From contig JAUYAO010000023.1 of assembly GCA_030692565.1 (NCBI GenBank), positions 1 through 52,998 on the forward strand: 52,998 bases of DNA, in the 5' to 3' direction. How positions within the stretch are numbered: position 1 is the first letter of the stretch; each line of letters opens with the position of its first letter. The translations under genes and the position numbers were made by a program. The DNA is from Nitrospira sp. GTDB taxonomy: Bacteria; Nitrospirota; Nitrospiria; Nitrospirales; Nitrospiraceae. Positions 1 through 52,998 of this stretch are shown piece by piece. The notes beneath the pieces are model-generated. The model had not been told where the DNA came from, did not search any database, and saw nothing but the letters and a program-made list of their open reading frames with translations.

Positions 1-141
1 CGAGCCCTCAAGGCCGCCATCCGGCACTACATCACGGTCACCAATACACACCCCAAACCCTTCACATGGACGAAGACCGCCGACGAAATCCTGGCCAGCG
101 TGGCCCGATTTTGTCAGCGAACTTCGGAGACAGGACACTAG
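1..141 (+). CDS. IS630-type transposase, C-terminal fragment
   Basis: Open from the first base of the window, this reads 46 codons to a TAG. The residues (start RALKAAIRHYI, then NTHPKPFTWTKTADEIL, then a helix ending in a Cys) match the conserved tail of IS630/Tc1-mariner type DDE transposases, in which a PFxWTKTADEIL segment follows the last catalytic acid. The catalytic core lies outside the window, so it is not possible to say whether the element is intact. It marks the left boundary of the window as a mobile-element copy. Family recognition is from the tail motif only. Confidence 0.75.
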   Translation, partial: RALKAAIRHYITVTNTHPKPFTWTKTADEILASVARFCQRTSETGH

Positions 142-166
142 CTGAGAAAGTTTATGGATTTAAGAT

Positions 167-565
167 TTGTACTCGCAGTCCCGGCAAAATGTTGGACCTA
201 GAAATGTGCCATTTACGATCTTCAATCCAGCCAGTCGGTACGCGCCGGACAACCCGCTGAACCCAGCCCAGCCCTATGCGCTAGATAATCCCCTCAACCC
301 CGCGAACCGCTATGATCCAGGCAATTCAGTGAATCCAGCGAATCGCTACAGTCCCAACAATTCCCTCAATCCGAGAAACGAAAAAGGTACCGGGAGTCTT
401 TCTTTGCACAGTCACCTCCAACCCGACGCGCGCGCATGCAAGAAGCACGATGTGTCCGGCTTGATCAGCGGCTACGGAAATTCTGTCTTGGGACGCCGGA
501 CGCGAAGCTTGCGATCGATCATCACGACGAAGGCGCGCATCCAGGGCTCGGCAGGTTCAGACTGA
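167..565 (+). pseudogene. Decayed gene encoding 12-residue NPANRY-type repeats
   Basis: The frame is open from 164 and reads a proline/asparagine-rich repeat protein: units such as NPASRYAPDNPL, NPAQPYALDNPL, NPANRYDPGNSV and NPANRYSPNNSL. There is no good start: the nearest ATG (154) is in another frame and stops after 15 codons at 199-201, although it encodes a short hydrophobic start (MDLRFVLAVPAK) that could be the remnant of a signal peptide separated by a frameshift. The TTG at 167 has no clear ribosome site. After the repeats (about 380) the translation looks like non-coding sequence. I read it as a broken small secreted or surface repeat protein next to a transposon. The function of such repeats is not known to me. 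Confidence 0.45.
224..379 (+). repeat. 36-bp tandem repeat, about 4.3 copies
   Basis: Four units of 36 bp start at 224, 260, 296 and 332, followed by a partial unit at 368-379. Each encodes a 12-residue unit of the pattern NPAxxYxxxNxx. Copies differ mostly at wobble positions and at the variable residues, as expected if the protein repeat was once under selection. It is not a CRISPR: there are no unique spacers. Confidence 0.75.
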
Positions 566-638
566 ACCACGGTGTGGATTTGACGGGTGTGGCGCCTGGT
601 GCACGCAGGTGCCTACGAGGTCTGATGAGTGTCGAGCA
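380..638. other. Intergenic stretch without recognisable gene
   Basis: Between the repeat block and the higBA promoter I see no gene I can support. The reading frames here have no recognisable motifs, and overlapping short frames disagree. It is probably debris beside the transposase fragment. Confidence 0.5.
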
Positions 639-667
639 TTGACAGGCGAAACGCTACGCTATACAGT
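639..667 (+). promoter_or_regulatory. Sigma70-type promoter of higBA
   Basis: TTGACA (639-644), 17-bp spacer, TACAGT (662-667). Transcription would start near 674, only a few bases before the higB ATG at 676, so the mRNA would be nearly leaderless. Confidence 0.55.
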
Positions 668-677
668 TCTCTGGTAT
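661..677. promoter_or_regulatory. Possible HigA operator
   Basis: ATAC (661-664) and GTAT (674-677) form an inverted repeat with a 9-bp spacer, overlapping the -10 box and the higB start. This is where a HigA-type antitoxin would be expected to repress its own operon. The half-sites are short, so this is tentative. Confidence 0.3.
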
Positions 678-954
678 GATTAGGTCATTTCGGCACAAGG
701 GGCTACAAGCCTTTTTTGAAACAGGCAGCAAGGCGGGTATCCAGCCGCACCATGCGGCCCGGCTCGGGCGACAACTGGCCAGACTTGACCTGGCCCAAAC
801 GGCGGCGGATATGAATGTGCCGGGGTGGGGGCTGCATGGATTGGCCGGCACTCTTGCAGGCCGGTATGCGGTGTCCGTGAGCGAAAATTGGCGACTGACC
901 TTTGGTTTCGATGGCGGGGATGTCCTCCTCATCGATTACCAAGATTATCACTAG
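676..954 (+). CDS. higB: HigB toxin (RelE/ParE superfamily)
   Basis: A 92-residue protein starting MIRSFRHKGLQAFF, the typical opening of HigB toxins, which are ribosome-dependent mRNA interferases of the RelE/ParE fold. The C-terminal part (ENWRLTFGFDGGDVLLIDYQDYH) carries the usual arginine strand and the YxDYH tail. The length is normal for the family. No Shine-Dalgarno sequence precedes the ATG, and the promoter lies so close that initiation may be leaderless. It is followed 11 bp later by the HigA antitoxin, in the toxin-first order characteristic of higBA. Nothing in the sequence suggests inactivation. Confidence 0.9.
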   Translation: MIRSFRHKGLQAFFETGSKAGIQPHHAARLGRQLARLDLAQTAADMNVPGWGLHGLAGTLAGRYAVSVSENWRLTFGFDGGDVLLIDYQDYH

Positions 955-965
955 GAGGACTCCAC

Positions 966-1271
966 ATGAGCCGAATGCATAATCCCCCGCACCCAGGCGA
1001 AACATTGAGAGAGGATATTTTGCCTGCCCTGGGCTTGACCGTGACGCAAGCCGCGGCGCAACTGGGGGTGACCCGTGCCGCCTTGTCGCGCGTCTTGAAT
1101 GGACGAGCGGCGATCTCTCCGGAAATGGCCTTGCGATTAGAAGGATGGCTCGGCGTGAAAAATGGAGGCCGCGCTGATGTGTGGGTGGCACAGCAGGCTG
1201 CGTATGATTTGTGGCAGGCCCGCAAGACCGGCGTGCCAAGAGTACGACGGGCCATTGTGCTCGAAGCGTGA
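966..1271 (+). CDS. higA: HigA antitoxin (HTH/XRE type)
   Basis: A 101-residue protein with an XRE-type helix-turn-helix at about residues 28-65 (TQAAAQLGVTRAALSRVLNGRAAISPEMALRLEGWLG). It starts MSRMHNPPHPGETLREDILPALGLT, the standard HigA N-terminus. It neutralises the HigB toxin just upstream and should autorepress the operon. A strong AGGAGG sits 8 bp before the ATG at 966, in contrast to higB, so the antitoxin is probably translated more efficiently than the toxin. Longer frames reading through the higB region are artefacts. The C-terminal residues VPRVRRAIVLEA are usual for the family. Confidence 0.93.
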   Translation: MSRMHNPPHPGETLREDILPALGLTVTQAAAQLGVTRAALSRVLNGRAAISPEMALRLEGWLGVKNGGRADVWVAQQAAYDLWQARKTGVPRVRRAIVLEA

Positions 1272-1505
1272 TGCCGCTCTGCGGAAGAATCTGAAAGTCA
1301 GAACTGGGGTCGGTTCTTGCCCCTGCCGTGGTCTGTACACATTTCCTCTTGCTGCTCCTCTGCCACCTCGCGCCTGAGATTGCGAACCTGTCACGGCCAT
1401 CGGGTAACGAAATGCCGCGGAGACGAACACACGGGGGCGCGATGACGGCGGTGAAAGATTGCTCACGAGTCGGGAAATACCGGGAGGGGGGCAGTCTCTG
1501 TGCGG

Positions 1506-1640
1506 TCAGGATCGTCCGGTGCAATAAGCAGACAACTTGAGGCCGGCGAGAATCGTGCGTACCGTCACCCGCGTTCCTTTGACCACAGGCTCTCCTCCGC
1601 AGATAGTCGCATCACGGACGATGTACTCTTTGCAGATCAT
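1506..1640 (-). pseudogene. DUF433 antitoxin-like protein, truncated
   Basis: The ATG at 1640 opens 44 codons, of which the first 36 match the DUF433 family (IVRDATICGGEPVVKGTRV, then VRTILAGL). These small HTH proteins are usually antitoxins paired with PIN-type toxins and run about 75 residues. Here the helix-turn-helix half is missing: after AGLKL the sequence becomes SAYCTGRS and stops. No PIN toxin lies nearby. It is a remnant of a mobile or toxin-antitoxin locus. Confidence 0.65.
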
Positions 1641-1781
1641 CACGTATCTCCGTGTCCTTGTGGACGAGCCTAGAGCGTTGCCAGTGTCCAATCAAGATAT
1701 CGATCAACCTCTACTAAGCTGAATCTAGCCTGTTCCCCCACTCCGATCGAACGCTGGATAGACCAGATCGATGGATTCGCG

Positions 1782-4394
1782 CTATTCCTCTCTTAACCCC
1801 TCCACTACTGGTTGCTGTGCGGCCCAGCGGGCGGGGAAGTAGCCGGCGATCAGCGTGGCTGCCGCGGCGAGGCCGACGGCTTGAGCGAGGGCGCCGAACG
1901 GCAGAATCATCTGAATCGTCCAGCTGAACGATTGCTTGTTGATCACTTTGATGAGCAGTAGGGACAGTAGCCCGCCGCCGACCAGTCCCAGCGCGATGCC
2001 TACGACACCCAGATAGGCTGCTTCCCACAAAACGAGTTGCCGGATCTGCCCTTCGCTGCCGCCGATGGCGCGCAGCGTGGCAAACTCCCGGCGCCGTTCC
2101 AGCACCGAGGTCACCAGTGTATTCACGATGCCGAGCATGGCAATGATCACGGCGATCGCTTCGAGCACATAGGTGAGCAAGAAGGTCCGGTCAAAGATGT
2201 CGAGGATTTCCTTGCGCAACTCAGCATTGCTGATGATGAGCGGTGGTAGGGTCCGGTCCGGTGCTTGCTGCAATGCGCCGGCGATCGCCTGCCTGACCTG
2301 CTCCCTATCCGCCCCCTCGTTCAGATAGATCGGGAAGACGGTCACGAGTTCGTCCTGCCAGAGCGATTGATAAAGCCCGCGATCCATGACCAACTTTCCG
2401 CCGTCGGTGGCGTAGTCGTAGAACACGGCCACGACCGGAAACGACCGCGCTCCTTGCGGGGTCATGATCCCCAGCGAGTGGCCTTCGCGAACGCCGAGCC
2501 GGTTGGCCAGCACTTCAGACAGGATGATCCCGCCGCTCTCGACCGCCTGATTCAACCGGTCGGTGGAACTCCCCTGACGGACGAGATACTGGCTGCGCCT
2601 GGCATGCAACCGCAGATCGCGCGAGACGATCGCCACGCGCTGCCCCTTCACCTCCACCCGCACATCCCGATAGGTATCCACCTCGGCCACGCCGGGGATT
2701 GCGGCCAGTACGCCGCGCCAGCCTGGGGGCAGACTCTTCGTGCCGTTCCCGCTATTCGCCTCCCGCAGCCAGGTCGAGGGAGCCACGACGATATCGGCGA
2801 TCACGGTCTCGTTGATCCAGACTTCGACGGTGTGCCGAAAACTGCGCACCATGATGAGCACGCCGATCATGATCGCCAGGCCCACCATCAGGGCAGAGAC
2901 CGTCACGCCGTTCCGGCCCGGGTTCCTCGCTGCATGCTCCACAGCAATCTCTCGCATCGCGCCCTGCGCGCCGGCAAGACGTTCGCTCTGGAGAATTCGT
3001 TTTCTCCAGCCTGTCACACAGAGCGGAGCAAGGCACGACAGTCCAGCCAATAAACAGAATGTCGCGAGATAGCCCAGAATCGGCGCTCCGCCCAGCGGCC
3101 CGGCAAAAGCAAGCAGCCCGGCTAGAACGAGCAACCCGATCCCGCCAACCGCCAATCCCCCTACCCGCACCTGTCGGCTGCTCTCGTAGTCGCCAGGTGC
3201 CAATGCCCGCACGGTGGCGGTGCGGCTGGCATCGAGGCTCGGCCCGATCGCTCCGATCATGGAGACAAGACAGCCGATCAGAATCCCTTCAGCAGAGGCC
3301 TGCCAGAGTTCAGCTACGTCGAACCAGGATGCGGTCCCCTGACTCACCGGGGTATAGAGATCCGAGATCGTCCGGCTGACCAGTATGACCAGTTTCTGCG
3401 CCAGCAGAATTCCGCCCACACTCCCGGCAATTCCACCCAGCAGCCCGAACAGAGCCGCCTCAGCCAGAAAGAGCCCGGCCACGCGTGTCTGGGTCATCCC
3501 AATCGCACGGTAGATACCGATCTCGCGGCGGCGCTGCGCCACGGCGAACGCCATCGTGTTGTAAATGAGAAACATACCGACCAGCAGACCGACCCAACTC
3601 AGGACGGTGAGATTCAATCGGAACGCCCGCACCATCTGCTCGACCTGCTGCGTCCGGCTCGCCGGCCGCTCGACCGTGACATGCGGCGGCACAACGGCGC
3701 GCACGGCCTGCGCCGCCGCGTCAATCTCAACCTCCGGATTCGTCACCAGATCGATCCGGTCCAGCTTTCCGACCATGTCAAAGAGAACTTGAGCGGCGGC
3801 GATGTCCATCACGGCTAGACGATCCCAGGACGAGACCCGGTCGGCCCGGTCCTGAATCACACCGGCAATCCGCGCCTGGACCTGCCGGGGGCCGACTTGG
3901 AGCTGGACCGTACTACCCTTTTCGAGATGCCACTCCGCCGCTAATTTTCTCCCGATATAGAGGCTGTCGGCTTTCAGCAAGTCCGCGAGCGGATTGTCAC
4001 CCTGCTCCGGCATCACTCGAAAGCCGCGGGTATCGAACTCGGCGAGGAGATCCAGTCCAATGACTTGTGCCGCTCCAGCCGGACGCCCGGCATCGAGCCG
4101 CACCGCCGTCTGCACGATCACCGGCGACGCAGACGTCAGGCCCGGTACGTCCCGCACCTTCGCGATCAGCTGTTCATCCAGCCCGAAGTCTCCTCCGGAG
4201 ACCTCCAAGGTGGTTGGTCCGGCAACGGTCAGCACGGCCTGCTCGAACGAGTGCAGCACCTCCACATTGGCCGTCCGCACCGCCACCGAGGCCGCCACGC
4301 CCAGCGCCACGCCCACAATCGTAAGCACCGTCCGGAACGGCCGTTGGGTCATGTGGGACCACAGCAGAAGCGCGACGACGTTCAACCAGGCCAT
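1782..4394 (-). CDS. ABC transporter permease with two FtsX domains
   Basis: An 870-residue inner-membrane protein. An N-terminal membrane helix (about 20-40) leads to a periplasmic MacB-type core domain and a first FtsX domain (roughly 270-395, with NTMAFAVAQRRREIGIYRAIGMTQ), followed by a second copy of the same plan (helix near 500, FtsX near 745-860, with NTLVTSVLERRREFATLRAIG). This doubled layout is that of YbbP/SalX-like permeases, which need a separate ATPase, probably the one encoded at 5760-6458 on the same strand. Such systems move lipids, lipoproteins or peptides between membranes; the substrate here is unknown. The ATG at 4394 begins directly with the first helix. Confidence 0.88.
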   Translation of the reverse strand: MAWLNVVALLLWSHMTQRPFRTVLTIVGVALGVAASVAVRTANVEVLHSFEQAVLTVAGPTTLEVSGGDFGLDEQLIAKVRDVPGLTSASPVIVQTAVRLDAGRPAGAAQVIGLDLLAEFDTRGFRVMPEQGDNPLADLLKADSLYIGRKLAAEWHLEKGSTVQLQVGPRQVQARIAGVIQDRADRVSSWDRLAVMDIAAAQVLFDMVGKLDRIDLVTNPEVEIDAAAQAVRAVVPPHVTVERPASRTQQVEQMVRAFRLNLTVLSWVGLLVGMFLIYNTMAFAVAQRRREIGIYRAIGMTQTRVAGLFLAEAALFGLLGGIAGSVGGILLAQKLVILVSRTISDLYTPVSQGTASWFDVAELWQASAEGILIGCLVSMIGAIGPSLDASRTATVRALAPGDYESSRQVRVGGLAVGGIGLLVLAGLLAFAGPLGGAPILGYLATFCLLAGLSCLAPLCVTGWRKRILQSERLAGAQGAMREIAVEHAARNPGRNGVTVSALMVGLAIMIGVLIMVRSFRHTVEVWINETVIADIVVAPSTWLREANSGNGTKSLPPGWRGVLAAIPGVAEVDTYRDVRVEVKGQRVAIVSRDLRLHARRSQYLVRQGSSTDRLNQAVESGGIILSEVLANRLGVREGHSLGIMTPQGARSFPVVAVFYDYATDGGKLVMDRGLYQSLWQDELVTVFPIYLNEGADREQVRQAIAGALQQAPDRTLPPLIISNAELRKEILDIFDRTFLLTYVLEAIAVIIAMLGIVNTLVTSVLERRREFATLRAIGGSEGQIRQLVLWEAAYLGVVGIALGLVGGGLLSLLLIKVINKQSFSWTIQMILPFGALAQAVGLAAAATLIAGYFPARWAAQQPVVEGLREE

Positions 4395-4503
4395 TGTGCG
4401 GCTCCTAGAGATCCGATTGCTGTTCGCACTTACGTAGAACCACGGTGACGGGAAACACCTGCACGCACGAATGATTTACGGGCTGCGCAGAATGGCCGTT
4501 TCG

Positions 4504-4532
4504 TTTACAGGTCGCCGACCCTTTGCTAGATT
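4504..4532 (+). promoter_or_regulatory. Probable promoter of the LuxR-type HTH gene
   Basis: TTTACA (4504-4509), 17-bp spacer, TAGATT (4527-4532), about 30 bp upstream of the ATG at 4562. Both boxes are close to the sigma70 consensus. Confidence 0.4.
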
Positions 4533-4561
4533 GACGAGGAACATTTGATCGGGAGTCACAC

Positions 4562-4831
4562 ATGGCACGTAGTCGAGGGAACAACGCACTTCAGATAGAC
4601 CGGAGCCCGAAGGCCGAGTTCTCCATTACCCCCCGGCAACGGGAAATCCTGAAGATGGTCGCCCTCGGCCATACGAATCGGGAAATTGCGGAAACACTGG
4701 CGATCAGCATCCGCACCGTCGAGGTGCATCGCTTCAATCTGATGCGGCGGCTGAATGTCCGAAACGTGGCGCAGTTGCTTCGCCAAGGCCTTCAGCAAGG
4801 ATTACTGCCACGCAACTTCGGCCTGAAATAG
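4562..4831 (+). CDS. Orphan LuxR-type helix-turn-helix protein
   Basis: An 89-residue protein made almost entirely of a GerE/LuxR DNA-binding domain (about residues 22-80: SITPRQREILKMVALGHTNREIAETL, then SIRTVEVHRFNLMRRLNVRNVAQLL). The conserved E-I-A and T-V-x-x-H-R positions are intact. There is no receiver or autoinducer domain, so it acts either as a constitutive small regulator or through partners. It sits on the plus strand between the permease gene and pyrD, convergent with pyrD (2-bp gap) and divergent from the permease, which makes the permease promoter a possible target. GGGAG precedes the ATG. Confidence 0.85.
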   Translation: MARSRGNNALQIDRSPKAEFSITPRQREILKMVALGHTNREIAETLAISIRTVEVHRFNLMRRLNVRNVAQLLRQGLQQGLLPRNFGLK

Positions 4832-4833
4832 CG

Positions 4834-5763
4834 TCACAGCTCTTTCACCTTCCCCCGACATTCCGTCACTGATCCGTAGCCCTTCTTCTTCAGCTGCGCC
4901 GCCAGTTCCGTCTCCAGCCGTCCGAAGGCGCCAAGCCCCTCTTCAACCAGAACCGTGCCGACCTGCACCGCCGACGCTCCGCAGAGGAAGTGCTCGAAGG
5001 CATCGACTCCGTGCATGACGCCGCCGGTGCCGATGATGGGAATCTTTCCCTGGAAGATTTTGTAGAAGGCCCGCACATTCGCGAGCGCCACGGCCTTGAT
5101 GATGGTGCCGCCCAACCCGCCGAACCCGCCCTTCGGCTTGATGACGACTTCTTCCCGCTCCGGATCGACCACGAGGCCGTTGCCGACCGAGTTAATCATG
5201 TTGAGAAAGTCGACCTCGCACCGGCCGATCACCTTCCCCATCACCTCATGGTGCGCCGGATCGAAATAAGGCGGCAGCTTCACACCCATCGGGACGGTGA
5301 TAACCTTGCGCACCCGCTTGAGCAGACGCTCGGACGCCTCCGGGTCATAGCCGATCTGCGGCTTGCCGGGAATATTCGGGCAGGAGAGATTCACTTCGAT
5401 CAAGTCGGGCTTCGCTGCATTGATGGCGGCCGCGATCGTCGGGAAATCGTCTTCGCACAGCCCCGCCACGCTCGCAATGACCGGCTTGCCGAACTGTTTC
5501 AACTCGGGAATGAGTTCGGCATAGGCCCGATAGCCGAGATTGGGCAAGCCCATCGAATTGATCGAGCCGCCCGGAAAGCCGTAGTACCGGGGCTCCGGAT
5601 TCCCCTGGCGCGCTTCGACGGTCATGGACTTGGTGACAATCGCCCCTGCGCGCGATGTGCCCAGCGCCACCAGTTCGTCCCGCGTGACACAGAGCGCGCC
5701 GGCCGCGTTCATGAAACAGCTGGGAAACTTCACCCCTGCAATCGTCGTCGAGAGATCCGTCAT
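4834..5763 (-). CDS. pyrD: Dihydroorotate dehydrogenase, class 1A (fumarate-type)
   Basis: A 309-residue FMN enzyme that oxidises dihydroorotate to orotate in pyrimidine synthesis. It carries the class 1 catalytic cysteine in NLSCPNIPGKPQ (C128), and its C-terminal half closely follows the lactococcal class 1A enzyme as I remember it (VKLPPYFD, NSVGNGLVVDPE, VIKPKGGFGGLGG, LANVRAFY, IIGTGGV, AFEHFLCGA). Class 1A proteins are cytosolic and use fumarate; no membrane-anchoring N-terminus of class 2 is present and no PyrK gene lies nearby. The ATG at 5763 overlaps the stop of the upstream ABC ATPase gene (ATGA), indicating translational coupling. Longer frames upstream of this ATG belong to the ATPase gene. 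Confidence 0.88.
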   Translation of the reverse strand: MTDLSTTIAGVKFPSCFMNAAGALCVTRDELVALGTSRAGAIVTKSMTVEARQGNPEPRYYGFPGGSINSMGLPNLGYRAYAELIPELKQFGKPVIASVAGLCEDDFPTIAAAINAAKPDLIEVNLSCPNIPGKPQIGYDPEASERLLKRVRKVITVPMGVKLPPYFDPAHHEVMGKVIGRCEVDFLNMINSVGNGLVVDPEREEVVIKPKGGFGGLGGTIIKAVALANVRAFYKIFQGKIPIIGTGGVMHGVDAFEHFLCGASAVQVGTVLVEEGLGAFGRLETELAAQLKKKGYGSVTECRGKVKEL

Positions 5764-6458
5764 GCTACCCCCGTTAAAGCCGTCGATGGTGCGCGCGCAA
5801 CAAGCCGCCCGTCCTGCATCGTCCAGGTATAGTCCGCGCATTGCGCGGCAGTCTGGCTATGCGTCACCAGCAAGACCGTGACGTCGCCTGCTTTCGTCAG
5901 CGATCGAATCAATGTCATGATCTCTGCCCCCTGATGGGAGTCGAGATTGCCGGTCGGTTCGTCAGCCAGAAGCAATTTCGGCCGATGCGCGAGCGCCCGG
6001 GCGATCGCGATCCGTTGTTGCTCGCCACCCGACAATTCTCCGGGACGATGATGCTTCCGATGCCCCATATGGACCAGCTCCAGCACTTCCTCGACCCGCT
6101 GTGCGACTGACCGGCCGCCGTCTCCGCGCAACATCAATGGCAGCGCGACATTCTCCAAAGCCGTCAGCCCTGGAACCAAGTGAAACGCTTGGAACACGAT
6201 GCCGATCAGTTCCCGCCGCGCCACCGTCCAATCATGACTGGTAAATGTGGTAGTCGCCCGCCCGTCGAGATAGAGCTCTCCGGACGAAGGCCGATCGAGG
6301 CCGCCTGCCAGATTCAGCAACGTACTCTTCCCGCAACCGCTGGGCCCGACGAACGCGCAGAACTCGCCGCGTCCGACATCGAGACTCACCTCATGCAGCG
6401 CCGCCACCGCAGCCTCGCCACGCTCATAGGTCTTGGATAACCGGGCCAGCTTCACCAT
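5760..6458 (-). CDS. ABC transporter ATP-binding protein (MacB/LolD/YbbA type)
   Basis: A 232-residue ATPase with Walker [10 protein letters not shown] (38-46), Q-loop in [21 protein letters not shown], signature LSGGEQQR and Walker [14 protein letters not shown], followed by the H-loop LVTHS. The TGNLDS form and small size place it in the LolD/MacB/YbbA subfamily, which energises FtsX-type permeases. The likely partner permease is at 1782-4394, on the same strand but separated by pyrD and a LuxR-type gene. I chose the ATG at 6458 because family members begin there; an in-frame ATG at 6491 lies closer to the promoter and cannot be excluded. The stop overlaps the pyrD start. Confidence 0.88.
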
Positions 6459-6508
6459 GTCTGCAACACACCTCAGATTCTGCAATGCCATGTAGAACGA
6501 TCGTCCTC

Positions 6509-6537
6509 GTATAACACAACCATTTAGAACCCCACAA
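6509..6537 (-). promoter_or_regulatory. Probable promoter of the ABC ATPase-pyrD operon
   Basis: On the minus strand: TTGTGG (6537-6532), 17-bp spacer, TTATAC (6514-6509). It stands back to back with the comF promoter, with the two -35 boxes separated by only 2 bp. Confidence 0.35.
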
Positions 6538-6539
6538 CC

Positions 6540-6568
6540 TTGACAGGCGCCCGTTCCTATCCTACAAC
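6540..6568 (+). promoter_or_regulatory. Probable promoter of comF-fmdB
   Basis: TTGACA (6540-6545), 17-bp spacer, TACAAC (6563-6568), about 36 bp before the comF ATG. Confidence 0.45.
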
Positions 6569-6603
6569 CAGCCGCATCTCTCCCTGTCTGAGAGTGGCGC
6601 AAG

Positions 6604-7419
6604 ATGGAATCGTGGCCTCAGAAACTGCCTGGCCTGATACGGCACGCCGTCAGATTTATTCTGCCGGCTGACTGTGCCACATGTGGAGTGCCGCTCACGA
6701 CCGATCCCGTCCCGCTGTTTTGCACGAGCTGCTGGGACACCGTCGCTCCGCTCAGGCTGGCTCGCTGCTCGCAATGCGATCGTCCGCTCCCCTCGCCCGT
6801 CGCACTCACCTACAGCCCCACCCATCGCTGCCACCACTGCACGGTTCGCCCACCCGCCTATGTGAAAGCCTGGACTCTGTATCCCTATCTGCCGCCTTTG
6901 CAAGACGCTATTTGCCTGTTCAAATACAGAGGGAAAGTCTCGCTGGCCAAGCCGCTGGGACGCTTAATGATCGCAGCCATCCCTGCTTCGTTGGATGCCG
7001 ACCTCGTCATCCCGGTCCCGTTGCATCCCACCCGTTTGAGAGAGCGTGAATTCAATCAATCGCTGCTGCTCGCCGATCAGGTGGCCACACACCTGCATCT
7101 CCCCCTTTCGTTCACCAATCTCGTTCGAACCGTTCCATCAGAACCCCAAAGCACGTTGTCGCGAAAAGAACGGATGAAGAATCTTCGCCGGGCCTTTGCA
7201 GTCCGCCGACCGGAGTCGATCGCTCAGAAACGTATCCTGCTGATCGATGACGTCTTTACGACTGGCACGACGACAAACGAATGTGCCAAGGTACTTCGAA
7301 CAGCCGGAGCAGAGGCCGTCTTCGTCCTCACCCTGGCACGAACGATCGAGTCGAGTGTCGTGCCTGACCGAATCCTGGCCCAACGTGCCACCGGTCTCCT
7401 AGGAGTCTTGAGGGGATAG
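6604..7419 (+). CDS. comF: ComF family phosphoribosyltransferase-like protein
   Basis: A 271-residue protein of the ComF/GntX family. The N-terminal third has four CxxC-type pairs (CATC, CTSC, CSQC, CHHC) expected to bind zinc; the C-terminal half is a phosphoribosyltransferase fold with the PRPP-binding motif ILLIDDVFTTGTTTNEC. ComF proteins are needed for late steps of DNA uptake in naturally competent bacteria, though many non-competent species also have one, so the function here is not certain. A helix-hairpin-helix lipoprotein at 13995-14699 is a possible second competence-related gene. The fmdB gene follows after 2 bp. Confidence 0.88.
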   Translation: MESWPQKLPGLIRHAVRFILPADCATCGVPLTTDPVPLFCTSCWDTVAPLRLARCSQCDRPLPSPVALTYSPTHRCHHCTVRPPAYVKAWTLYPYLPPLQDAICLFKYRGKVSLAKPLGRLMIAAIPASLDADLVIPVPLHPTRLREREFNQSLLLADQVATHLHLPLSFTNLVRTVPSEPQSTLSRKERMKNLRRAFAVRRPESIAQKRILLIDDVFTTGTTTNECAKVLRTAGAEAVFVLTLARTIESSVVPDRILAQRATGLLGVLRG

Positions 7420-7421
7420 CC

Positions 7422-7766
7422 ATGCCGATCTACGAATACCTTTGCCGCGATTGTCGGAAGCGAAGCACCTTGCTGGTGCTGAGCCTGGCCAGCTCGACCC
7501 CGCCGGCCTGCAAACAGTGCGGGAGCCAGTCTGTGGACCGCCTCCTCTCCCGATTCTCCGCCCCAAAGTCCGATGAGGCCCGGCTTGCTTCCCTTTCAGC
7601 CCCGGACAACTTCGACGGACTGGATGAGAACGATCCGGAGTCAATGTCCCGCTTCATGAAACACATGGGAGTCGAGATGGGTGAGGACGTCGAACAGGAT
7701 GTCGAGGCCATGATGGATTCGGCCGATAGCGGGACCTCCGATAACGGTAGCACTGACAGTCTATGA
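7422..7766 (+). CDS. FmdB-type zinc-ribbon protein
   Basis: A 114-residue protein opening MPIYEYLCRDC, the standard start of the FmdB/CxxC_CxxC_SSSS regulatory family, with the second zinc pair CKQC near residue 32. The family function is poorly defined; the name comes from a putative formamidase regulator. The acidic tail, rich in D, E and M (EMGEDVEQDVEAMMDSAD), is low complexity. It begins 2 bp after the comF stop with GAGGGG upstream, so the two are cotranscribed. Confidence 0.85.
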   Translation: MPIYEYLCRDCRKRSTLLVLSLASSTPPACKQCGSQSVDRLLSRFSAPKSDEARLASLSAPDNFDGLDENDPESMSRFMKHMGVEMGEDVEQDVEAMMDSADSGTSDNGSTDSL

Positions 7767-7789
7767 CAGGCATTGTCATGTATTTTTAC

Positions 7790-7817
7790 TTGACAATCCG
7801 CCCTCACTCACTAAAAT
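7790..7817 (+). promoter_or_regulatory. Promoter of the HTH-mraZ-rusA genes
   Basis: TTGACA (7790-7795), 16-bp spacer, TAAAAT (7812-7817). It is a near-consensus sigma70 promoter in the gap after fmdB, about 50 bp upstream of the HTH gene. Confidence 0.6.
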
Positions 7818-7873
7818 AGCCCTTATCTTCTGGAGTCTTATGAGAAACAGACCTTCTCAGAACAGGTGGGACG

Positions 7874-8071
7874 ATGGGGACAGCCCCGAAGAGCGAATTG
7901 ATGACGGTGTCGGAGACGTGTCTGTACCTGAAGATTACGACCCGCACCCTCTATCGCTATATACAGAACAGACAGATTCCAGCCTTCAAGCTTGGGAAAG
8001 AATGGCGATTCGTACGTTCGGATCTGGAGCAGTGGATCCGCGACCGGACCAGAACCGCCCTCCCGTCATAA
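7874..8071 (+). CDS. Excisionase-type helix-turn-helix protein
   Basis: A 65-residue protein that is a single MerR-like winged HTH of the excisionase/BldC kind: LMTVSETCLYLKITTRTLYRYIQNRQIPAFKLGKEWRFVRSDLEQWI, of which the middle (TRTLYRYIQNRQIPAFKLGK) is diagnostic. Proteins of this type bind DNA as architectural or regulatory factors and are not necessarily phage-derived. AGGTGGG lies just upstream of the ATG at 7874. A longer overlapping frame (7840-8076) shows no homology and is a shadow. It precedes mraZ by 14 bp and probably shares its transcript; it may regulate it. Confidence 0.85.
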   Translation: MGTAPKSELMTVSETCLYLKITTRTLYRYIQNRQIPAFKLGKEWRFVRSDLEQWIRDRTRTALPS

Positions 8072-8085
8072 ACTAGGATCGATCT

Positions 8086-8526
8086 ATGTTCGCTGGCGAA
8101 TATCTCTGCAAAGTCGACGAGAAGGGGCGTTTCATCGTCCCCTCCCCGATCCGCGAGCAGATTGAAGCCGACGGCCAGGCCGTCACCTTCCTCAAGGGCC
8201 CGGAACAATCCCTCCTCATCTATTCGTTGAAGGAATGGGAAAAGGTCCTCGACCGGACCAAGACGACACTCGATGAAGACCAAAGCCGCCTGTTCATGCA
8301 CTTTGTCGTGTCCGAGGCAGGCACATCAGAAATCGACAAGACCGGCCGCATCCTCATTCCCGGCCGCTTGCGGAAACAGATTCCCTTGGATGAAGATCTC
8401 GAAATCATTCTGGTCGGGATGTATCACCGAATGGAAGTCTGGAATCCCAGCGAGTGGCGCCGCTACATTGCCCGCACCGAAGACCGCTACGAACAGAACA
8501 TGTCGAAGATTCAGAACCTGCTGTAA
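8086..8526 (+). CDS. mraZ: MraZ transcriptional regulator
   Basis: A 146-residue protein with two SpoVT/AbrB-like swapped-hairpin halves, each with the MraZ motif: D11-x3-R15 (VDEKGRFIVPSPIRE) and D84-x3-R88 (IDKTGRILIPGRLRK). MraZ forms a ring that binds direct repeats upstream of its own gene and normally heads the division and cell-wall (dcw) cluster with rsmH and ftsL. Here none of these follow: the next gene is a RusA-type nuclease. The length and both motifs are complete, so it should be functional. The target of regulation is unclear. Confidence 0.93.
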   Translation: MFAGEYLCKVDEKGRFIVPSPIREQIEADGQAVTFLKGPEQSLLIYSLKEWEKVLDRTKTTLDEDQSRLFMHFVVSEAGTSEIDKTGRILIPGRLRKQIPLDEDLEIILVGMYHRMEVWNPSEWRRYIARTEDRYEQNMSKIQNLL

Positions 8527-8535
8527 GTTCGCTCC

Positions 8536-9108
8536 ATGCCTGCCGGACGACGTCACACGGGCTCCCATCGTTCAAAAGTCCCCGTTCGCGTCGTCTCCTA
8601 TCGACCGGCCGCCAAAGCCGAACCAGCTTCGAAACAGCCGTCCGTTGCCAATCTACCCCCAACAGTTCGACAAGCGCGTCCCCGAGCGCCGCTTCAAATC
8701 CCGGTGCCCTCTGCAGTTGTGACGGCCGAATCCATCGCGATCACGCTGCCGGTTCCACCCAGCATCAACCATCAGTACGCCACGGTTCAGGGCCGCCGGG
8801 TCCTGTCTTCGGCAGGTCGAACGTATAAGCAACATGTCGGGCAGCAGCTCTGGCTGGCCTTGTCTCAATCTCCCCACAAGCGAGTGCTGATGCATCGGCT
8901 TCAATCGGAACCTCTCGCCCTCTCCATTCGGTTTTATTTCACCTCGCCCCTCAGACGCGATGTCGACGGCGGACTCAAAATCGCCCAGGATGCCCTCTGC
9001 GAAGGGATCGGCCTCAATGACAATCGCATAGTGGAAACCCATCTCTATAAGGATGTCGATCGAACCAATCCCCGGATTCAGATTGCCCTCTCCCTGGCTA
9101 CCCAATAG
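8536..9108 (+). CDS. RusA-type Holliday junction resolvase
   Basis: A 190-residue protein whose C-terminal ~125 residues are a RusA domain: PVPPSINHQYATVQGRRVLS at 72-91 and the catalytic block RRDVDGGLKIAQDAL, with D142, D144 and K148 aligned to the acidic residues and lysine of E. coli RusA, plus D162 in LNDNRI. The enzyme resolves four-way DNA junctions. The first ~65 residues are basic and proline-rich, beyond the usual RusA length (about 120-140), so the true start may be later (for example GTG at 8719) or the extension is a disordered tail. RusA is usually found on prophages; no phage genes surround it here. Confidence 0.85.
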   Translation: MPAGRRHTGSHRSKVPVRVVSYRPAAKAEPASKQPSVANLPPTVRQARPRAPLQIPVPSAVVTAESIAITLPVPPSINHQYATVQGRRVLSSAGRTYKQHVGQQLWLALSQSPHKRVLMHRLQSEPLALSIRFYFTSPLRRDVDGGLKIAQDALCEGIGLNDNRIVETHLYKDVDRTNPRIQIALSLATQ

Positions 9109-9201
9109 CAGTCCCAATATATCCAGCACCCCTCTTTAGATTCCCGCAGGCACAACCGATAAGAGTGTGAACTCTTTTAACTATTTGCCGTATCCATAGC
9201 C

Positions 9202-10449
9202 ATGGCCACAAAGACGATTTCGATCGATCAACTCCGCGTCGGGATGTACGTTGCGAAGATCGACCTGTCCTGGTTTCGATCGCCGTTTCTCCGGCGCTCG
9301 TTGCCCATCGAACACACGATTCAAATTGAGAAGCTGCGCCGCGCCGGAGCCCAGCGCATCGTTATTGATCTGTCCCGCGGGGATGATGTTGAAACGGTGG
9401 GTACGCTCGACCCGCTGATCTCCTCGCAAGAGATGACGCTGACGCCGCAGGCACCTCCATCGAAATTGGTTCCCAAGCCGTTGACCCAGCTGAACGAAGA
9501 GTATGCCCAAGCTCTGGTTGCCAGAAAGCAATTGGAGCAAGCCGTTCACTCGGTCTTCTCGTCTATTGCAGAACAGGGATCCGTTGACCCTCAGTTGGCA
9601 GCCGAAGCCGTGCAGGAAGTCGCAATCGTCACACGAACCCTCCAGAATTCAGCCATCTTCATGGCGCTCAGCCAGCAACGGGCAGGAGATTCGTCCCTGA
9701 GCCACCATGCGCTTTCAACCTGCACCTTGTCGCTCGTCGTCGGACAATCGTTCGGCTATAACCCGCTCGAACTCCAGGAACTGGCCATGGCCGCGCTGCT
9801 TCACGACATCGGCCTGCTCCAGATTCCCGCACCGATCATTCAGCGAAGCGCCAACACCTCCCATCCGCCCTCACGGCAAGACCGGCAACTGCTCCAGTCG
9901 CATCCCCGATTGGGTATTCTCGCGCTTGAACGGCAAGGGGGATTCGAAACCAGAGTCTTGCAAATGATCGGGGAGCACCATATCCGCCTCGATGACTCGG
10001 GCTATCCCCAAGGCACCAAAGGCGAGTTTACGTCGGAACGCTCGCGCATTCTGATGATTGCCGATTACTACGATGAGTTGATCACCGGATTCGGCGGAGC
10101 GTCGCCGCTGGCACCCCATCAAGCGCTGCAACGGATTTTCCGAGAATCCCAGGACGGGGCGTTCGATCAGGTCATCCTGTCGCGCTTTATCAAGCTGATC
10201 GGCATCTACCCGGTTCACAGCCGCGTGCAGTTGAACACGAGCGAAAAGGCTGTTGTGACGGAGTTGAATCCGTCAGCGCTGCATCGACCTGTCGTCACAA
10301 TCACCCATACTCCCAACGGGAATGAGGCACCAACCCCTTTCGTTGTCGACCTGTCAGACCAAGTCAATGTCACGCCCGAACGGGCTATCGATAAGGTGCT
10401 GGACTCCCAGGAACCCGCCCATCCCGCCAGCGCGTCACAAGCCGCCTAG
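9202..10449 (+). CDS. HD-GYP domain protein with N-terminal DUF3391
   Basis: A 415-residue cytoplasmic protein with an N-terminal DUF3391 domain (ISIDQLRVGMYVAKIDLSW, about 1-125) and an HD-GYP phosphodiesterase domain. Seen motifs are H201-D202 in LHDIG, HP in SHPRLGILALE, the HH pair in GEHH, and G267-Y268-P269 in DSGYPQG. HD-GYP enzymes hydrolyse cyclic di-GMP. The usual AD-x-x-D-A segment is ADYYDELITG here, so the third metal site may differ. A proline-rich tail (about 350-415) carries no domain I recognise. No strong Shine-Dalgarno sequence precedes the ATG. Confidence 0.9.
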   Translation: MATKTISIDQLRVGMYVAKIDLSWFRSPFLRRSLPIEHTIQIEKLRRAGAQRIVIDLSRGDDVETVGTLDPLISSQEMTLTPQAPPSKLVPKPLTQLNEEYAQALVARKQLEQAVHSVFSSIAEQGSVDPQLAAEAVQEVAIVTRTLQNSAIFMALSQQRAGDSSLSHHALSTCTLSLVVGQSFGYNPLELQELAMAALLHDIGLLQIPAPIIQRSANTSHPPSRQDRQLLQSHPRLGILALERQGGFETRVLQMIGEHHIRLDDSGYPQGTKGEFTSERSRILMIADYYDELITGFGGASPLAPHQALQRIFRESQDGAFDQVILSRFIKLIGIYPVHSRVQLNTSEKAVVTELNPSALHRPVVTITHTPNGNEAPTPFVVDLSDQVNVTPERAIDKVLDSQEPAHPASASQAA

Positions 10450-10525
10450 CCCTGGCAGAACACGCACCAGCAACGTCGCCGATACCCCCTGCACATGAAG
10501 ACGATAGACGATTTGAAATCGATCG

Positions 10526-11761
10526 CTACTCGTAGCGTAACGCGTCGATCGGATTGAGCCGAGCCGCTTTATTGGCTGGATAGAGACCGAAAAAGAGACC
10601 GACCGCGAGCGAGAAGACAAACGCCGCGATCACGGTATCGCCGGAAATGATCGTGGGCCACCCCGCGATAACGGTCGTCAGCCTCGCACCCACCACCCCG
10701 ACGACAATTCCCAGCGTCCCGCCGACGACACTCAAGGTCATGGCCTCGATCAAGAACTGCATGAGGATATGCCGCCGCTTGGCCCCCACCGCCATCCGAA
10801 CGCCGATCTCCCGCGTCCGCTCCGTCACGGAGACCAGTAGAATATTCATAATGCCGATGCCGCCGACCAGCAGCGAAACTGCCGCAATGGAGAGCAGCAT
10901 CACCGTCAACGTCTGACTCGTGCCTTCTTGAACTTTTCCAATATCGACCTGCGTGCGGATCGTAAAGTCGTCGCCCTGTTCGGCCTGGAGCCGATGCCGG
11001 GCCCGCAAGAACTCACGAATCTGATCGACGGCGGCAAACAGATCCTCCTGCCGCTCCGTCGTGGCAAACAAGGCCCCGACCGATCCGATGAACTGCGTCC
11101 CAAAGACTTTCCGCTCCGCGGTGCTGAAGGGGATAAACACGATGTCGTCCTGATCCGATCCTTGGGCCGATTGGCCCTTCGGTGCAAGCACCCCGATCAC
11201 ACGAAACGGCACATTCTTGATCCGAATGACGGACCCGACCGGCTCCTCACCCGCCTCAAACAGATTTTCCACCACGGTTTGCCCGACCAGCGCCACACGC
11301 ACCGCGGCATCCAGATCGACCTGCGTAAATGGGCCACCACTGGTAAACGACCAGTCGCGGATCGTCAGATAGCTGGGGGAAACTCCATTTACGGACCCAT
11401 TCCAATTCTTGTTCCCATTGACGATCTGCATGACATCACGCTTCGCCCACCCGGTATCTTGCAGCAACGGGATGCGCTTCTTCATCTCCAGCGCATCGGA
11501 CACATTCAGCGTGACTGCGCCGCCCTGTCCGCCCCGCACGCCGCTGACAGTCGTCGACCCCGGCAGCACGATGATGACATTGGTTCCCATACTGGCGACT
11601 TGCGCCTGCACCGCCGCCTTGGCTCCCTCTCCGATACTGACCATGGCAATCACGGCACCAACCCCGATGACGATCCCCAACATTGTCAGCCCGGCCCTGA
11701 GCCGGTTGCGGCTGAGGATACGGATCGCCGTCATGAGCGTGAGGAGGAGAAATGCCGGCAT
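10526..11761 (-). CDS. MacB-type ABC permease
   Basis: A 411-residue permease with an N-terminal membrane helix (RLRAGLTMLGIVIGVGAVIAM), a MacB periplasmic core domain (about 45-245) and an FtsX domain at the C-terminus (IAAVSLLVGGIGIMNILLVSV, then TERTREIGVRMAVGAKRR) with four helices in total. It is the membrane half of a MacAB-type tripartite efflux or secretion pump; unlike E. coli MacB the ATPase is a separate protein. Its ATG (11761) overlaps the ATPase stop (ATGA). Substrates of the family include macrolides, peptides and siderophores; nothing here tells which. Confidence 0.9.
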   Translation of the reverse strand: MPAFLLLTLMTAIRILSRNRLRAGLTMLGIVIGVGAVIAMVSIGEGAKAAVQAQVASMGTNVIIVLPGSTTVSGVRGGQGGAVTLNVSDALEMKKRIPLLQDTGWAKRDVMQIVNGNKNWNGSVNGVSPSYLTIRDWSFTSGGPFTQVDLDAAVRVALVGQTVVENLFEAGEEPVGSVIRIKNVPFRVIGVLAPKGQSAQGSDQDDIVFIPFSTAERKVFGTQFIGSVGALFATTERQEDLFAAVDQIREFLRARHRLQAEQGDDFTIRTQVDIGKVQEGTSQTLTVMLLSIAAVSLLVGGIGIMNILLVSVTERTREIGVRMAVGAKRRHILMQFLIEAMTLSVVGGTLGIVVGVVGARLTTVIAGWPTIISGDTVIAAFVFSLAVGLFFGLYPANKAARLNPIDALRYE

Positions 11762-12501
11762 CAGCGCCCCACCAGAGGGGACGGATGCCCGGGCTTGGTA
11801 TGCCGATCGGTAAGCACCTGCCCATCTTTAATCACGATTTCACGGGCAGCATAGGCCGCGATATCGGGTTCATGAGTCACTAAGATAACCGTGATGCCTT
11901 CTTCCTTGTTCAACCGATCGAGGATCGTCATGATTTCCCGGCTCGATTCTGTATCCAGATTTCCGGTCGGTTCGTCGGCCAACAAGAGGGATGGCGTCGT
12001 GACCAATGCGCGGGCAATGGCCACCCGTTGTTGCTGCCCGCCGGACAATTGCGTCGGATAGTGCTGTTCGCGGCCCTTCAATCCCACCCGCTCCAACGCC
12101 GCCGCCGCCAGCGTTCGCTGCTCGCGAAGAGAGAGGCCGCGATAGAAGAGCGGAAGCTGCGCATTTTCCAAGGCGCTGGTGCGGGGGATCAGATTGAAGC
12201 TTTGAAAAACGAACCCGATCTGCCGATTCCGGATCTCAGCCAGCTCATCGGCGCGAAGCGCCGCAACATCGACGCCGTTCAGCCAATAATGGCCCTTGGT
12301 GGGCTGATCCAGACAACCCAACATGTTCATCAGCGTCGACTTCCCTGACCCCGATGAACCCATGATCGCGACAAACTCGCCTTGCTCGACCGTGAGATTC
12401 AGCCCGCGAAGCGCCTGCACCTCCACATCGCCTAAGCGATACACTTTCCACAGGTCTTCGCACTGAATCAACGAAACCGGCCGGCCATGTCCACTATCCA
12501 T
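11761..12501 (-). CDS. MacB-type ABC ATPase
   Basis: A 246-residue ATPase with Walker [10 protein letters not shown], signature LSGGQQQR and Walker [14 protein letters not shown], the H-loop in [12 protein letters not shown], and the Q-loop in [16 protein letters not shown]. The [19 protein letters not shown] segment is typical of MacB-like ATPases. It sits between the membrane-fusion protein gene (59 bp upstream) and the permease (overlapping), so the three form one operon. The start at 12501 leaves a short extension before the first strand; the initiation site could be slightly downstream. Confidence 0.92.
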
Positions 12502-12560
12502 GAGCGCCCTGCCTTGTCAGCGGCATTCGATCACACCGTGCACGAAGTGAGTCATGACCA

Positions 12561-13847
12561 CTACATACCCCGGTCACGCGTGCGGCGCTGTCCGCCGCCG
12601 CCACCGAAGCCGGGTGGCAGCTCGCTCCCTTGGCGATTCGCTCGAGGCACATCCAGCCCCACGATGACCGTATCCTGCTCCCCGAGGGATCCGCCGACAA
12701 TCTCCGTCGCCACGCCATCGGAAATCCCCGTCTGAACCGACACGGAGACCAGCTCGCCGGACTCATCTTGTTTCCAGACTTTACGTGCGGCGGCTCCGGT
12801 CTCCATAGCGCCGGATGACGCTCGGCTCGCAGCCGGTCGCCCCTCAGCCTTGGCCGGTTTTCCTTCAGCCGATCCGCCTTCTGCCCGCTCGCTCTTGGGA
12901 GGCGTAAAGCGTAACGCAGCGTTCGGCACCTTGAGCACCTGCTCTCGTTGCGCCACGACAATGGAAACATTCGCCGTCATCCCCGGCTTCAGACGCAGGT
13001 CTTGATTGTCGACGGCCACCACAACATTGTACGTCACCACATTCTGCACATTGATCGGAGCCAACCGCACCTGGCGGATCGATCCGGAAAACCGCACGCC
13101 GGGATAGGCATCCACGGAAAACGTCGCATCCTTTCCCTCGGCAATCCCGCCGATATCCGACTCGCTCACATTGGTATCCACCTGCATCTTCGTCAAATCG
13201 AGCGCGATCAGAAACAGGTTCGGCGTGGCAAAACTGGCGGCGACGGTCTGCCCGACTTCGATGTTTCTGGCCACCACAATGCCATCGACCGGCGAACGGA
13301 TCGTGGTGTATTTCAATTCCAGTTCCGCTGAGTTCAACGCCGCTTCCGCCTGCCTGACTTGCGCCTCGGCCACGTGCACCTGCGCTTCCGCGCCCTGCGC
13401 GTTGGTCACAGCCACATCCACATCATTCTGCGACACAAAATTCTGATCGATCAGAGAGCGGACCCGGTCGAGTTCGCGTTTACGCTGCGCTCCATCCGTC
13501 TTGGCGCGGGCCACATTCGCTTTCGCCATTTCCAGATTACTCGCAGCTTGATCCCGACGGGCCTTAAACGGTTCCGGATCGATCACCGCCACGATGTCGC
13601 CGGCCTTCACCCGCGAATTGAAGTCCGCGTGGAGACTTTTGATCATGCCGGAAACTTGCGAGCCGACTTGCACGGACACGACCGGATTGATGGTGCCCGT
13701 TGCGCTCACGATAGAAACGATAGAACCCCGTTCGACGGCGGCGGTCCGATAGCGCACCGGCACCTTGCGCTCTCCGGTGAAGAACACATACCCGCCGATG
13801 GCAAGCCCCACCGCTACAATGCCGAGCACAATCCCGAGTCGTCGCAT
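12561..13847 (-). CDS. MacA-type periplasmic adaptor (membrane fusion protein)
   Basis: A 428-residue adaptor with one N-terminal membrane helix (LGIVLGIVAVGLAIGGYVFF), a barrel-sandwich (lipoyl-like) domain split by a long coiled coil of Ala/Gln/Glu-rich helices (about 95-190) and a beta-barrel region (VDTNVSESDIGGIAEG). It bridges the MacB-type pump to an outer-membrane channel, which is not encoded nearby. Low-complexity linkers (ERAEGGSAEGKPAKAEGRP, about 325-350) and a Gly/Arg-rich tail are additions to the family fold. It is the first gene of the macA-ATPase-permease operon. Confidence 0.92.
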   Translation of the reverse strand: MRRLGIVLGIVAVGLAIGGYVFFTGERKVPVRYRTAAVERGSIVSIVSATGTINPVVSVQVGSQVSGMIKSLHADFNSRVKAGDIVAVIDPEPFKARRDQAASNLEMAKANVARAKTDGAQRKRELDRVRSLIDQNFVSQNDVDVAVTNAQGAEAQVHVAEAQVRQAEAALNSAELELKYTTIRSPVDGIVVARNIEVGQTVAASFATPNLFLIALDLTKMQVDTNVSESDIGGIAEGKDATFSVDAYPGVRFSGSIRQVRLAPINVQNVVTYNVVVAVDNQDLRLKPGMTANVSIVVAQREQVLKVPNAALRFTPPKSERAEGGSAEGKPAKAEGRPAASRASSGAMETGAAARKVWKQDESGELVSVSVQTGISDGVATEIVGGSLGEQDTVIVGLDVPRANRQGSELPPGFGGGGGQRRTRDRGM

Positions 13848-13931
13848 AAGCTAATCCTTGCCTGACCAGAGTGCATTCATCATAGCAGGAAGCTGCGGGA
13901 CGAATCATCCCGCGACAGCCTCCGAAAGCAC

Positions 13932-13965
13932 GAGGGCCGTTCCCCCTGACGGGAGAACGGCCCTC
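13932..13965 (-). terminator. Hairpin terminator after the lipoprotein gene
   Basis: Perfect 11-bp arms GAGGGCCGTTC (13932-13942) and GAACGGCCCTC (13955-13965), extended by three inner G:C pairs. It lies between the lipoprotein stop and the macA start on the minus strand. There is no long T run, so strength is uncertain. Confidence 0.6.
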
Positions 13966-13994
13966 ATCGACCGCATCATCGCCCCTGCAAACAG

Positions 13995-14699
13995 TTACGG
14001 GCTGACGGAAATACGATCCTTGATCATGTCGAAGGTCTCCTTGGGCACCACGTTCTTGGCGACCAATTCGCCCTTCACACGATAGGGACGATTCGTGACG
14101 ATCCGATCGGCTTCGTCCTTCTTCAGCCCCAGAAACAACACCATATCGCTCGCGGACGCCTTGTTCACATTCATCGCCGCCGAGCCGGCCGCGGGAGCGC
14201 TCGGCGCCGGAGCCGTCGAGGCTGCCCCCGGAAGCGGAGGAAGTGGCGCGGACGGCGTCAGTGAACCGGTCACCGAGCGGGATCGGTCCTTGAGCTCCTT
14301 CTGATAGCGGGCGACCAACGACTTCAGCGTCTCATTGTGTCGCTTCACATCCTCATACTCCGCCCGCACGTTCCGATTCTGGGAGGACACCGCTTTCAGC
14401 TTATCTTCCAACTCCTTCGTCCGCGTGTCGAGCGACCCACGCTCTTTATCTCGCCCATGCTCGATGCGCTGCAGTTCGTCACGAGCCGCTTGCGCCTCGC
14501 CGCCGAACTTGACGTTCAGCTCCTTCAGCGTCTTCACCTGCTGCTCCATCGCGTTCTTCTGCTGGCGCGTCTTTTCCAGTTCCATCTTCGCGCTATCCGC
14601 CTCCGCCAGCGCGTCCTGATATTTCTTATTCGAAACCACGCACCCGCTGGTCATCATGGCCACAACCACCAGCACTGACAAGATCCACTCACGTCTCAT
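13995..14699 (-). CDS. Lipoprotein with coiled coil and C-terminal helix-hairpin-helix domain
   Basis: A 234-residue protein with a lipoprotein signal (helix, then MTSGC with C20 as the acylated cysteine), a long Lys/Glu/Gln-rich coiled coil (about 25-140), a Pro/Ala-rich linker (about 145-175) and a C-terminal helix-hairpin-helix segment (NVNKASASDMVLFLGL, KDEADRIV, ETFDMIKDRI) of the ComEA/HhH_3 kind. HhH domains bind DNA non-specifically, or can act as protein modules. A membrane-anchored periplasmic HhH protein suggests DNA handling, as in ComEA, but the coiled-coil layout is not ComEA. GGGGGAGG precedes the ATG. It is monocistronic with its own promoter and terminator. Confidence 0.75.
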   Translation of the reverse strand: MRREWILSVLVVVAMMTSGCVVSNKKYQDALAEADSAKMELEKTRQQKNAMEQQVKTLKELNVKFGGEAQAARDELQRIEHGRDKERGSLDTRTKELEDKLKAVSSQNRNVRAEYEDVKRHNETLKSLVARYQKELKDRSRSVTGSLTPSAPLPPLPGAASTAPAPSAPAAGSAAMNVNKASASDMVLFLGLKKDEADRIVTNRPYRVKGELVAKNVVPKETFDMIKDRISVSP

Positions 14700-14804
14700 A
14701 CAAACCTCCCCCTCTTACAATAACCACGTATTAGTGAACGGGACCGGTGCTCTCTGCCGGCATGCATCCGTTGCCTCCCGGCTATGCCCTACTCATTCAA
14801 ATTG

Positions 14805-14833
14805 TGTGTATGCCAACAGTCCCTCTTTGTCAA
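14805..14833 (-). promoter_or_regulatory. Promoter of the HhH lipoprotein gene
   Basis: On the minus strand: TTGACA (14833-14828), 17-bp spacer, TACACA (14810-14805). The resulting leader would be about 100 nt. Confidence 0.45.
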
Positions 14834-14977
14834 CTTATTTGCAGCTGTCGCCGCGAACCTCGATCGATGCAGAGCCACCGGCAAGAAGCACCTGTGAGCT
14901 TGACGACAACCGATAGCTCTGTGATGATCGCAACGATACGTACTCTCCACAAGCACACTGTTCGAAACAGGAACGTC

Positions 14978-15853
14978 ATGACTGAATGGGGCCCTGCCTT
15001 AGCGGTAATCCTTGGCATTGTCGAAGGGCTGACGGAATTTCTGCCGGTCTCCTCAACCGGGCATTTGATCCTCGTAGGCCACGCATTGGGATTCACCGGA
15101 GATGCCGCAGCCAACGCAGAGATTTCGATTCAGCTTGGCGCCATTCTCGCCGTCATCGTCTTTGAACGGGAAAAAATCGGCCGCCTCCTCTCCGGCGCGT
15201 GGCAAGAGCACGCGGCCTTGCAGACGTTGCAACGGAGCGGCCAACATCCCACATGGAAGGCGCTCATCCGGGCCTCCATGCAGGCTCATCCTCACTTGTG
15301 GTTTGTGATCGGGCTCGGTTTGGCCTTCCTCCCGGCCGCCGGCGTCGGCTTCCTCGCGCACGGATGGATCAAATCCGTGCTGTTCACGCCCCAGACCGTT
15401 GCCGCAACCTCCATCATCGGCGGACTCATTATTCTCGCGGTCGAAGCCCGGCAGCCGACAATCCAGACCACCCAGCTGGACCGAGTTTCGATCACGTCCG
15501 CCTTCTGGGTCGGCGTCGCCCAATGTGCCTCGCTCATTCCCGGCATGTCACGATCCGGTTCAACGATCATCGGCGGCTTGCTCGCCGGACTCGACCGGAA
15601 AGTCGCGACCGAGTACTCCTTCTTTCTTGCTTTACCAACGATCATCGCCGCCACTGCCTACCAAATGCTGAAGGCCAAGGCCACATTCAATCAGGCAGAC
15701 TATGTGGCATTGGGCATCGGCATGCTCGTCTCCTTCCTCGTCGCCTGGGCTGTCATCGCAGCCTTCCTGACCTACGTTCAGCGCCACACCTTGCGCGTGT
15801 TCGCCTACTACCGTATTGCCCTCGGCATCCTCGTGTTTCTAGTCGTACGCTAA
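14978..15853 (+). CDS. uppP: Undecaprenyl-diphosphatase UppP (BacA)
   Basis: A 291-residue polytopic membrane enzyme that dephosphorylates undecaprenyl diphosphate, recycling the lipid carrier for peptidoglycan and O-antigen synthesis; it can confer bacitracin resistance. The two conserved motifs are present: EGLTEFLPVSSTGHLIL near residues 15-31 and PGMSRSGSTI in the second half. The ATG at 14978 (AGGAAC upstream) gives the usual MTEWGPALAVILGIVEG start; the frame is open further upstream but that part is not conserved. Confidence 0.95.
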   Translation: MTEWGPALAVILGIVEGLTEFLPVSSTGHLILVGHALGFTGDAAANAEISIQLGAILAVIVFEREKIGRLLSGAWQEHAALQTLQRSGQHPTWKALIRASMQAHPHLWFVIGLGLAFLPAAGVGFLAHGWIKSVLFTPQTVAATSIIGGLIILAVEARQPTIQTTQLDRVSITSAFWVGVAQCASLIPGMSRSGSTIIGGLLAGLDRKVATEYSFFLALPTIIAATAYQMLKAKATFNQADYVALGIGMLVSFLVAWAVIAAFLTYVQRHTLRVFAYYRIALGILVFLVVR

Positions 15854-15868
15854 GCGACGTCCTCTACA

Positions 15869-15892
15869 TCGTTCCGCGTGAATCGCGAACGA
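15869..15892. terminator. Weak hairpin between uppP and lspA
   Basis: CGTT and CGCG arms (15870-15873, 15875-15878) pair with CGCG and AACG (15884-15891) around a 5-base loop with one bulge, between two convergent genes. No T run is present. Confidence 0.3.
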
Positions 15893-15950
15893 GACACTAG
15901 GATGTCTTGTGGTGACGGGAAGACTGCAGGAAACTGACAAAAACGACTCG

Positions 15951-16487
15951 TTACGTGCCGGGGGTCTGAACTGAGGGAGTCTCCGGCACCACCGGCGGGA
16001 CATCCGGCTTTTCAAACATGAAGTGGATGATCAGAAAGATCACCCCGACCGTGATCGCGGAATCCGCCACATTGAACGCCGGCCAGTGGTAGTTGTCGAC
16101 ATACACGTCCAGAAAGTCGATCACTTCGCCGAACCGCAGCCGGTCGATGAGGTTACCGATCGCGCCGCCGAGAATCGCCGACACGCTCAAACGCCCCATC
16201 CACTCCCGTTCCGGCATGCGGTAGAGAATCGTGCCGAGCAGCACCAGCGCAAAAATCGATGTGAGCCCGAAGAATACCATCCGGAAGGCGTTGCTGCTCC
16301 CAGCCAGCAATCCGAATGCAGCGCCCGGATTGCGGATATAGGTCAAACTGAAGAGATTGGGGATAATCGGAATGGATTCATGCAGTCGCATGGTCTGCAT
16401 GATATGCAACTTCGACAGCTGATCGGTGACGATGACGCTGCCCGTCAGCGAAGCCAGAACCAGATTGCGCAAAGTGAAGGCGCTCAA
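15951..16487 (-). CDS. lspA: Lipoprotein signal peptidase (signal peptidase II)
   Basis: A 178-residue membrane protease that removes signal peptides from acylated prolipoproteins. Four membrane helices and both catalytic aspartates are visible, in [14 protein letters not shown] and in [11 protein letters not shown], with NPGAAFGL between. I place the start at the TTG at 16487, which overlaps the ileS stop (TTGA) and has GGAGG eight bases upstream; longer frames reach into ileS. The proline-rich C-terminal tail ([15 protein letters not shown]) is extra. It forms an operon with ileS, a common pairing. Confidence 0.93.
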
Positions 16488-19297
16488 CGGATCGCCTCCA
16501 CACACCGGTCGCAGAGTGTCGGATGTTCCGTATCCGCGCCGACCGCCTCGCGGTAATTCCAGCAGCGTTCGCATTTGCCGGCCGATGACTTGGCCACCGA
16601 CACTTGGATCCCTGCCTGACCTGCGGCCCCCTGCGACAGCGTCACCTTCGACACGATGAAGATCGTCCCGAGATCTTTCTCGTAAGGTTTCAGGAACTGA
16701 TAGGCCTTGGCATCCGCCTCAAGCTGAACGTGCGCTTCAAGCGACGATCCGATCACCTTGTCGCGGCGGCTCGCCTCAAGCACCCCCTGCACCTGGCTGC
16801 GATAACCCAGCAACGTCTCCCAGCGTGCGGCCAGTTCCGCATCCCGCCACTTCGGGTCAACCTCCGGGAGCGAGCCCAGATGCACACTCTGCGTACCGAG
16901 ACCTCCGGGCACCTGCGCAGACACCACCCGCCAGATTTCTTCCGCCGTGAAGCTCAGGATCGGCGCCATGAGTTTCGTCATGGCCATCACGGTCTCAAAC
17001 AACACCGTCTGCGACCCGCGGCGCAACGGAGAATCGGTCCTGAACGTATAGAGCCGGTCTTTCAGAATGTCGAGATAGACGGAACTCAGATCCACCGAGC
17101 AAAAGTTGTTGAGCGCATGGAAGATCGTATGAAACTCAAAGTCGTCATAGGACTTCCGCACCCGTGGGATCAGCTCGCTCAGCCGATGCAAGGCCCACCG
17201 ATCCAGCTCAGGCAACTGCTCGCAGGGAATGCGGTCTTTCGCCGGATCGAAGTCATACAGATTGCTCAGCAGGAAGCGGCAGGTATTTCTGATCTTCCGG
17301 TAGGCCTCAATGAGATGGGTCAGGATTTCAGGCGAGATTCTGAGATCGTCACGATAGTCCTGCGCCGACACCCACAGACGCAGAATCTCTGCGCCAGATT
17401 GCTTGATCACATCCTGCGGCGCGACGACATTCCCCGCCGACTTAGACATCTTCTTGCCCTGCCCATCAAGGACAAATCCGTGAGTCAGCACGGCCTTGTA
17501 GGGCGCGCGGCGATCGGTGGTCACTCCGGCCAATAACGCGCTATGGAACCACCCCCGATGCTGGTCGGACCCTTCGAGATACAGATCAGCCGGCCACCAC
17601 TTCCTCGGCTTGAGCACAGCGGCGAAGCTCACGCCGGACTCGAACCAGACATCCAGAATGTCCCGCTCCTTTTCAAAGGTCGTCCCGCCGCACTTCGCGC
17701 AGGCGATCCCCGCAGGAAGCAACTCTGCGGCCGATCGCTCGAACCAGACATCCGCGCCCTTCGACTCCATGAGCCCGGCAACGTGCTCGATAATGGTTGG
17801 ATCGGCGACGACGGTCCGGCAACCCGCGCAGGTAAATCCGGGAATCGGCACACCCCACACCCGCTGGCGCGAGAGGCACCAGTCCGGCCGGTTTTGAATC
17901 ATGCCGTTGATGCGATCACGGCCATAGGCCGGAATCCATTGGACCCGCTCGATCTCCGCCAACGCTTCCTTGCGCAGATCGTTCTGGTCCATCGAGACGA
18001 ACCATTGTTCGGTGGCCCGGAAGATGACCGGACTCTTGCAGCGCCAGCAATGCGGATAGGAGTGATTCAGCGAGCCATGGCCCAGCAGCCGCCCGTTGGC
18101 CTGAAGGAATTCCACGACTTTCGGATTGGCCTTGAACACATGCTGACCGGCGAACTCCTTCACAACGTCCGTAAACTTCCCGCCGTTATCGACCGGCGCC
18201 AGAATCTCCAGCTTCTCCCCGACCGACGCAGCCGCGTTGTGGTTCAGGACCAGGATGTAGTCCTCCATCCCGTGGCCCGGCGCGATATGCACACAGCCCG
18301 TTCCCTGCTCCAACGTCACAAAGTCGCCGAGCAGAATCGGCGACAGGCCGGTCGTCAGCGGCCGTTGCGTTTCCAATCCTTCGAAACCCTCTCCGCCCTT
18401 CTTCACCCCGACGACGCGATAGCCTTCGAGCTTGCACTCCTTCGCCACACTGTCCAGGAGTTTTTCGGCCACGACCAGCAGCTCGTCGCCGACCTGAACG
18501 AAGGCATAGTCGAAGTCGCGATGGAGACAAACCGCTTGATTGGCCGGAAGCGTCCAGGGCGTGGTGGTCCAGATGACGACCGAGACCGACTTGATGCCCT
18601 CAGGGAAGGCGATGCCGGGGAAGGTCGCGCTGAGCACCGACGGCGACGTCACGATCGGAAATTTCACATAGACCCAGGGGGAGGTATGGTTGTCGTACTC
18701 GACCTCCGCTTCCGCCAGCGCCGTTTGATCCTGCGTGCACCACAACACCGGCTTGAGCCCTTTGTAGACTCCGCCTCGTTCCACAAACTTTCCGAACTCG
18801 CGAATGATCGACGCTTCGTAAGCCGGCGTCATCGTGAGATAGGGCTGCTGCCATTCGCCCAACACGCCAAGCCGCTGAAACTCCTCGCGCTGGATCGCGA
18901 CGTACTTCTCGGCATATTCGCGACAGAGCTTGCGGATCGCCGGCGTGTCCAAATCTTTCTTCTTGTCGCCCAACTCCTTCATCACCTGATGCTCGATCGG
19001 CAAACCGTGACAGTCCCAGCCCGGCACATAGGGCGCCTGGAAGCCCGCCATCGTCTTGGACTTCACGATGATGTCTTTGAGAATCTTGTTCAGCGCATGG
19101 CCGATGTGAATGCGCCCGTTCGCATAGGGAGGGCCGTCATGCAACACGTAGCGAGGCCGCCCCTGGCCGGCTGCCTGGATCTGCTCATACAGCTTCTCCT
19201 GCGCCCACCAGGCCAGCATCTCCGGCTCCCGCTGCGGCAGGTTGGCCTTCATCGGGAAATCGGTCTTGGGAAGATTGAGCGTCGACTTATAGTCCAT
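16484..19297 (-). CDS. ileS: Isoleucine-tRNA ligase
   Basis: A 937-residue class I aminoacyl-tRNA synthetase charging tRNA-Ile. The HIGH signature is at residues 64-67 ([11 protein letters not shown]) and KMSKS at 616-620; [11 protein letters not shown] belongs to the editing domain. The C-terminal zinc finger has CERCWNY and CDRC. The start [25 protein letters not shown] is the standard bacterial IleS N-terminus. No clear Shine-Dalgarno sequence precedes the ATG. It lies downstream of nadA on the same strand, separated by a 142-bp palindromic region, and is coupled to lspA. Confidence 0.97.
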
Positions 19298-19316
19298 ATG
19301 TCAAACTCGTAGGCAC

Positions 19317-19441
19317 GAGGCCAGTGGCTAGAGGCAATGGGCAAAGAGGGAATTTACAGGAGGGGGGAACCGGTAGCAATCTCAATTTTCCGTTGACCCA
19401 AACCGCTCGCCACTTGCCTCGCGCCACTAGCCAAAAGCCTC
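19317..19441. repeat. Imperfect inverted repeat between nadA and ileS
   Basis: The left arm (from 19317, containing GAGGCCAGTGGCTAGAGGCAA) and right arm (to 19441; its complement reads GAGGCTTTTGGCTAGTGGC and then GCGAGGCAAG) share GAGGC, GGCTAG and GGCAA blocks. A related motif lies at 28274-28345. It looks like a dispersed intergenic palindrome. It may fold in the nadA-ileS transcript. Confidence 0.45.
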
Positions 19442-20549
19442 AACTGACGGACATCATGCGCTCGAGCGCAATCTTCGCCCATCGCTTATCTTCATCGGGC
19501 ACCACAATGTGGTTCACCACATGGCCGTCGGCGAGGTTTTCCATAGCCCAGCAGAGATGCGCGCCGTCGATGCGAAACATCGTGGCACATTGGCAGACGG
19601 TGGAAGAGAGGAAGAACACCTTCTTGTCGGTCAGATCGCGTTTCAAGCGATTCACCAGATTCAGTTCCGTACCCACCGCCCAGGCGGTACCGGCCGGCGC
19701 CGCCGTGACGGTTTTGATGATGAACTCGGTCGATCCTGAGAGATCCGCCTTGTTCACCACATCCTCATGGCATTCCGGATGGACGATCACCTTGCCGTCC
19801 GGAAACTGCTTCCGGAAATTATCGATATGGACCGGCTGAAACATCTGGTGCACGCTGCAGTGCCCTTTCCAGAGAATCAGTTTCGCCTTCTGTATCGCTT
19901 CGCGGGTATTGCCGCCGTTGGGTTGAAACGGATCCCAGACAATCATCTGCTCGCGGGGCAGCCCCATCTTGTTGGCCGTATTGCGGCCCAAATGTTCATC
20001 GGGAAAGAAAAGAATCTTCTCGCGTCTGGCCCAGCACCATTCAATGACCGCTCTGGCATTGGATGACGTGCAGGTAATCCCGCCATGCTCGCCGCAAAAC
20101 GCCTTGAGGACCGCGGCGCTATTCACATAGACCGCCGGCATCACCGTCTCTTCCACCGGCAGGATGCGCCCCAATGTCTCCCAACATTGATCGACCTGCT
20201 CGATCGCCGCCATATCCGCCATCGAACAACCGGCGGCCATGTCAGGAAGAATCACCGTTTGTTGCGACCGGCTCAGGATATCCGCGGTTTCCGCCATAAA
20301 ATGAACGCCGCAGAACACGATATACGGCCGTTCGGAGCGCTCCGCCGCCAGCTTCGACAGCAACAACGAATCGCCGCGAAAATCGGCATGCTCAATGACT
20401 TCGTCCCGCTGGTAGTTATGGCCCAGAATCATGACCCGGTCGCCCAAGGCACGCTTCGCCTCGGCCGTTCGGCGAAAGAGCTCCTCAGAGGTAAGGCCCT
20501 GATAGTCGGTAATCGGTTTAGGTATCGTCGCCGTTGTTTTCACACACAC
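19440..20549 (-). CDS. nadA: Quinolinate synthase NadA
   Basis: A 369-residue 4Fe-4S enzyme that condenses iminoaspartate with dihydroxyacetone phosphate to quinolinate in NAD synthesis. Family motifs are visible: GHNYQRDEVIEHADFRGDSL, FCGVHFMAETADIL, DMAAGCSMADM, CTSSNA, FFPDEHLGRNTA, HPEC and the C-terminal CQCATM with cluster ligand cysteines. The start is a GTG at 20549 (another GTG two codons on) preceded by GAGG. nadB is not in the window. The gene is divergent from thiC, with its own promoter. Confidence 0.95.
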   Translation of the reverse strand: MCVKTTATIPKPITDYQGLTSEELFRRTAEAKRALGDRVMILGHNYQRDEVIEHADFRGDSLLLSKLAAERSERPYIVFCGVHFMAETADILSRSQQTVILPDMAAGCSMADMAAIEQVDQCWETLGRILPVEETVMPAVYVNSAAVLKAFCGEHGGITCTSSNARAVIEWCWARREKILFFPDEHLGRNTANKMGLPREQMIVWDPFQPNGGNTREAIQKAKLILWKGHCSVHQMFQPVHIDNFRKQFPDGKVIVHPECHEDVVNKADLSGSTEFIIKTVTAAPAGTAWAVGTELNLVNRLKRDLTDKKVFFLSSTVCQCATMFRIDGAHLCWAMENLADGHVVNHIVVPDEDKRWAKIALERMMSVS

Positions 20550-20573
20550 CTCAGCAATAATCCGGAAGAGTGG

Positions 20574-20602
20574 ATTCTACGTTAGCCCCTCTCCACAATC
20601 AA
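20574..20602 (-). promoter_or_regulatory. Promoter of nadA
   Basis: On the minus strand: TTGATT (20602-20597), 17-bp spacer, TAGAAT (20579-20574), about 25 bp before the GTG start. Confidence 0.55.
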
Positions 20603-20653
20603 CGAACCGGCTTCGTGAAGAAGGCCTAGCAGCCCGGTAGGGCTATTAGCCCG

Positions 20654-20682
20654 TTGACAACGACCGGAGCCGAGCATACGAT
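20654..20682 (+). promoter_or_regulatory. Promoter of the TPP riboswitch-thiC transcript
   Basis: TTGACA (20654-20659), 17-bp spacer, TACGAT (20677-20682). Transcription would begin near 20689, exactly at the 5' edge of the riboswitch. Confidence 0.6.
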
Positions 20683-20690
20683 CTTCCCAT

Positions 20691-20775
20691 AGCTAGGGGG
20701 GCCATCAGGCTGAGAGTCCGAATGATCGGACGACCCTCACAACCTGACCTGGGTAATACCAGCGTAGGGAAGCGG
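20691..20775 (+). ncRNA. TPP riboswitch (THI element)
   Basis: The region carries the conserved aptamer pieces in order: AGGGG at its start, CTGAGA at 20710-20715, ACCCT, CCTGA, and the GGGTAATACCAGCGTAGGGA block (20751-20770). It binds thiamine pyrophosphate. Located between the promoter and thiC with a strong intrinsic terminator downstream, it most likely terminates transcription when TPP is abundant. Confidence 0.95.
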
Positions 20776-20807
20776 ACACGTCGCCGGGTCACCGGAACGA
20801 CTTTCAG

Positions 20808-20840
20808 CCGCACCCCTCCTGTCAGGTGCGGTTTTTTTTT
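20808..20840 (+). terminator. Rho-independent terminator of the TPP riboswitch
   Basis: Arms CCGCACC (20808-20814) and GGTGCGG (20825-20831) followed by nine T (20832-20840), between the aptamer and thiC. It is the expression platform of the riboswitch. Confidence 0.88.
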
Positions 20841-20862
20841 GCATCACCGGCTCCGCCCATAG

Positions 20863-22791
<1,929 letters not shown>

Positions 22792-22912
22792 GGCTGCTCA
22801 CAATGAGCTTCCGGCGAGGCCGCAGGCGAGACCAAACCGGAGGCGTACCCTCAGGGGTACGTTGAAGATTTGGCCGAGCCGAGAACGAAGCTGGAGGCCA
22901 TTTTCAGCAGCC
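22792..22912. repeat. 121-bp palindromic intergenic element, copy 1
   Basis: It starts right after the thiC stop with GGCTGCTCACAATGAGCTTC and ends with GCTGGAGGCCATTTTCAGCAGCC-type sequence, so the ends are imperfect inverted complements. The centre holds a perfect hairpin CGTACCC-TCAG-GGGTACG. Copy 2 at 23747-23867 has the same length, the same end motifs and a CGTAC/GTACG centre. It ends five bases before a possible thi4 start. Confidence 0.75.
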
Positions 22913-22929
22913 GCTAGATGGAGAACGAT

Positions 22930-23730
22930 ATGCCTAAGCCCCAACCAGCACCGTTACGCGAACGAGATATTACCCGGCAGATCGCGCGGGAATACTATAA
23001 AGAATTCGACTCCCTCATCGAGAGCGACGTCATCATCGTCGGCGCCGGCCCCTCTGGGCTGATCTGCGCCCACGACCTGGCGCAGATGGGCTTCCGCACG
23101 CTCGTCGTCGAACAGAGCCTCGCGCTCGGCGGCGGCTTCTGGCACGGCGGCTATCTGATGAACAAAGCCACCATTTGCGAGCCGGCCAATGAAATCCTCG
23201 AAGAAATCGGCGTACCCTGCAAGAAGATCAATGAGTGCGAGGGAATGTATATGGTCGACCCCCCGCATGCGACGGGCGCACTCGTCGCCGCTGCCTATCG
23301 CGGCGGAGCGAAGGTCCTGAACCTCACCCGGGTGGTCGATTTGATCTTGAGAAAAGACGGCATCCTCGAAGGCATCGTCGTGAACAACACCACCGCCGAG
23401 ATGGCCGGCCACGACATCATCCACGTCGATCCCATCGCGCTGGAGAGCAAGATCGTGGTGGATGCCACCGGGCACGATGCCATCGTCGTGGAACTCCTGC
23501 ACAAGCGAAACCTGCACAAGGCCATCCCCGGCAACGGGGCCATGTGGGTCGCGCAGTCCGAGCAGGAAATCATGGACCGGACCGGCGAAGTCTATCCCAA
23601 CTGTTTCGTCATCGGATTGGCCGTGGCAGCCGTCTACGGGACGCCCCGCATGGGCCCGGCCTTCGGCTCGATGTTGCTCTCAGGGCGTTACGGCGCAGAG
23701 TTGATCAAGAAGAAGCTGAAGAACGAATAG
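22930..23730 (+). CDS. thi4: Thi4-type thiazole synthase, sulfide-dependent (His) form
   Basis: A 266-residue FAD/NAD-binding-fold protein that makes the ADP-thiazole moiety of thiamine from NAD and glycine. The Rossmann motif GAGPSG is at 38-43, followed by EQSLALGGGFWHGG; the C-terminus has RMGPAFGSMLLSG. In yeast THI4 the sulfur donor is a cysteine in a CMDP motif; here the same position is H165 in HVDP, as in methanogen enzymes that use free sulfide and turn over repeatedly. I chose the ATG at 22930 because GGAGA stands 5 bp upstream; an in-frame ATG at 22918 sits inside that region. It is probably cotranscribed with thiC. Confidence 0.9.
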   Translation: MPKPQPAPLRERDITRQIAREYYKEFDSLIESDVIIVGAGPSGLICAHDLAQMGFRTLVVEQSLALGGGFWHGGYLMNKATICEPANEILEEIGVPCKKINECEGMYMVDPPHATGALVAAAYRGGAKVLNLTRVVDLILRKDGILEGIVVNNTTAEMAGHDIIHVDPIALESKIVVDATGHDAIVVELLHKRNLHKAIPGNGAMWVAQSEQEIMDRTGEVYPNCFVIGLAVAAVYGTPRMGPAFGSMLLSGRYGAELIKKKLKNE

Positions 23731-23746
23731 TCAAACCCGTCTCCTG

Positions 23747-23867
23747 CGGCTTCTCAAAAATGTCTCCAGCAAGGCCGCAGGGAGTACAATCGACGAGGCG
23801 TACGTTTCCGGTACGTCGAGTCGACTGAACGACCGAGAACGCCGCTGGAGGCGTTTTTCAGAAGCCG
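23747..23867. repeat. 121-bp palindromic intergenic element, copy 2
   Basis: Begins CGGCTTCTCAAAAATGTCTC and ends with GGAGGCGTTTTTCAGAAGCC plus G; the ends are inverted complements with a few mismatches. The centre has CGTAC-N7-GTACG. It has the same length and design as the copy at 22792-22912. It ends three bases before the ATG of the TPR gene. Confidence 0.75.
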
Positions 23868-23870
23868 ATT

Positions 23871-24386
23871 ATGGATGTACAAGATTTTTTAGAGCAAGGC
23901 CAAGGCCGTGAAGAGGACAAGCGCGAAGCCTGGCACCTCTTTCAGCAGGCCTACGAACGCCAGATGAAAGGCGACCTGGAAGAGGCCGTCAATCTCTACA
24001 AGAAATCGCTGGCCGTGCATCCCACAGCCGAGGCCTATACCTTTCTCGGCTGGACCTATAGTTTCATGGGACGGCTCGATGACGCCATCGAGGAATGTCA
24101 CAACGCCATCGCGCAGGACCCCGACTTCGGCAACCCCTACAACGACATCGGCGCCTATCTGATCGAAAAAGGCGATTTCGACGAAGCGATCGTCTGGTTT
24201 CAGAAAGCCATGCAGGCCAGACGTTATGAAAGCCCGGCCTTCCCACATTTGAATATCGGCCGGGTCTACGAGAAAAAGGGCCGCTGGACCGAGGCCATCG
24301 ACGCCTACAAAAAAGCCCTCACGCTCAACCCGAACTATGCCCTCGCAAAGAAATCGCTGGGACGACTGATCAGTTCCTTAAATTAG
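23871..24386 (+). CDS. Tetratricopeptide-repeat protein
   Basis: A 171-residue cytoplasmic protein made of about four TPR helix pairs (for example YERQMKGDLEEAVNLYKKSL, FGNPYNDIGAYLIEKGDFDEA, HLNIGRVYEKKGRWTEAIDA). TPRs mediate protein contacts; no catalytic domain is present. The palindromic element ends three bases before the ATG, and no normal Shine-Dalgarno sequence is at standard distance (GGAG lies about 20 bp upstream). It is followed after 6 bp by a receiver-like gene and then ygfZ, so the three form an operon. A link to iron-sulfur or folate-dependent assembly is only a guess from YgfZ. Confidence 0.85.
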   Translation: MDVQDFLEQGQGREEDKREAWHLFQQAYERQMKGDLEEAVNLYKKSLAVHPTAEAYTFLGWTYSFMGRLDDAIEECHNAIAQDPDFGNPYNDIGAYLIEKGDFDEAIVWFQKAMQARRYESPAFPHLNIGRVYEKKGRWTEAIDAYKKALTLNPNYALAKKSLGRLISSLN

Positions 24387-24392
24387 GATTAC

Positions 24393-24776
24393 ATGGACCA
24401 CACCGAACGCACGATCCTCGTCGCCGTGACCGATATCTTTTTCTACACCAAAGTCCGCGACGCCTTGCGCACCGGCGGCTATCGCATCGAGAAGGCCCGA
24501 GCCCAGCAGGACATTGCCGAGAAAACTGCGGCCACGGCCCCGGCAGCCGTGATTCTAGACATGAACGATCTGACCCTCGACGCCTTTCAGGCCATCGAAA
24601 CGCTGAAAGCCGATCCCCGGTCGAAATCCATTCCCATTCTTGCCTACGCGAACCATGAGGAAGTGGACACCTGGAACAGGGCCAAGGCACTGGGAGTCAC
24701 GAAAATCGTCTCGCGAAATGAATTCTCGGCCCGGACCAAAGATCTGGTCGACGAAGTACAGAAGGGCGTCCGATGA
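24393..24776 (+). CDS. Degenerate response-regulator receiver protein
   Basis: A 127-residue stand-alone protein with the receiver fold pattern: ILVAVTDIFFYTKVRDAL at the start and AAVILDMNDLTLDAF in the middle, with D56 at the phosphoacceptor place. The acidic pocket has only one aspartate (D14, after T13), and the conserved lysine-proline near the C-terminus is replaced by SRNEF (107-111). Phosphorylation of the normal type is therefore doubtful; it may act as a protein-binding module. The stop overlaps the ygfZ start by 4 bp (ATGA), so the two products are made together. Confidence 0.7.
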   Translation: MDHTERTILVAVTDIFFYTKVRDALRTGGYRIEKARAQQDIAEKTAATAPAAVILDMNDLTLDAFQAIETLKADPRSKSIPILAYANHEEVDTWNRAKALGVTKIVSRNEFSARTKDLVDEVQKGVR

Positions 24777-25864
24777 AACAATCCCGTCTGCACGCACAGC
24801 ATGTCCAACTCGGCGCCACGTTTGAAGAGGTCACCGGCTGGGAGATGCCCGCCCATTACGGAGACTGGCGTGCGGAATACCGAGCGGTCCGGCAGGCCGT
24901 CGGCGTCGCCGACCTTTCCCATCGCGGCAAGGTCAGAGTCACCGGCGACGATCGAGTGAAGTGGCTGCAGAGCGTCATCAGCAACGACATCCTTCCCCTG
25001 CAGCCCGGCCAGGGCCGCTACTCCAGCTTTCTAACGCACAAGGGGAAAATGCTCACCTACTTCCGCTGCTACCTGCAGACCGACGCCGTTATGCTCGAAG
25101 ACGTCGGGGAAATCGGCGACGCAACTCATGCCGCGCTCAAGAAGTTTCTCCTCTACGGCACAAAGGCCAAGATGGAAAACTGCGCAGAGAGTTGGGGGCT
25201 GTTGTTGGTCAGCGGGCCCAAAGCGGCGCAGACCGTAAAATCAGCCTTTGGCATCGACTGCGGCGATCTGCAACCGATCAACTTTGTGACCGCCCAGCTC
25301 GGCGGACAGCAGGCCCTTGTGATTCGAACCGAAGAAACCGGCGAGATCGATCTGGAAATTCTGCTTCCTGCCGATGCGGTCGCGACTGCCTGGACCAGCC
25401 TCATGGAAACCGGCGCGGCCAGCGGCATCAAGGCCGTGGGAAGCCAGGCCCGTGAAGCTCTTCGCATGGAAGCGGGTATCCCGAAAGCCGGTTCTGAACT
25501 GAACGAGGAAATTGTCCCGCCGGAAGCCAACCTGGAAGGCAAAGCCTTCAGCCTCACCAAAGGATGCTATCCCGGCCAGGAAGTCGTGGCGCGAATGGAC
25601 ACCTACGGCAATGTGCGACGAAAGCTCGTCGGTCTCGTGTTACGCGATGCGACGATTCCACCCAAAGGCGCCAAGCTGTTCAGCGGAGACCGTGAAGTGG
25701 GCTGGATGAGCAGCGCCACGACGTCACCGCATCAGAACGGCATCATCGCGCTCGGATTTCCATTGAGAGACTTCAGTACGGCGGGCACAGCGTTATCGAT
25801 CGAGGTCGAAGGCAAGAAGCACGACGCGACGGTAGCGGATTTACCCTTCTACCGCCGCGCCTAA
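24773..25864 (+). CDS. ygfZ: YgfZ/GcvT family folate-binding protein
   Basis: A 363-residue protein of the YgfZ family, related to the T protein of glycine cleavage, which binds tetrahydrofolate and helps repair or assemble iron-sulfur enzymes. The family signature K-G-C-Y-x-G-Q-E is at 263-270 (KGCYPGQEVVARMDTYGNVRRK, cysteine C265). The N-terminal part (GWEMPAHYGDWRAEYRAVRQAVGVADLSHRGK) is unusually close to GcvT, but no other gcv genes are nearby, so I prefer YgfZ. It is translationally coupled to the receiver-like gene and convergent with the next gene (8-bp gap). Confidence 0.88.
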   Translation: MKQSRLHAQHVQLGATFEEVTGWEMPAHYGDWRAEYRAVRQAVGVADLSHRGKVRVTGDDRVKWLQSVISNDILPLQPGQGRYSSFLTHKGKMLTYFRCYLQTDAVMLEDVGEIGDATHAALKKFLLYGTKAKMENCAESWGLLLVSGPKAAQTVKSAFGIDCGDLQPINFVTAQLGGQQALVIRTEETGEIDLEILLPADAVATAWTSLMETGAASGIKAVGSQAREALRMEAGIPKAGSELNEEIVPPEANLEGKAFSLTKGCYPGQEVVARMDTYGNVRRKLVGLVLRDATIPPKGAKLFSGDREVGWMSSATTSPHQNGIIALGFPLRDFSTAGTALSIEVEGKKHDATVADLPFYRRA

Positions 25865-25872
25865 CAGAATCG

Positions 25873-26355
25873 TTACTTCTCGGGACTTCTCGCAGCCGAC
25901 ACGGCACCGGCAAACTTCAGCAAGCTGGCCCGCTCTGCGTCGTCCAGCGCCAGCAAGAGATGCGCTTCTTCGCCGTGCATCAAACGCAGGCTCAGGAACG
26001 GCTCTTCCTTGCGCTTTTCCTTGTTGTCCCACATCGCATCGATCACCTGCACTTTATCCAACTGTCCGACCGGCACCACGTCGTACCGGAAGTAGGAATC
26101 GCCGATGACGATGTCGAACACGACATTGCCGGCGGTGAGCAACACCAGATTGAACCGGCCCTGATCTTCGTACCCTTCCGGCAAAAACTTATTGATATGG
26201 AACAAGGCCACTTTGCGATCGCCCAGGGCCGCGCGGAATTTTTCCTTCAGCGCCTGATAATCGATCTGCAACGCTTTTTCATCCGGGCTCGTCGCCGCTG
26301 CCGCCGCATCTTCCGCTCTCTGATACACTTCGTCTGCTGACATCAACCCTGCCAT
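25873..26355 (-). CDS. Conserved-looking hypothetical protein
   Basis: A 160-residue soluble protein without signal peptide or membrane segment. The N-terminal ~45 residues are helical and alanine/glutamate-rich; the rest is predicted mixed strand and helix (KVALFHINKFLPEGYEDQG, then NLVLLTAGNVVFDIVIGDSYFRYDVVPV). I do not recognise the family. Codon use is like that of its neighbours, and the start (GTCATGGCAGG context) is preceded by GGGGAG. It lies 39 bp downstream of a small membrane-protein gene on the same strand. Confidence 0.7.
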   Translation of the reverse strand: MAGLMSADEVYQRAEDAAAAATSPDEKALQIDYQALKEKFRAALGDRKVALFHINKFLPEGYEDQGRFNLVLLTAGNVVFDIVIGDSYFRYDVVPVGQLDKVQVIDAMWDNKEKRKEEPFLSLRLMHGEEAHLLLALDDAERASLLKFAGAVSAARSPEK

Positions 26356-26394
26356 GACGTAATCTCCCCTCTGTGTCGTGCTATCCGACGTGAT

Positions 26395-26652
26395 TTATAA
26401 GACTGCGTCCGCTGTTTTCCGTGCCTTGATCGCCCGCACGACCCCGATACACCCGAGCCCGGCCCAGGCAAACTCCAACAAGATGAACCCTGCCCGCTGA
26501 TCCTCGATCGCCACGATGCCCAGCAGCAGCGACCCGATGATGTTCAAGGCCAGATAGCCCGCATCCAGTTCACGCCAGATCCCGCTTTGGATCAAGGCGT
26601 AGGCGGTCAGCACCATGAGAGCGCCGACAACCGACAACACCTGGAACAGCAT
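26395..26652 (-). CDS. Small three-helix membrane protein (CBU_0592-like)
   Basis: An 85-residue protein with three predicted membrane helices: VLSVVGALMVLTAYALIQSG, LALNIIGSLLLGIVAIE and GFILLEFAWAGLGCIGVVRA. The AYALIQSG...LN..G pattern resembles the CBU_0592-like family of small membrane proteins, whose role is unknown. It is encoded just upstream of the 160-residue hypothetical on the same strand. Confidence 0.7.
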   Translation of the reverse strand: MLFQVLSVVGALMVLTAYALIQSGIWRELDAGYLALNIIGSLLLGIVAIEDQRAGFILLEFAWAGLGCIGVVRAIKARKTADAVL

Positions 26653-26744
26653 AGTGGGAACACTCCTGCCGACCGGCCCGAACCGAATTGGTACGGTAAC
26701 TGGCCCGCGGTCGGGATTGCAAGAGGGATATTCGAGCCGGTCGG

Positions 26745-28223
26745 CTATTGCGCCGCGAGGTGATGAGAAAAACGAACCGTTCCCTTGTCGTCGACCACGG
26801 TCACATCGAACGCCAAGCCGGACACCCGCACCAGGCCGAAATTATAGTACCCGCCCTCTTGAATGAGATTCGTCGCGTTGAGCGCCAGCGTCGGAGGCGA
26901 CATGCGTCCGGGAGCTGCGGAAAGCGGCCCTGCCACAAACTCATGAAAGTCCGGCACCCCGTCCCCGTTCGGATCGTACGAACTGGCTTGCACGTAGTGC
27001 ACGTCCCCCGCCAGGAACACTACATTCTTGAGGTGTTGCGTGAGAATCGTATCGACGATCACCTGCCGTTCATACTCAAACCCGGTCCCATCAGGCCCGC
27101 CCGCCCATCCATCGTTGCCGGGAACCGTCGCCCCTCCCCCCTTGGGAATCGAAAGCGGGACCGACGTCGCAATCACCTTCCACGTGGCCAACGAATTGCG
27201 CAGCCCCTGCAACAACCACCGCAACTGCTCCTTGCCGAGCATCGTCTTCTCCGGACCGTCCGGATCTGAATTTTTGTTGCGATACTGGCGATCGTCCAGA
27301 ATGAACAGTTCCAGATCCGCGCCATAGCGAACCGTCCGATACAACCGCTGCGGATCGTCGGGCGGCGACACAATCGGCCAATACTCGCGCAAGGCCTGAC
27401 GCCCCGCCGGCATGTGCTCCTCATAAGGTCCGGCGAAGTTATTCTTCACTTCATGATCGTCCCAGGTCACATACACCGGCACCGATGCCAAAAACCGTTG
27501 CAGCGGCAATGATCCGCGTTGATACCGATGCCGCGCCCGATACTGGTCCAGCGTAGTGGCTTTAAAATCGGCACCCGGCTCGTTCGGAGGAGCCGGACAG
27601 GTATCGTCGCTATAAATCGTGTCCCCCAGGAACAAGAAGAAGTCGAGGTGCTGTCGCCGCAGGAGATCAAAGATCGGATACCCGTCCGGTCCGACCCGGC
27701 ACCGCTGCTGGCCGCCCAGATCGCCGCTCCACGCAAACATGACCGGCACCGACGTCCCCTCATCCGGCAAGGTCACGAATTCCCCGCGCGCCGCCAGCAC
27801 CGCCTCGATATGTTCATGGGGCACCGCCACATGCCCCACCAAGACGTGATACCGATAGCGCGTGCGCGGAACCAGGTCGGACAGTGGAATGGTCGCGGTA
27901 AAGTCGCTCTCCGCCGTCGTGGTCACCCGATTCGTCCGCAAGAGAGGCCACACCGCCGTTCCCATTTTCTCCGCCGCATCCCAAGCCGACGCAGGAGCCC
28001 ATTCGATATGCACCATCGCCGGACCATCCGTTCGCGCCCACAGCGCGGCGCTATGGCCGGAGACATCGCCGACCGCGATCCCTTGAGGAAGCGCCTTTGG
28101 CTGTATTACCCCTTCAGCCAGGAACGGACTGCCCGGAGGCAAGCCTTCTCGCGAGGCAGACGTGCAACCGACCGAAATAAGGGAGAGCAGAATCGTGGCA
28201 ATCAACGGGGTGATGAATCGCAT
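26745..28223 (-). CDS. PhoD-type alkaline phosphatase/phosphodiesterase, lipoprotein
   Basis: A 492-residue secreted phosphoesterase. The N-terminus is a lipoprotein signal (ATILLSLISVGC, acylation at C19), followed by a fibronectin-like N-terminal PhoD domain (about 45-150) and a metallophosphatase domain. Metal-binding motifs are visible: GDTIYSDD, WDDHEVKNNF and AGDVHY, with FDDRQYR-like LDDRQYR. PhoD enzymes release phosphate from phosphodiesters and monoesters using calcium and iron. The ATG at 28223 begins the signal directly. No Pho box was recognised upstream, so regulation by phosphate is not shown. Confidence 0.92.
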   Translation of the reverse strand: MRFITPLIATILLSLISVGCTSASREGLPPGSPFLAEGVIQPKALPQGIAVGDVSGHSAALWARTDGPAMVHIEWAPASAWDAAEKMGTAVWPLLRTNRVTTTAESDFTATIPLSDLVPRTRYRYHVLVGHVAVPHEHIEAVLAARGEFVTLPDEGTSVPVMFAWSGDLGGQQRCRVGPDGYPIFDLLRRQHLDFFLFLGDTIYSDDTCPAPPNEPGADFKATTLDQYRARHRYQRGSLPLQRFLASVPVYVTWDDHEVKNNFAGPYEEHMPAGRQALREYWPIVSPPDDPQRLYRTVRYGADLELFILDDRQYRNKNSDPDGPEKTMLGKEQLRWLLQGLRNSLATWKVIATSVPLSIPKGGGATVPGNDGWAGGPDGTGFEYERQVIVDTILTQHLKNVVFLAGDVHYVQASSYDPNGDGVPDFHEFVAGPLSAAPGRMSPPTLALNATNLIQEGGYYNFGLVRVSGLAFDVTVVDDKGTVRFSHHLAAQ

Positions 28224-28273
28224 GGAGAGTCCTTATCCTATGAAGCCAGAGGGGGCAAGTCAGGAACAGGCGG

Positions 28274-28345
28274 GAGGCCAGGGGCAAGAGGAAAGCACCA
28301 TCTCTCACCGGATCCAGAGCCAGACCTTGCCCCGTGCCTCTGGCC
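28274..28345. repeat. Imperfect inverted repeat upstream of the PhoD gene
   Basis: GGCCAGGGGCAAG (28276-28288) pairs with CTTGCCCCGTGCCTCTGGCC (28326-28345), with a six- to seven-base insertion in the right arm. Wording resembles the arms of the element at 19317-19441 (GAGGCCAG, GGGCAA), suggesting one family of intergenic palindromes. Confidence 0.4.
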
Positions 28346-28426
28346 AGAACCAAGCCGTCCAGGCTCGACTGGTTGAAAACTTCGTGATCCATCCGGCATA
28401 CTGAGTTCCATTACACGAGGCACAAT

Positions 28427-28663
28427 ATGCATGACATCAACTGCTGCGCACCAAACTGTCAATCCAATCCCTATGCCCCAGCGGGCACCAAGTCCCTGTG
28501 CAAGGACCATTTCCTGAATTTCCTCACCTGGCGCCGCCGCCGCGGCCCGCAGATGTTCCTGAAATATGCCGCCATGACAATGGAAGAGCGCGACACCGTC
28601 TCAGCCGAATGGCAGAAAACCATCCAAATCGACGAAGTCCCCTCCAACTCACCAAAGACTTGA
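28427..28663 (+). CDS. Small cysteine-containing hypothetical protein
   Basis: A 78-residue basic protein: CCAPNC near the N-terminus and a later cysteine in SLCKDHF could form a small zinc site (C-x4-C ... C-x2-H), followed by LTWRRRRGPQMFLKYAAMTMEERDTVSAEW. I do not recognise the family. GAGG lies 7-8 bp before the ATG. It stands alone between the divergent PhoD gene and a convergent toxin gene. Confidence 0.6.
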   Translation: MHDINCCAPNCQSNPYAPAGTKSLCKDHFLNFLTWRRRRGPQMFLKYAAMTMEERDTVSAEWQKTIQIDEVPSNSPKT

Positions 28664-28705
28664 CCGGGAACTATCTCACCCCACTGCGACACTCTTCATA
28701 CCCGA

Positions 28706-28999
28706 TCACTCCCGGCCAACCCAATACATAGGTCGCCGCTTCAGATTCATGACCGCAAGCACCCGCACGCTGTCTGGTTTGATGGAATAGAGAAGTGCAT
28801 AGGGAAAGCGTGGGACGAGTCGGCGGCGGATCGTCTTGGTGATCAGCGGAGCGGCCTCAGGAAAATTCGCGGCGCCGTGAGTGCAACGCTCGACCTCGTC
28901 AAGAAATGCCTCTCCGAGCCCTGAACTTTCTGACTCGTAGTACTGTGCTGCTTCGTTCAACTCACGACGGGCTAATCGATGGTAGGAGACTCGCTCCAT
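28706..28999 (-). CDS. ParE/RelE-type toxin
   Basis: A 97-residue protein with the RelE/ParE plasmid-stabilisation fold: VSYHRLARRELNEAAQYYESESSGLGEAFLDEVE at the start, then RRRLVPRFPYALLYSI and VLAVMNLKRRPMYW at the end, all typical. ParE toxins inhibit gyrase; RelE relatives cleave mRNA, and this sequence does not decide which. It begins directly after the antitoxin stop (TGA then ATG), antitoxin first. Complete and apparently functional. Confidence 0.88.
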   Translation of the reverse strand: MERVSYHRLARRELNEAAQYYESESSGLGEAFLDEVERCTHGAANFPEAAPLITKTIRRRLVPRFPYALLYSIKPDSVRVLAVMNLKRRPMYWVGRE

Positions 29000-29224
29000 T
29001 CACTTCAGCTTGGCCCGTGCTTCACGGAACACGTCCGTCGCCGAAGCGCTGGAGTCCGGATGGGCATCCATATCCGCATCTCTGCGCTGAGCCTCCTCAG
29101 CCCAGAGCCGGGCATTCTCCTCTTCAGAAAGATTCTCCAGACTCTCCAAGAGCTTCCCAGCCAAGCGCGCGCGCGCCTTCGGATCGAGCTTCAATGCCTC
29201 GGCTTCAAGTTCCTTGATACTCAT
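29000..29224 (-). CDS. Antitoxin, addiction-module component family
   Basis: A 74-residue, mostly helical, charged protein (MSIKELEAEALKLDPKARARLAGKLLESLE...) of the putative addiction module component type (TIGR02574-like), regularly found before ParE-type toxins. No DNA-binding domain of a known kind is evident. Its stop codon is immediately followed by the toxin ATG, so translation is coupled. The overall pattern (LSxEEKxxLAxxLLxSL) is shared with the second antitoxin at 29426-29659. Confidence 0.82.
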   Translation of the reverse strand: MSIKELEAEALKLDPKARARLAGKLLESLENLSEEENARLWAEEAQRRDADMDAHPDSSASATDVFREARAKLK

Positions 29225-29342
29225 GGGCGCATTTTACACTAAACCACGTGGTTGGACCAGACGGTATCTCGATCGCTTCCCTCACAGCAGACGAAAGTTC
29301 GGGGCATGTTTCTATTAAACACTTGCAGCAAACACTGCCTTC

Positions 29343-29429
29343 TCAACACCCCCACCCTCGCATTTCAATAGACCAGACAGAAGCATCGATACGTTCCACC
29401 TCCGCTTCAGGGTGGAACTCCAGCTTCAT
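29343..29429 (-). pseudogene. ParE-type toxin remnant
   Basis: An ATG at 29429 overlapping the antitoxin stop (ATGA) opens MKLEFHPEAEVERIDASVW and stops after 28 codons. The first 15 residues match the start of ParE-type toxins (family pattern MKLxFHPEAExELxEA), but the rest of the ~100-residue domain is gone, and neither other frame downstream restores it. It is a dead toxin beside a surviving antitoxin. Confidence 0.6.
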
Positions 29430-29659
29430 TTCTTCAGACGAGCGCGAAGATGATCGAACACCTGCTGGACAGGAACCAACTGGACCTTCCCCTCTGCGAT
29501 CTCTCGATGACGACGCTGGGCTTCCCTCAACCAGGCCTGTTCGACATCGGTGTCGGTCGGGCCGTCGAGTTCACCGATCAGAACCCTCAACAACTCGGTC
29601 TTATCCTCGAAACTCAGCGACCGAATCATTGCTTTGACCTCGGCAACATTGCTCGACAT
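29426..29659 (-). CDS. Antitoxin, addiction-module component family (orphan)
   Basis: A 77-residue helical protein (MSSNVAEVKAMIRSLSFEDKTELLRVLIGELD...) of the same antitoxin family as the gene at 29000-29224, with the LSFEDKxELLRxLIxEL core. The ATG at 29659 fits the family start; an upstream extension is not conserved. Its toxin is reduced to a fragment, so the protein may persist only as an orphan or may act against related toxins such as the intact ParE-type protein just downstream. Confidence 0.65.
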   Translation of the reverse strand: MSSNVAEVKAMIRSLSFEDKTELLRVLIGELDGPTDTDVEQAWLREAQRRHREIAEGKVQLVPVQQVFDHLRARLKK

Positions 29660-29683
29660 AGCGACATCCACGTCCCAATTCAA

Positions 29684-29949
29684 GCCCGCGTTTCCTACAC
29701 AAAAAGGACTCTAACCAGCAGCTTAAGAGATGTCAAATCATCGCTCAAGCGCACCTCAAACAGCCCCTCCCCCCACACTCATCCAAGCGGGCGGCGGTGT
29801 GGCGTTCTCCTGCGGGCATTGAGCGAGCACTTCTTTTTCTTCCTCCTTAAGCAGGCGGCCTGGAGGTCTCCTCACTGCGCGCATCCAACGAGGGCCTTCT
29901 GAGGCCGCGCGTTGGGCGAGCACAGAAGACGACCAGGCTGCCCCGCGCC
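29684..29949. other. Intergenic region with nested hairpins and a direct repeat
   Basis: No supported gene. CCAACG (29885-29890) pairs with CGTTGG (29910-29915) around an inner GGCCT/AGGCC hairpin. The 15-mers GCATTGAGCGAGCAC (29816-29830) and GCGTTGGGCGAGCAC (29909-29923) form a direct repeat with two mismatches. Overlapping open frames show no motif. It could be a decayed intergenic repeat or a structured 3' region of the SnoaL-like gene. Confidence 0.4.
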
Positions 29950-30342
29950 CTACCCCATCACCGCCGACCCATGATGATGAATCATGAGCCACTCGTCGCC
30001 GATGCGTTCGAAGAGGTTTGTCGCGAGCACTTTGGCCTCTTGCGGCTCGTCGGATTGCTGGCTGGTGATGCTTTCGACGCAGATCACCCAGGCCATGTCG
30101 CCTGCGACCTGGATCATGACCTCGGACAATTCAAATTGCATGGAGAACGTATTGTTGAAAATCAGCACCCAGGAGTCGCGCACTTCGGGCCAGTCCGACC
30201 GGAGTGTCCAGCCGGGATGAATACAGGTGACATATTCCTGGTGCGCCCAGATGCGATCCATCTTGGCGATATCGAGGCTCCCGAAGGCCTCGTAAAAGGC
30301 TTGATTGGCTTTGGTCACTTCGTCGATGCGTTGTTCGAGCAT
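29950..30342 (-). CDS. SnoaL/NTF2-like protein (DUF4440 type)
   Basis: A 130-residue soluble protein with the NTF2-like cone fold pattern: an N-terminal helix (RIDEVTKANQAFYEAFGSLD), MDRIWAHQEYVTCIHPGW, then strands ending in ATNLFERIGDEWLMIHHHGSAV. Relatives are annotated as ketosteroid-isomerase-like or calcium/calmodulin-kinase association domains. The sequence gives no specific substrate. It is a single gene on the minus strand. Confidence 0.82.
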   Translation of the reverse strand: MLEQRIDEVTKANQAFYEAFGSLDIAKMDRIWAHQEYVTCIHPGWTLRSDWPEVRDSWVLIFNNTFSMQFELSEVMIQVAGDMAWVICVESITSQQSDEPQEAKVLATNLFERIGDEWLMIHHHGSAVMG

Positions 30343-30431
30343 GCGGCCTCCTCCGTGAGAGGGGCATCATACTGCAATCACCGTCAGGAGGGCGAGGAGA
30401 GAATCATGGTCAGAGGCAGTGAGCCGGCGTC

Positions 30432-30842
30432 TCAACTGGAGGGTCTGGCGCGAACGATCTCCTGAATCAGCAGGGGAAACTCTTCCCGCAGATGGTGCTT
30501 ATCAATGGCCTGGTCGACCAACGGCATCCTCCGCGCAACGGCGAGATGGACTTCGTCGAAGGACATAATGACCACGCGCACGGACGAATTCCATTGTTTG
30601 ATCGGTTCGACGGCTTCGATGCCGCCCATGTCGGGCATATTCGCATCGAGCAACACCAGCTCAGGTCGCCGTTCAGGGAGGACGCTGAGGGCCTCTCTGG
30701 CCGATCCGCAGATCCCGACCACCTTCACCAGCGGCACCCCGCTCAGCCAGTCCTCTAAAGCGCGGAGAAGAACCTGATGATCGTCGACCACCAGAACCCG
30801 GATCGGGCCTCCCGCTGGACGGTGGTTATTTTCAGGAAGCAT
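30432..30842 (-). CDS. Single-domain response regulator (receiver only)
   Basis: A 136-residue protein that is one receiver domain: RVLVVDDHQVLLRALEDWL with the acidic pair D20-D21, phosphoacceptor D66 in LVLLDANMPDMGG, a serine in VVIMSFDE, and lysine in QAIDKHHL. All phosphorylation residues are present. No output domain follows, so it would work as a phosphate relay or sink, or by protein contact. The ATG at 30842 overlaps the end of the preceding small gene by 11 bp; it belongs to the kinase-regulator operon upstream. Confidence 0.85.
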   Translation of the reverse strand: MLPENNHRPAGGPIRVLVVDDHQVLLRALEDWLSGVPLVKVVGICGSAREALSVLPERRPELVLLDANMPDMGGIEAVEPIKQWNSSVRVVIMSFDEVHLAVARRMPLVDQAIDKHHLREEFPLLIQEIVRARPSS

Positions 30843-31113
30843 CTGGAGTGAGCCCCTGAGGTGGCCAGGGAACTCCGACACCGAATTGCCTCGCCATCTT
30901 ATAGATCCCGATCATCGACTCGGCGCGCAAGCGGGCCTGCTCATCCGTCGACAAATTGGTCGAGACCCAGCCTTGCGGCTCGCGCCGAAAGATCCGAAAC
31001 GGCCTGGGAGCATCGCCGGCCTCGGACTCGCCGGTCACCAAATACTCTTCCCCTTGAGGCCCCTTCACCAAGAGTCCAATGACAACCATCACGCACGCCC
31101 TCATATGAAACAT
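30832..31113 (-). CDS. Small hypothetical protein in a two-component operon
   Basis: A 93-residue protein of unknown family. It starts with a short hydrophobic stretch (ACVMVVIGLLVKG) and continues EEYLVTGESEAGDAPRPFRIFRREPQGWVSTNL, then a helical tail ending in a proline-rich segment. Alternative ATGs at 31104 and 31089 cannot be excluded. It lies between the NarL-type regulator and the receiver gene, with a palindrome at 31171-31187 about 60 bp upstream of its start, so it may be a target of that regulator. Confidence 0.6.
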   Translation of the reverse strand: MFHMRACVMVVIGLLVKGPQGEEYLVTGESEAGDAPRPFRIFRREPQGWVSTNLSTDEQARLRAESMIGIYKMARQFGVGVPWPPQGLTPDAS

Positions 31114-31170
31114 TCAGGGGCGATCGCCCGTCAGGGAGATAGTCTTACCAGATGCCTCCCTCCCTACCCA

Positions 31171-31187
31171 GTGAGGAAATTCCTGAT
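31171..31187 (-). promoter_or_regulatory. Putative regulator-binding site (half-conserved palindrome)
   Basis: On the minus strand it reads ATCAGGAATTTCCTCAC, identical in the first 14 of 17 bases to the perfect palindrome upstream of the histidine kinase gene (33868-33884). It lies between the NarL-type regulator and the small gene beginning at 31113. Confidence 0.5.
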
Positions 31188-31234
31188 GGGACATCTTTCC
31201 CAGTACCAGCATCGTGAACGGGAACCGCTGGGCT

Positions 31235-31888
31235 TTATGAGGAGGGATGGACCAACCCGACCTGGATCGCAAACCGGACGAGCCCGGCGACATCATGGAT
31301 ATCCAGCCGCTCCATCAGCTGGGAACGATGCGTTTCAACCGTTTTAGCGCTGAGACTCAATCGAAAGGCAATTTCTTTGGTGGAATGACCTTCGGCGATA
31401 AGCTGCAAAATCTCCCGCTGACGCGGGCTGAGCCGATCGAGCGGATTGAGCGGACGCCCCCCTTCATGCTGATAGGCCTCAATCGCATACCGCGCCACCG
31501 AGGGAGTCAGATAAGGCTCGCCCTTGCCGACCGTTCTGATCGCCAGCTCCAGTTCCTGAATGTCGGCGCCCTTCAACAAGTACCCTGTCACTCCGGCCTT
31601 CAAGGCCTGGCGAAGGTACTCTTCATTGGCATGCATCGATAAGATGACCACCTTGACCTTCGGCCAGCTCTTCGTAATCCGGCCGGCGGCTTCCAACCCA
31701 TTCAGCCCAGGCATCGCAATGTCCATGAGCACCAAATCGGGCTGATGCGTCTCCACCGCCTTCACCGCGGCCTGCCCATCGCTGACCTCGGCCACCACCG
31801 TGACGCCGCCCATCTTATCCAGGAGCGCATGAATCCCGGCTCTGACCAGCTGGTGATCTTCGGCCAACAGCACGCGGACCTTCGTCAT
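31235..31888 (-). CDS. NarL/FixJ-type response regulator
   Basis: A 217-residue regulator: receiver domain with E10-D11, phosphoacceptor D56 (VLMDIAMPGLNG), serine in VVILSMHA and lysine in GYLLKGAD; then a GerE/LuxR helix-turn-helix (LSPRQREILQLIAEGHSTKEIAFRLSLSAKTVETHRSQLMERL). The ATG at 31888 overlaps the kinase stop (ATGA), so it is the cognate partner of that kinase. Longer frames upstream are part of the kinase gene. It is the likely ligand of the shared palindromes at 33868-33884 and 31171-31187, by inference. Confidence 0.92.
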   Translation of the reverse strand: MTKVRVLLAEDHQLVRAGIHALLDKMGGVTVVAEVSDGQAAVKAVETHQPDLVLMDIAMPGLNGLEAAGRITKSWPKVKVVILSMHANEEYLRQALKAGVTGYLLKGADIQELELAIRTVGKGEPYLTPSVARYAIEAYQHEGGRPLNPLDRLSPRQREILQLIAEGHSTKEIAFRLSLSAKTVETHRSQLMERLDIHDVAGLVRFAIQVGLVHPSS

Positions 31889-33717
31889 AACGACAAGGCC
31901 TCCTGCTGCGGCTCGGTCAGCGGGACGGAGAAGACCAAGGACGTTCCTTGCCCGATCGTCGATTGAACCCGCATGATGCCTCCCACAAGGCTGACCCGTT
32001 CCTCCATCCCCAACATCCCCAGGCTCAACCCCTGGTGGGCTCGGACTCGCATGGCCGCCACGTTGAACCCGCACCCGTCGTCCTGCACCACCACGCGCAC
32101 CTGTTCGGAAGCCACCGCCAGGGAGAGCGAGACCGATGTGGCCTTGGCATGGCGAGCGATATTGGTCATCGCCTCCTGCACGACGCGAAAACAGGCAATG
32201 CTCCGCGAACCCGTCAAAATCAGCGGGGCCTCGTCCAGATGCAGATGCAGCTTCCAGCCGGCCCGCTCCGCCTGTTTGGTCGCGTACCAGCGCAGGGCCG
32301 GCACCAGCCCGAGGTCGTCCAATAGCGAGGGCCGCAGATCCAGCGCCAGGCTCCGAACTCGGACCAACAGCTGGTCGCTGATCTCGATGCTTTCGTTCAA
32401 CTCCGTCGAAGACGCTGTCCCTGGCCCGTCACGCTGCACCTGTTGCAAGTTCAGTTTGAGCGCCGTCAGGACCTGGCCGATTTCGTCGTGAAGATCCTGC
32501 GCGACGGCGCGACGCTCCGCTTCCTGCGCGTCGAAGAGGCGCTGAGCCAGCGTCCGGGCCCGCACGGTGGCGTCGCCGAGTTCAGCGGTCCGCTCGGCCA
32601 CGCGCAACTCCAGCATGGCATGCGCCTCGCGGAGCAGATCTTCCGCCTTTCTCCATTCCGTCACATCGTCGACGACAAATGAACACCGCACCGCCCCATC
32701 GGCTGCCTGGCCGATCATCGACACCGTCGCCAGCAACGATCGCCGTTCACCCTGGCCGCCTCGCGCATCATCGTGCTCGTACTCGAACCGCACCGGTGAC
32801 TGCTCCGTGATACAAAGACGATAGTGAGTCATCCACAGGCGAGCCAATTTCCTCGGCACACCCAGCTGAGAACAGAGCCGCCCGTTCATCCTGTCCGGAG
32901 TGGTGCCAAAGAGCCTGGCGGTGGCACGATTGCTGGACAGATGCCGGACGTCGTCGTCGAGCACCTCCACTACGCCCATCATGAGCGCCGCACTTTCGAA
33001 GAACGCCCGCAACATCCCTTCGCTTTCCTTGAGCGAGGCCTCCGCTGCTTTCCTGGCGGTGATGTCGTGCGCGATGGTGGACAGACCCACGACGGAACCG
33101 AACTGGTCCCGAATCGGGGAGCGGCTCAGCGCCAACGCGATCACAGATCCATCACGATGCGGCCACGCCGTCTCATACGGAGACACCGCGATGCCAGACA
33201 GCAGTTGCCGGCTCTTCTCAGCTTCTTCGGCCGCCTGCTCCGATGCCATGATTGCGCTCAGAGGGTGACCGATCCGTTCAGGAGCGCCATAGCCGAACAG
33301 ACGCTCCGCGGCCCCATTCCAGCTGGTGACCATGCCATTGAGATCCTGGCTGATAATCGCATCCCCCGAGGAATCGACGATGGCGGCCAACTGCCTGGTC
33401 CCACGATCCACTAAGATGGTACGGCTCCGAATCACAAGAACCGCAATCACCCAGAAGAGGACGGCGCTGAGCGACCGGTTCAGGAAGGCCACCTCCACCG
33501 GAATGCCGGGTGGAGAGAGAACCAATCCGAGATAGGTTGTCAGCGTCGCCAGGCCCGCGACCAGATAGGCAGACCGTTCCTGCTCCAACCAGAGCGTGAG
33601 CACAATCGGCACCGTATAGAGGAGGAATACCTGATACCCCAGGGGCGTGAGGTAATCGAGCAGGAACGTCCCTGCCAGCATCAAGGCGATCGCGATATGG
33701 ATGGTCCGAGTCGTCAT
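31885..33717 (-). CDS. Membrane histidine kinase with two PAS domains (HisKA_3)
   Basis: A 610-residue sensor kinase. Four N-terminal membrane helices (about 5-105) with little periplasmic sequence are followed by two PAS domains (about 115-245 and 255-385; DGMVTSWNGAAERLFGYG-like NGMVTSWNGAAERLFGYG marks the first), a coiled coil, the HisKA_3 dimerisation helix with H410 (AQDLHDEIGQVLTALKLNL) and a HATPase domain (VQEAMTNIARHA, DDGCGF). This is the NarX/DegS-like class that phosphorylates NarL-type regulators, here the coupled gene downstream. The signal is unknown. I chose the ATG at 33717 (AAGG upstream); an ATG at 33819 would add 34 unconserved residues. Confidence 0.9.
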   Translation of the reverse strand: MTTRTIHIAIALMLAGTFLLDYLTPLGYQVFLLYTVPIVLTLWLEQERSAYLVAGLATLTTYLGLVLSPPGIPVEVAFLNRSLSAVLFWVIAVLVIRSRTILVDRGTRQLAAIVDSSGDAIISQDLNGMVTSWNGAAERLFGYGAPERIGHPLSAIMASEQAAEEAEKSRQLLSGIAVSPYETAWPHRDGSVIALALSRSPIRDQFGSVVGLSTIAHDITARKAAEASLKESEGMLRAFFESAALMMGVVEVLDDDVRHLSSNRATARLFGTTPDRMNGRLCSQLGVPRKLARLWMTHYRLCITEQSPVRFEYEHDDARGGQGERRSLLATVSMIGQAADGAVRCSFVVDDVTEWRKAEDLLREAHAMLELRVAERTAELGDATVRARTLAQRLFDAQEAERRAVAQDLHDEIGQVLTALKLNLQQVQRDGPGTASSTELNESIEISDQLLVRVRSLALDLRPSLLDDLGLVPALRWYATKQAERAGWKLHLHLDEAPLILTGSRSIACFRVVQEAMTNIARHAKATSVSLSLAVASEQVRVVVQDDGCGFNVAAMRVRAHQGLSLGMLGMEERVSLVGGIMRVQSTIGQGTSLVFSVPLTEPQQEALSL

Positions 33718-33830
33718 AGACCTTGGGTCAGGCAATGCGGCCTGTCGGCCTTGGAACGGCAGGGAAAATGAGGCCCAGGACCTGTGCGGCACAGATAAGC
33801 GCGCATGGATGGGGCGCATCGTACAGGAAA

Positions 33831-33857
33831 GGCCCTACTAGAAGCAGTACTAGGGCC
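33831..33857. terminator. Hairpin between the EamA gene and the kinase gene
   Basis: Arms GGCCCTA (33831-33837) and TAGGGCC (33851-33857). On the minus strand the second arm is followed by TTTCC, so it could end EamA transcription or attenuate the kinase leader. Confidence 0.35.
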
Positions 33858-33867
33858 GTTATTCCAG

Positions 33868-33884
33868 ATCAGGAATTTCCTGAT
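33868..33884. promoter_or_regulatory. Perfect 17-bp palindrome upstream of the kinase operon
   Basis: ATCAGGAATTTCCTGAT, 8-bp arms around a central base. It lies about 150 bp upstream of the kinase start and recurs in near-identical form at 31171-31187. It is a candidate binding site of the NarL-type regulator. Confidence 0.55.
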
Positions 33885-33895
33885 AGGTAAACACC

Positions 33896-34816
33896 CTACT
33901 CCTGAGTACGCTCCGAATCGGCCGGCAGCTTCGTGGATCGATCGACGGCCCAGACACCGGCGAGGATTAGCGCAATCCCGATGAACTCCACCGGACCGAC
34001 CGGCTCATACAGAATCAGCGCTGAAAGCGCGACCGCGGCCACCGGCGTGAGGTTGCCGAGGATCGACGCCCGGGAGGGCCCGATCCCTTGAACCCCGAAC
34101 AACCAGGCTTGCTGCGCCACAGCCGTCGCGAAGACGACGAGATACCCGAGCGCCAGCCAATCCGGCACCGTTACCGAAGCCGCGCCGGCATCGAGCATCT
34201 TGCGATCCGTCCACAAGAGAGGAATCTGCAGCACGGTCGCCACCAACAACGTCGTCCAATTCACCGTGAGCGGCGAGATCCGGTCCATCACGGCGCGGCT
34301 GCCGATGCTATAGAGCGCCCAACTGACCACGCCCAGGAACACCAACAGACTGCCTAACACCGGATGTTCGCCGGCTGCCTGAAAGCCCGCAATCGACACC
34401 AGCGCCACACCGGCGCAAGACAGCAGCCCCCCGGCCCACACCGATCGGAGCGGCACATCCTGAATCATCACGGCCGACAGCAGCGCCGTGACCACGGGAG
34501 CCGACCCGATAATCACGCCCGCCACCGCCCCGCTCACATACTTCAGCCCCATCAGAATCAACAGATGATTGCCCAACACCCCAAGCCCGAGCAGAAAGAG
34601 TGTGCGGATGTCGCCCCCGGACAACTTGGCCAGCGCCCCCTCCTGCCACCACCAGGTCGTGAGCAGAATCGCCAGCCCGCCGATGTCGCGCAGCACGGAC
34701 GCTTCGACGGCGGAGAAGGATCCCAGCGCCAGCTTTTGCGCGACAATCGACCCGCCCCACAGTACGGCGGCAAGCGCAAGGGCCCCATAGGCCGCGCCGA
34801 TGGACGACGATTTCAC
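33896..34816 (-). CDS. EamA/DMT family transporter
   Basis: A 306-residue inner-membrane protein with about ten helices in two EamA repeats (residues 8-140 and 152-290), as in RhaT/RarD-type drug/metabolite exporters. The N-terminal WGGSIVAQKLAL and the second-half LGNLTPVAAVALSALILYEP are family blocks. The substrate cannot be told. Start is a GTG at 34816 overlapping the stop of the upstream methyltransferase gene (GTGA), so the two are coupled; the methyltransferase product may be the exported compound, but this is a guess. Confidence 0.88.
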   Translation of the reverse strand: MKSSSIGAAYGALALAAVLWGGSIVAQKLALGSFSAVEASVLRDIGGLAILLTTWWWQEGALAKLSGGDIRTLFLLGLGVLGNHLLILMGLKYVSGAVAGVIIGSAPVVTALLSAVMIQDVPLRSVWAGGLLSCAGVALVSIAGFQAAGEHPVLGSLLVFLGVVSWALYSIGSRAVMDRISPLTVNWTTLLVATVLQIPLLWTDRKMLDAGAASVTVPDWLALGYLVVFATAVAQQAWLFGVQGIGPSRASILGNLTPVAAVALSALILYEPVGPVEFIGIALILAGVWAVDRSTKLPADSERTQE

Positions 34817-35466
34817 GACACCGCCGCCTTCTTCCGAATCACCAGCACCCCGTCGCGGATCGTCACCAACACCGCCGTCACGCGGGGATCGCCGGCCACC
34901 GTCCGATTCAGTTCCTGGATCGCCGCCGTTTTCTCATCGGGCGGCGGCTGCTTCAGCACCTCGCCGTCCCACAGCACATTGTCGATCAGAATGACGCCGG
35001 CGGGCGACAACAGATCGAGCGCCCGGCGATAGTAGTTCAGGTAGTTGACCTTGTCGGCATCGATAAAAATGACATCGAACGGTCCGCTCAGCTCCCGCAT
35101 GGTCTCCAGGGCTGGTCCAAGGCAGATCTCGATCTTCTTGCCGTGCGGGCTGTTGGCGAAATGCTTTCGTCCCAATGTCGCCGAAGATGCGTCGATCTCG
35201 CAGGTGATCACGCGCCCGTCATCGGGGAGCGCCTCGGCAAAACAGAGCGCGCTGTAGCCTGTGAACATGCCGATCTCCAGCACCCGCGTCGCCCCGACCA
35301 GCTGCGCCATCATTTTGAGAAACGCCCCTTCCAGCGGCCCGACGAGCATCTGCGCATACTCCATGGTTCGCTGGGTCTCCTCGCGGAGGGCACGGGCCAC
35401 GTCGGATTCCAGCATGGAATGCGCCTGCGCATAGGCCTCGATCTCAGGGGCGACCAACGTCTTCAT
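34813..35466 (-). CDS. Class I O-methyltransferase (CCoAOMT-like)
   Basis: A 217-residue SAM-dependent enzyme of methyltransferase family 3. The SAM-binding motif is VLEIGMFTGYSALCFAEALP, followed by VITCEIDA, FDVIFIDADKVNYLNYY and GVILIDNVLWDGEV, which also carry the metal-binding aspartates of catechol-type O-methyltransferases. The substrate is probably a small catechol or similar phenol. It is coupled to a DMT exporter. Confidence 0.9.
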   Translation of the reverse strand: MKTLVAPEIEAYAQAHSMLESDVARALREETQRTMEYAQMLVGPLEGAFLKMMAQLVGATRVLEIGMFTGYSALCFAEALPDDGRVITCEIDASSATLGRKHFANSPHGKKIEICLGPALETMRELSGPFDVIFIDADKVNYLNYYRRALDLLSPAGVILIDNVLWDGEVLKQPPPDEKTAAIQELNRTVAGDPRVTAVLVTIRDGVLVIRKKAAVS

Positions 35467-35569
35467 TCGCGATCCTTCCGCATCCTGTCGGCATCATTTG
35501 AAAAACCCTGCCCGCCTTGCGTAGACTGGCTGAAGAATCGAGATCTTAGCATACGCGAGGAGGCCGGAC

Positions 35570-37102
35570 GTGAAGACTGTTGCGACGCTTGCACCACTGA
35601 CAACCAAGCTGCTGGAAATCACCAGAATCAACAGCGCCGCATCCGTCTTGTCATGGGATCAGGAAACGCACATGCCGGCCGGCGGCGGGGAAGCGCGCGC
35701 GGAACAGATCGCCGTGCTCCAAGGCATCGCCCATGACAAACTCGTCTCCCCGGACGTCGAGCGGTTCCTCGCCGCCACCGTCGATCCGACGACGGGACAG
35801 GCCATCGATCAACCGGGCGATCTGTGGGACGAACCCTCGCGCTCGCTGCTGCGGGAAATCTGGCGGGACTTCAGCCGGGCAAAAAAGCTCCCCTCCGATT
35901 TTGTGGTCCGGCTCAGCCGGGAAACCTCTCTGGCGCAGCAGGTCTGGGCCGAGGCCAAAGAGCAGAACAACTTTCGCCAGTTTCTCCCCAACCTCCGCAC
36001 GGTACTCGCGCTCAAACGGGAAGAGGCTGAATACCTCGGGTACAAGACCTCCCCCTACGATGCGCTGCTGGACGTCTACGAACCAGGGTCCACCATCGCC
36101 ACGCTCCGGCCGTTGTTTGCGCAGATGAAAGCGCGACTCGTGCCGCTGCTCAAGCGCGTGACCCAGAGCCCGAATCAGATCGACGACAGCATCCTCCGGC
36201 ATTCGTACGATCAGGCCCGGCAGCTGGAATTCGGCCGGCTTGTGCTGATCGCCATGGGCTATGATTTTGAGCGCGGACGGCTGGACCTCTCCGCCCATCC
36301 GTTCACGACATCGTTCCATCCGACCGACGTGCGCGTGACCACGCGCGTCCATGAGCACGAACTGCAATCCTGCCTCTTCAGTTGCATTCACGAGGGCGGC
36401 CATGGCCTCTACGATCAGGGACTCGACCAGCGCTACTTCGGCACGCCGCTCGGAGAATCCGTGTCGCTCGGCATCCATGAGAGCCAGTCGCGCATGTGGG
36501 AAAACTGCGTGGGGCGCTCGCGGGCCTTCTGGCAATTCTTTTACCCGATCCTGCAACAGACGTTTCACCACCAATTGCGCGGCATCGATCTGGAGCACTT
36601 CTATGCCGCCATCAATTGCGTGAAGCCCTCCTTCATCCGCGTCGAGGCCGACGAGCTGACCTACAATCTGCACATCATGCTGCGCTTCGAAATCGAGCAG
36701 GATCTCATCGAAGGCCGGACACAACCGGACGATCTGCCCGGCATCTGGGATCAGAAGATGCAGGACTATCTCGGCATCACGCCCCCGACTGATGCCGAAG
36801 GCGTGTTGCAAGACGTGCATTGGTCGTTCGGCGCCTTCGGCTACTTCCCGACCTATACGCTGGGCAACCTCTATTCGGTCCAGTTCTTCGAACAGGCCAA
36901 GCTGGAGATTCCCTACCTGGACGATGAAATCGCGGCCGGCCAATTGCTGGTACTGCGCCGCTGGCTGGAGCAAAAGATCCATCGCTGGGGCCGCACGTTC
37001 ACCCCGGACCACCTCGCCCAGCGCGTGACAGGGAAAAGCATCAACCCGGAGCCCTTCCTGACCTACCTCGAAAAGAAATACGGCGAGCTCTACAAACTGT
37101 AA
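35570..37102 (+). CDS. Metallocarboxypeptidase, M32 (Taq) family
   Basis: A 510-residue cytosolic zinc carboxypeptidase. The HExxH-type motif is H274-E275-G-G-H278 (IHEGGHGLYDQG), followed by the family blocks GESVSLGIHESQSRMWEN and ADELTYNLHIMLRFE; HPFTTSFHPTDVRVTTR precedes the active site, and LSWDQETHMPAG near the N-terminus is diagnostic. It trims C-terminal residues from peptides. The start is a GTG at 35570, after a GAGGAGG at good distance. The length is typical for M32. It is a single gene. Confidence 0.95.
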   Translation: MKTVATLAPLTTKLLEITRINSAASVLSWDQETHMPAGGGEARAEQIAVLQGIAHDKLVSPDVERFLAATVDPTTGQAIDQPGDLWDEPSRSLLREIWRDFSRAKKLPSDFVVRLSRETSLAQQVWAEAKEQNNFRQFLPNLRTVLALKREEAEYLGYKTSPYDALLDVYEPGSTIATLRPLFAQMKARLVPLLKRVTQSPNQIDDSILRHSYDQARQLEFGRLVLIAMGYDFERGRLDLSAHPFTTSFHPTDVRVTTRVHEHELQSCLFSCIHEGGHGLYDQGLDQRYFGTPLGESVSLGIHESQSRMWENCVGRSRAFWQFFYPILQQTFHHQLRGIDLEHFYAAINCVKPSFIRVEADELTYNLHIMLRFEIEQDLIEGRTQPDDLPGIWDQKMQDYLGITPPTDAEGVLQDVHWSFGAFGYFPTYTLGNLYSVQFFEQAKLEIPYLDDEIAAGQLLVLRRWLEQKIHRWGRTFTPDHLAQRVTGKSINPEPFLTYLEKKYGELYKL

Positions 37103-37316
37103 CATCCATCCGCCACCGACAGCGCCGACGACAATTGGCTCTACGCCAAAAGACCCTATCGCCCGGGTTGATAAATGGCTACCCTCCGCCTACGTGAGTT
37201 TCGTGATGTCCGTCATGGCCGGATGGCACAATAGAAGGCGCACGATGCCCCTCCAGGCCGGAGAAGAGCGCATTGGCGTACCTCCACCCATTTACTAAAT
37301 CGGCAGGAACCATTGC

Positions 37317-37730
37317 ATGCCCACGATTCTGCTTATTAGTGACGATGCCACCTTCCGAAACTCACTCCGCCAATCCATTGGGCAGGACGGAGCCGCCGTG
37401 CTCGGCGTCCCGAACACCCGAGCGATCCTCAGCCAACCGGGAGCGCGACAAGTGTCGGGGTACGACCTCATTGTCGCAGAGGTCCTCTCAACCGATCATG
37501 ACGGACTCTCCCGGCTGGTCCTGTTCCGCAATCTGCACCCCAACACACCCTTCATCGCCGTGACGCGCGAAGACCAGGGAGCGGGGCTGGCCTATGGCGG
37601 AGCTGCCGCACGAGCCTTGCGCGCCTGGCACGTCCCGGTCACCGCGGACTCGCTCACCGAACTGACTGATACGGCTCTGCGCGCACTCAATGGCGACACC
37701 CCGCCCACGACAGCAGCCCACGCCTATTGA
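37317..37730 (+). CDS. Receiver-like protein with Glu at the phospho-Asp position
   Basis: A 137-residue protein with receiver-domain features (PTILLISDDATFRNSL, acidic pair D9-D10), but the phosphoacceptor position is E55 (LIVAEVLS) and the usual lysine near the end is not present. Glutamate there often imitates the phosphorylated form, so the protein may be locked in an active conformation. No output domain is present, and no kinase lies nearby. AGGAA precedes the ATG. It could also be an unrelated Rossmann-like protein, but the overall strand-helix pattern favours a receiver. Confidence 0.6.
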   Translation: MPTILLISDDATFRNSLRQSIGQDGAAVLGVPNTRAILSQPGARQVSGYDLIVAEVLSTDHDGLSRLVLFRNLHPNTPFIAVTREDQGAGLAYGGAAARALRAWHVPVTADSLTELTDTALRALNGDTPPTTAAHAY

Positions 37731-37771
37731 GCCACGTTCGAGCGGACAGCATCCCATTCATTCGCCCTCCA

Positions 37772-37805
37772 CTCCATAACGGAACTGCCTATAGGCGTTA
37801 TGGAG
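37772..37805. terminator. Hairpin between convergent genes
   Basis: Perfect 10-bp arms CTCCATAACG (37772-37781) and CGTTATGGAG (37796-37805) with a 14-base loop containing GCCTATAGGC-type sequence. It lies between a plus-strand and a minus-strand gene end. Confidence 0.55.
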
Positions 37806-37820
37806 CAGACCGCAAATGAA

Positions 37821-38384
37821 CTAATACCCCATCGCGAGGTTGAGCTTGGACAGGATGGCGGGCGAGAGCGTGAATTCCGCCTGCACCTCGATGCGATGCG
37901 GAACCAGCAGTGTGGTGTGGAAGACAATGTCGCGTATGGGAATCTTGAACTCGGGATCTTGAGGGGTACTCAGTTCGACGGCCTCGACGGAATTCGTGAT
38001 GGCGCCGCTGTCCTGCGGACCATAGGTCGTCATGACCGCATCGATGATCTCCTTCACTTTTTCATTGGGCTCCACGCCTTCGATGCCTTTCAGCAAGAGC
38101 GGTATGGCTTCCTCTTTTGCCTGATCGGACAGGGTGAAATTTTCGACCCGCTCTTTCCGGCGCAGTGACATCAGGTCGTTGTCGAGATCCTTACTGAAGG
38201 CGCCGTATGCGAATCTGAAAAACTCGAAATGGAACCCCTTGAAGCCTTTCCCGAACGTCTGGAGTTCGCAGAGAAACCCTAACTGCTGCAACTTGACGTC
38301 ACTCAGCAGTCCGTGCGGTTCGGCAAGATACAGCACATACAGCAGCAGCGCTCGATCCACCGTAATCTGATTCGGCTTTCTCAT
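37821..38384 (-). CDS. Hypothetical protein, possibly Panacea/SocA-like
   Basis: A 187-residue soluble protein. The first half (RALLLYVLYLAEPHGLLSDVKLQQLGFLCELQ, then FHFEFFRFAYGAFSKDLDNDLMSL) resembles the helical K-x-x-K-L-x-x-x...F-x-x...YGPFS arrangement of Panacea/SocA or YwgA-like domains, which occur as antitoxin or adaptor proteins. The second half is not recognised. No toxin gene is adjacent, so a toxin-antitoxin role is not supported. It may be a general adaptor; confidence in the family is low, in the gene high. Confidence 0.55.
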   Translation of the reverse strand: MRKPNQITVDRALLLYVLYLAEPHGLLSDVKLQQLGFLCELQTFGKGFKGFHFEFFRFAYGAFSKDLDNDLMSLRRKERVENFTLSDQAKEEAIPLLLKGIEGVEPNEKVKEIIDAVMTTYGPQDSGAITNSVEAVELSTPQDPEFKIPIRDIVFHTTLLVPHRIEVQAEFTLSPAILSKLNLAMGY

Positions 38385-38469
38385 CGATGGTCTCCGTTTA
38401 TCCTCGAATGATCGAACTATAGACAGCCTGCTGGAGCAGCGTCAAACCCATCCGCTCGCCATTTCCCCC

Positions 38470-38498
38470 TTGACCCACCGCCGGCTTTGGTCTTTAAT
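38470..38498 (+). promoter_or_regulatory. Promoter of the fur-like gene
   Basis: TTGACC (38470-38475), 17-bp spacer, TTTAAT (38493-38498). AGGAGGG follows at 38511, about 13 bp before the ATG. Confidence 0.5.
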
Positions 38499-38530
38499 GT
38501 CTCTCCTTACAGGAGGGTCGGCCGGACTCT

Positions 38531-38962
38531 ATGCCCAAACATGTGAAAGAGATGGAAGCGCTGAAAGCGCACCTCGGCAAACACCAGCTGAAGTACACGC
38601 GCCAGCGCGAACTCATTCTTGACGCGTTCCTCCAGCAGGAACACATCACCGCCGAAGAGATGTATCACCAACTGGCGAAGAAAGACCCGCACCTGGGGCT
38701 CGCCACCATCTACCGGACGCTCAACCTGTTTTGCGAAGCCGGGCTGGCGCAAGCCCGGCATTTCGGCACGCAAACGCAATATGACAACATTTCCCACAAG
38801 GGTCATCACGACCATCTGATTTGCACCGACTGCGGCAAAATCGTGGAGTTTGAAAACTGCGAGATCGAAAAGCTTCAGCAGGAAGTCGCCACCCGGAACG
38901 GCTTCACCATTTCCACTCACCGCCTTGAACTCTACGGCCTCTGCGGACGCTGTCGTCATTGA
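38531..38962 (+). CDS. fur: Fur family transcriptional regulator
   Basis: A 143-residue metal-dependent repressor with an N-terminal winged helix (YTRQRELILDAFLQQEHITAEEMYHQL, then GLATIYRTLNLF) and a C-terminal dimerisation domain carrying the metal sites (HHDHLICTDCGK and CGRC). Both CxxC pairs of the structural zinc site are present. It is encoded immediately upstream of a ferric-ion ABC transporter and a TonB system, so Fur (iron) is more likely than PerR or Zur. The -35 box of the next promoter overlaps its stop codon. Confidence 0.92.
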   Translation: MPKHVKEMEALKAHLGKHQLKYTRQRELILDAFLQQEHITAEEMYHQLAKKDPHLGLATIYRTLNLFCEAGLAQARHFGTQTQYDNISHKGHHDHLICTDCGKIVEFENCEIEKLQQEVATRNGFTISTHRLELYGLCGRCRH

Positions 38963-38987
38963 CCCCTGCCGTTTTTTTTGCTATCTT
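38959..38987 (+). promoter_or_regulatory. Promoter of the ferric-ion ABC transporter operon
   Basis: TTGACC (38959-38964), 17-bp spacer, TATCTT (38982-38987). The palindrome at 38989-39005 begins two bases after the -10 box, where bound repressor would block transcription. Confidence 0.5.
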
Positions 38988-38988
38988 A

Positions 38989-39005
38989 TTGAGACGATTT
39001 ATCAA
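38989..39005. promoter_or_regulatory. Putative Fur box 1
   Basis: TTGAGACGATTTATCAA, an imperfect palindrome overlapping the transporter transcription start. It shares the ends TTGAGA and TTATCAA with the site at 42903-42919 upstream of exbB. Spacing and A/T content resemble Fur operators. Confidence 0.5.
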
Positions 39006-39032
39006 TTTCAATTGCGAGGCAGACCGCGCATT

Positions 39033-40100
39033 ATGGCTACTTTTCTAACACGATTTTACTCGTCCATGACCTCGCTTCACCATCGCCACATGCCGGCCCT
39101 GCTGCTGATCCTCATCACATTCTGCGCACTGTCCTTTCCGCTCACCGATTCGATTGCGGCCGACAAATTGGTCGTCTATTCAGGTCGGGCAGAGCGTTTA
39201 ATCAAGCCGGTGTTCGATGCGTTCACCGCGAAAACCGGCATCCAGGTGGATCTCCTGTCATCCGGCACTACAGAACTCGTCAACCGGCTGAAGGCGGAAG
39301 GCGATCGAACCCCCGCTGACCTCCTGTTGACCAATGATGCCGGAAGCCTTGAACTTGCACGCGTGGCCGGACTCTTGCGGCCGCTCAACATGCGCGAGGT
39401 CGAACGAGCCATTCCGTCCCAGTTCCGCGCCGCAGACAATAGCTGGGTGGGTCTCTCCGGCCGGTTTTGGATTATTGTGTACAACACGACGATGGTGAAG
39501 CCCGATCAGCTCAACTCCCTGCTCGACCTGGCGAATCCCCAATGGAAAGACAAGCTCGCAATCCCCAACTCCGGCAGTGAATATCTTCAGGCGGGCGTGT
39601 CGGTGATCCGCGCCGCTCACGGCGACGAGCGCACCAAGAAATTCCTGGAGGGCCTGCGGGATAACGCCGGCTCGCAGGTCTACCAGAAAAGCTCCCAGAT
39701 CGTGGATGCCGTGGCCAAAGGGCAGGTCGCCGTGGGCATCGTGAATCACTATTACGTGTACCGCCACCTCGCCACGCAGCCCGCCGCGCCGTTGGCCGTC
39801 ATCATGCCGGATCAAAAAGACGGCGGTATGGGCGCGATCATGAATGTGACAGGGATCGGCATCACCAAATCAAGCCTCCATGTCGACAATGCGAAGCTGC
39901 TGATCGAGTTTCTCGTCGCACAAGCCGGACAGAAGATGTTTGCCGATTTGGATAAGGAATATCCATTACATCCGGAAGTAAAGGCAGACCCGGCCCTGGT
40001 CGATCGAAAGAGCTTCCGCGCGGCCCTCGTCCCACTGACACGATTGGCTGAGCTCCGGGAACCGACTCTGACGCTCATCGAGCAAGTGGGCCTCCGCTAA
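39033..40100 (+). CDS. fbpA: Ferric-ion ABC transporter, substrate-binding protein
   Basis: A 355-residue periplasmic protein with a Sec signal (hydrophobic PALLLILITFCALSFPL; likely cleavage before ADKLVVYSG). The mature part matches class 2 iron-binding proteins of the FbpA/FutA type: LVVYSGRAERLIKPVFDAF at the start and GIVNHYYVYRH, which supplies the tyrosine pair that binds Fe3+. It hands ferric ion to the permease encoded next (15 bp later). The start is uncertain: ATG at 39033 has GAGG 13 bp upstream, and ATGs at 39066 and 39090 also keep the signal. Confidence 0.9.
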   Translation: MATFLTRFYSSMTSLHHRHMPALLLILITFCALSFPLTDSIAADKLVVYSGRAERLIKPVFDAFTAKTGIQVDLLSSGTTELVNRLKAEGDRTPADLLLTNDAGSLELARVAGLLRPLNMREVERAIPSQFRAADNSWVGLSGRFWIIVYNTTMVKPDQLNSLLDLANPQWKDKLAIPNSGSEYLQAGVSVIRAAHGDERTKKFLEGLRDNAGSQVYQKSSQIVDAVAKGQVAVGIVNHYYVYRHLATQPAAPLAVIMPDQKDGGMGAIMNVTGIGITKSSLHVDNAKLLIEFLVAQAGQKMFADLDKEYPLHPEVKADPALVDRKSFRAALVPLTRLAELREPTLTLIEQVGLR

Positions 40101-40115
40101 ATCACGAGGCCCGTT

Positions 40116-41699
40116 GTGACGACGTTTCGCCAGCAGCTCGCCTCTCCGCTGCAACTTGCCGCCATCGCCACCGCCGGGCTGATTCTGCTTCCGCTCGGCT
40201 ATGTCACCGTCCTTGCGCTCTCGGCTGACCCGGCGGTCTGGTCCCGCCTGTGGGCGACGAGAATTCCTGAGCTGCTGTTCAACACCGTCACCCTCGCAGG
40301 GGCGGTGGCCGTCCTCACATTGATCCTGGGCGTCTCCACGGCATGGCTGGTCGTTCGTTTCGATTTCCCGGGACGCCGCCTCTGGGAAGTCGCATTGATT
40401 CTTCCGCTCGCCATGCCGACATACGTCCTGGCCTACGTCTACACCTATCTTCTGGGATTCGGCGGACCGGTGGAACGCCTCTGGCAACTCTGGGCCGGGC
40501 CGCAAGCCCACATTGTGTCACCGCAAAGTTTTTGGGGCACGACCCTCGTGATGGCGCTCGACACCTTTCCCTTCGTCTATCTACTCACCCGGAGCGCGCT
40601 CTTAAGCCTGAATGTGTCGTTCGAGGAGGTATCGCGAGTCTGCGGAGTGTCCCGGCTCATGACGCTCTGGCGCGTGACCCTCCCCCTGATGCGCCCGTCG
40701 ATCGCCGCGGGAGTCGCGCTGGTCATTCTGTATGTGGTCTCGGATTTCGGCGCGGTGTCGCTGCTGCGCTACCAGACGCTGACTTACGCCGTCTTTCAAC
40801 AGATGACCGGACGGTCCGACAATACCGCCGCCAGCATTCTGAGTGTCTTGCTCGTCGTCCTGGCGCTGCTCTTTCTCGTCACCGAACGCTGGTTTCGCCA
40901 GCGCAGCCGCTTCTACCAGACCACCGGCCGCTATCGCCCGCCGCAGCGCGTGCGCTGCACCTGGATCGGCACGGCCTCGATCACTGCGGTCATGAGCCTG
41001 ATCGTCGCCATGTCCTTCGGCGTTCCCGCCTACCTGCTGATCACCTGGAGTCTCTCGCCGGAAGCGCAAGCGATCGTCGATAGCCGATTCTTTGGTTTTA
41101 TCTGGAACAGCGCCCTGTTGGCGGCGGCCGCCGCCACCGTCGGCGTGATCATCGGCCTGCCCTTGGCGTATTTGGCAAGCCGGCGCCCGACGGCTCTCAA
41201 TATCGGCTGTCTCCAAGCCGCCTATGCCGGCTATGTGCTCCCAGGGCCGGTCGCCGCGCTCGCGGTGCTCGTGCTCTGCCTGAAGATCGCCCCGGTGATG
41301 TACGGAACAATCCTCTTGTTGGTGATCGCCTATGTGATCCACTTTCTCCCCGCCGGGCTCCAATCGCTGGAACCGGCCCTGCAACAGATCACGCCGAATC
41401 TCGAAGAAGTCGCTCGCACGCTGGGGCTGGGCGTCCGCGACACCTGGCGCCGCGTGACGCTGCCGCTGGTGCGCAACGGGTTTGTCGTCGCCTGGGTGCT
41501 CATGTTTCTTCAGACCATGAAAGAACTGCCGGCGACGCTGCTCTTGCGCCCGGTCGGCTTCGATACCTTGGCCATTCGCGTCTGGCTGGAAGCGAGTGAG
41601 GAGTATTTCCAATTAGCGGCGCCGGCGGCGCTGCTCATCGTGCTATTGAGTCTGCCGGCCTTGTTCCTCTTGGTCTCAAAAGACTGGCGGGCCGCGTAA
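40116..41699 (+). CDS. fbpB: Ferric-ion ABC transporter, permease
   Basis: A 527-residue inner-membrane protein with about twelve helices in two repeated permease domains, the FbpB/SfuB layout. Each half carries the EAA loop that contacts the ATPase: EEVSRVCGVSRLMTLWRVTLPLMRPSI in the first and EEVARTLGLGVRDTWRRVTLPLV in the second. It starts with a GTG at 40116. It belongs to the fbpA-fbpB-fbpC operon with gaps of 15 and about 30 bp. Confidence 0.93.
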   Translation: MTTFRQQLASPLQLAAIATAGLILLPLGYVTVLALSADPAVWSRLWATRIPELLFNTVTLAGAVAVLTLILGVSTAWLVVRFDFPGRRLWEVALILPLAMPTYVLAYVYTYLLGFGGPVERLWQLWAGPQAHIVSPQSFWGTTLVMALDTFPFVYLLTRSALLSLNVSFEEVSRVCGVSRLMTLWRVTLPLMRPSIAAGVALVILYVVSDFGAVSLLRYQTLTYAVFQQMTGRSDNTAASILSVLLVVLALLFLVTERWFRQRSRFYQTTGRYRPPQRVRCTWIGTASITAVMSLIVAMSFGVPAYLLITWSLSPEAQAIVDSRFFGFIWNSALLAAAAATVGVIIGLPLAYLASRRPTALNIGCLQAAYAGYVLPGPVAALAVLVLCLKIAPVMYGTILLLVIAYVIHFLPAGLQSLEPALQQITPNLEEVARTLGLGVRDTWRRVTLPLVRNGFVVAWVLMFLQTMKELPATLLLRPVGFDTLAIRVWLEASEEYFQLAAPAALLIVLLSLPALFLLVSKDWRAA

Positions 41700-41731
41700 G
41701 TGACAGCGCCTCAACCGCAGCGGTGGATTGT

Positions 41732-42859
41732 ATGCACACTGAAACACATCACGTCGTGAACCAACCGGACCTCTACCAGCCCGCGTCCAATGTGCTGGAG
41801 CTGCGCGCCGTGGCCTGCGCCTATGAAACCGGACGCCCGGCGATCCGCAATATCTCCTTTGCCGCGCGCGAGGGAGAAATTCTCTGTCTGTTAGGCCCCT
41901 CCGGTTGCGGGAAGACCACGATCCTCCGGGCAATTGCCGGATTCGAACCGGTCCGGTCCGGCGAACTGTTTCTTTCCGGACGCCTGGTGTCAAATGCGAA
42001 TCTCACCGTCCCGACCGAAGAGCGGCGTGTCGGCATGGTCTTCCAGGAATATGCGCTGTTCCCCCATCTGCGCGTGGCGGACAACATCGCCTTCGGGCTC
42101 CAACACCTGTCGCGAGGCGACCGGAGGTGCCAGGTCCAAGAGATGCTCACACTCACCGGGCTTGAGGGATTTGATCGCCGCTATCCGCATGAACTGTCGG
42201 GCGGGCAACAGCAGCGCGTCGCGCTCGCCCGCGCACTCGTGCAGAATCCCGTCGTCCTCCTGCTGGATGAGCCCTTCAGCAATCTGGATCCCGACATGGC
42301 CGGCCGGATGCGCCAGGACCTGCATGCGCTGCTGCGGCGCACCAAGACCACGACCATCCTTGTCACGCACGATCACGAAGAAGCCTTTGCGATGGCCGAC
42401 CGGATCGCGGTCTTGAACCAGGGCGTATTGGAACAGATGGATACGCCGGAATTGATCTACCACATGCCGGCCAGCCCGTTCGTCGCGGACTTCGTGGGGC
42501 AGGCCGACTTCATCAGAGGCGAAATCCGTGACGGGATGATTCACACGGAGCTGGGCGAGTTTCCCAATACGCTTCCCGGCGAGGAAGGCACCGCCGTCGT
42601 CGTCATGATCAGACCGGACGATATCCACCTCTCGCCGGCCAAGGGGGCCGGTGCCCGCATTCAAGCGCGCCAGTTCCGGGGATCTGAAAACCTGTATACC
42701 GTCAGCCTTCCCTCGGGACAGATCGTTCACAGCAGCGAGGGCTCGACCAGTGTGTATCAGGAAGGGACCGCCGTAGAGCTGCAAATCCTAGCCACTCATA
42801 CAGTGGTATTCAAAGCGCCTTCCCAGCCAATCGCCGGAAAACCAAACGAAGCAGGTTGA
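41732..42859 (+). CDS. fbpC: Ferric-ion ABC transporter, ATPase
   Basis: A 375-residue ATPase of the FbpC/PotA type: Walker A GPSGCGKTT, Q-loop in GMVFQEYALFPHLRVADNIAFGL, signature LSGGQQQR, Walker B VVLLLDEPFSNLD and H-loop LVTHDHEEAFAMADRI, followed by a C-terminal TOBE regulatory domain (about 285-365, MIRPDDIHLSP). A GTG nine bases upstream (41723) is possible; I prefer the ATG at 41732 with GGTGG before it. It completes the ferric-ion importer. The exbB promoter follows 18 bp after its stop. Confidence 0.93.
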   Translation: MHTETHHVVNQPDLYQPASNVLELRAVACAYETGRPAIRNISFAAREGEILCLLGPSGCGKTTILRAIAGFEPVRSGELFLSGRLVSNANLTVPTEERRVGMVFQEYALFPHLRVADNIAFGLQHLSRGDRRCQVQEMLTLTGLEGFDRRYPHELSGGQQQRVALARALVQNPVVLLLDEPFSNLDPDMAGRMRQDLHALLRRTKTTTILVTHDHEEAFAMADRIAVLNQGVLEQMDTPELIYHMPASPFVADFVGQADFIRGEIRDGMIHTELGEFPNTLPGEEGTAVVVMIRPDDIHLSPAKGAGARIQARQFRGSENLYTVSLPSGQIVHSSEGSTSVYQEGTAVELQILATHTVVFKAPSQPIAGKPNEAG

Positions 42860-42876
42860 CCTCTGGAATTTTCCCA

Positions 42877-42906
42877 TTGACAACTTCGATTCGCGGATGG
42901 TATTGA
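42877..42906 (+). promoter_or_regulatory. Promoter of the exbB-exbD-tonB operon
   Basis: TTGACA (42877-42882), 18-bp spacer, TATTGA (42901-42906). The -10 region overlaps the putative Fur box at 42903-42919. Confidence 0.45.
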
Positions 42907-42919
42907 GAAACATTATCAA
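42903..42919. promoter_or_regulatory. Putative Fur box 2
   Basis: TTGAGAAACATTATCAA, a 17-bp imperfect palindrome sharing TTGAGA and TTATCAA with the site at 38989-39005. It overlaps the -10 box upstream of exbB, consistent with iron repression. Confidence 0.55.
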
Positions 42920-42945
42920 GAGATACTTCCTGGGGTGCTAGAGCC

Positions 42946-43377
42946 ATGGATGCGTTAAAAGAAATTGTCGACTACGGAGTGATCGGCTTGTTGCTGGCGC
43001 TGAGCGTCTGGGCCGTGGCTATCGCCGTGGAACGATGGCAGTTCTACAAGCGGGTCGACCTGGCGCAATATCCCAATCACCAACTGTTCGAGATCGCGTT
43101 GACGAGGCGTCTCGTTGTCATTGGGACTGTCGCTGCTAACGCCCCTTACATTGGCCTCCTTGGAACCGTCTTGGGAATCATGATGACGTTCCATACGATG
43201 GGAACCTCGAAAACCATTGCCGTCAGCTCCATCATGGTCGGATTGAGCCTCGCGTTAAAGGCCACGGCGGTTGGATTGCTGGTCGCAATCCCTTGTGTCG
43301 TAATGAACAACGCTCTTCGGCGGCGGGTCGCCGAGCTCATGACGCTTTATAGGTCCCAGCGCCAACATGAATCATGA
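42946..43377 (+). CDS. exbB: ExbB-type proton-channel subunit
   Basis: A 143-residue MotA/TolQ/ExbB family membrane protein with three helices: VIGLLLALSVWAVAIAVERW, APYIGLLGTVLGIMMTFH and ALKATAVGLLVAIPCVVM. The conserved PYIGLLGTVxGIM and ALxATAxGLxVAIP motifs are intact. It is the short form of ExbB (E. coli ExbB is about 240 residues), as found in some epsilonproteobacteria. With ExbD and TonB encoded next, it powers outer-membrane receptors with the proton gradient. It overlaps exbD by 11 bp. Confidence 0.93.
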   Translation: MDALKEIVDYGVIGLLLALSVWAVAIAVERWQFYKRVDLAQYPNHQLFEIALTRRLVVIGTVAANAPYIGLLGTVLGIMMTFHTMGTSKTIAVSSIMVGLSLALKATAVGLLVAIPCVVMNNALRRRVAELMTLYRSQRQHES

Positions 43378-43741
43378 GCTGAATCAGATCAACGTCATAC
43401 CGTTGGTCGACGTCATGTTGGTGCTGCTCGTGATCGTCCTGACGACAGCAACCTTCATTACGACCGGACAGATTCCTGTCGACTTAGCAAAGGCGACTCA
43501 AGCCGGGGATCGGAAAGACGTGCCCCTCGTGATTACACTTACAGCCGGTGGACAGCTGTACTTGAACGATGCCGCCCTCCCCGATCAAGGGCTCAAGGCC
43601 GCGCTTGAGCCGCATCCCCGGCAGTCGCTGGTGGTCGTCAGGGCCGACAAAGTCACGATCTTGGAGCGTTTCGTCCAGGTTGTGGATGAAGTGCGGGGGC
43701 TCGGATTCGGCCAAGTCAGCCTTGAGGTGGTGAAATCGTGA
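43367..43741 (+). CDS. exbD: ExbD-type energy-transducing protein
   Basis: A 124-residue protein with one N-terminal helix (VIPLVDVMLVLLVIVLTTATF) containing the essential membrane aspartate of ExbD/TolR (PLVDVMLVLL) and a small periplasmic domain (LVITLTAGGQLYLND, then VVVRADKVTILERFVQVVDEVRGLGFGQV). It forms the ExbB-ExbD motor that drives TonB. Its stop overlaps the tonB start (GTGA), so the three subunits are translated in coupled fashion. Confidence 0.93.
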   Translation: MNHELNQINVIPLVDVMLVLLVIVLTTATFITTGQIPVDLAKATQAGDRKDVPLVITLTAGGQLYLNDAALPDQGLKAALEPHPRQSLVVVRADKVTILERFVQVVDEVRGLGFGQVSLEVVKS

Positions 43742-44772
43742 CGACTCTCAGCATCACCCATCCGCTTTATGAGCGACACCGCTGGCACGGATGGATCTGC
43801 TCCGTCGCTTTTCACAGTCTGATGGCAGCCAGCGCCGCGGCGCTGCTCTCTGAAATTCAGTTGCCGCTGCCCGAAGAATCGTTCGCCTGGAATGTGGCAA
43901 TGGTGGAACCACCGCCTCAACCCCAAGCGGCCCCGCGTCCAGAGTTGCAGCCGCAACAACCCCCTCGAAAACCCGCGATCGCCGAATCTCGCCCCCGGCC
44001 CCCGCAACCGGCGGTCGAGCCGGTACAACGGCAGGCGGTTCAGGAAATGCGCCCTGCTCAGCAGATGGTTCAGCGCCAGGTCGCCCACATCGTTCAAACA
44101 ACCAGCCCTGTGACAACCGTCAATCAAACAGCGACTGTCGTCACGCAGGCGGTTCAGCAATATGACGTCCCCAGCCAATCCATCGCCCCGGTCGCGACCC
44201 AGAGCCACGCAGTCCAGGAAGCTTCCGCCATCGCCACGGCGGCTCAGGCGGTCACCGAAGCCGCTGTGACCAGGCCACTGGCGGAAACCTCCGTCGAACG
44301 ACCAGCGATCCAAGCTGTAGCCGAACCGGCGGCCCAGCAGACTCAACAGATCGTGACCCGACAGGCAGCCGAACCGGTCAGCGACCGCGCGTCCGCCGAT
44401 AGTCACGAAACTCCGCCCGCCATCCCGCAAGAGCACCTCGTCGCACAATTGACGCCGACTAAAGCGGTCCCGACCACAAAAGCCGACTATGGATGGCTGA
44501 TGAGGGCACTGATGGGACGGGTTGAGCAATTGAAAAATTACCCTCACCTGGCGAGATTGAACAGATGGGAAGGGAAAGTGGTATTACGAGCGGTCATCCG
44601 GGACGACGGGCAGGTATTAGCCATTGACGTACAGGAAAGCTCCGGTCGTTCGATTCTCGACGATGCCGCCATCGAAACCTTGCGCAACGCCTCCCCGCTC
44701 AAGCTTGAACATCCGCTCGGGAAGCCGCAGGTTGCTATTTTAATGCCGATCAGTTACTCGTTGAGACGATAG
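43738..44772 (+). CDS. tonB: TonB energy-transducing protein
   Basis: A 344-residue protein: one N-terminal helix (WICSVAFHSLMAASAAALLSE), a long periplasmic region rich in Pro, Gln, Ala and Val (about 55-250; proline-rich near PPPQPQAAPRPELQPQQPPR and Gln/Val-rich later) and a C-terminal TonB domain (YGWLMRALMGRVEQLKNYPHLARL, then GKVVLRAVIRDDGQVLAIDVQESSG). It carries energy to outer-membrane receptors such as the FecA-like receptor encoded downstream. Start is a GTG at 43738 overlapping the exbD stop. The linker is longer than in E. coli TonB (239 residues). Confidence 0.92.
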   Translation: MTTLSITHPLYERHRWHGWICSVAFHSLMAASAAALLSEIQLPLPEESFAWNVAMVEPPPQPQAAPRPELQPQQPPRKPAIAESRPRPPQPAVEPVQRQAVQEMRPAQQMVQRQVAHIVQTTSPVTTVNQTATVVTQAVQQYDVPSQSIAPVATQSHAVQEASAIATAAQAVTEAAVTRPLAETSVERPAIQAVAEPAAQQTQQIVTRQAAEPVSDRASADSHETPPAIPQEHLVAQLTPTKAVPTTKADYGWLMRALMGRVEQLKNYPHLARLNRWEGKVVLRAVIRDDGQVLAIDVQESSGRSILDDAAIETLRNASPLKLEHPLGKPQVAILMPISYSLRR

Positions 44773-44780
44773 GACGCCCT

Positions 44781-45152
44781 ATGACGACACGACGGCACCG
44801 TGCCAGAGCATTGACGAGTGTAGCCCTAATCAGCGGGCTCCTGGGGGTCGGGGGCACTCTGCTATTTCCGACCGGATCTGACGCTCTTGACAGGGACACG
44901 CAGGAGATTGAAGTCTCCGCCGTCGGCCCTCAAGAAAAGCTTAAGTGGGCGCGCGCGACGAAGGTGTCGCTTACGGATGCGATCCGGACCGCCCTCGCCC
45001 GTACTCCCGGGCTGGCCATCCAGGCTACTTTGGAGTCGCTGAAAGGGCGGCTTATGTACGAAATCGAAATAGTCACGGGAGACGGGGCGGTCGTCGAAGT
45101 GTTCGTCGACCCTCAAACTGGCAATATCATTGACTCGGGAGGAACGAAGTGA
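44781..45152 (+). CDS. Secreted PepSY-domain protein
   Basis: A 123-residue protein with a signal peptide (ALTSVALISGLLGVGGTLLF, then a likely cleavage near SDA) and one PepSY domain (KVSLTDAIRTALARTPGLAIQATLESLKGRLMYEIEIV, then VVEVFVDPQTGNIID). PepSY domains occur in protease inhibitors and in ferric-reductase-type membrane proteins. It lies 8 bp after tonB and overlaps the next gene by 4 bp, so it is part of the tonB operon. A role in iron uptake or receptor function is inferred from place only. Confidence 0.82.
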   Translation: MTTRRHRARALTSVALISGLLGVGGTLLFPTGSDALDRDTQEIEVSAVGPQEKLKWARATKVSLTDAIRTALARTPGLAIQATLESLKGRLMYEIEIVTGDGAVVEVFVDPQTGNIIDSGGTK

Positions 45153-45601
45153 TCCGCTCATTCTCGCGACAGGCGCTTTATATCAGTCTCCTGCTGGGCC
45201 CGGTGATGTCCCTCGGCATCGTATCTTCAGCTTTCGCCCAAGCCAAAGCTGAAAAGTCGTTTACCGCCGCCGTCACTGACGCGCAAGGGATCGAAAGCGA
45301 AATTAAAAACGTTATTTTTTATTGGGAAGAAAAAGTAAGCGAAACCGCCTTTGTTCCGCACGAGTTGCGTCATGTCCCGGTAAAAAAGGGGACCGCCACC
45401 GTCAACGTGAAGTTTGACGCCATCAAGCAGATTGAGGTCAAGGCCGGACCAGAGAAAGGCTTGCCCAGCCTGACCATCACCCTCACCAATGGAAAGTCCG
45501 GTGACTTCGGACTGGCCATTGACGGAAAGTTCAAAGGGGAGTCAGATTTCGGCGAAGTCGAATTGCCCGCAGCCGGGCTCAAGAAAATCGTTTTCAAGTA
45601 A
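45149..45601 (+). CDS. Secreted hypothetical protein in the tonB operon
   Basis: A 150-residue protein with a Sec signal (ISLLLGPVMSLGIVSSAFAQA; cleavage likely after FAQA). The mature part (about 120 residues) is lysine- and strand-rich, with no cysteines and no recognised domain (FTAAVTDAQGIESEIKNVIFYWEEK, VKKGTATVNVKFDAIKQIEV, LTITLTNGKSGDFGLAIDGKFKG). Start is a GTG at 45149 overlapping the PepSY gene stop (GTGA). It is placed between the TonB machinery and the receptor. The coupling suggests a periplasmic partner of the PepSY protein or the receptor, but no function can be assigned. Confidence 0.7.
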   Translation: MIRSFSRQALYISLLLGPVMSLGIVSSAFAQAKAEKSFTAAVTDAQGIESEIKNVIFYWEEKVSETAFVPHELRHVPVKKGTATVNVKFDAIKQIEVKAGPEKGLPSLTITLTNGKSGDFGLAIDGKFKGESDFGEVELPAAGLKKIVFK

Positions 45602-45728
45602 TGGCGTACGCGAATAAAGAAAGTTACCGGCCGTTTCCACTCAGAGGCCCACAGGCTCAGCTCTTCAGCTGCCTTCGCGCCCGATCTTTTAACTCTTCAC
45701 TCACATAATTTACCCAACGGAGGCCGCA

Positions 45729-48068
45729 ATGAGCCCTTGTTTTCCCGCATTGAAAATGAGAACGGTACTCAAAATCGACATACTCCTATTATTGCTGCTC
45801 GCGCTGCTGCTCACTGGCTGGCAGCCGGCGAGCGCAGAGGAAATCGTCGACGCCCCCTCGCCAGTCACTACGGTGACGGCAAAAGAACTTGAAGATAAAC
45901 CGATCAAGGCTCCCTTGACCGAAGTGATCGGGACAGCAGCGGACGCCCTGGACCATATTCCCGGTTCCGGCCGCGTCGTGACGCAGGAATCAATTCAGCG
46001 CAACCAGCGGTTTACGGTCAACGAAGCGCTACGCGAAGTTCCGGGCGTCAACGTTCGCGACGAAGACGGATTCGGCCTGCGACCGAACATCGGCATACGC
46101 GGACTTAACCCAACGAGAAGCACAAAAGTCCATATCATGGAAGACGGCGTGCCTATTATGCTGCTGCCGTACGGAGACCCGTCATCCTATTACTTTCCCC
46201 CGTTGCAGCGCTTCGACCGGATCGAAGTTTTGAAGGGCAGCGGCCAGCTGCTCTACGGTCCGCAAAGCATCGGCGGCGTCATCAACCTGATCACGCGAAT
46301 GCCGCCGGCCACCCCCGAAGGGCATTTTCAGCTGATGGGAGGCAATCTCTCCTATCTCAGCTCGCATTTCGACTACGGAGGGATGTGGGGAAAGAGCGGG
46401 TATATGCTGGATGTCAACCACTATCAGGGCACCACGCCGCGCTTCTTCAATCAGAAGGCCAAAGTAGACGACATCACGTTTAAGACCGTTCAGGAGTTGA
46501 GCGACCGCACAACCATTCTGGCCAAATTCAATTACTACCGCGAAGATTCCACGATCGGTTATCAAGGATTGACCGAGAGTCAGTACGCCACCGATGCGCA
46601 TCGGAACGACTTCAACAACGACGTTATGGATTTTCGCCGGATCGGCTTCCATGTCGCGGTTAACCATATGTTCAACGCAAGCCTCACCTCGACCACCAAT
46701 TTCTTCGGCCACTATATCGATCGGGTATGGGGCCGCCAAATGATCGACTCCGACGGGGTACCTGGCTCAGCTTGTACAGTTAGCGCCACCGGTGGCGTCG
46801 GTGGGGGCTGCCAAACCGGCAACGGCCTCGCAGCCGGGGTTACGCAAGCGATTCCAGCCAATGGCCGTTTTATCAATGATCGCAAGTACTGGGTGTACGG
46901 AGTGGAACCCCGGTTTCATCTGACCCATGGCCTGTTCGGCATTCGGTCCGAAGCCGACTTCGGCGCGCGATACATGAATGAGCGGTCACAGCGAACCCAG
47001 TTCCTGAATGCGCTATCCGCAGTTGGCACAACCTGCGCGAATGCCGGAGGCGGACAAACAGGATGTCTTGGAGAGAATACGACCCGTCAAACCAACGCCT
47101 TCGCCTTATTTTTTCAAAATCGTTTCTTCATTACCGATAACTTCACCATTACACCGGGCTTCCGCGTCGAGCACGTAAACTACGACCAAGTCGACAATCG
47201 AGCCAATAGCGGCTCCGGCGCCTTCTCGAAGACCCATATTACGGAAGTGCTTCCTGGCATCGGCGCCACTTATACGCCGATCAAGAACTACACGTTCTTT
47301 GCGGGCGTTCATCGGGGGTTTGCGCCGCCGCAGATTTCCGACGCCATTCAGTCCAACGTCGTCGTCGACCTGAATGCCGAGTTGAGCTGGAACTACGAAA
47401 TCGGTATCCGCGGCAATCCGATTCCATGGGCTTGGTTTGAAATGACCGGCTTCCGCATGGACTTTGAAAATCAGATCGTCAACCAGTCCGTCGCCGGCGG
47501 AACCGGTGCGACCAACACGAACGCCGGACGGACGGCCCACATGGGCGTCGAGTTCGGCACGAAGCTCGATCTGCTCGATGCTATCAAAGGGCAAGATCCC
47601 AATGAAGATATCACGATTGATCTCAACTACACCTGGCTGGGCCAGGCGGAGTTCCGCGGCACCCGCAACAGCTCCATCACGGGAGCGGCGCTGCTGGCGG
47701 ACGAGGCCCCTGCCTTCAACACTAACGGGAATCGCCTTCCCTATGCTCCGAGAAATACAGTGACCGCCGGGATCGGCTATGCCAATCGCAATTGGGGATT
47801 CGATGGACGAGTAGAGACCCAATGCATCAGCGATATGTTCGGAGATGACCGCAATACCTATATTCCAACCCCCAATGGCCAACGCGGCCTCGTCAAGGGA
47901 TGGTGCGTGGTCAATGCGGCGGTCAATCAGTATGTCAAGCCGATCAAAACGACGTTCTTCCTGGTCGGCAAGAACTTGTTCGATCAGACGTTTATCGTCG
48001 ATCGGACGCGCGGTATTTATCCCGGCCTGCCCTTGCTCGTGCAGGGCGGCGCGCGCTGGACATTCTAA
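45729..48068 (+). CDS. TonB-dependent outer-membrane receptor, FecA-like
   Basis: A 779-residue receptor: signal peptide (ILLLLLLALLLTGWQPASA), a TonB-box candidate (SPVTTVTA at about 45-52), a plug domain (EALREVPGVNVRDEDGFGLRPNIGIRGL, then MEDGVPIMLLPYGDPSSYYFPPLQRFDRIEVLKGSGQLLYGPQSIGGVINLITR) and a 22-strand beta-barrel ending in a terminal F (GGARWTF). The RPNIGIRGLNPTRSTKVHIMEDGVPI stretch, in pieces, is typical of Fe(3+)-dicitrate and related ferric-siderophore receptors. The ligand is inferred, not shown. GGAGG precedes the ATG. There is no FecIR pair nearby. Confidence 0.92.
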   Translation: MSPCFPALKMRTVLKIDILLLLLLALLLTGWQPASAEEIVDAPSPVTTVTAKELEDKPIKAPLTEVIGTAADALDHIPGSGRVVTQESIQRNQRFTVNEALREVPGVNVRDEDGFGLRPNIGIRGLNPTRSTKVHIMEDGVPIMLLPYGDPSSYYFPPLQRFDRIEVLKGSGQLLYGPQSIGGVINLITRMPPATPEGHFQLMGGNLSYLSSHFDYGGMWGKSGYMLDVNHYQGTTPRFFNQKAKVDDITFKTVQELSDRTTILAKFNYYREDSTIGYQGLTESQYATDAHRNDFNNDVMDFRRIGFHVAVNHMFNASLTSTTNFFGHYIDRVWGRQMIDSDGVPGSACTVSATGGVGGGCQTGNGLAAGVTQAIPANGRFINDRKYWVYGVEPRFHLTHGLFGIRSEADFGARYMNERSQRTQFLNALSAVGTTCANAGGGQTGCLGENTTRQTNAFALFFQNRFFITDNFTITPGFRVEHVNYDQVDNRANSGSGAFSKTHITEVLPGIGATYTPIKNYTFFAGVHRGFAPPQISDAIQSNVVVDLNAELSWNYEIGIRGNPIPWAWFEMTGFRMDFENQIVNQSVAGGTGATNTNAGRTAHMGVEFGTKLDLLDAIKGQDPNEDITIDLNYTWLGQAEFRGTRNSSITGAALLADEAPAFNTNGNRLPYAPRNTVTAGIGYANRNWGFDGRVETQCISDMFGDDRNTYIPTPNGQRGLVKGWCVVNAAVNQYVKPIKTTFFLVGKNLFDQTFIVDRTRGIYPGLPLLVQGGARWTF

Positions 48069-48081
48069 TCATCGGCGATAC

Positions 48082-48108
48082 GGGACGGGCCGCCTTGCGG
48101 CCCGTCCC
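48082..48108 (+). terminator. Hairpin after the receptor gene
   Basis: Perfect 12-bp arms GGGACGGGCCGC (48082-48093) and GCGGCCCGTCCC (48097-48108) with a 3-base loop, directly after the receptor stop. No T run, so it may reduce rather than end readthrough. Confidence 0.6.
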
Positions 48109-48163
48109 ACCCGATAGAGGATCATCTGTGAATCGGCAACATAATCAAGATTTCGAGGAAACT

Positions 48164-48343
48164 ATGAGCAACCGCGCCGCCGATCCATGCCACAAAGACA
48201 GCGAGTGTCGTTGCCTCTGCGGAGCGCTCATGGCGCGCCTCACACTCGAAGGAATCGAGTTGAAGTGCAAACGTTGCCGGCGGCTCCTGACCATTCCTTT
48301 CTCGCGTATCAACGGGTGGGCATTGCAGCAGTATCGCAACTGA
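48164..48343 (+). CDS. Small Com-like zinc-ribbon protein
   Basis: A 59-residue protein with two cysteine groups, CRCLCG (C16, C18) and CKRC (C35, C38), spaced as in the Com-type RNA-binding zinc finger of phage Mu relatives (C-x-C-G ... L-K-C-x-x-C-x-x-L). I chose the ATG at 48164 because GAGGA lies 5 bp upstream; a GTG at 48128 in frame would add 12 residues. It is flanked by a hairpin and a strong terminator, so it is probably expressed with the receptor. Its target RNA or partner is unknown. Confidence 0.6.
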   Translation: MSNRAADPCHKDSECRCLCGALMARLTLEGIELKCKRCRRLLTIPFSRINGWALQQYRN

Positions 48344-48382
48344 TTTCTGTCGACAGCGAAGGCGGCCAGAGGTTGTTCACCC

Positions 48383-48425
48383 AGAGCCCAAGATCGCGAG
48401 CGTGGTCTTGGGCTCTGCATTTTTT
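48383..48425 (+). terminator. Rho-independent terminator after the zinc-ribbon gene
   Basis: Arms AGAGCCCAAGA (48383-48393) and TCTTGGGCTCT (48406-48416), followed by GCA and TTTTTT (48420-48425). It closes the TonB-receptor transcript. Confidence 0.8.
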
Positions 48426-48440
48426 GAGAAAGGAGTAGCT

Positions 48441-49127
48441 ATGCGCGTCGAGAGTCTCAATCGGATTCACCCCGGCGTCCTCGCCATTCAACGGGAACTG
48501 GGTAAAATCGACCGGCTCCGTCTGCCCATCGCATCATGCCGGGATGTCGAACGCATCCTGGTGCGCCAGGTGACGAAGGAGCTTGATCGCGCGCTCCCCT
48601 GGCAGGCGGGTCACGGGCGGCGTACCGCGACGATCGCCCTGGCAGTAGGACGAGAAATCGGGCTGTCCTCTGACGACCTGCATCACCTCACGCTTGCGGC
48701 CTATCTGCATGACATCGGGCTCCTGATGTTGCCGCCCGGCCTTATGGACAGCACGACATTCCTCGAACCGGACACCTACGTGGCCGTCCAAAATCACTGC
48801 CGGATCGGCGCGGCGCTCTTAGAACCCTATGCTTTCTTGGAGAAAGCGGCGATTCTCGTCGCCTATCATCATGAACGTTGGGACGGCACCGGCTATCCCT
48901 ATGGCATCAGAGGGCCCTTTATCCCTCTGGGCGCAAGAATTCTCTCGGTCGCCGACGCGTTCGACGCCATCCAAGTTCCCGAGGCCACTGACAGTACCCT
49001 GCGCGATCTCATCGCCTCGCGCATTCTGCACGTAGCCGCCGGCACCCAATTCGATCCGACCATCGTGGCGGCGTTGATGAGTTGTCTCAAACATCGGAAT
49101 ACCGACGGTGACCGCAGCGGAGTGTGA
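48441..49127 (+). CDS. HD-GYP domain c-di-GMP phosphodiesterase
   Basis: A 228-residue protein that is essentially a single HD-GYP domain, with H90-D91 in LHDIGLL, HH in VAYHHERWDGTGYP (G151-Y152-P153) and D in SVADAFDAI. All catalytic metal ligands of HD-GYP enzymes seem present, so it probably hydrolyses cyclic di-GMP. It has no sensor domain. AAGGAG lies 7 bp upstream of the ATG, just after a strong terminator; a promoter was not identified, so it may depend on readthrough or an unseen start site. Confidence 0.88.
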   Translation: MRVESLNRIHPGVLAIQRELGKIDRLRLPIASCRDVERILVRQVTKELDRALPWQAGHGRRTATIALAVGREIGLSSDDLHHLTLAAYLHDIGLLMLPPGLMDSTTFLEPDTYVAVQNHCRIGAALLEPYAFLEKAAILVAYHHERWDGTGYPYGIRGPFIPLGARILSVADAFDAIQVPEATDSTLRDLIASRILHVAAGTQFDPTIVAALMSCLKHRNTDGDRSGV

Positions 49128-49192
49128 TCAACGACCAGCCGGCGCTCTCCACGCGCTGGCATCGGAGTGGGAGCCATGATCTCCCACTTCAC

Positions 49193-49229
49193 GGGCGGGG
49201 GCCCTCAGTCCTCCTGGGGCCCCCCGCCC
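49193..49229. terminator. Bidirectional hairpin between convergent genes
   Basis: GGGCGGGGGCCC (49193-49204) pairs with GGGCCCCCCGCCC at 49217-49229 with one unpaired base. It lies between the HD-GYP gene and the bacterioferritin gene. Confidence 0.55.
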
Positions 49230-49239
49230 ATTCTATTGG

Positions 49240-49710
49240 CTACGACTTTATCTGCTCGGCAAGATAGGCGGGAAGCCCGACTTGGGCAATGGTCGCGAGC
49301 TGCCGCTCAAAGTAATCCACATGTTCCTCTGAATCGACGACCATCTCTTCCAGCTTCTGCCGGGTCGTGAAATCCCCGACCTTGGCGGCATGGACAATCG
49401 CCTTCCGCAGCATCTCCACATCTTCCTGTTCGAACGCCAGATTGGTCTCAAATAAATCCTTTACCGACCGGCCACCTTTCACCGTTTCCAACGATCCGAC
49501 ATCCGGCTGGCCGCCCAGATACAATATGTGGCGGACCAGCTGCCCGGAATGGGTCACTTCTTCCGTATACAAATGCTGGAACTTGTCAGCCAGTCGCTCA
49601 TAGCCCCAGTGGCGACACAGTTCCGCATGGAGCAGATATTGATGCACGGCGGTCAGTTCGGCGGTGAGGATCTTCCCGAGTTGTTCCAGAATCCCGTCTT
49701 TCGCTTTCAT
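49240..49710 (-). CDS. bfr: Bacterioferritin subunit lacking the haem methionine
   Basis: A 156-residue four-helix bacterioferritin (24-mer iron store). Compared with E. coli Bfr by position, ferroxidase residues E18 (LTAELTAVHQY), E51, H54 (EEVTH), E94 and H130 are present, but the haem-ligand methionine at 52 is V, and position 127 is S rather than E. It therefore probably oxidises iron (with a possible altered site) but does not bind haem by itself. It is the second gene of a pair, 41 bp after the partner subunit at 49752-50228; hetero-oligomers as in other two-Bfr species are likely. Confidence 0.92.
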   Translation of the reverse strand: MKAKDGILEQLGKILTAELTAVHQYLLHAELCRHWGYERLADKFQHLYTEEVTHSGQLVRHILYLGGQPDVGSLETVKGGRSVKDLFETNLAFEQEDVEMLRKAIVHAAKVGDFTTRQKLEEMVVDSEEHVDYFERQLATIAQVGLPAYLAEQIKS

Positions 49711-49751
49711 CAGCGCGCATCCTTTCCTGACCGGTACGACTCGTCTCTGGG

Positions 49752-50228
49752 TTAGCTGTCTTTCTTGATCTGCTCCGCGAGATAGTTTTCCAGCCCGACT
49801 TGCTTGATGGTTTCCATCTGGGTTTCAATCCAGTCAATATGGGCATCGACGTCCTTCGCCATCTCTTCCAACATATGGCGAGTCGTAAAATCGGTCACCT
49901 TCACGCAATGCACGACTCCCTCATTCAATAACGCCAACATTTCCTGCTCGACCTTCAGATCCAGCTTGAACTGTTCCAGCACCGTCTCGCCGACATGCAC
50001 GGTATTCATGCGCTGCACATTCGGCACGCCTTCGAGATAGAGGATATGCCCGATGAGCTCATCGGCATCCTTCATTTCATCGATGCTGCGCTCGCGCACC
50101 TTATGCTGCAACCGTTCGAAGCCCCAGTTTTCGCACATCTTGGCATGCACAAAATACTGATTGATGGCTGTCAGATCAGCCGTCAGCACCTTATTGAGAA
50201 TATTGATGACGCCCTCTTTTGCTTTCAT
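49752..50228 (-). CDS. bfr: Bacterioferritin subunit with haem methionine, altered ferroxidase site
   Basis: A 158-residue bacterioferritin. The haem methionine M52 is present (SIDEMKDADELIGHILYLEG). By position against E. coli Bfr, ferroxidase E18 is D, H54 is D, E127 is V, while E51, E94 and H130 remain (DAHIDWIE). It probably contributes the haem but not a normal di-iron site. It is the first gene of the bfr pair, with AAAGGGGG upstream and a promoter at 50310-50338. The combination with the downstream subunit suggests a mixed shell. Confidence 0.92.
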   Translation of the reverse strand: MKAKEGVINILNKVLTADLTAINQYFVHAKMCENWGFERLQHKVRERSIDEMKDADELIGHILYLEGVPNVQRMNTVHVGETVLEQFKLDLKVEQEMLALLNEGVVHCVKVTDFTTRHMLEEMAKDVDAHIDWIETQMETIKQVGLENYLAEQIKKDS

Positions 50229-50309
50229 AGTGTGTTCCCCCTTTCACAGTATGGGCAGGCCCGCAGATCAGGGGCTCAGAGTTGTCGGATGACGCCACAC
50301 GAATGCTTC

Positions 50310-50338
50310 ATTATCGTCCGCAGCCACGCGGCCGTCAA
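50310..50338 (-). promoter_or_regulatory. Promoter of the bacterioferritin pair
   Basis: On the minus strand: TTGACG (50338-50333), 17-bp spacer, GATAAT (50315-50310). The leader would be about 75 nt. No sequence like the two putative Fur boxes overlaps it. Confidence 0.5.
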
Positions 50339-50450
50339 CCGGAGAGATTCTGACTGGGAGGGGAAGAGCATCGAACGTGATGAGTCTGCTTCTCAGTTTC
50401 GATGCAGAGGAGAAGGATTACCTGACGGCACGCGCGCACAGCAGCGCGAC

Positions 50451-52790
50451 TTATCCGGCCTCGCGATAGCCGCATTCTTCATTGCGGCACTGCACACTGC
50501 GCCCGGCCTGCTTGCTGACTTTTTCAATCAGGAACGGCGCCTGGCACGTCGGACAGGTCTTGTTGATGGGACGATCCCAGAGCGCATACTCACATTTGGG
50601 GTAGTTGCTGCAGGCGAAGAACGAACGGCCTTTCTTGGTGCGTTTCTGCACAAGATCGCCACCGCAGTCCGGCTGCGGACACTTCACCCCAAGCGCGAGC
50701 GGCTTGGTGGTTTTACATTCGGGATAGGCCGAGCAGGCGATGAACTTGCCGAACCGCCCGGTCTTCACCACCATGGCACTCCCGCACTTGTCGCACTTCT
50801 GATCGGTCGTCAGTTCGATCTTCGGCACGATCTTGATCGTGCCATCTTCGAGCTTCTGAAAATTCTGCGTGTTCTTGCAGGGCGGATCCGCCTTATAGGC
50901 CGGGCACGCCAGGAACTTTCCATTCCGGCCCCACTTGATCTCCATCATCTTTCCGCATTTTTCACAGGGCACATCCGTGGGCGGCTCTACGATATCCTTC
51001 GGCCCTGGAATCGTCTTCGCCCGTTCGAGCTCCTTGGTGAACGGCGTATAGAAATCGCGCACCGCCGTGACCCAGGGCTTCGTTCCCCCTTCCACTTCGT
51101 CAAGCTGCTCCTCAAGATGCGACGTAAAATCCACATTGATCAGCTCGGGGAACCCCTTCATCAAGTAATCGTGAACGGTCTTGCCGGTTTCCGTCGGCAC
51201 CAACCGGCCCTCGGTTTTTTCCACGTACTTGCGGTCTTGAATCGTGGAAATGATGGCCGCATAGGTCGAGGGACGGCCGATGCCTTTTTCTTCCAGTTCC
51301 TTGATCAACAGGGCTTCATTGTACCGGGGAGGCGGCTGAGTGAAGTGCTGCTTCGACGTCAGTCCGATCGCCGATTCTCCATCCTGCTGAACCAACCGCA
51401 GCCGTTCCCCTTCGGACAGAGCCGGCAGCTGGCGATCATTGTCATCGTCCGTCTCCTGATCCGCTTTCGGCTTTTCAGTCGGGAGCTCCTTATCGACACC
51501 CTCCATATAGACGATCGTGTGACCGGGGAACTTCACGACCGTTCCGGTAGAACGGAAGCCATATTTCACCGGCGTCCCCATCGGGGTCGAATCGATCCGG
51601 GTCACATCGAGAATGGCCGGCACCATTTGGGATGCGATGAATCGATTCCAGATCAGCTTATAGAGATTGTATTGATCCTGGTCGAGATACTGGCGAATCG
51701 ATTCCGGATCGCGAGCCGCCGAGGTGGGCCTGACGGCTTCGTGCGCTTCCTGTGCGGCCTTCTGAGTCTTATAGATGTTCGGCGCCGACGGAAGATACTC
51801 CGATCCGAATCGTGCCTGGATGACTTCCCGTGCTTCGGTCATCGCCTCATTGGAAATACGCGGCGAGTCGGTTCTCATATAGGTAATCAAACCCGTAGCC
51901 CCCTCAGCCCCGATCTCCATACCTTCGTAGAGCTGCTGCGCGAGGGTCATGGTTTTCTTGGGCGAGAAATGCAACTTCCTGGAGGCTTCCTGCTGGAGAC
52001 GGCTGGTGATGAACGGCGCCACGGGGTTCCGCTTCTTCTCCCGACGCTCGATGGATTCAACGACAAACGTTTTCCCTTGAATGTGGTCGACGACTCGAGC
52101 CGCTTGCTCGCCGTTCTCGATCGACGCGGCTTCCCCATTGATGCTATGGAGCTTGGCTTCGAATGAGGGCGGATTGGCGCCGGACAACAACGCGACGATC
52201 GACCAGTATTCTTCGGTCCTGAAGGCCTCCCGTTCCGCTTCGCGTTCGCAGATCAACCGCATGGCGACCGACTGCACGCGCCCCATGCTGAGCCCGCGCC
52301 GAACTTTGGTCCACAAGAGCTGACTGCCTTGATACCCGACGATGCGGTCCAGGATGCGGCGGGCCTGCTGGGCGTTGACCAGATTCATGTCGATTTCACC
52401 GGGCGACTCGAGCGCCCGCTTGACCGCCGTCTTGGTGATCTCATTGAACAAGACGCGAAAGATCTTTCCGCCTTGTTTCTTTTTGGACTTGCCGAGCAAC
52501 TCCTGCTCCAAATGCCAGGCAATCGCCTCCCCTTCACGATCAGGATCGGGCGCCAGGAAAATTTTGTCGGCTTCTTCGGCTTTCTTTTTGATATCGGCAA
52601 GAACTTTTGCCTTGCCCTTGATGGTCACATACTGCGGTTCGAAATCGTGTTCGAGGTCAACGCCCAACTTACTCGTCGGGAGATCTTTGATATGGCCGAC
52701 CGAGGCCATCACGGTATACCCGCGGCCCAGATATTTCGTAATCGTTCTCGCCTTGGTCGGCGACTCAACGATGATCAACGATTTCGCCAT
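50451..52790 (-). CDS. topA: DNA topoisomerase I
   Basis: A 779-residue type IA topoisomerase that relaxes negative supercoils. Toprim domain at the N-terminus (IVESPTKARTITKYLG, then APDPDREGEAIAWHL), active tyrosine Y304 in LITYMRTDSPRIS, and four C-terminal zinc-finger-like repeats (CEKCGKMMEIKWGRNGKFLAC, CDKC...FIACSAYPEC, CPQPDCGG...FFACSNYPKC, CPTC...CRNEEC). The start MAKSLIIVESPTK has GGGAG upstream. The transposon end at 52871-52908 lies about 80 bp upstream; a TTGACA at 52865-52860 next to it may be the topA -35 box. Confidence 0.97.
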   Translation of the reverse strand: MAKSLIIVESPTKARTITKYLGRGYTVMASVGHIKDLPTSKLGVDLEHDFEPQYVTIKGKAKVLADIKKKAEEADKIFLAPDPDREGEAIAWHLEQELLGKSKKKQGGKIFRVLFNEITKTAVKRALESPGEIDMNLVNAQQARRILDRIVGYQGSQLLWTKVRRGLSMGRVQSVAMRLICEREAEREAFRTEEYWSIVALLSGANPPSFEAKLHSINGEAASIENGEQAARVVDHIQGKTFVVESIERREKKRNPVAPFITSRLQQEASRKLHFSPKKTMTLAQQLYEGMEIGAEGATGLITYMRTDSPRISNEAMTEAREVIQARFGSEYLPSAPNIYKTQKAAQEAHEAVRPTSAARDPESIRQYLDQDQYNLYKLIWNRFIASQMVPAILDVTRIDSTPMGTPVKYGFRSTGTVVKFPGHTIVYMEGVDKELPTEKPKADQETDDDNDRQLPALSEGERLRLVQQDGESAIGLTSKQHFTQPPPRYNEALLIKELEEKGIGRPSTYAAIISTIQDRKYVEKTEGRLVPTETGKTVHDYLMKGFPELINVDFTSHLEEQLDEVEGGTKPWVTAVRDFYTPFTKELERAKTIPGPKDIVEPPTDVPCEKCGKMMEIKWGRNGKFLACPAYKADPPCKNTQNFQKLEDGTIKIVPKIELTTDQKCDKCGSAMVVKTGRFGKFIACSAYPECKTTKPLALGVKCPQPDCGGDLVQKRTKKGRSFFACSNYPKCEYALWDRPINKTCPTCQAPFLIEKVSKQAGRSVQCRNEECGYREAG

Positions 52791-52870
52791 AACATCTCCC
52801 TATTCAGCTCACACGTCTTCCCATCACGTACCAAACTTTTCAACATCCTGCAACTGGAATGTCAAGCCAC

Positions 52871-52908
52871 AGTAGAAATGTCCTCTTTCTCCCATAGTAG
52901 AAATGTCC
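52871..52908. repeat. Paired 13-bp repeats at a transposon end
   Basis: AGTAGAAATGTCC occurs twice, at 52871-52883 and 52896-52908, 25 bp apart. Tandem terminal repeats of this kind (reading GGACATTTCTACT on the other strand) are found at the ends of some insertion sequences, where they bind the transposase. They lie just beyond the transposase stop codon. Confidence 0.7.
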
Positions 52909-52911
52909 GGT

Positions 52912-52998
52912 TTAGGCGATGCCCGCCGCCGCGCGTGTTGTCCCTTCCGGCAGCAGGCGTTTGCGCCACGGATGAGCCGAGGTCGGCTTGACCGGACG
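52912..52998 (-). CDS. Transposase/integrase C-terminal fragment
   Basis: Open from the right edge of the window, this minus-strand frame gives 28 residues (RPVKPTSAHPWRKRLLPEGT, then a short Ala-rich tail) and a TAA. The KPTxxHPWRKRLLPE tail is of the kind that ends rve-type transposases of ISNCY/IS481-like or IS21-like elements; which one cannot be settled from the tail. With the paired terminal repeats next to it, it marks the end of an insertion sequence next to topA. Confidence 0.6.
   Translation of the reverse strand, partial: RPVKPTSAHPWRKRLLPEGTTRAAAGIA

Follow-up and report, generated by a model that had tools for sequence, protein, structure and literature searches.

A palindrome kept beside a NarL-type two-component operon of Nitrospira: a predicted operator that recurs at urea transporter genes in part of the genus

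The genes described here lie in a stretch of Nitrospira sp. DNA that was analysed over its full length of 52,998 bases and is called the window below. They are all read from the minus strand, in the order EamA transporter, site 1, sensor histidine kinase, response regulator, site 2, small protein, receiver protein, and SnoaL-like protein (Table 1). The regulator is made up of a receiver domain (Response_reg, PF00072; 104.1 bits, cut-off 30.2) and a C-terminal GerE domain (PF00196; 66 bits, cut-off 23.5). Its partner kinase, of the HisKA_3 type (PF07730; 42.1 bits, cut-off 24) with a HATPase_c domain (48.6 bits, cut-off 26.4), is encoded in the same operon, the two genes overlapping by 4 bp (31885-31888). 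The kinase reading frame is open to 33819, and the codon score and most relatives favor a start at 33717; in most loci, the alignment with the kinases of close relatives begins at query residue 25-35, and in G077 at residue 3. Among NCBIfam models, the best for the regulator is MctR (NF052445), with 181.4 bits for a curated cut-off of 300, which rules the regulator out as an MctR equivalog. The 85-aa small protein has no match in a Pfam search. The SnoaL-like protein is 78-99% identical where it is seen in relatives, and its gene is a possible end of the transcript expected from site 2. Also on the minus strand of the window, at 28706-29224 and 29426-29683, are a gene for a ParE-type toxin, which has an Unstab_antitox partner, and another Unstab_antitox gene that stands alone.

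Table 1. Genes and sequence elements of the locus, with window coordinates
Feature	Coordinates	Strand	Basis or remark
SnoaL-like protein	29950..30342	-	Pfam; at the locus in both clades
Single-domain receiver protein, overlapping the small-protein gene	30432..30881	-	Response_reg, 62.6 bits
Small protein, 85 aa	30832..31089	-	Open reading frame; genus-wide search
TGGTAAGAC, extended -10-like element, 21 nt past site 2	31142..31150	-	6/9 clade-A loci
Site 2, ATCAGGAATTTCCTCAC	31171..31187	-	Proposed operator, regulator/small-protein interval
NarL/FixJ-type response regulator, 217 aa, receiver and GerE/LuxR HTH	31235..31888	-	Pfam
Sensor histidine kinase (PAS, HisKA_3, HATPase_c)	31885..33717	-	Pfam, codon score, alignments of relatives
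Site 1, ATCAGGAATTTCCTGAT	33868..33884	.	Proposed operator 5' of the kinase-regulator operon
EamA transporter, syntenic border	33896..34816	-	Pfam; synteny with relatives

Site 1 is a palindrome, ATCAGGAATTTCCTGAT, with 8-bp arms that are complementary around one central base. According to gene calls made with a codon-score script, both sites are intergenic. Site 1 starts 11 bp behind the EamA stop and lies 150 bp ahead of the likely kinase start, and site 2 lies 47 bp past the regulator stop and 81 bp ahead of the small-protein start. The sequence and the gene calls thus agree with the preliminary description, in which a perfect 17-bp palindrome had been noticed 5' of the kinase-regulator operon. 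That description also gave a second, minus-strand copy with a 14/17 match between the regulator and the small-protein gene; the copy is there, but its actual match to ATCAGGAATTTCCTGAT is 15/17 on the minus strand (two mismatches, vs. three on the plus strand). A scan of the window at up to three mismatches finds exactly two places, sites 1 and 2, as had been said from inspection by eye, and dinucleotide shuffles of the window give a mean of 0.11 matches with a maximum of 2. The pair of palindromes is a real feature of the locus.

A search for the kinase (E ≤ 1e-120) in 79 genomes of the genus gives nine positives, namely the own genome and eight relatives, which are called clade A hereafter. 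Within the genus, the 85-aa small protein was found only in these nine genomes; its match in G095 is marginal, with an E-value of 9e-6 and one in-frame stop (L145, 2817-3016). Sites 1 and 2 occur at matching places in all nine loci, including that of G095, whose kinase shows about 60% identity and which keeps both palindromes while its small-protein match has the in-frame stop. The check proposed at the outset, the presence of both sites in orthologous loci, therefore comes out positive in 8/8 relatives, site 1 of G025 having three mismatches in all. In a nine-way alignment, each site is the best-conserved 15-bp window of its intergenic region, with 12/15 invariant columns at site 1 and 13/15 at site 2. 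Variation is limited: four copies of site 1 (G095, G033, G025, G026) start with TAAGG, not TCAGG, and the site-2 copies of G033 and G095 are one base off from the other seven. In the closest loci, similarity spans the whole intergenic region; in those with 76-82% kinase identity and in G095, the palindromes are conspicuous against diverged flanks. A second block conserved in clade A is found between site 1 and the kinase, at 33815-33859 (CCCTAGTACTGCTTCT..AGGGCCTTTCCTGTA.GATGC), with counterparts in L026-L030, L143, and L144 that are less exact in some cases; it may house a promoter or leader element.

Beyond clade A, the palindrome accompanies the regulator gene. An ortholog of the regulator (E ≤ 1e-86) is present, one per genome, in 51 of the 79 genomes, own included; this count leaves out eight weaker hits with 57-63% identity. 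Of 54 regulator loci, three were dropped because the regulators are cut by contig ends (G007, G034, G023). Where contigs reach, the order EamA, kinase, regulator and, later, receiver and SnoaL genes recurs, although not in every locus. A genus-wide pattern, TCRGGRWWWYCCYGA, is found with 0-1 mismatch 23-111 bp past the regulator stop in 50/51 loci (34 without mismatch, 16 with one); the degenerate pattern was built from part of the same loci, so that its fit to the 51 is not blind. The exception is G072, whose best match has three mismatches. Within 300 bp past the regulator stop, reversed TCRGGRWWWYCCYGA gives 0/51 loci at 0-1 mismatch, its best match having 3. The palindrome persists across regulators of 63-69% identity. 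When the 15-mer alone is searched at 0-1 mismatch, 53/79 genomes have it, 44 of them without this kinase, and for this reason single 15-mer matches carry little weight. Exact matches to the degenerate pattern number, among the matches listed, 0-6 per genome vs. 0-1 for the reversed control, several of them being inside genes. Outside clade A, a site 5' of the kinase is not family-wide; among the fetched loci it is seen only in G012, G018, and G031, where an exact match lies between the kinase and a divergent gene of 433-435 aa. The one protein of this group that was tested (435 aa, L131) is porin-like, matching porin_ExtI with 72 bits, below the cut-off of 150.

Many loci of clade B also show recurrent spacings around the site. 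Over 41 such loci, a second copy of the palindrome placed at offset -22 has a mean of 3.98 mismatches, vs. 9.5 ± 1.3 at other offsets, and in 16/41 loci a second copy with at most three mismatches lies exactly 22 bp upstream; none is found at 22 bp in the nine clade-A loci. A TGnnAnnnT element lies 20-21 nt downstream of the palindrome in 31/50 loci, that is in 31/41 of clade B and 0/9 of clade A, for a mean of 1.4 loci and a maximum of 6 in a letter-shuffle control. As the genomes are related and not independent, these shuffle and offset numbers overstate significance and are descriptive values, not probabilities. In clade A, six of the nine loci have the same letters, TGGTAAGAC, at 21 nt, which miss the last T of TGnnAnnnT. 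If the TGnnAnnnT element is an extended -10, the palindrome is centered near -43. Scans for a sigma-70 consensus around both sites found no promoter.

The recognition helix of the regulator has the same consensus, KTVETHRSQLMERLDIHDV, in clade A (nine regulators) and clade B (42), with some columns below 80%. The comparison was extended to eight more distant regulators. That of G063, a 60% relative with the near-same helix KTVETHRAHLMERLEIHDV, has a site with one mismatch about 70 bp past its stop. Paralogs with helix KTVEGHRAELMRRL in the clade-A genomes G033, G065, G026, and G025 have no intergenic site at 0-1 mismatch in the scanned stretch, G025 showing one exact match, inside a gene. The same scan found no intergenic site for the regulators of G094 (helix KTVDSHRTELMRRL), G096, and G070 (other helices). 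In a tree of the regulators, clade A forms one clade (0.96) outside clade B (0.58 for B with G063). The palindrome-less regulators of G096 and G070 are placed nearer to clade B than clade A is, with weak support.

In part of the genus, the palindrome is also found at genes of the urea ABC transporter. Up to 600 bp of DNA upstream of urtA were searched in 47 genomes, 36 with a regulator ortholog and 11 without. UrtA hits starting past query residue 60 or having less than 55% identity were left out, as were, for having less than 150 bp of DNA upstream, the G006 urtA and one copy each in L240 and L291. The palindrome is present at 0-1 mismatch in 14/47 genomes, all of them among the 36 with the ortholog. 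No such site occurs in the 11 genomes without ortholog (G007, G008, G021, G023, G060, G063, G073, G082, G083, G084, G089), where the best match, in G073, has two mismatches; among these 11, the regulators of G007 and G023 are truncated at a contig end, and that of G063 is a distant one. With the pattern reversed, 0/47 genomes match at 0-1 mismatch, the best match having 2. In 8 of the 14 genomes (G005, G002, G031, G018, G012, G059, G061, G090), the urtA site is the same site that follows the regulator, because the regulator and urtA genes adjoin; in the other six (G019, G064, G097, G068, G017, G028), it is a separate copy. The site is absent at urtA in 22 of the 36 genomes with regulator, including the three of the nine clade-A genomes that have UrtA (G077, G022, G025).

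Further copies lie near urea genes, their placement relative to gene calls being assessed for exact matches in fetched loci, among the matches listed. Three more genomes (G066, G089, G007) have the palindrome between urtA and urtB, G091 has a site 664 bp upstream of urtA, and in G092 the palindrome sequence occurs, among the matches listed, on the contig that bears urtA. Copies beside urtB are found in four genomes, and one of them leads into urease gamma and beta genes; in G064, one copy stands ahead of a urtB-like start, an ABC-transporter fragment, and the urease gamma and beta genes. In G089, the copy beside urtB occurs with no regulator found. The regulator site and separate urt sites coexist in one genome in G064, G068, and G019. 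UrtA was identified by TIGR03407 (568.6 bits in L222, the one tested; cut-off 492.75) and UrtB by TIGR03409 (383.6 bits in L238 and 385.7 in L262, the two tested; cut-off 250.3). In the UrtB proteins of L238 and L262, the permease part is preceded by more than 220 additional N-terminal residues, which give a marginal HEAT-repeat match.

Exact matches are also found near a permease family, whose 483-aa member in L119 matches Transp_cyt_pur marginally (24.7 bits, cut-off 23.5). The targets of 543-606 aa gave no Pfam or NCBIfam hit for the members in L222 and L137 and for a 282-aa piece in L213, no NCBIfam hit for that in L214, and no PDB hit for that in L222. In G068, a STAS gene follows the regulator-proximal site. 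Outside the regulator locus, exact intergenic copies of TCAGGAATTTCCTGA without a urea link are seen in L147-L151 (G091, G092) and L146 (G021); tests of neighboring genes gave a nuclease-like one in L150 and a YceD gene in L146. G021 thus has an exact palindrome, with no regulator found. Further exact matches in relatives are inside genes or without a urea link.

The own genome (4.17 Mb) offers no such set of targets. At up to three mismatches, the 17-mer gives 28 matches at 24 places, an excess over the four matches of the backwards pattern, and of the 22 places outside the window 19 are inside called genes. With the degenerate palindrome at up to one mismatch, 43 places are found for nine in the reversed control; 37 are inside genes, and the six intergenic ones are sites 1 and 2, C37:26565, and three weak matches (L332, L342, L343). 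No hit was obtained when this genome was searched for UrtA. The third palindrome, TCAGGGTTTTCCTGA at G000:C37:26565-26579 (L008, L316), is kept in G030 and G033 (L254, L255) and lies in a long non-coding stretch, about 1.1 kb past a gene for a 167-aa receiver protein; Rfam found no RNA in that stretch. The preliminary description had advanced a regulon of the NarL-type regulator and suggested looking for a coherent gene set in this genome and in related ones. Conservation of the sites and the urea genes of relatives speak mostly for the idea, the coherent set, found in part of the genus, being that for urea ABC transport and, in a single case, urease. In the own genome, where 37/43 near matches are in genes, no coherent set appears and the idea narrows: the candidate regulon is the locus itself, and a larger one is seen in relatives only.

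We predict that the palindrome, with core TCAGGAAATTCCTGA here and TCRGGRWWWYCCYGA across the genus, is the operator of the regulator encoded between its two copies, and we put the probability of this reading at roughly four in five. The tree placement of G096 and G070 and the absence of a strict TGnnAnnnT from clade A make this confidence slightly lower. An improbable alternative is that the palindrome serves a different transcription factor, such as a general nitrogen regulator, which would act on both the regulator operon and the urea genes. It is by linkage only that a binder is assigned, and the exact copy of G021 and the copy beside urtB in G089 occur where no regulator was detected. However, the site follows the regulator in 50/51 loci, whereas 33/47 genomes have none at urtA, and it is missing by paralogs with a changed helix while being present by the 60% relative with nearly the same one. 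On this evidence, another binder was rejected.

Alternatively, the inverted repeat could act as RNA, as a terminator or leader hairpin past the regulator and before the kinase. The palindrome does lie 23-111 bp past the regulator stop, site 1 is 11 bp past that of EamA, and the two arms could form a stem with a 3-base loop. Yet consensus scans found no terminator-like site at either palindrome, the one such match being elsewhere, at 33771-33783. In addition, an A against C is kept at the third pair in many clade-B copies, and site 2 ends in TCCTCA in 7/9 clade-A loci, its second position lacking a pairing partner in 9/9; hence, pairing is not what is conserved. The spacings of 22 and 20-21 bp fit a protein on DNA. 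We hold the RNA hairpin to be very improbable and reject it. Finally, two chance palindromes, or a sequence kept merely through closeness of the genomes, would agree with the closest loci being alike across the whole intergenic region and with the many degenerate matches inside genes (37/43 in the own genome), but this reading is rejected as extremely improbable, because the palindromes stand out from diverged flanks at 76-82% kinase identity and in G095 (about 60%) and the palindrome recurs with regulators that are 63-69% identical.

The operator reading can be set beside known systems. Like VraR and NarL, both of solved structure, the regulator has a receiver and a GerE HTH, and it matches them over most of its length (E = 2.7e-37 and 3.6e-32, respectively). 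The sites of NarL (heptamers TACYYMT) and VraR differ from the present palindrome in sequence, and the target genes are different too. RcsB of Escherichia coli, also of the NarL type, is related to it along its entire length (E about 2e-21 in a search of PDB sequences), without the regulator being a member of the RcsB family (model NF008098, 88.9 bits, cut-off 235). According to passages of PMC5829831, one half-site of RcsB, TTAGGAA, is recognized specifically through K180 and S184 in helix 9, and that half-site is close to the TCAGGAA found here. In contrast, RcsB can pair with RcsA and is a member of a phosphorelay, whereas the present regulator forms a plain kinase-regulator pair, the palindrome is near-perfect, and no accessory regulator is seen.

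The position of the palindrome, its conservation, its spacing, and its association with the regulator gene and the urea genes are observed directly in the genomes. From these we infer a mechanism, extending to binding, dimer formation, phosphorylation, the sign of control, and the signal. In the predicted scheme, the regulator would be phosphorylated by its kinase, and a dimer of the phosphorylated form would bind the palindrome, each HTH reading one TCAGGA half; the palindrome and the 22-bp spacing fit such a phosphorylation-dependent dimer on an inverted repeat. The bound motif would be TCAGGAAATTCCTGA here and TCAGGRTTTYCCYGA at urtA and urtB in clade B. A site near -43 behind the regulator would suit a class II activator, which touches RNA polymerase at the place of a -35 box. 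In this genome, site 1 would control the kinase-regulator operon, giving autoregulation, and site 2 the small-protein and receiver genes; the autoregulated circuit including the small protein, already suggested in the preliminary description, is supported by the conservation of the sites in 9/9 loci, with binding taken as probable from sequence. For part of the genus, we propose that sites of this kind, often present as two copies at a 22-bp spacing, serve the orthologous regulator in the control of urtA, urtB, and a permease, and in one genome of the urease genes as well. As these targets of the relatives are urea genes, nitrogen availability is a first guess for the signal of the kinase.

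In cyanobacteria, UrtABCDE is under the control of NtcA; in some of the relatives studied here, by contrast, it is the predicted operator of a NarL-type regulator that is found at the UrtA and UrtB genes. Control of urea transporters by a NarL-type two-component system was not found in the open-licence literature covered, including passages of PMC5767232. A NarL-type operator is of a known kind; for the target set, and for an operator or urea regulon of such a regulator, no report was found in the titles and abstract openings of open-licence literature.

A wider reading, which we put forward tentatively and regard as rather doubtful, is that the regulon has been exchanged. The NarL-type system of most genomes of the genus would be a dedicated regulator of the uptake of urea and related nitrogen compounds, and in clade A, where UrtA is missing or has no site, regulator and operator would have been kept and rewired into an autoregulated loop feeding the clade-specific small protein and receiver, which may modulate the kinase. 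The tree is compatible with urea control having been either lost here or gained elsewhere, and the clades offer a natural series of differing regulons. If these organisms are Nitrospira-like nitrifiers, the way in which they turn on the use of urea deserves attention, since it connects them with ammonia oxidizers and with a comammox way of life. With a predicted operator defined by sequence and a regulator linked to it, such control becomes testable, as the regulator, the site, a promoter geometry, and target genes are all specified.
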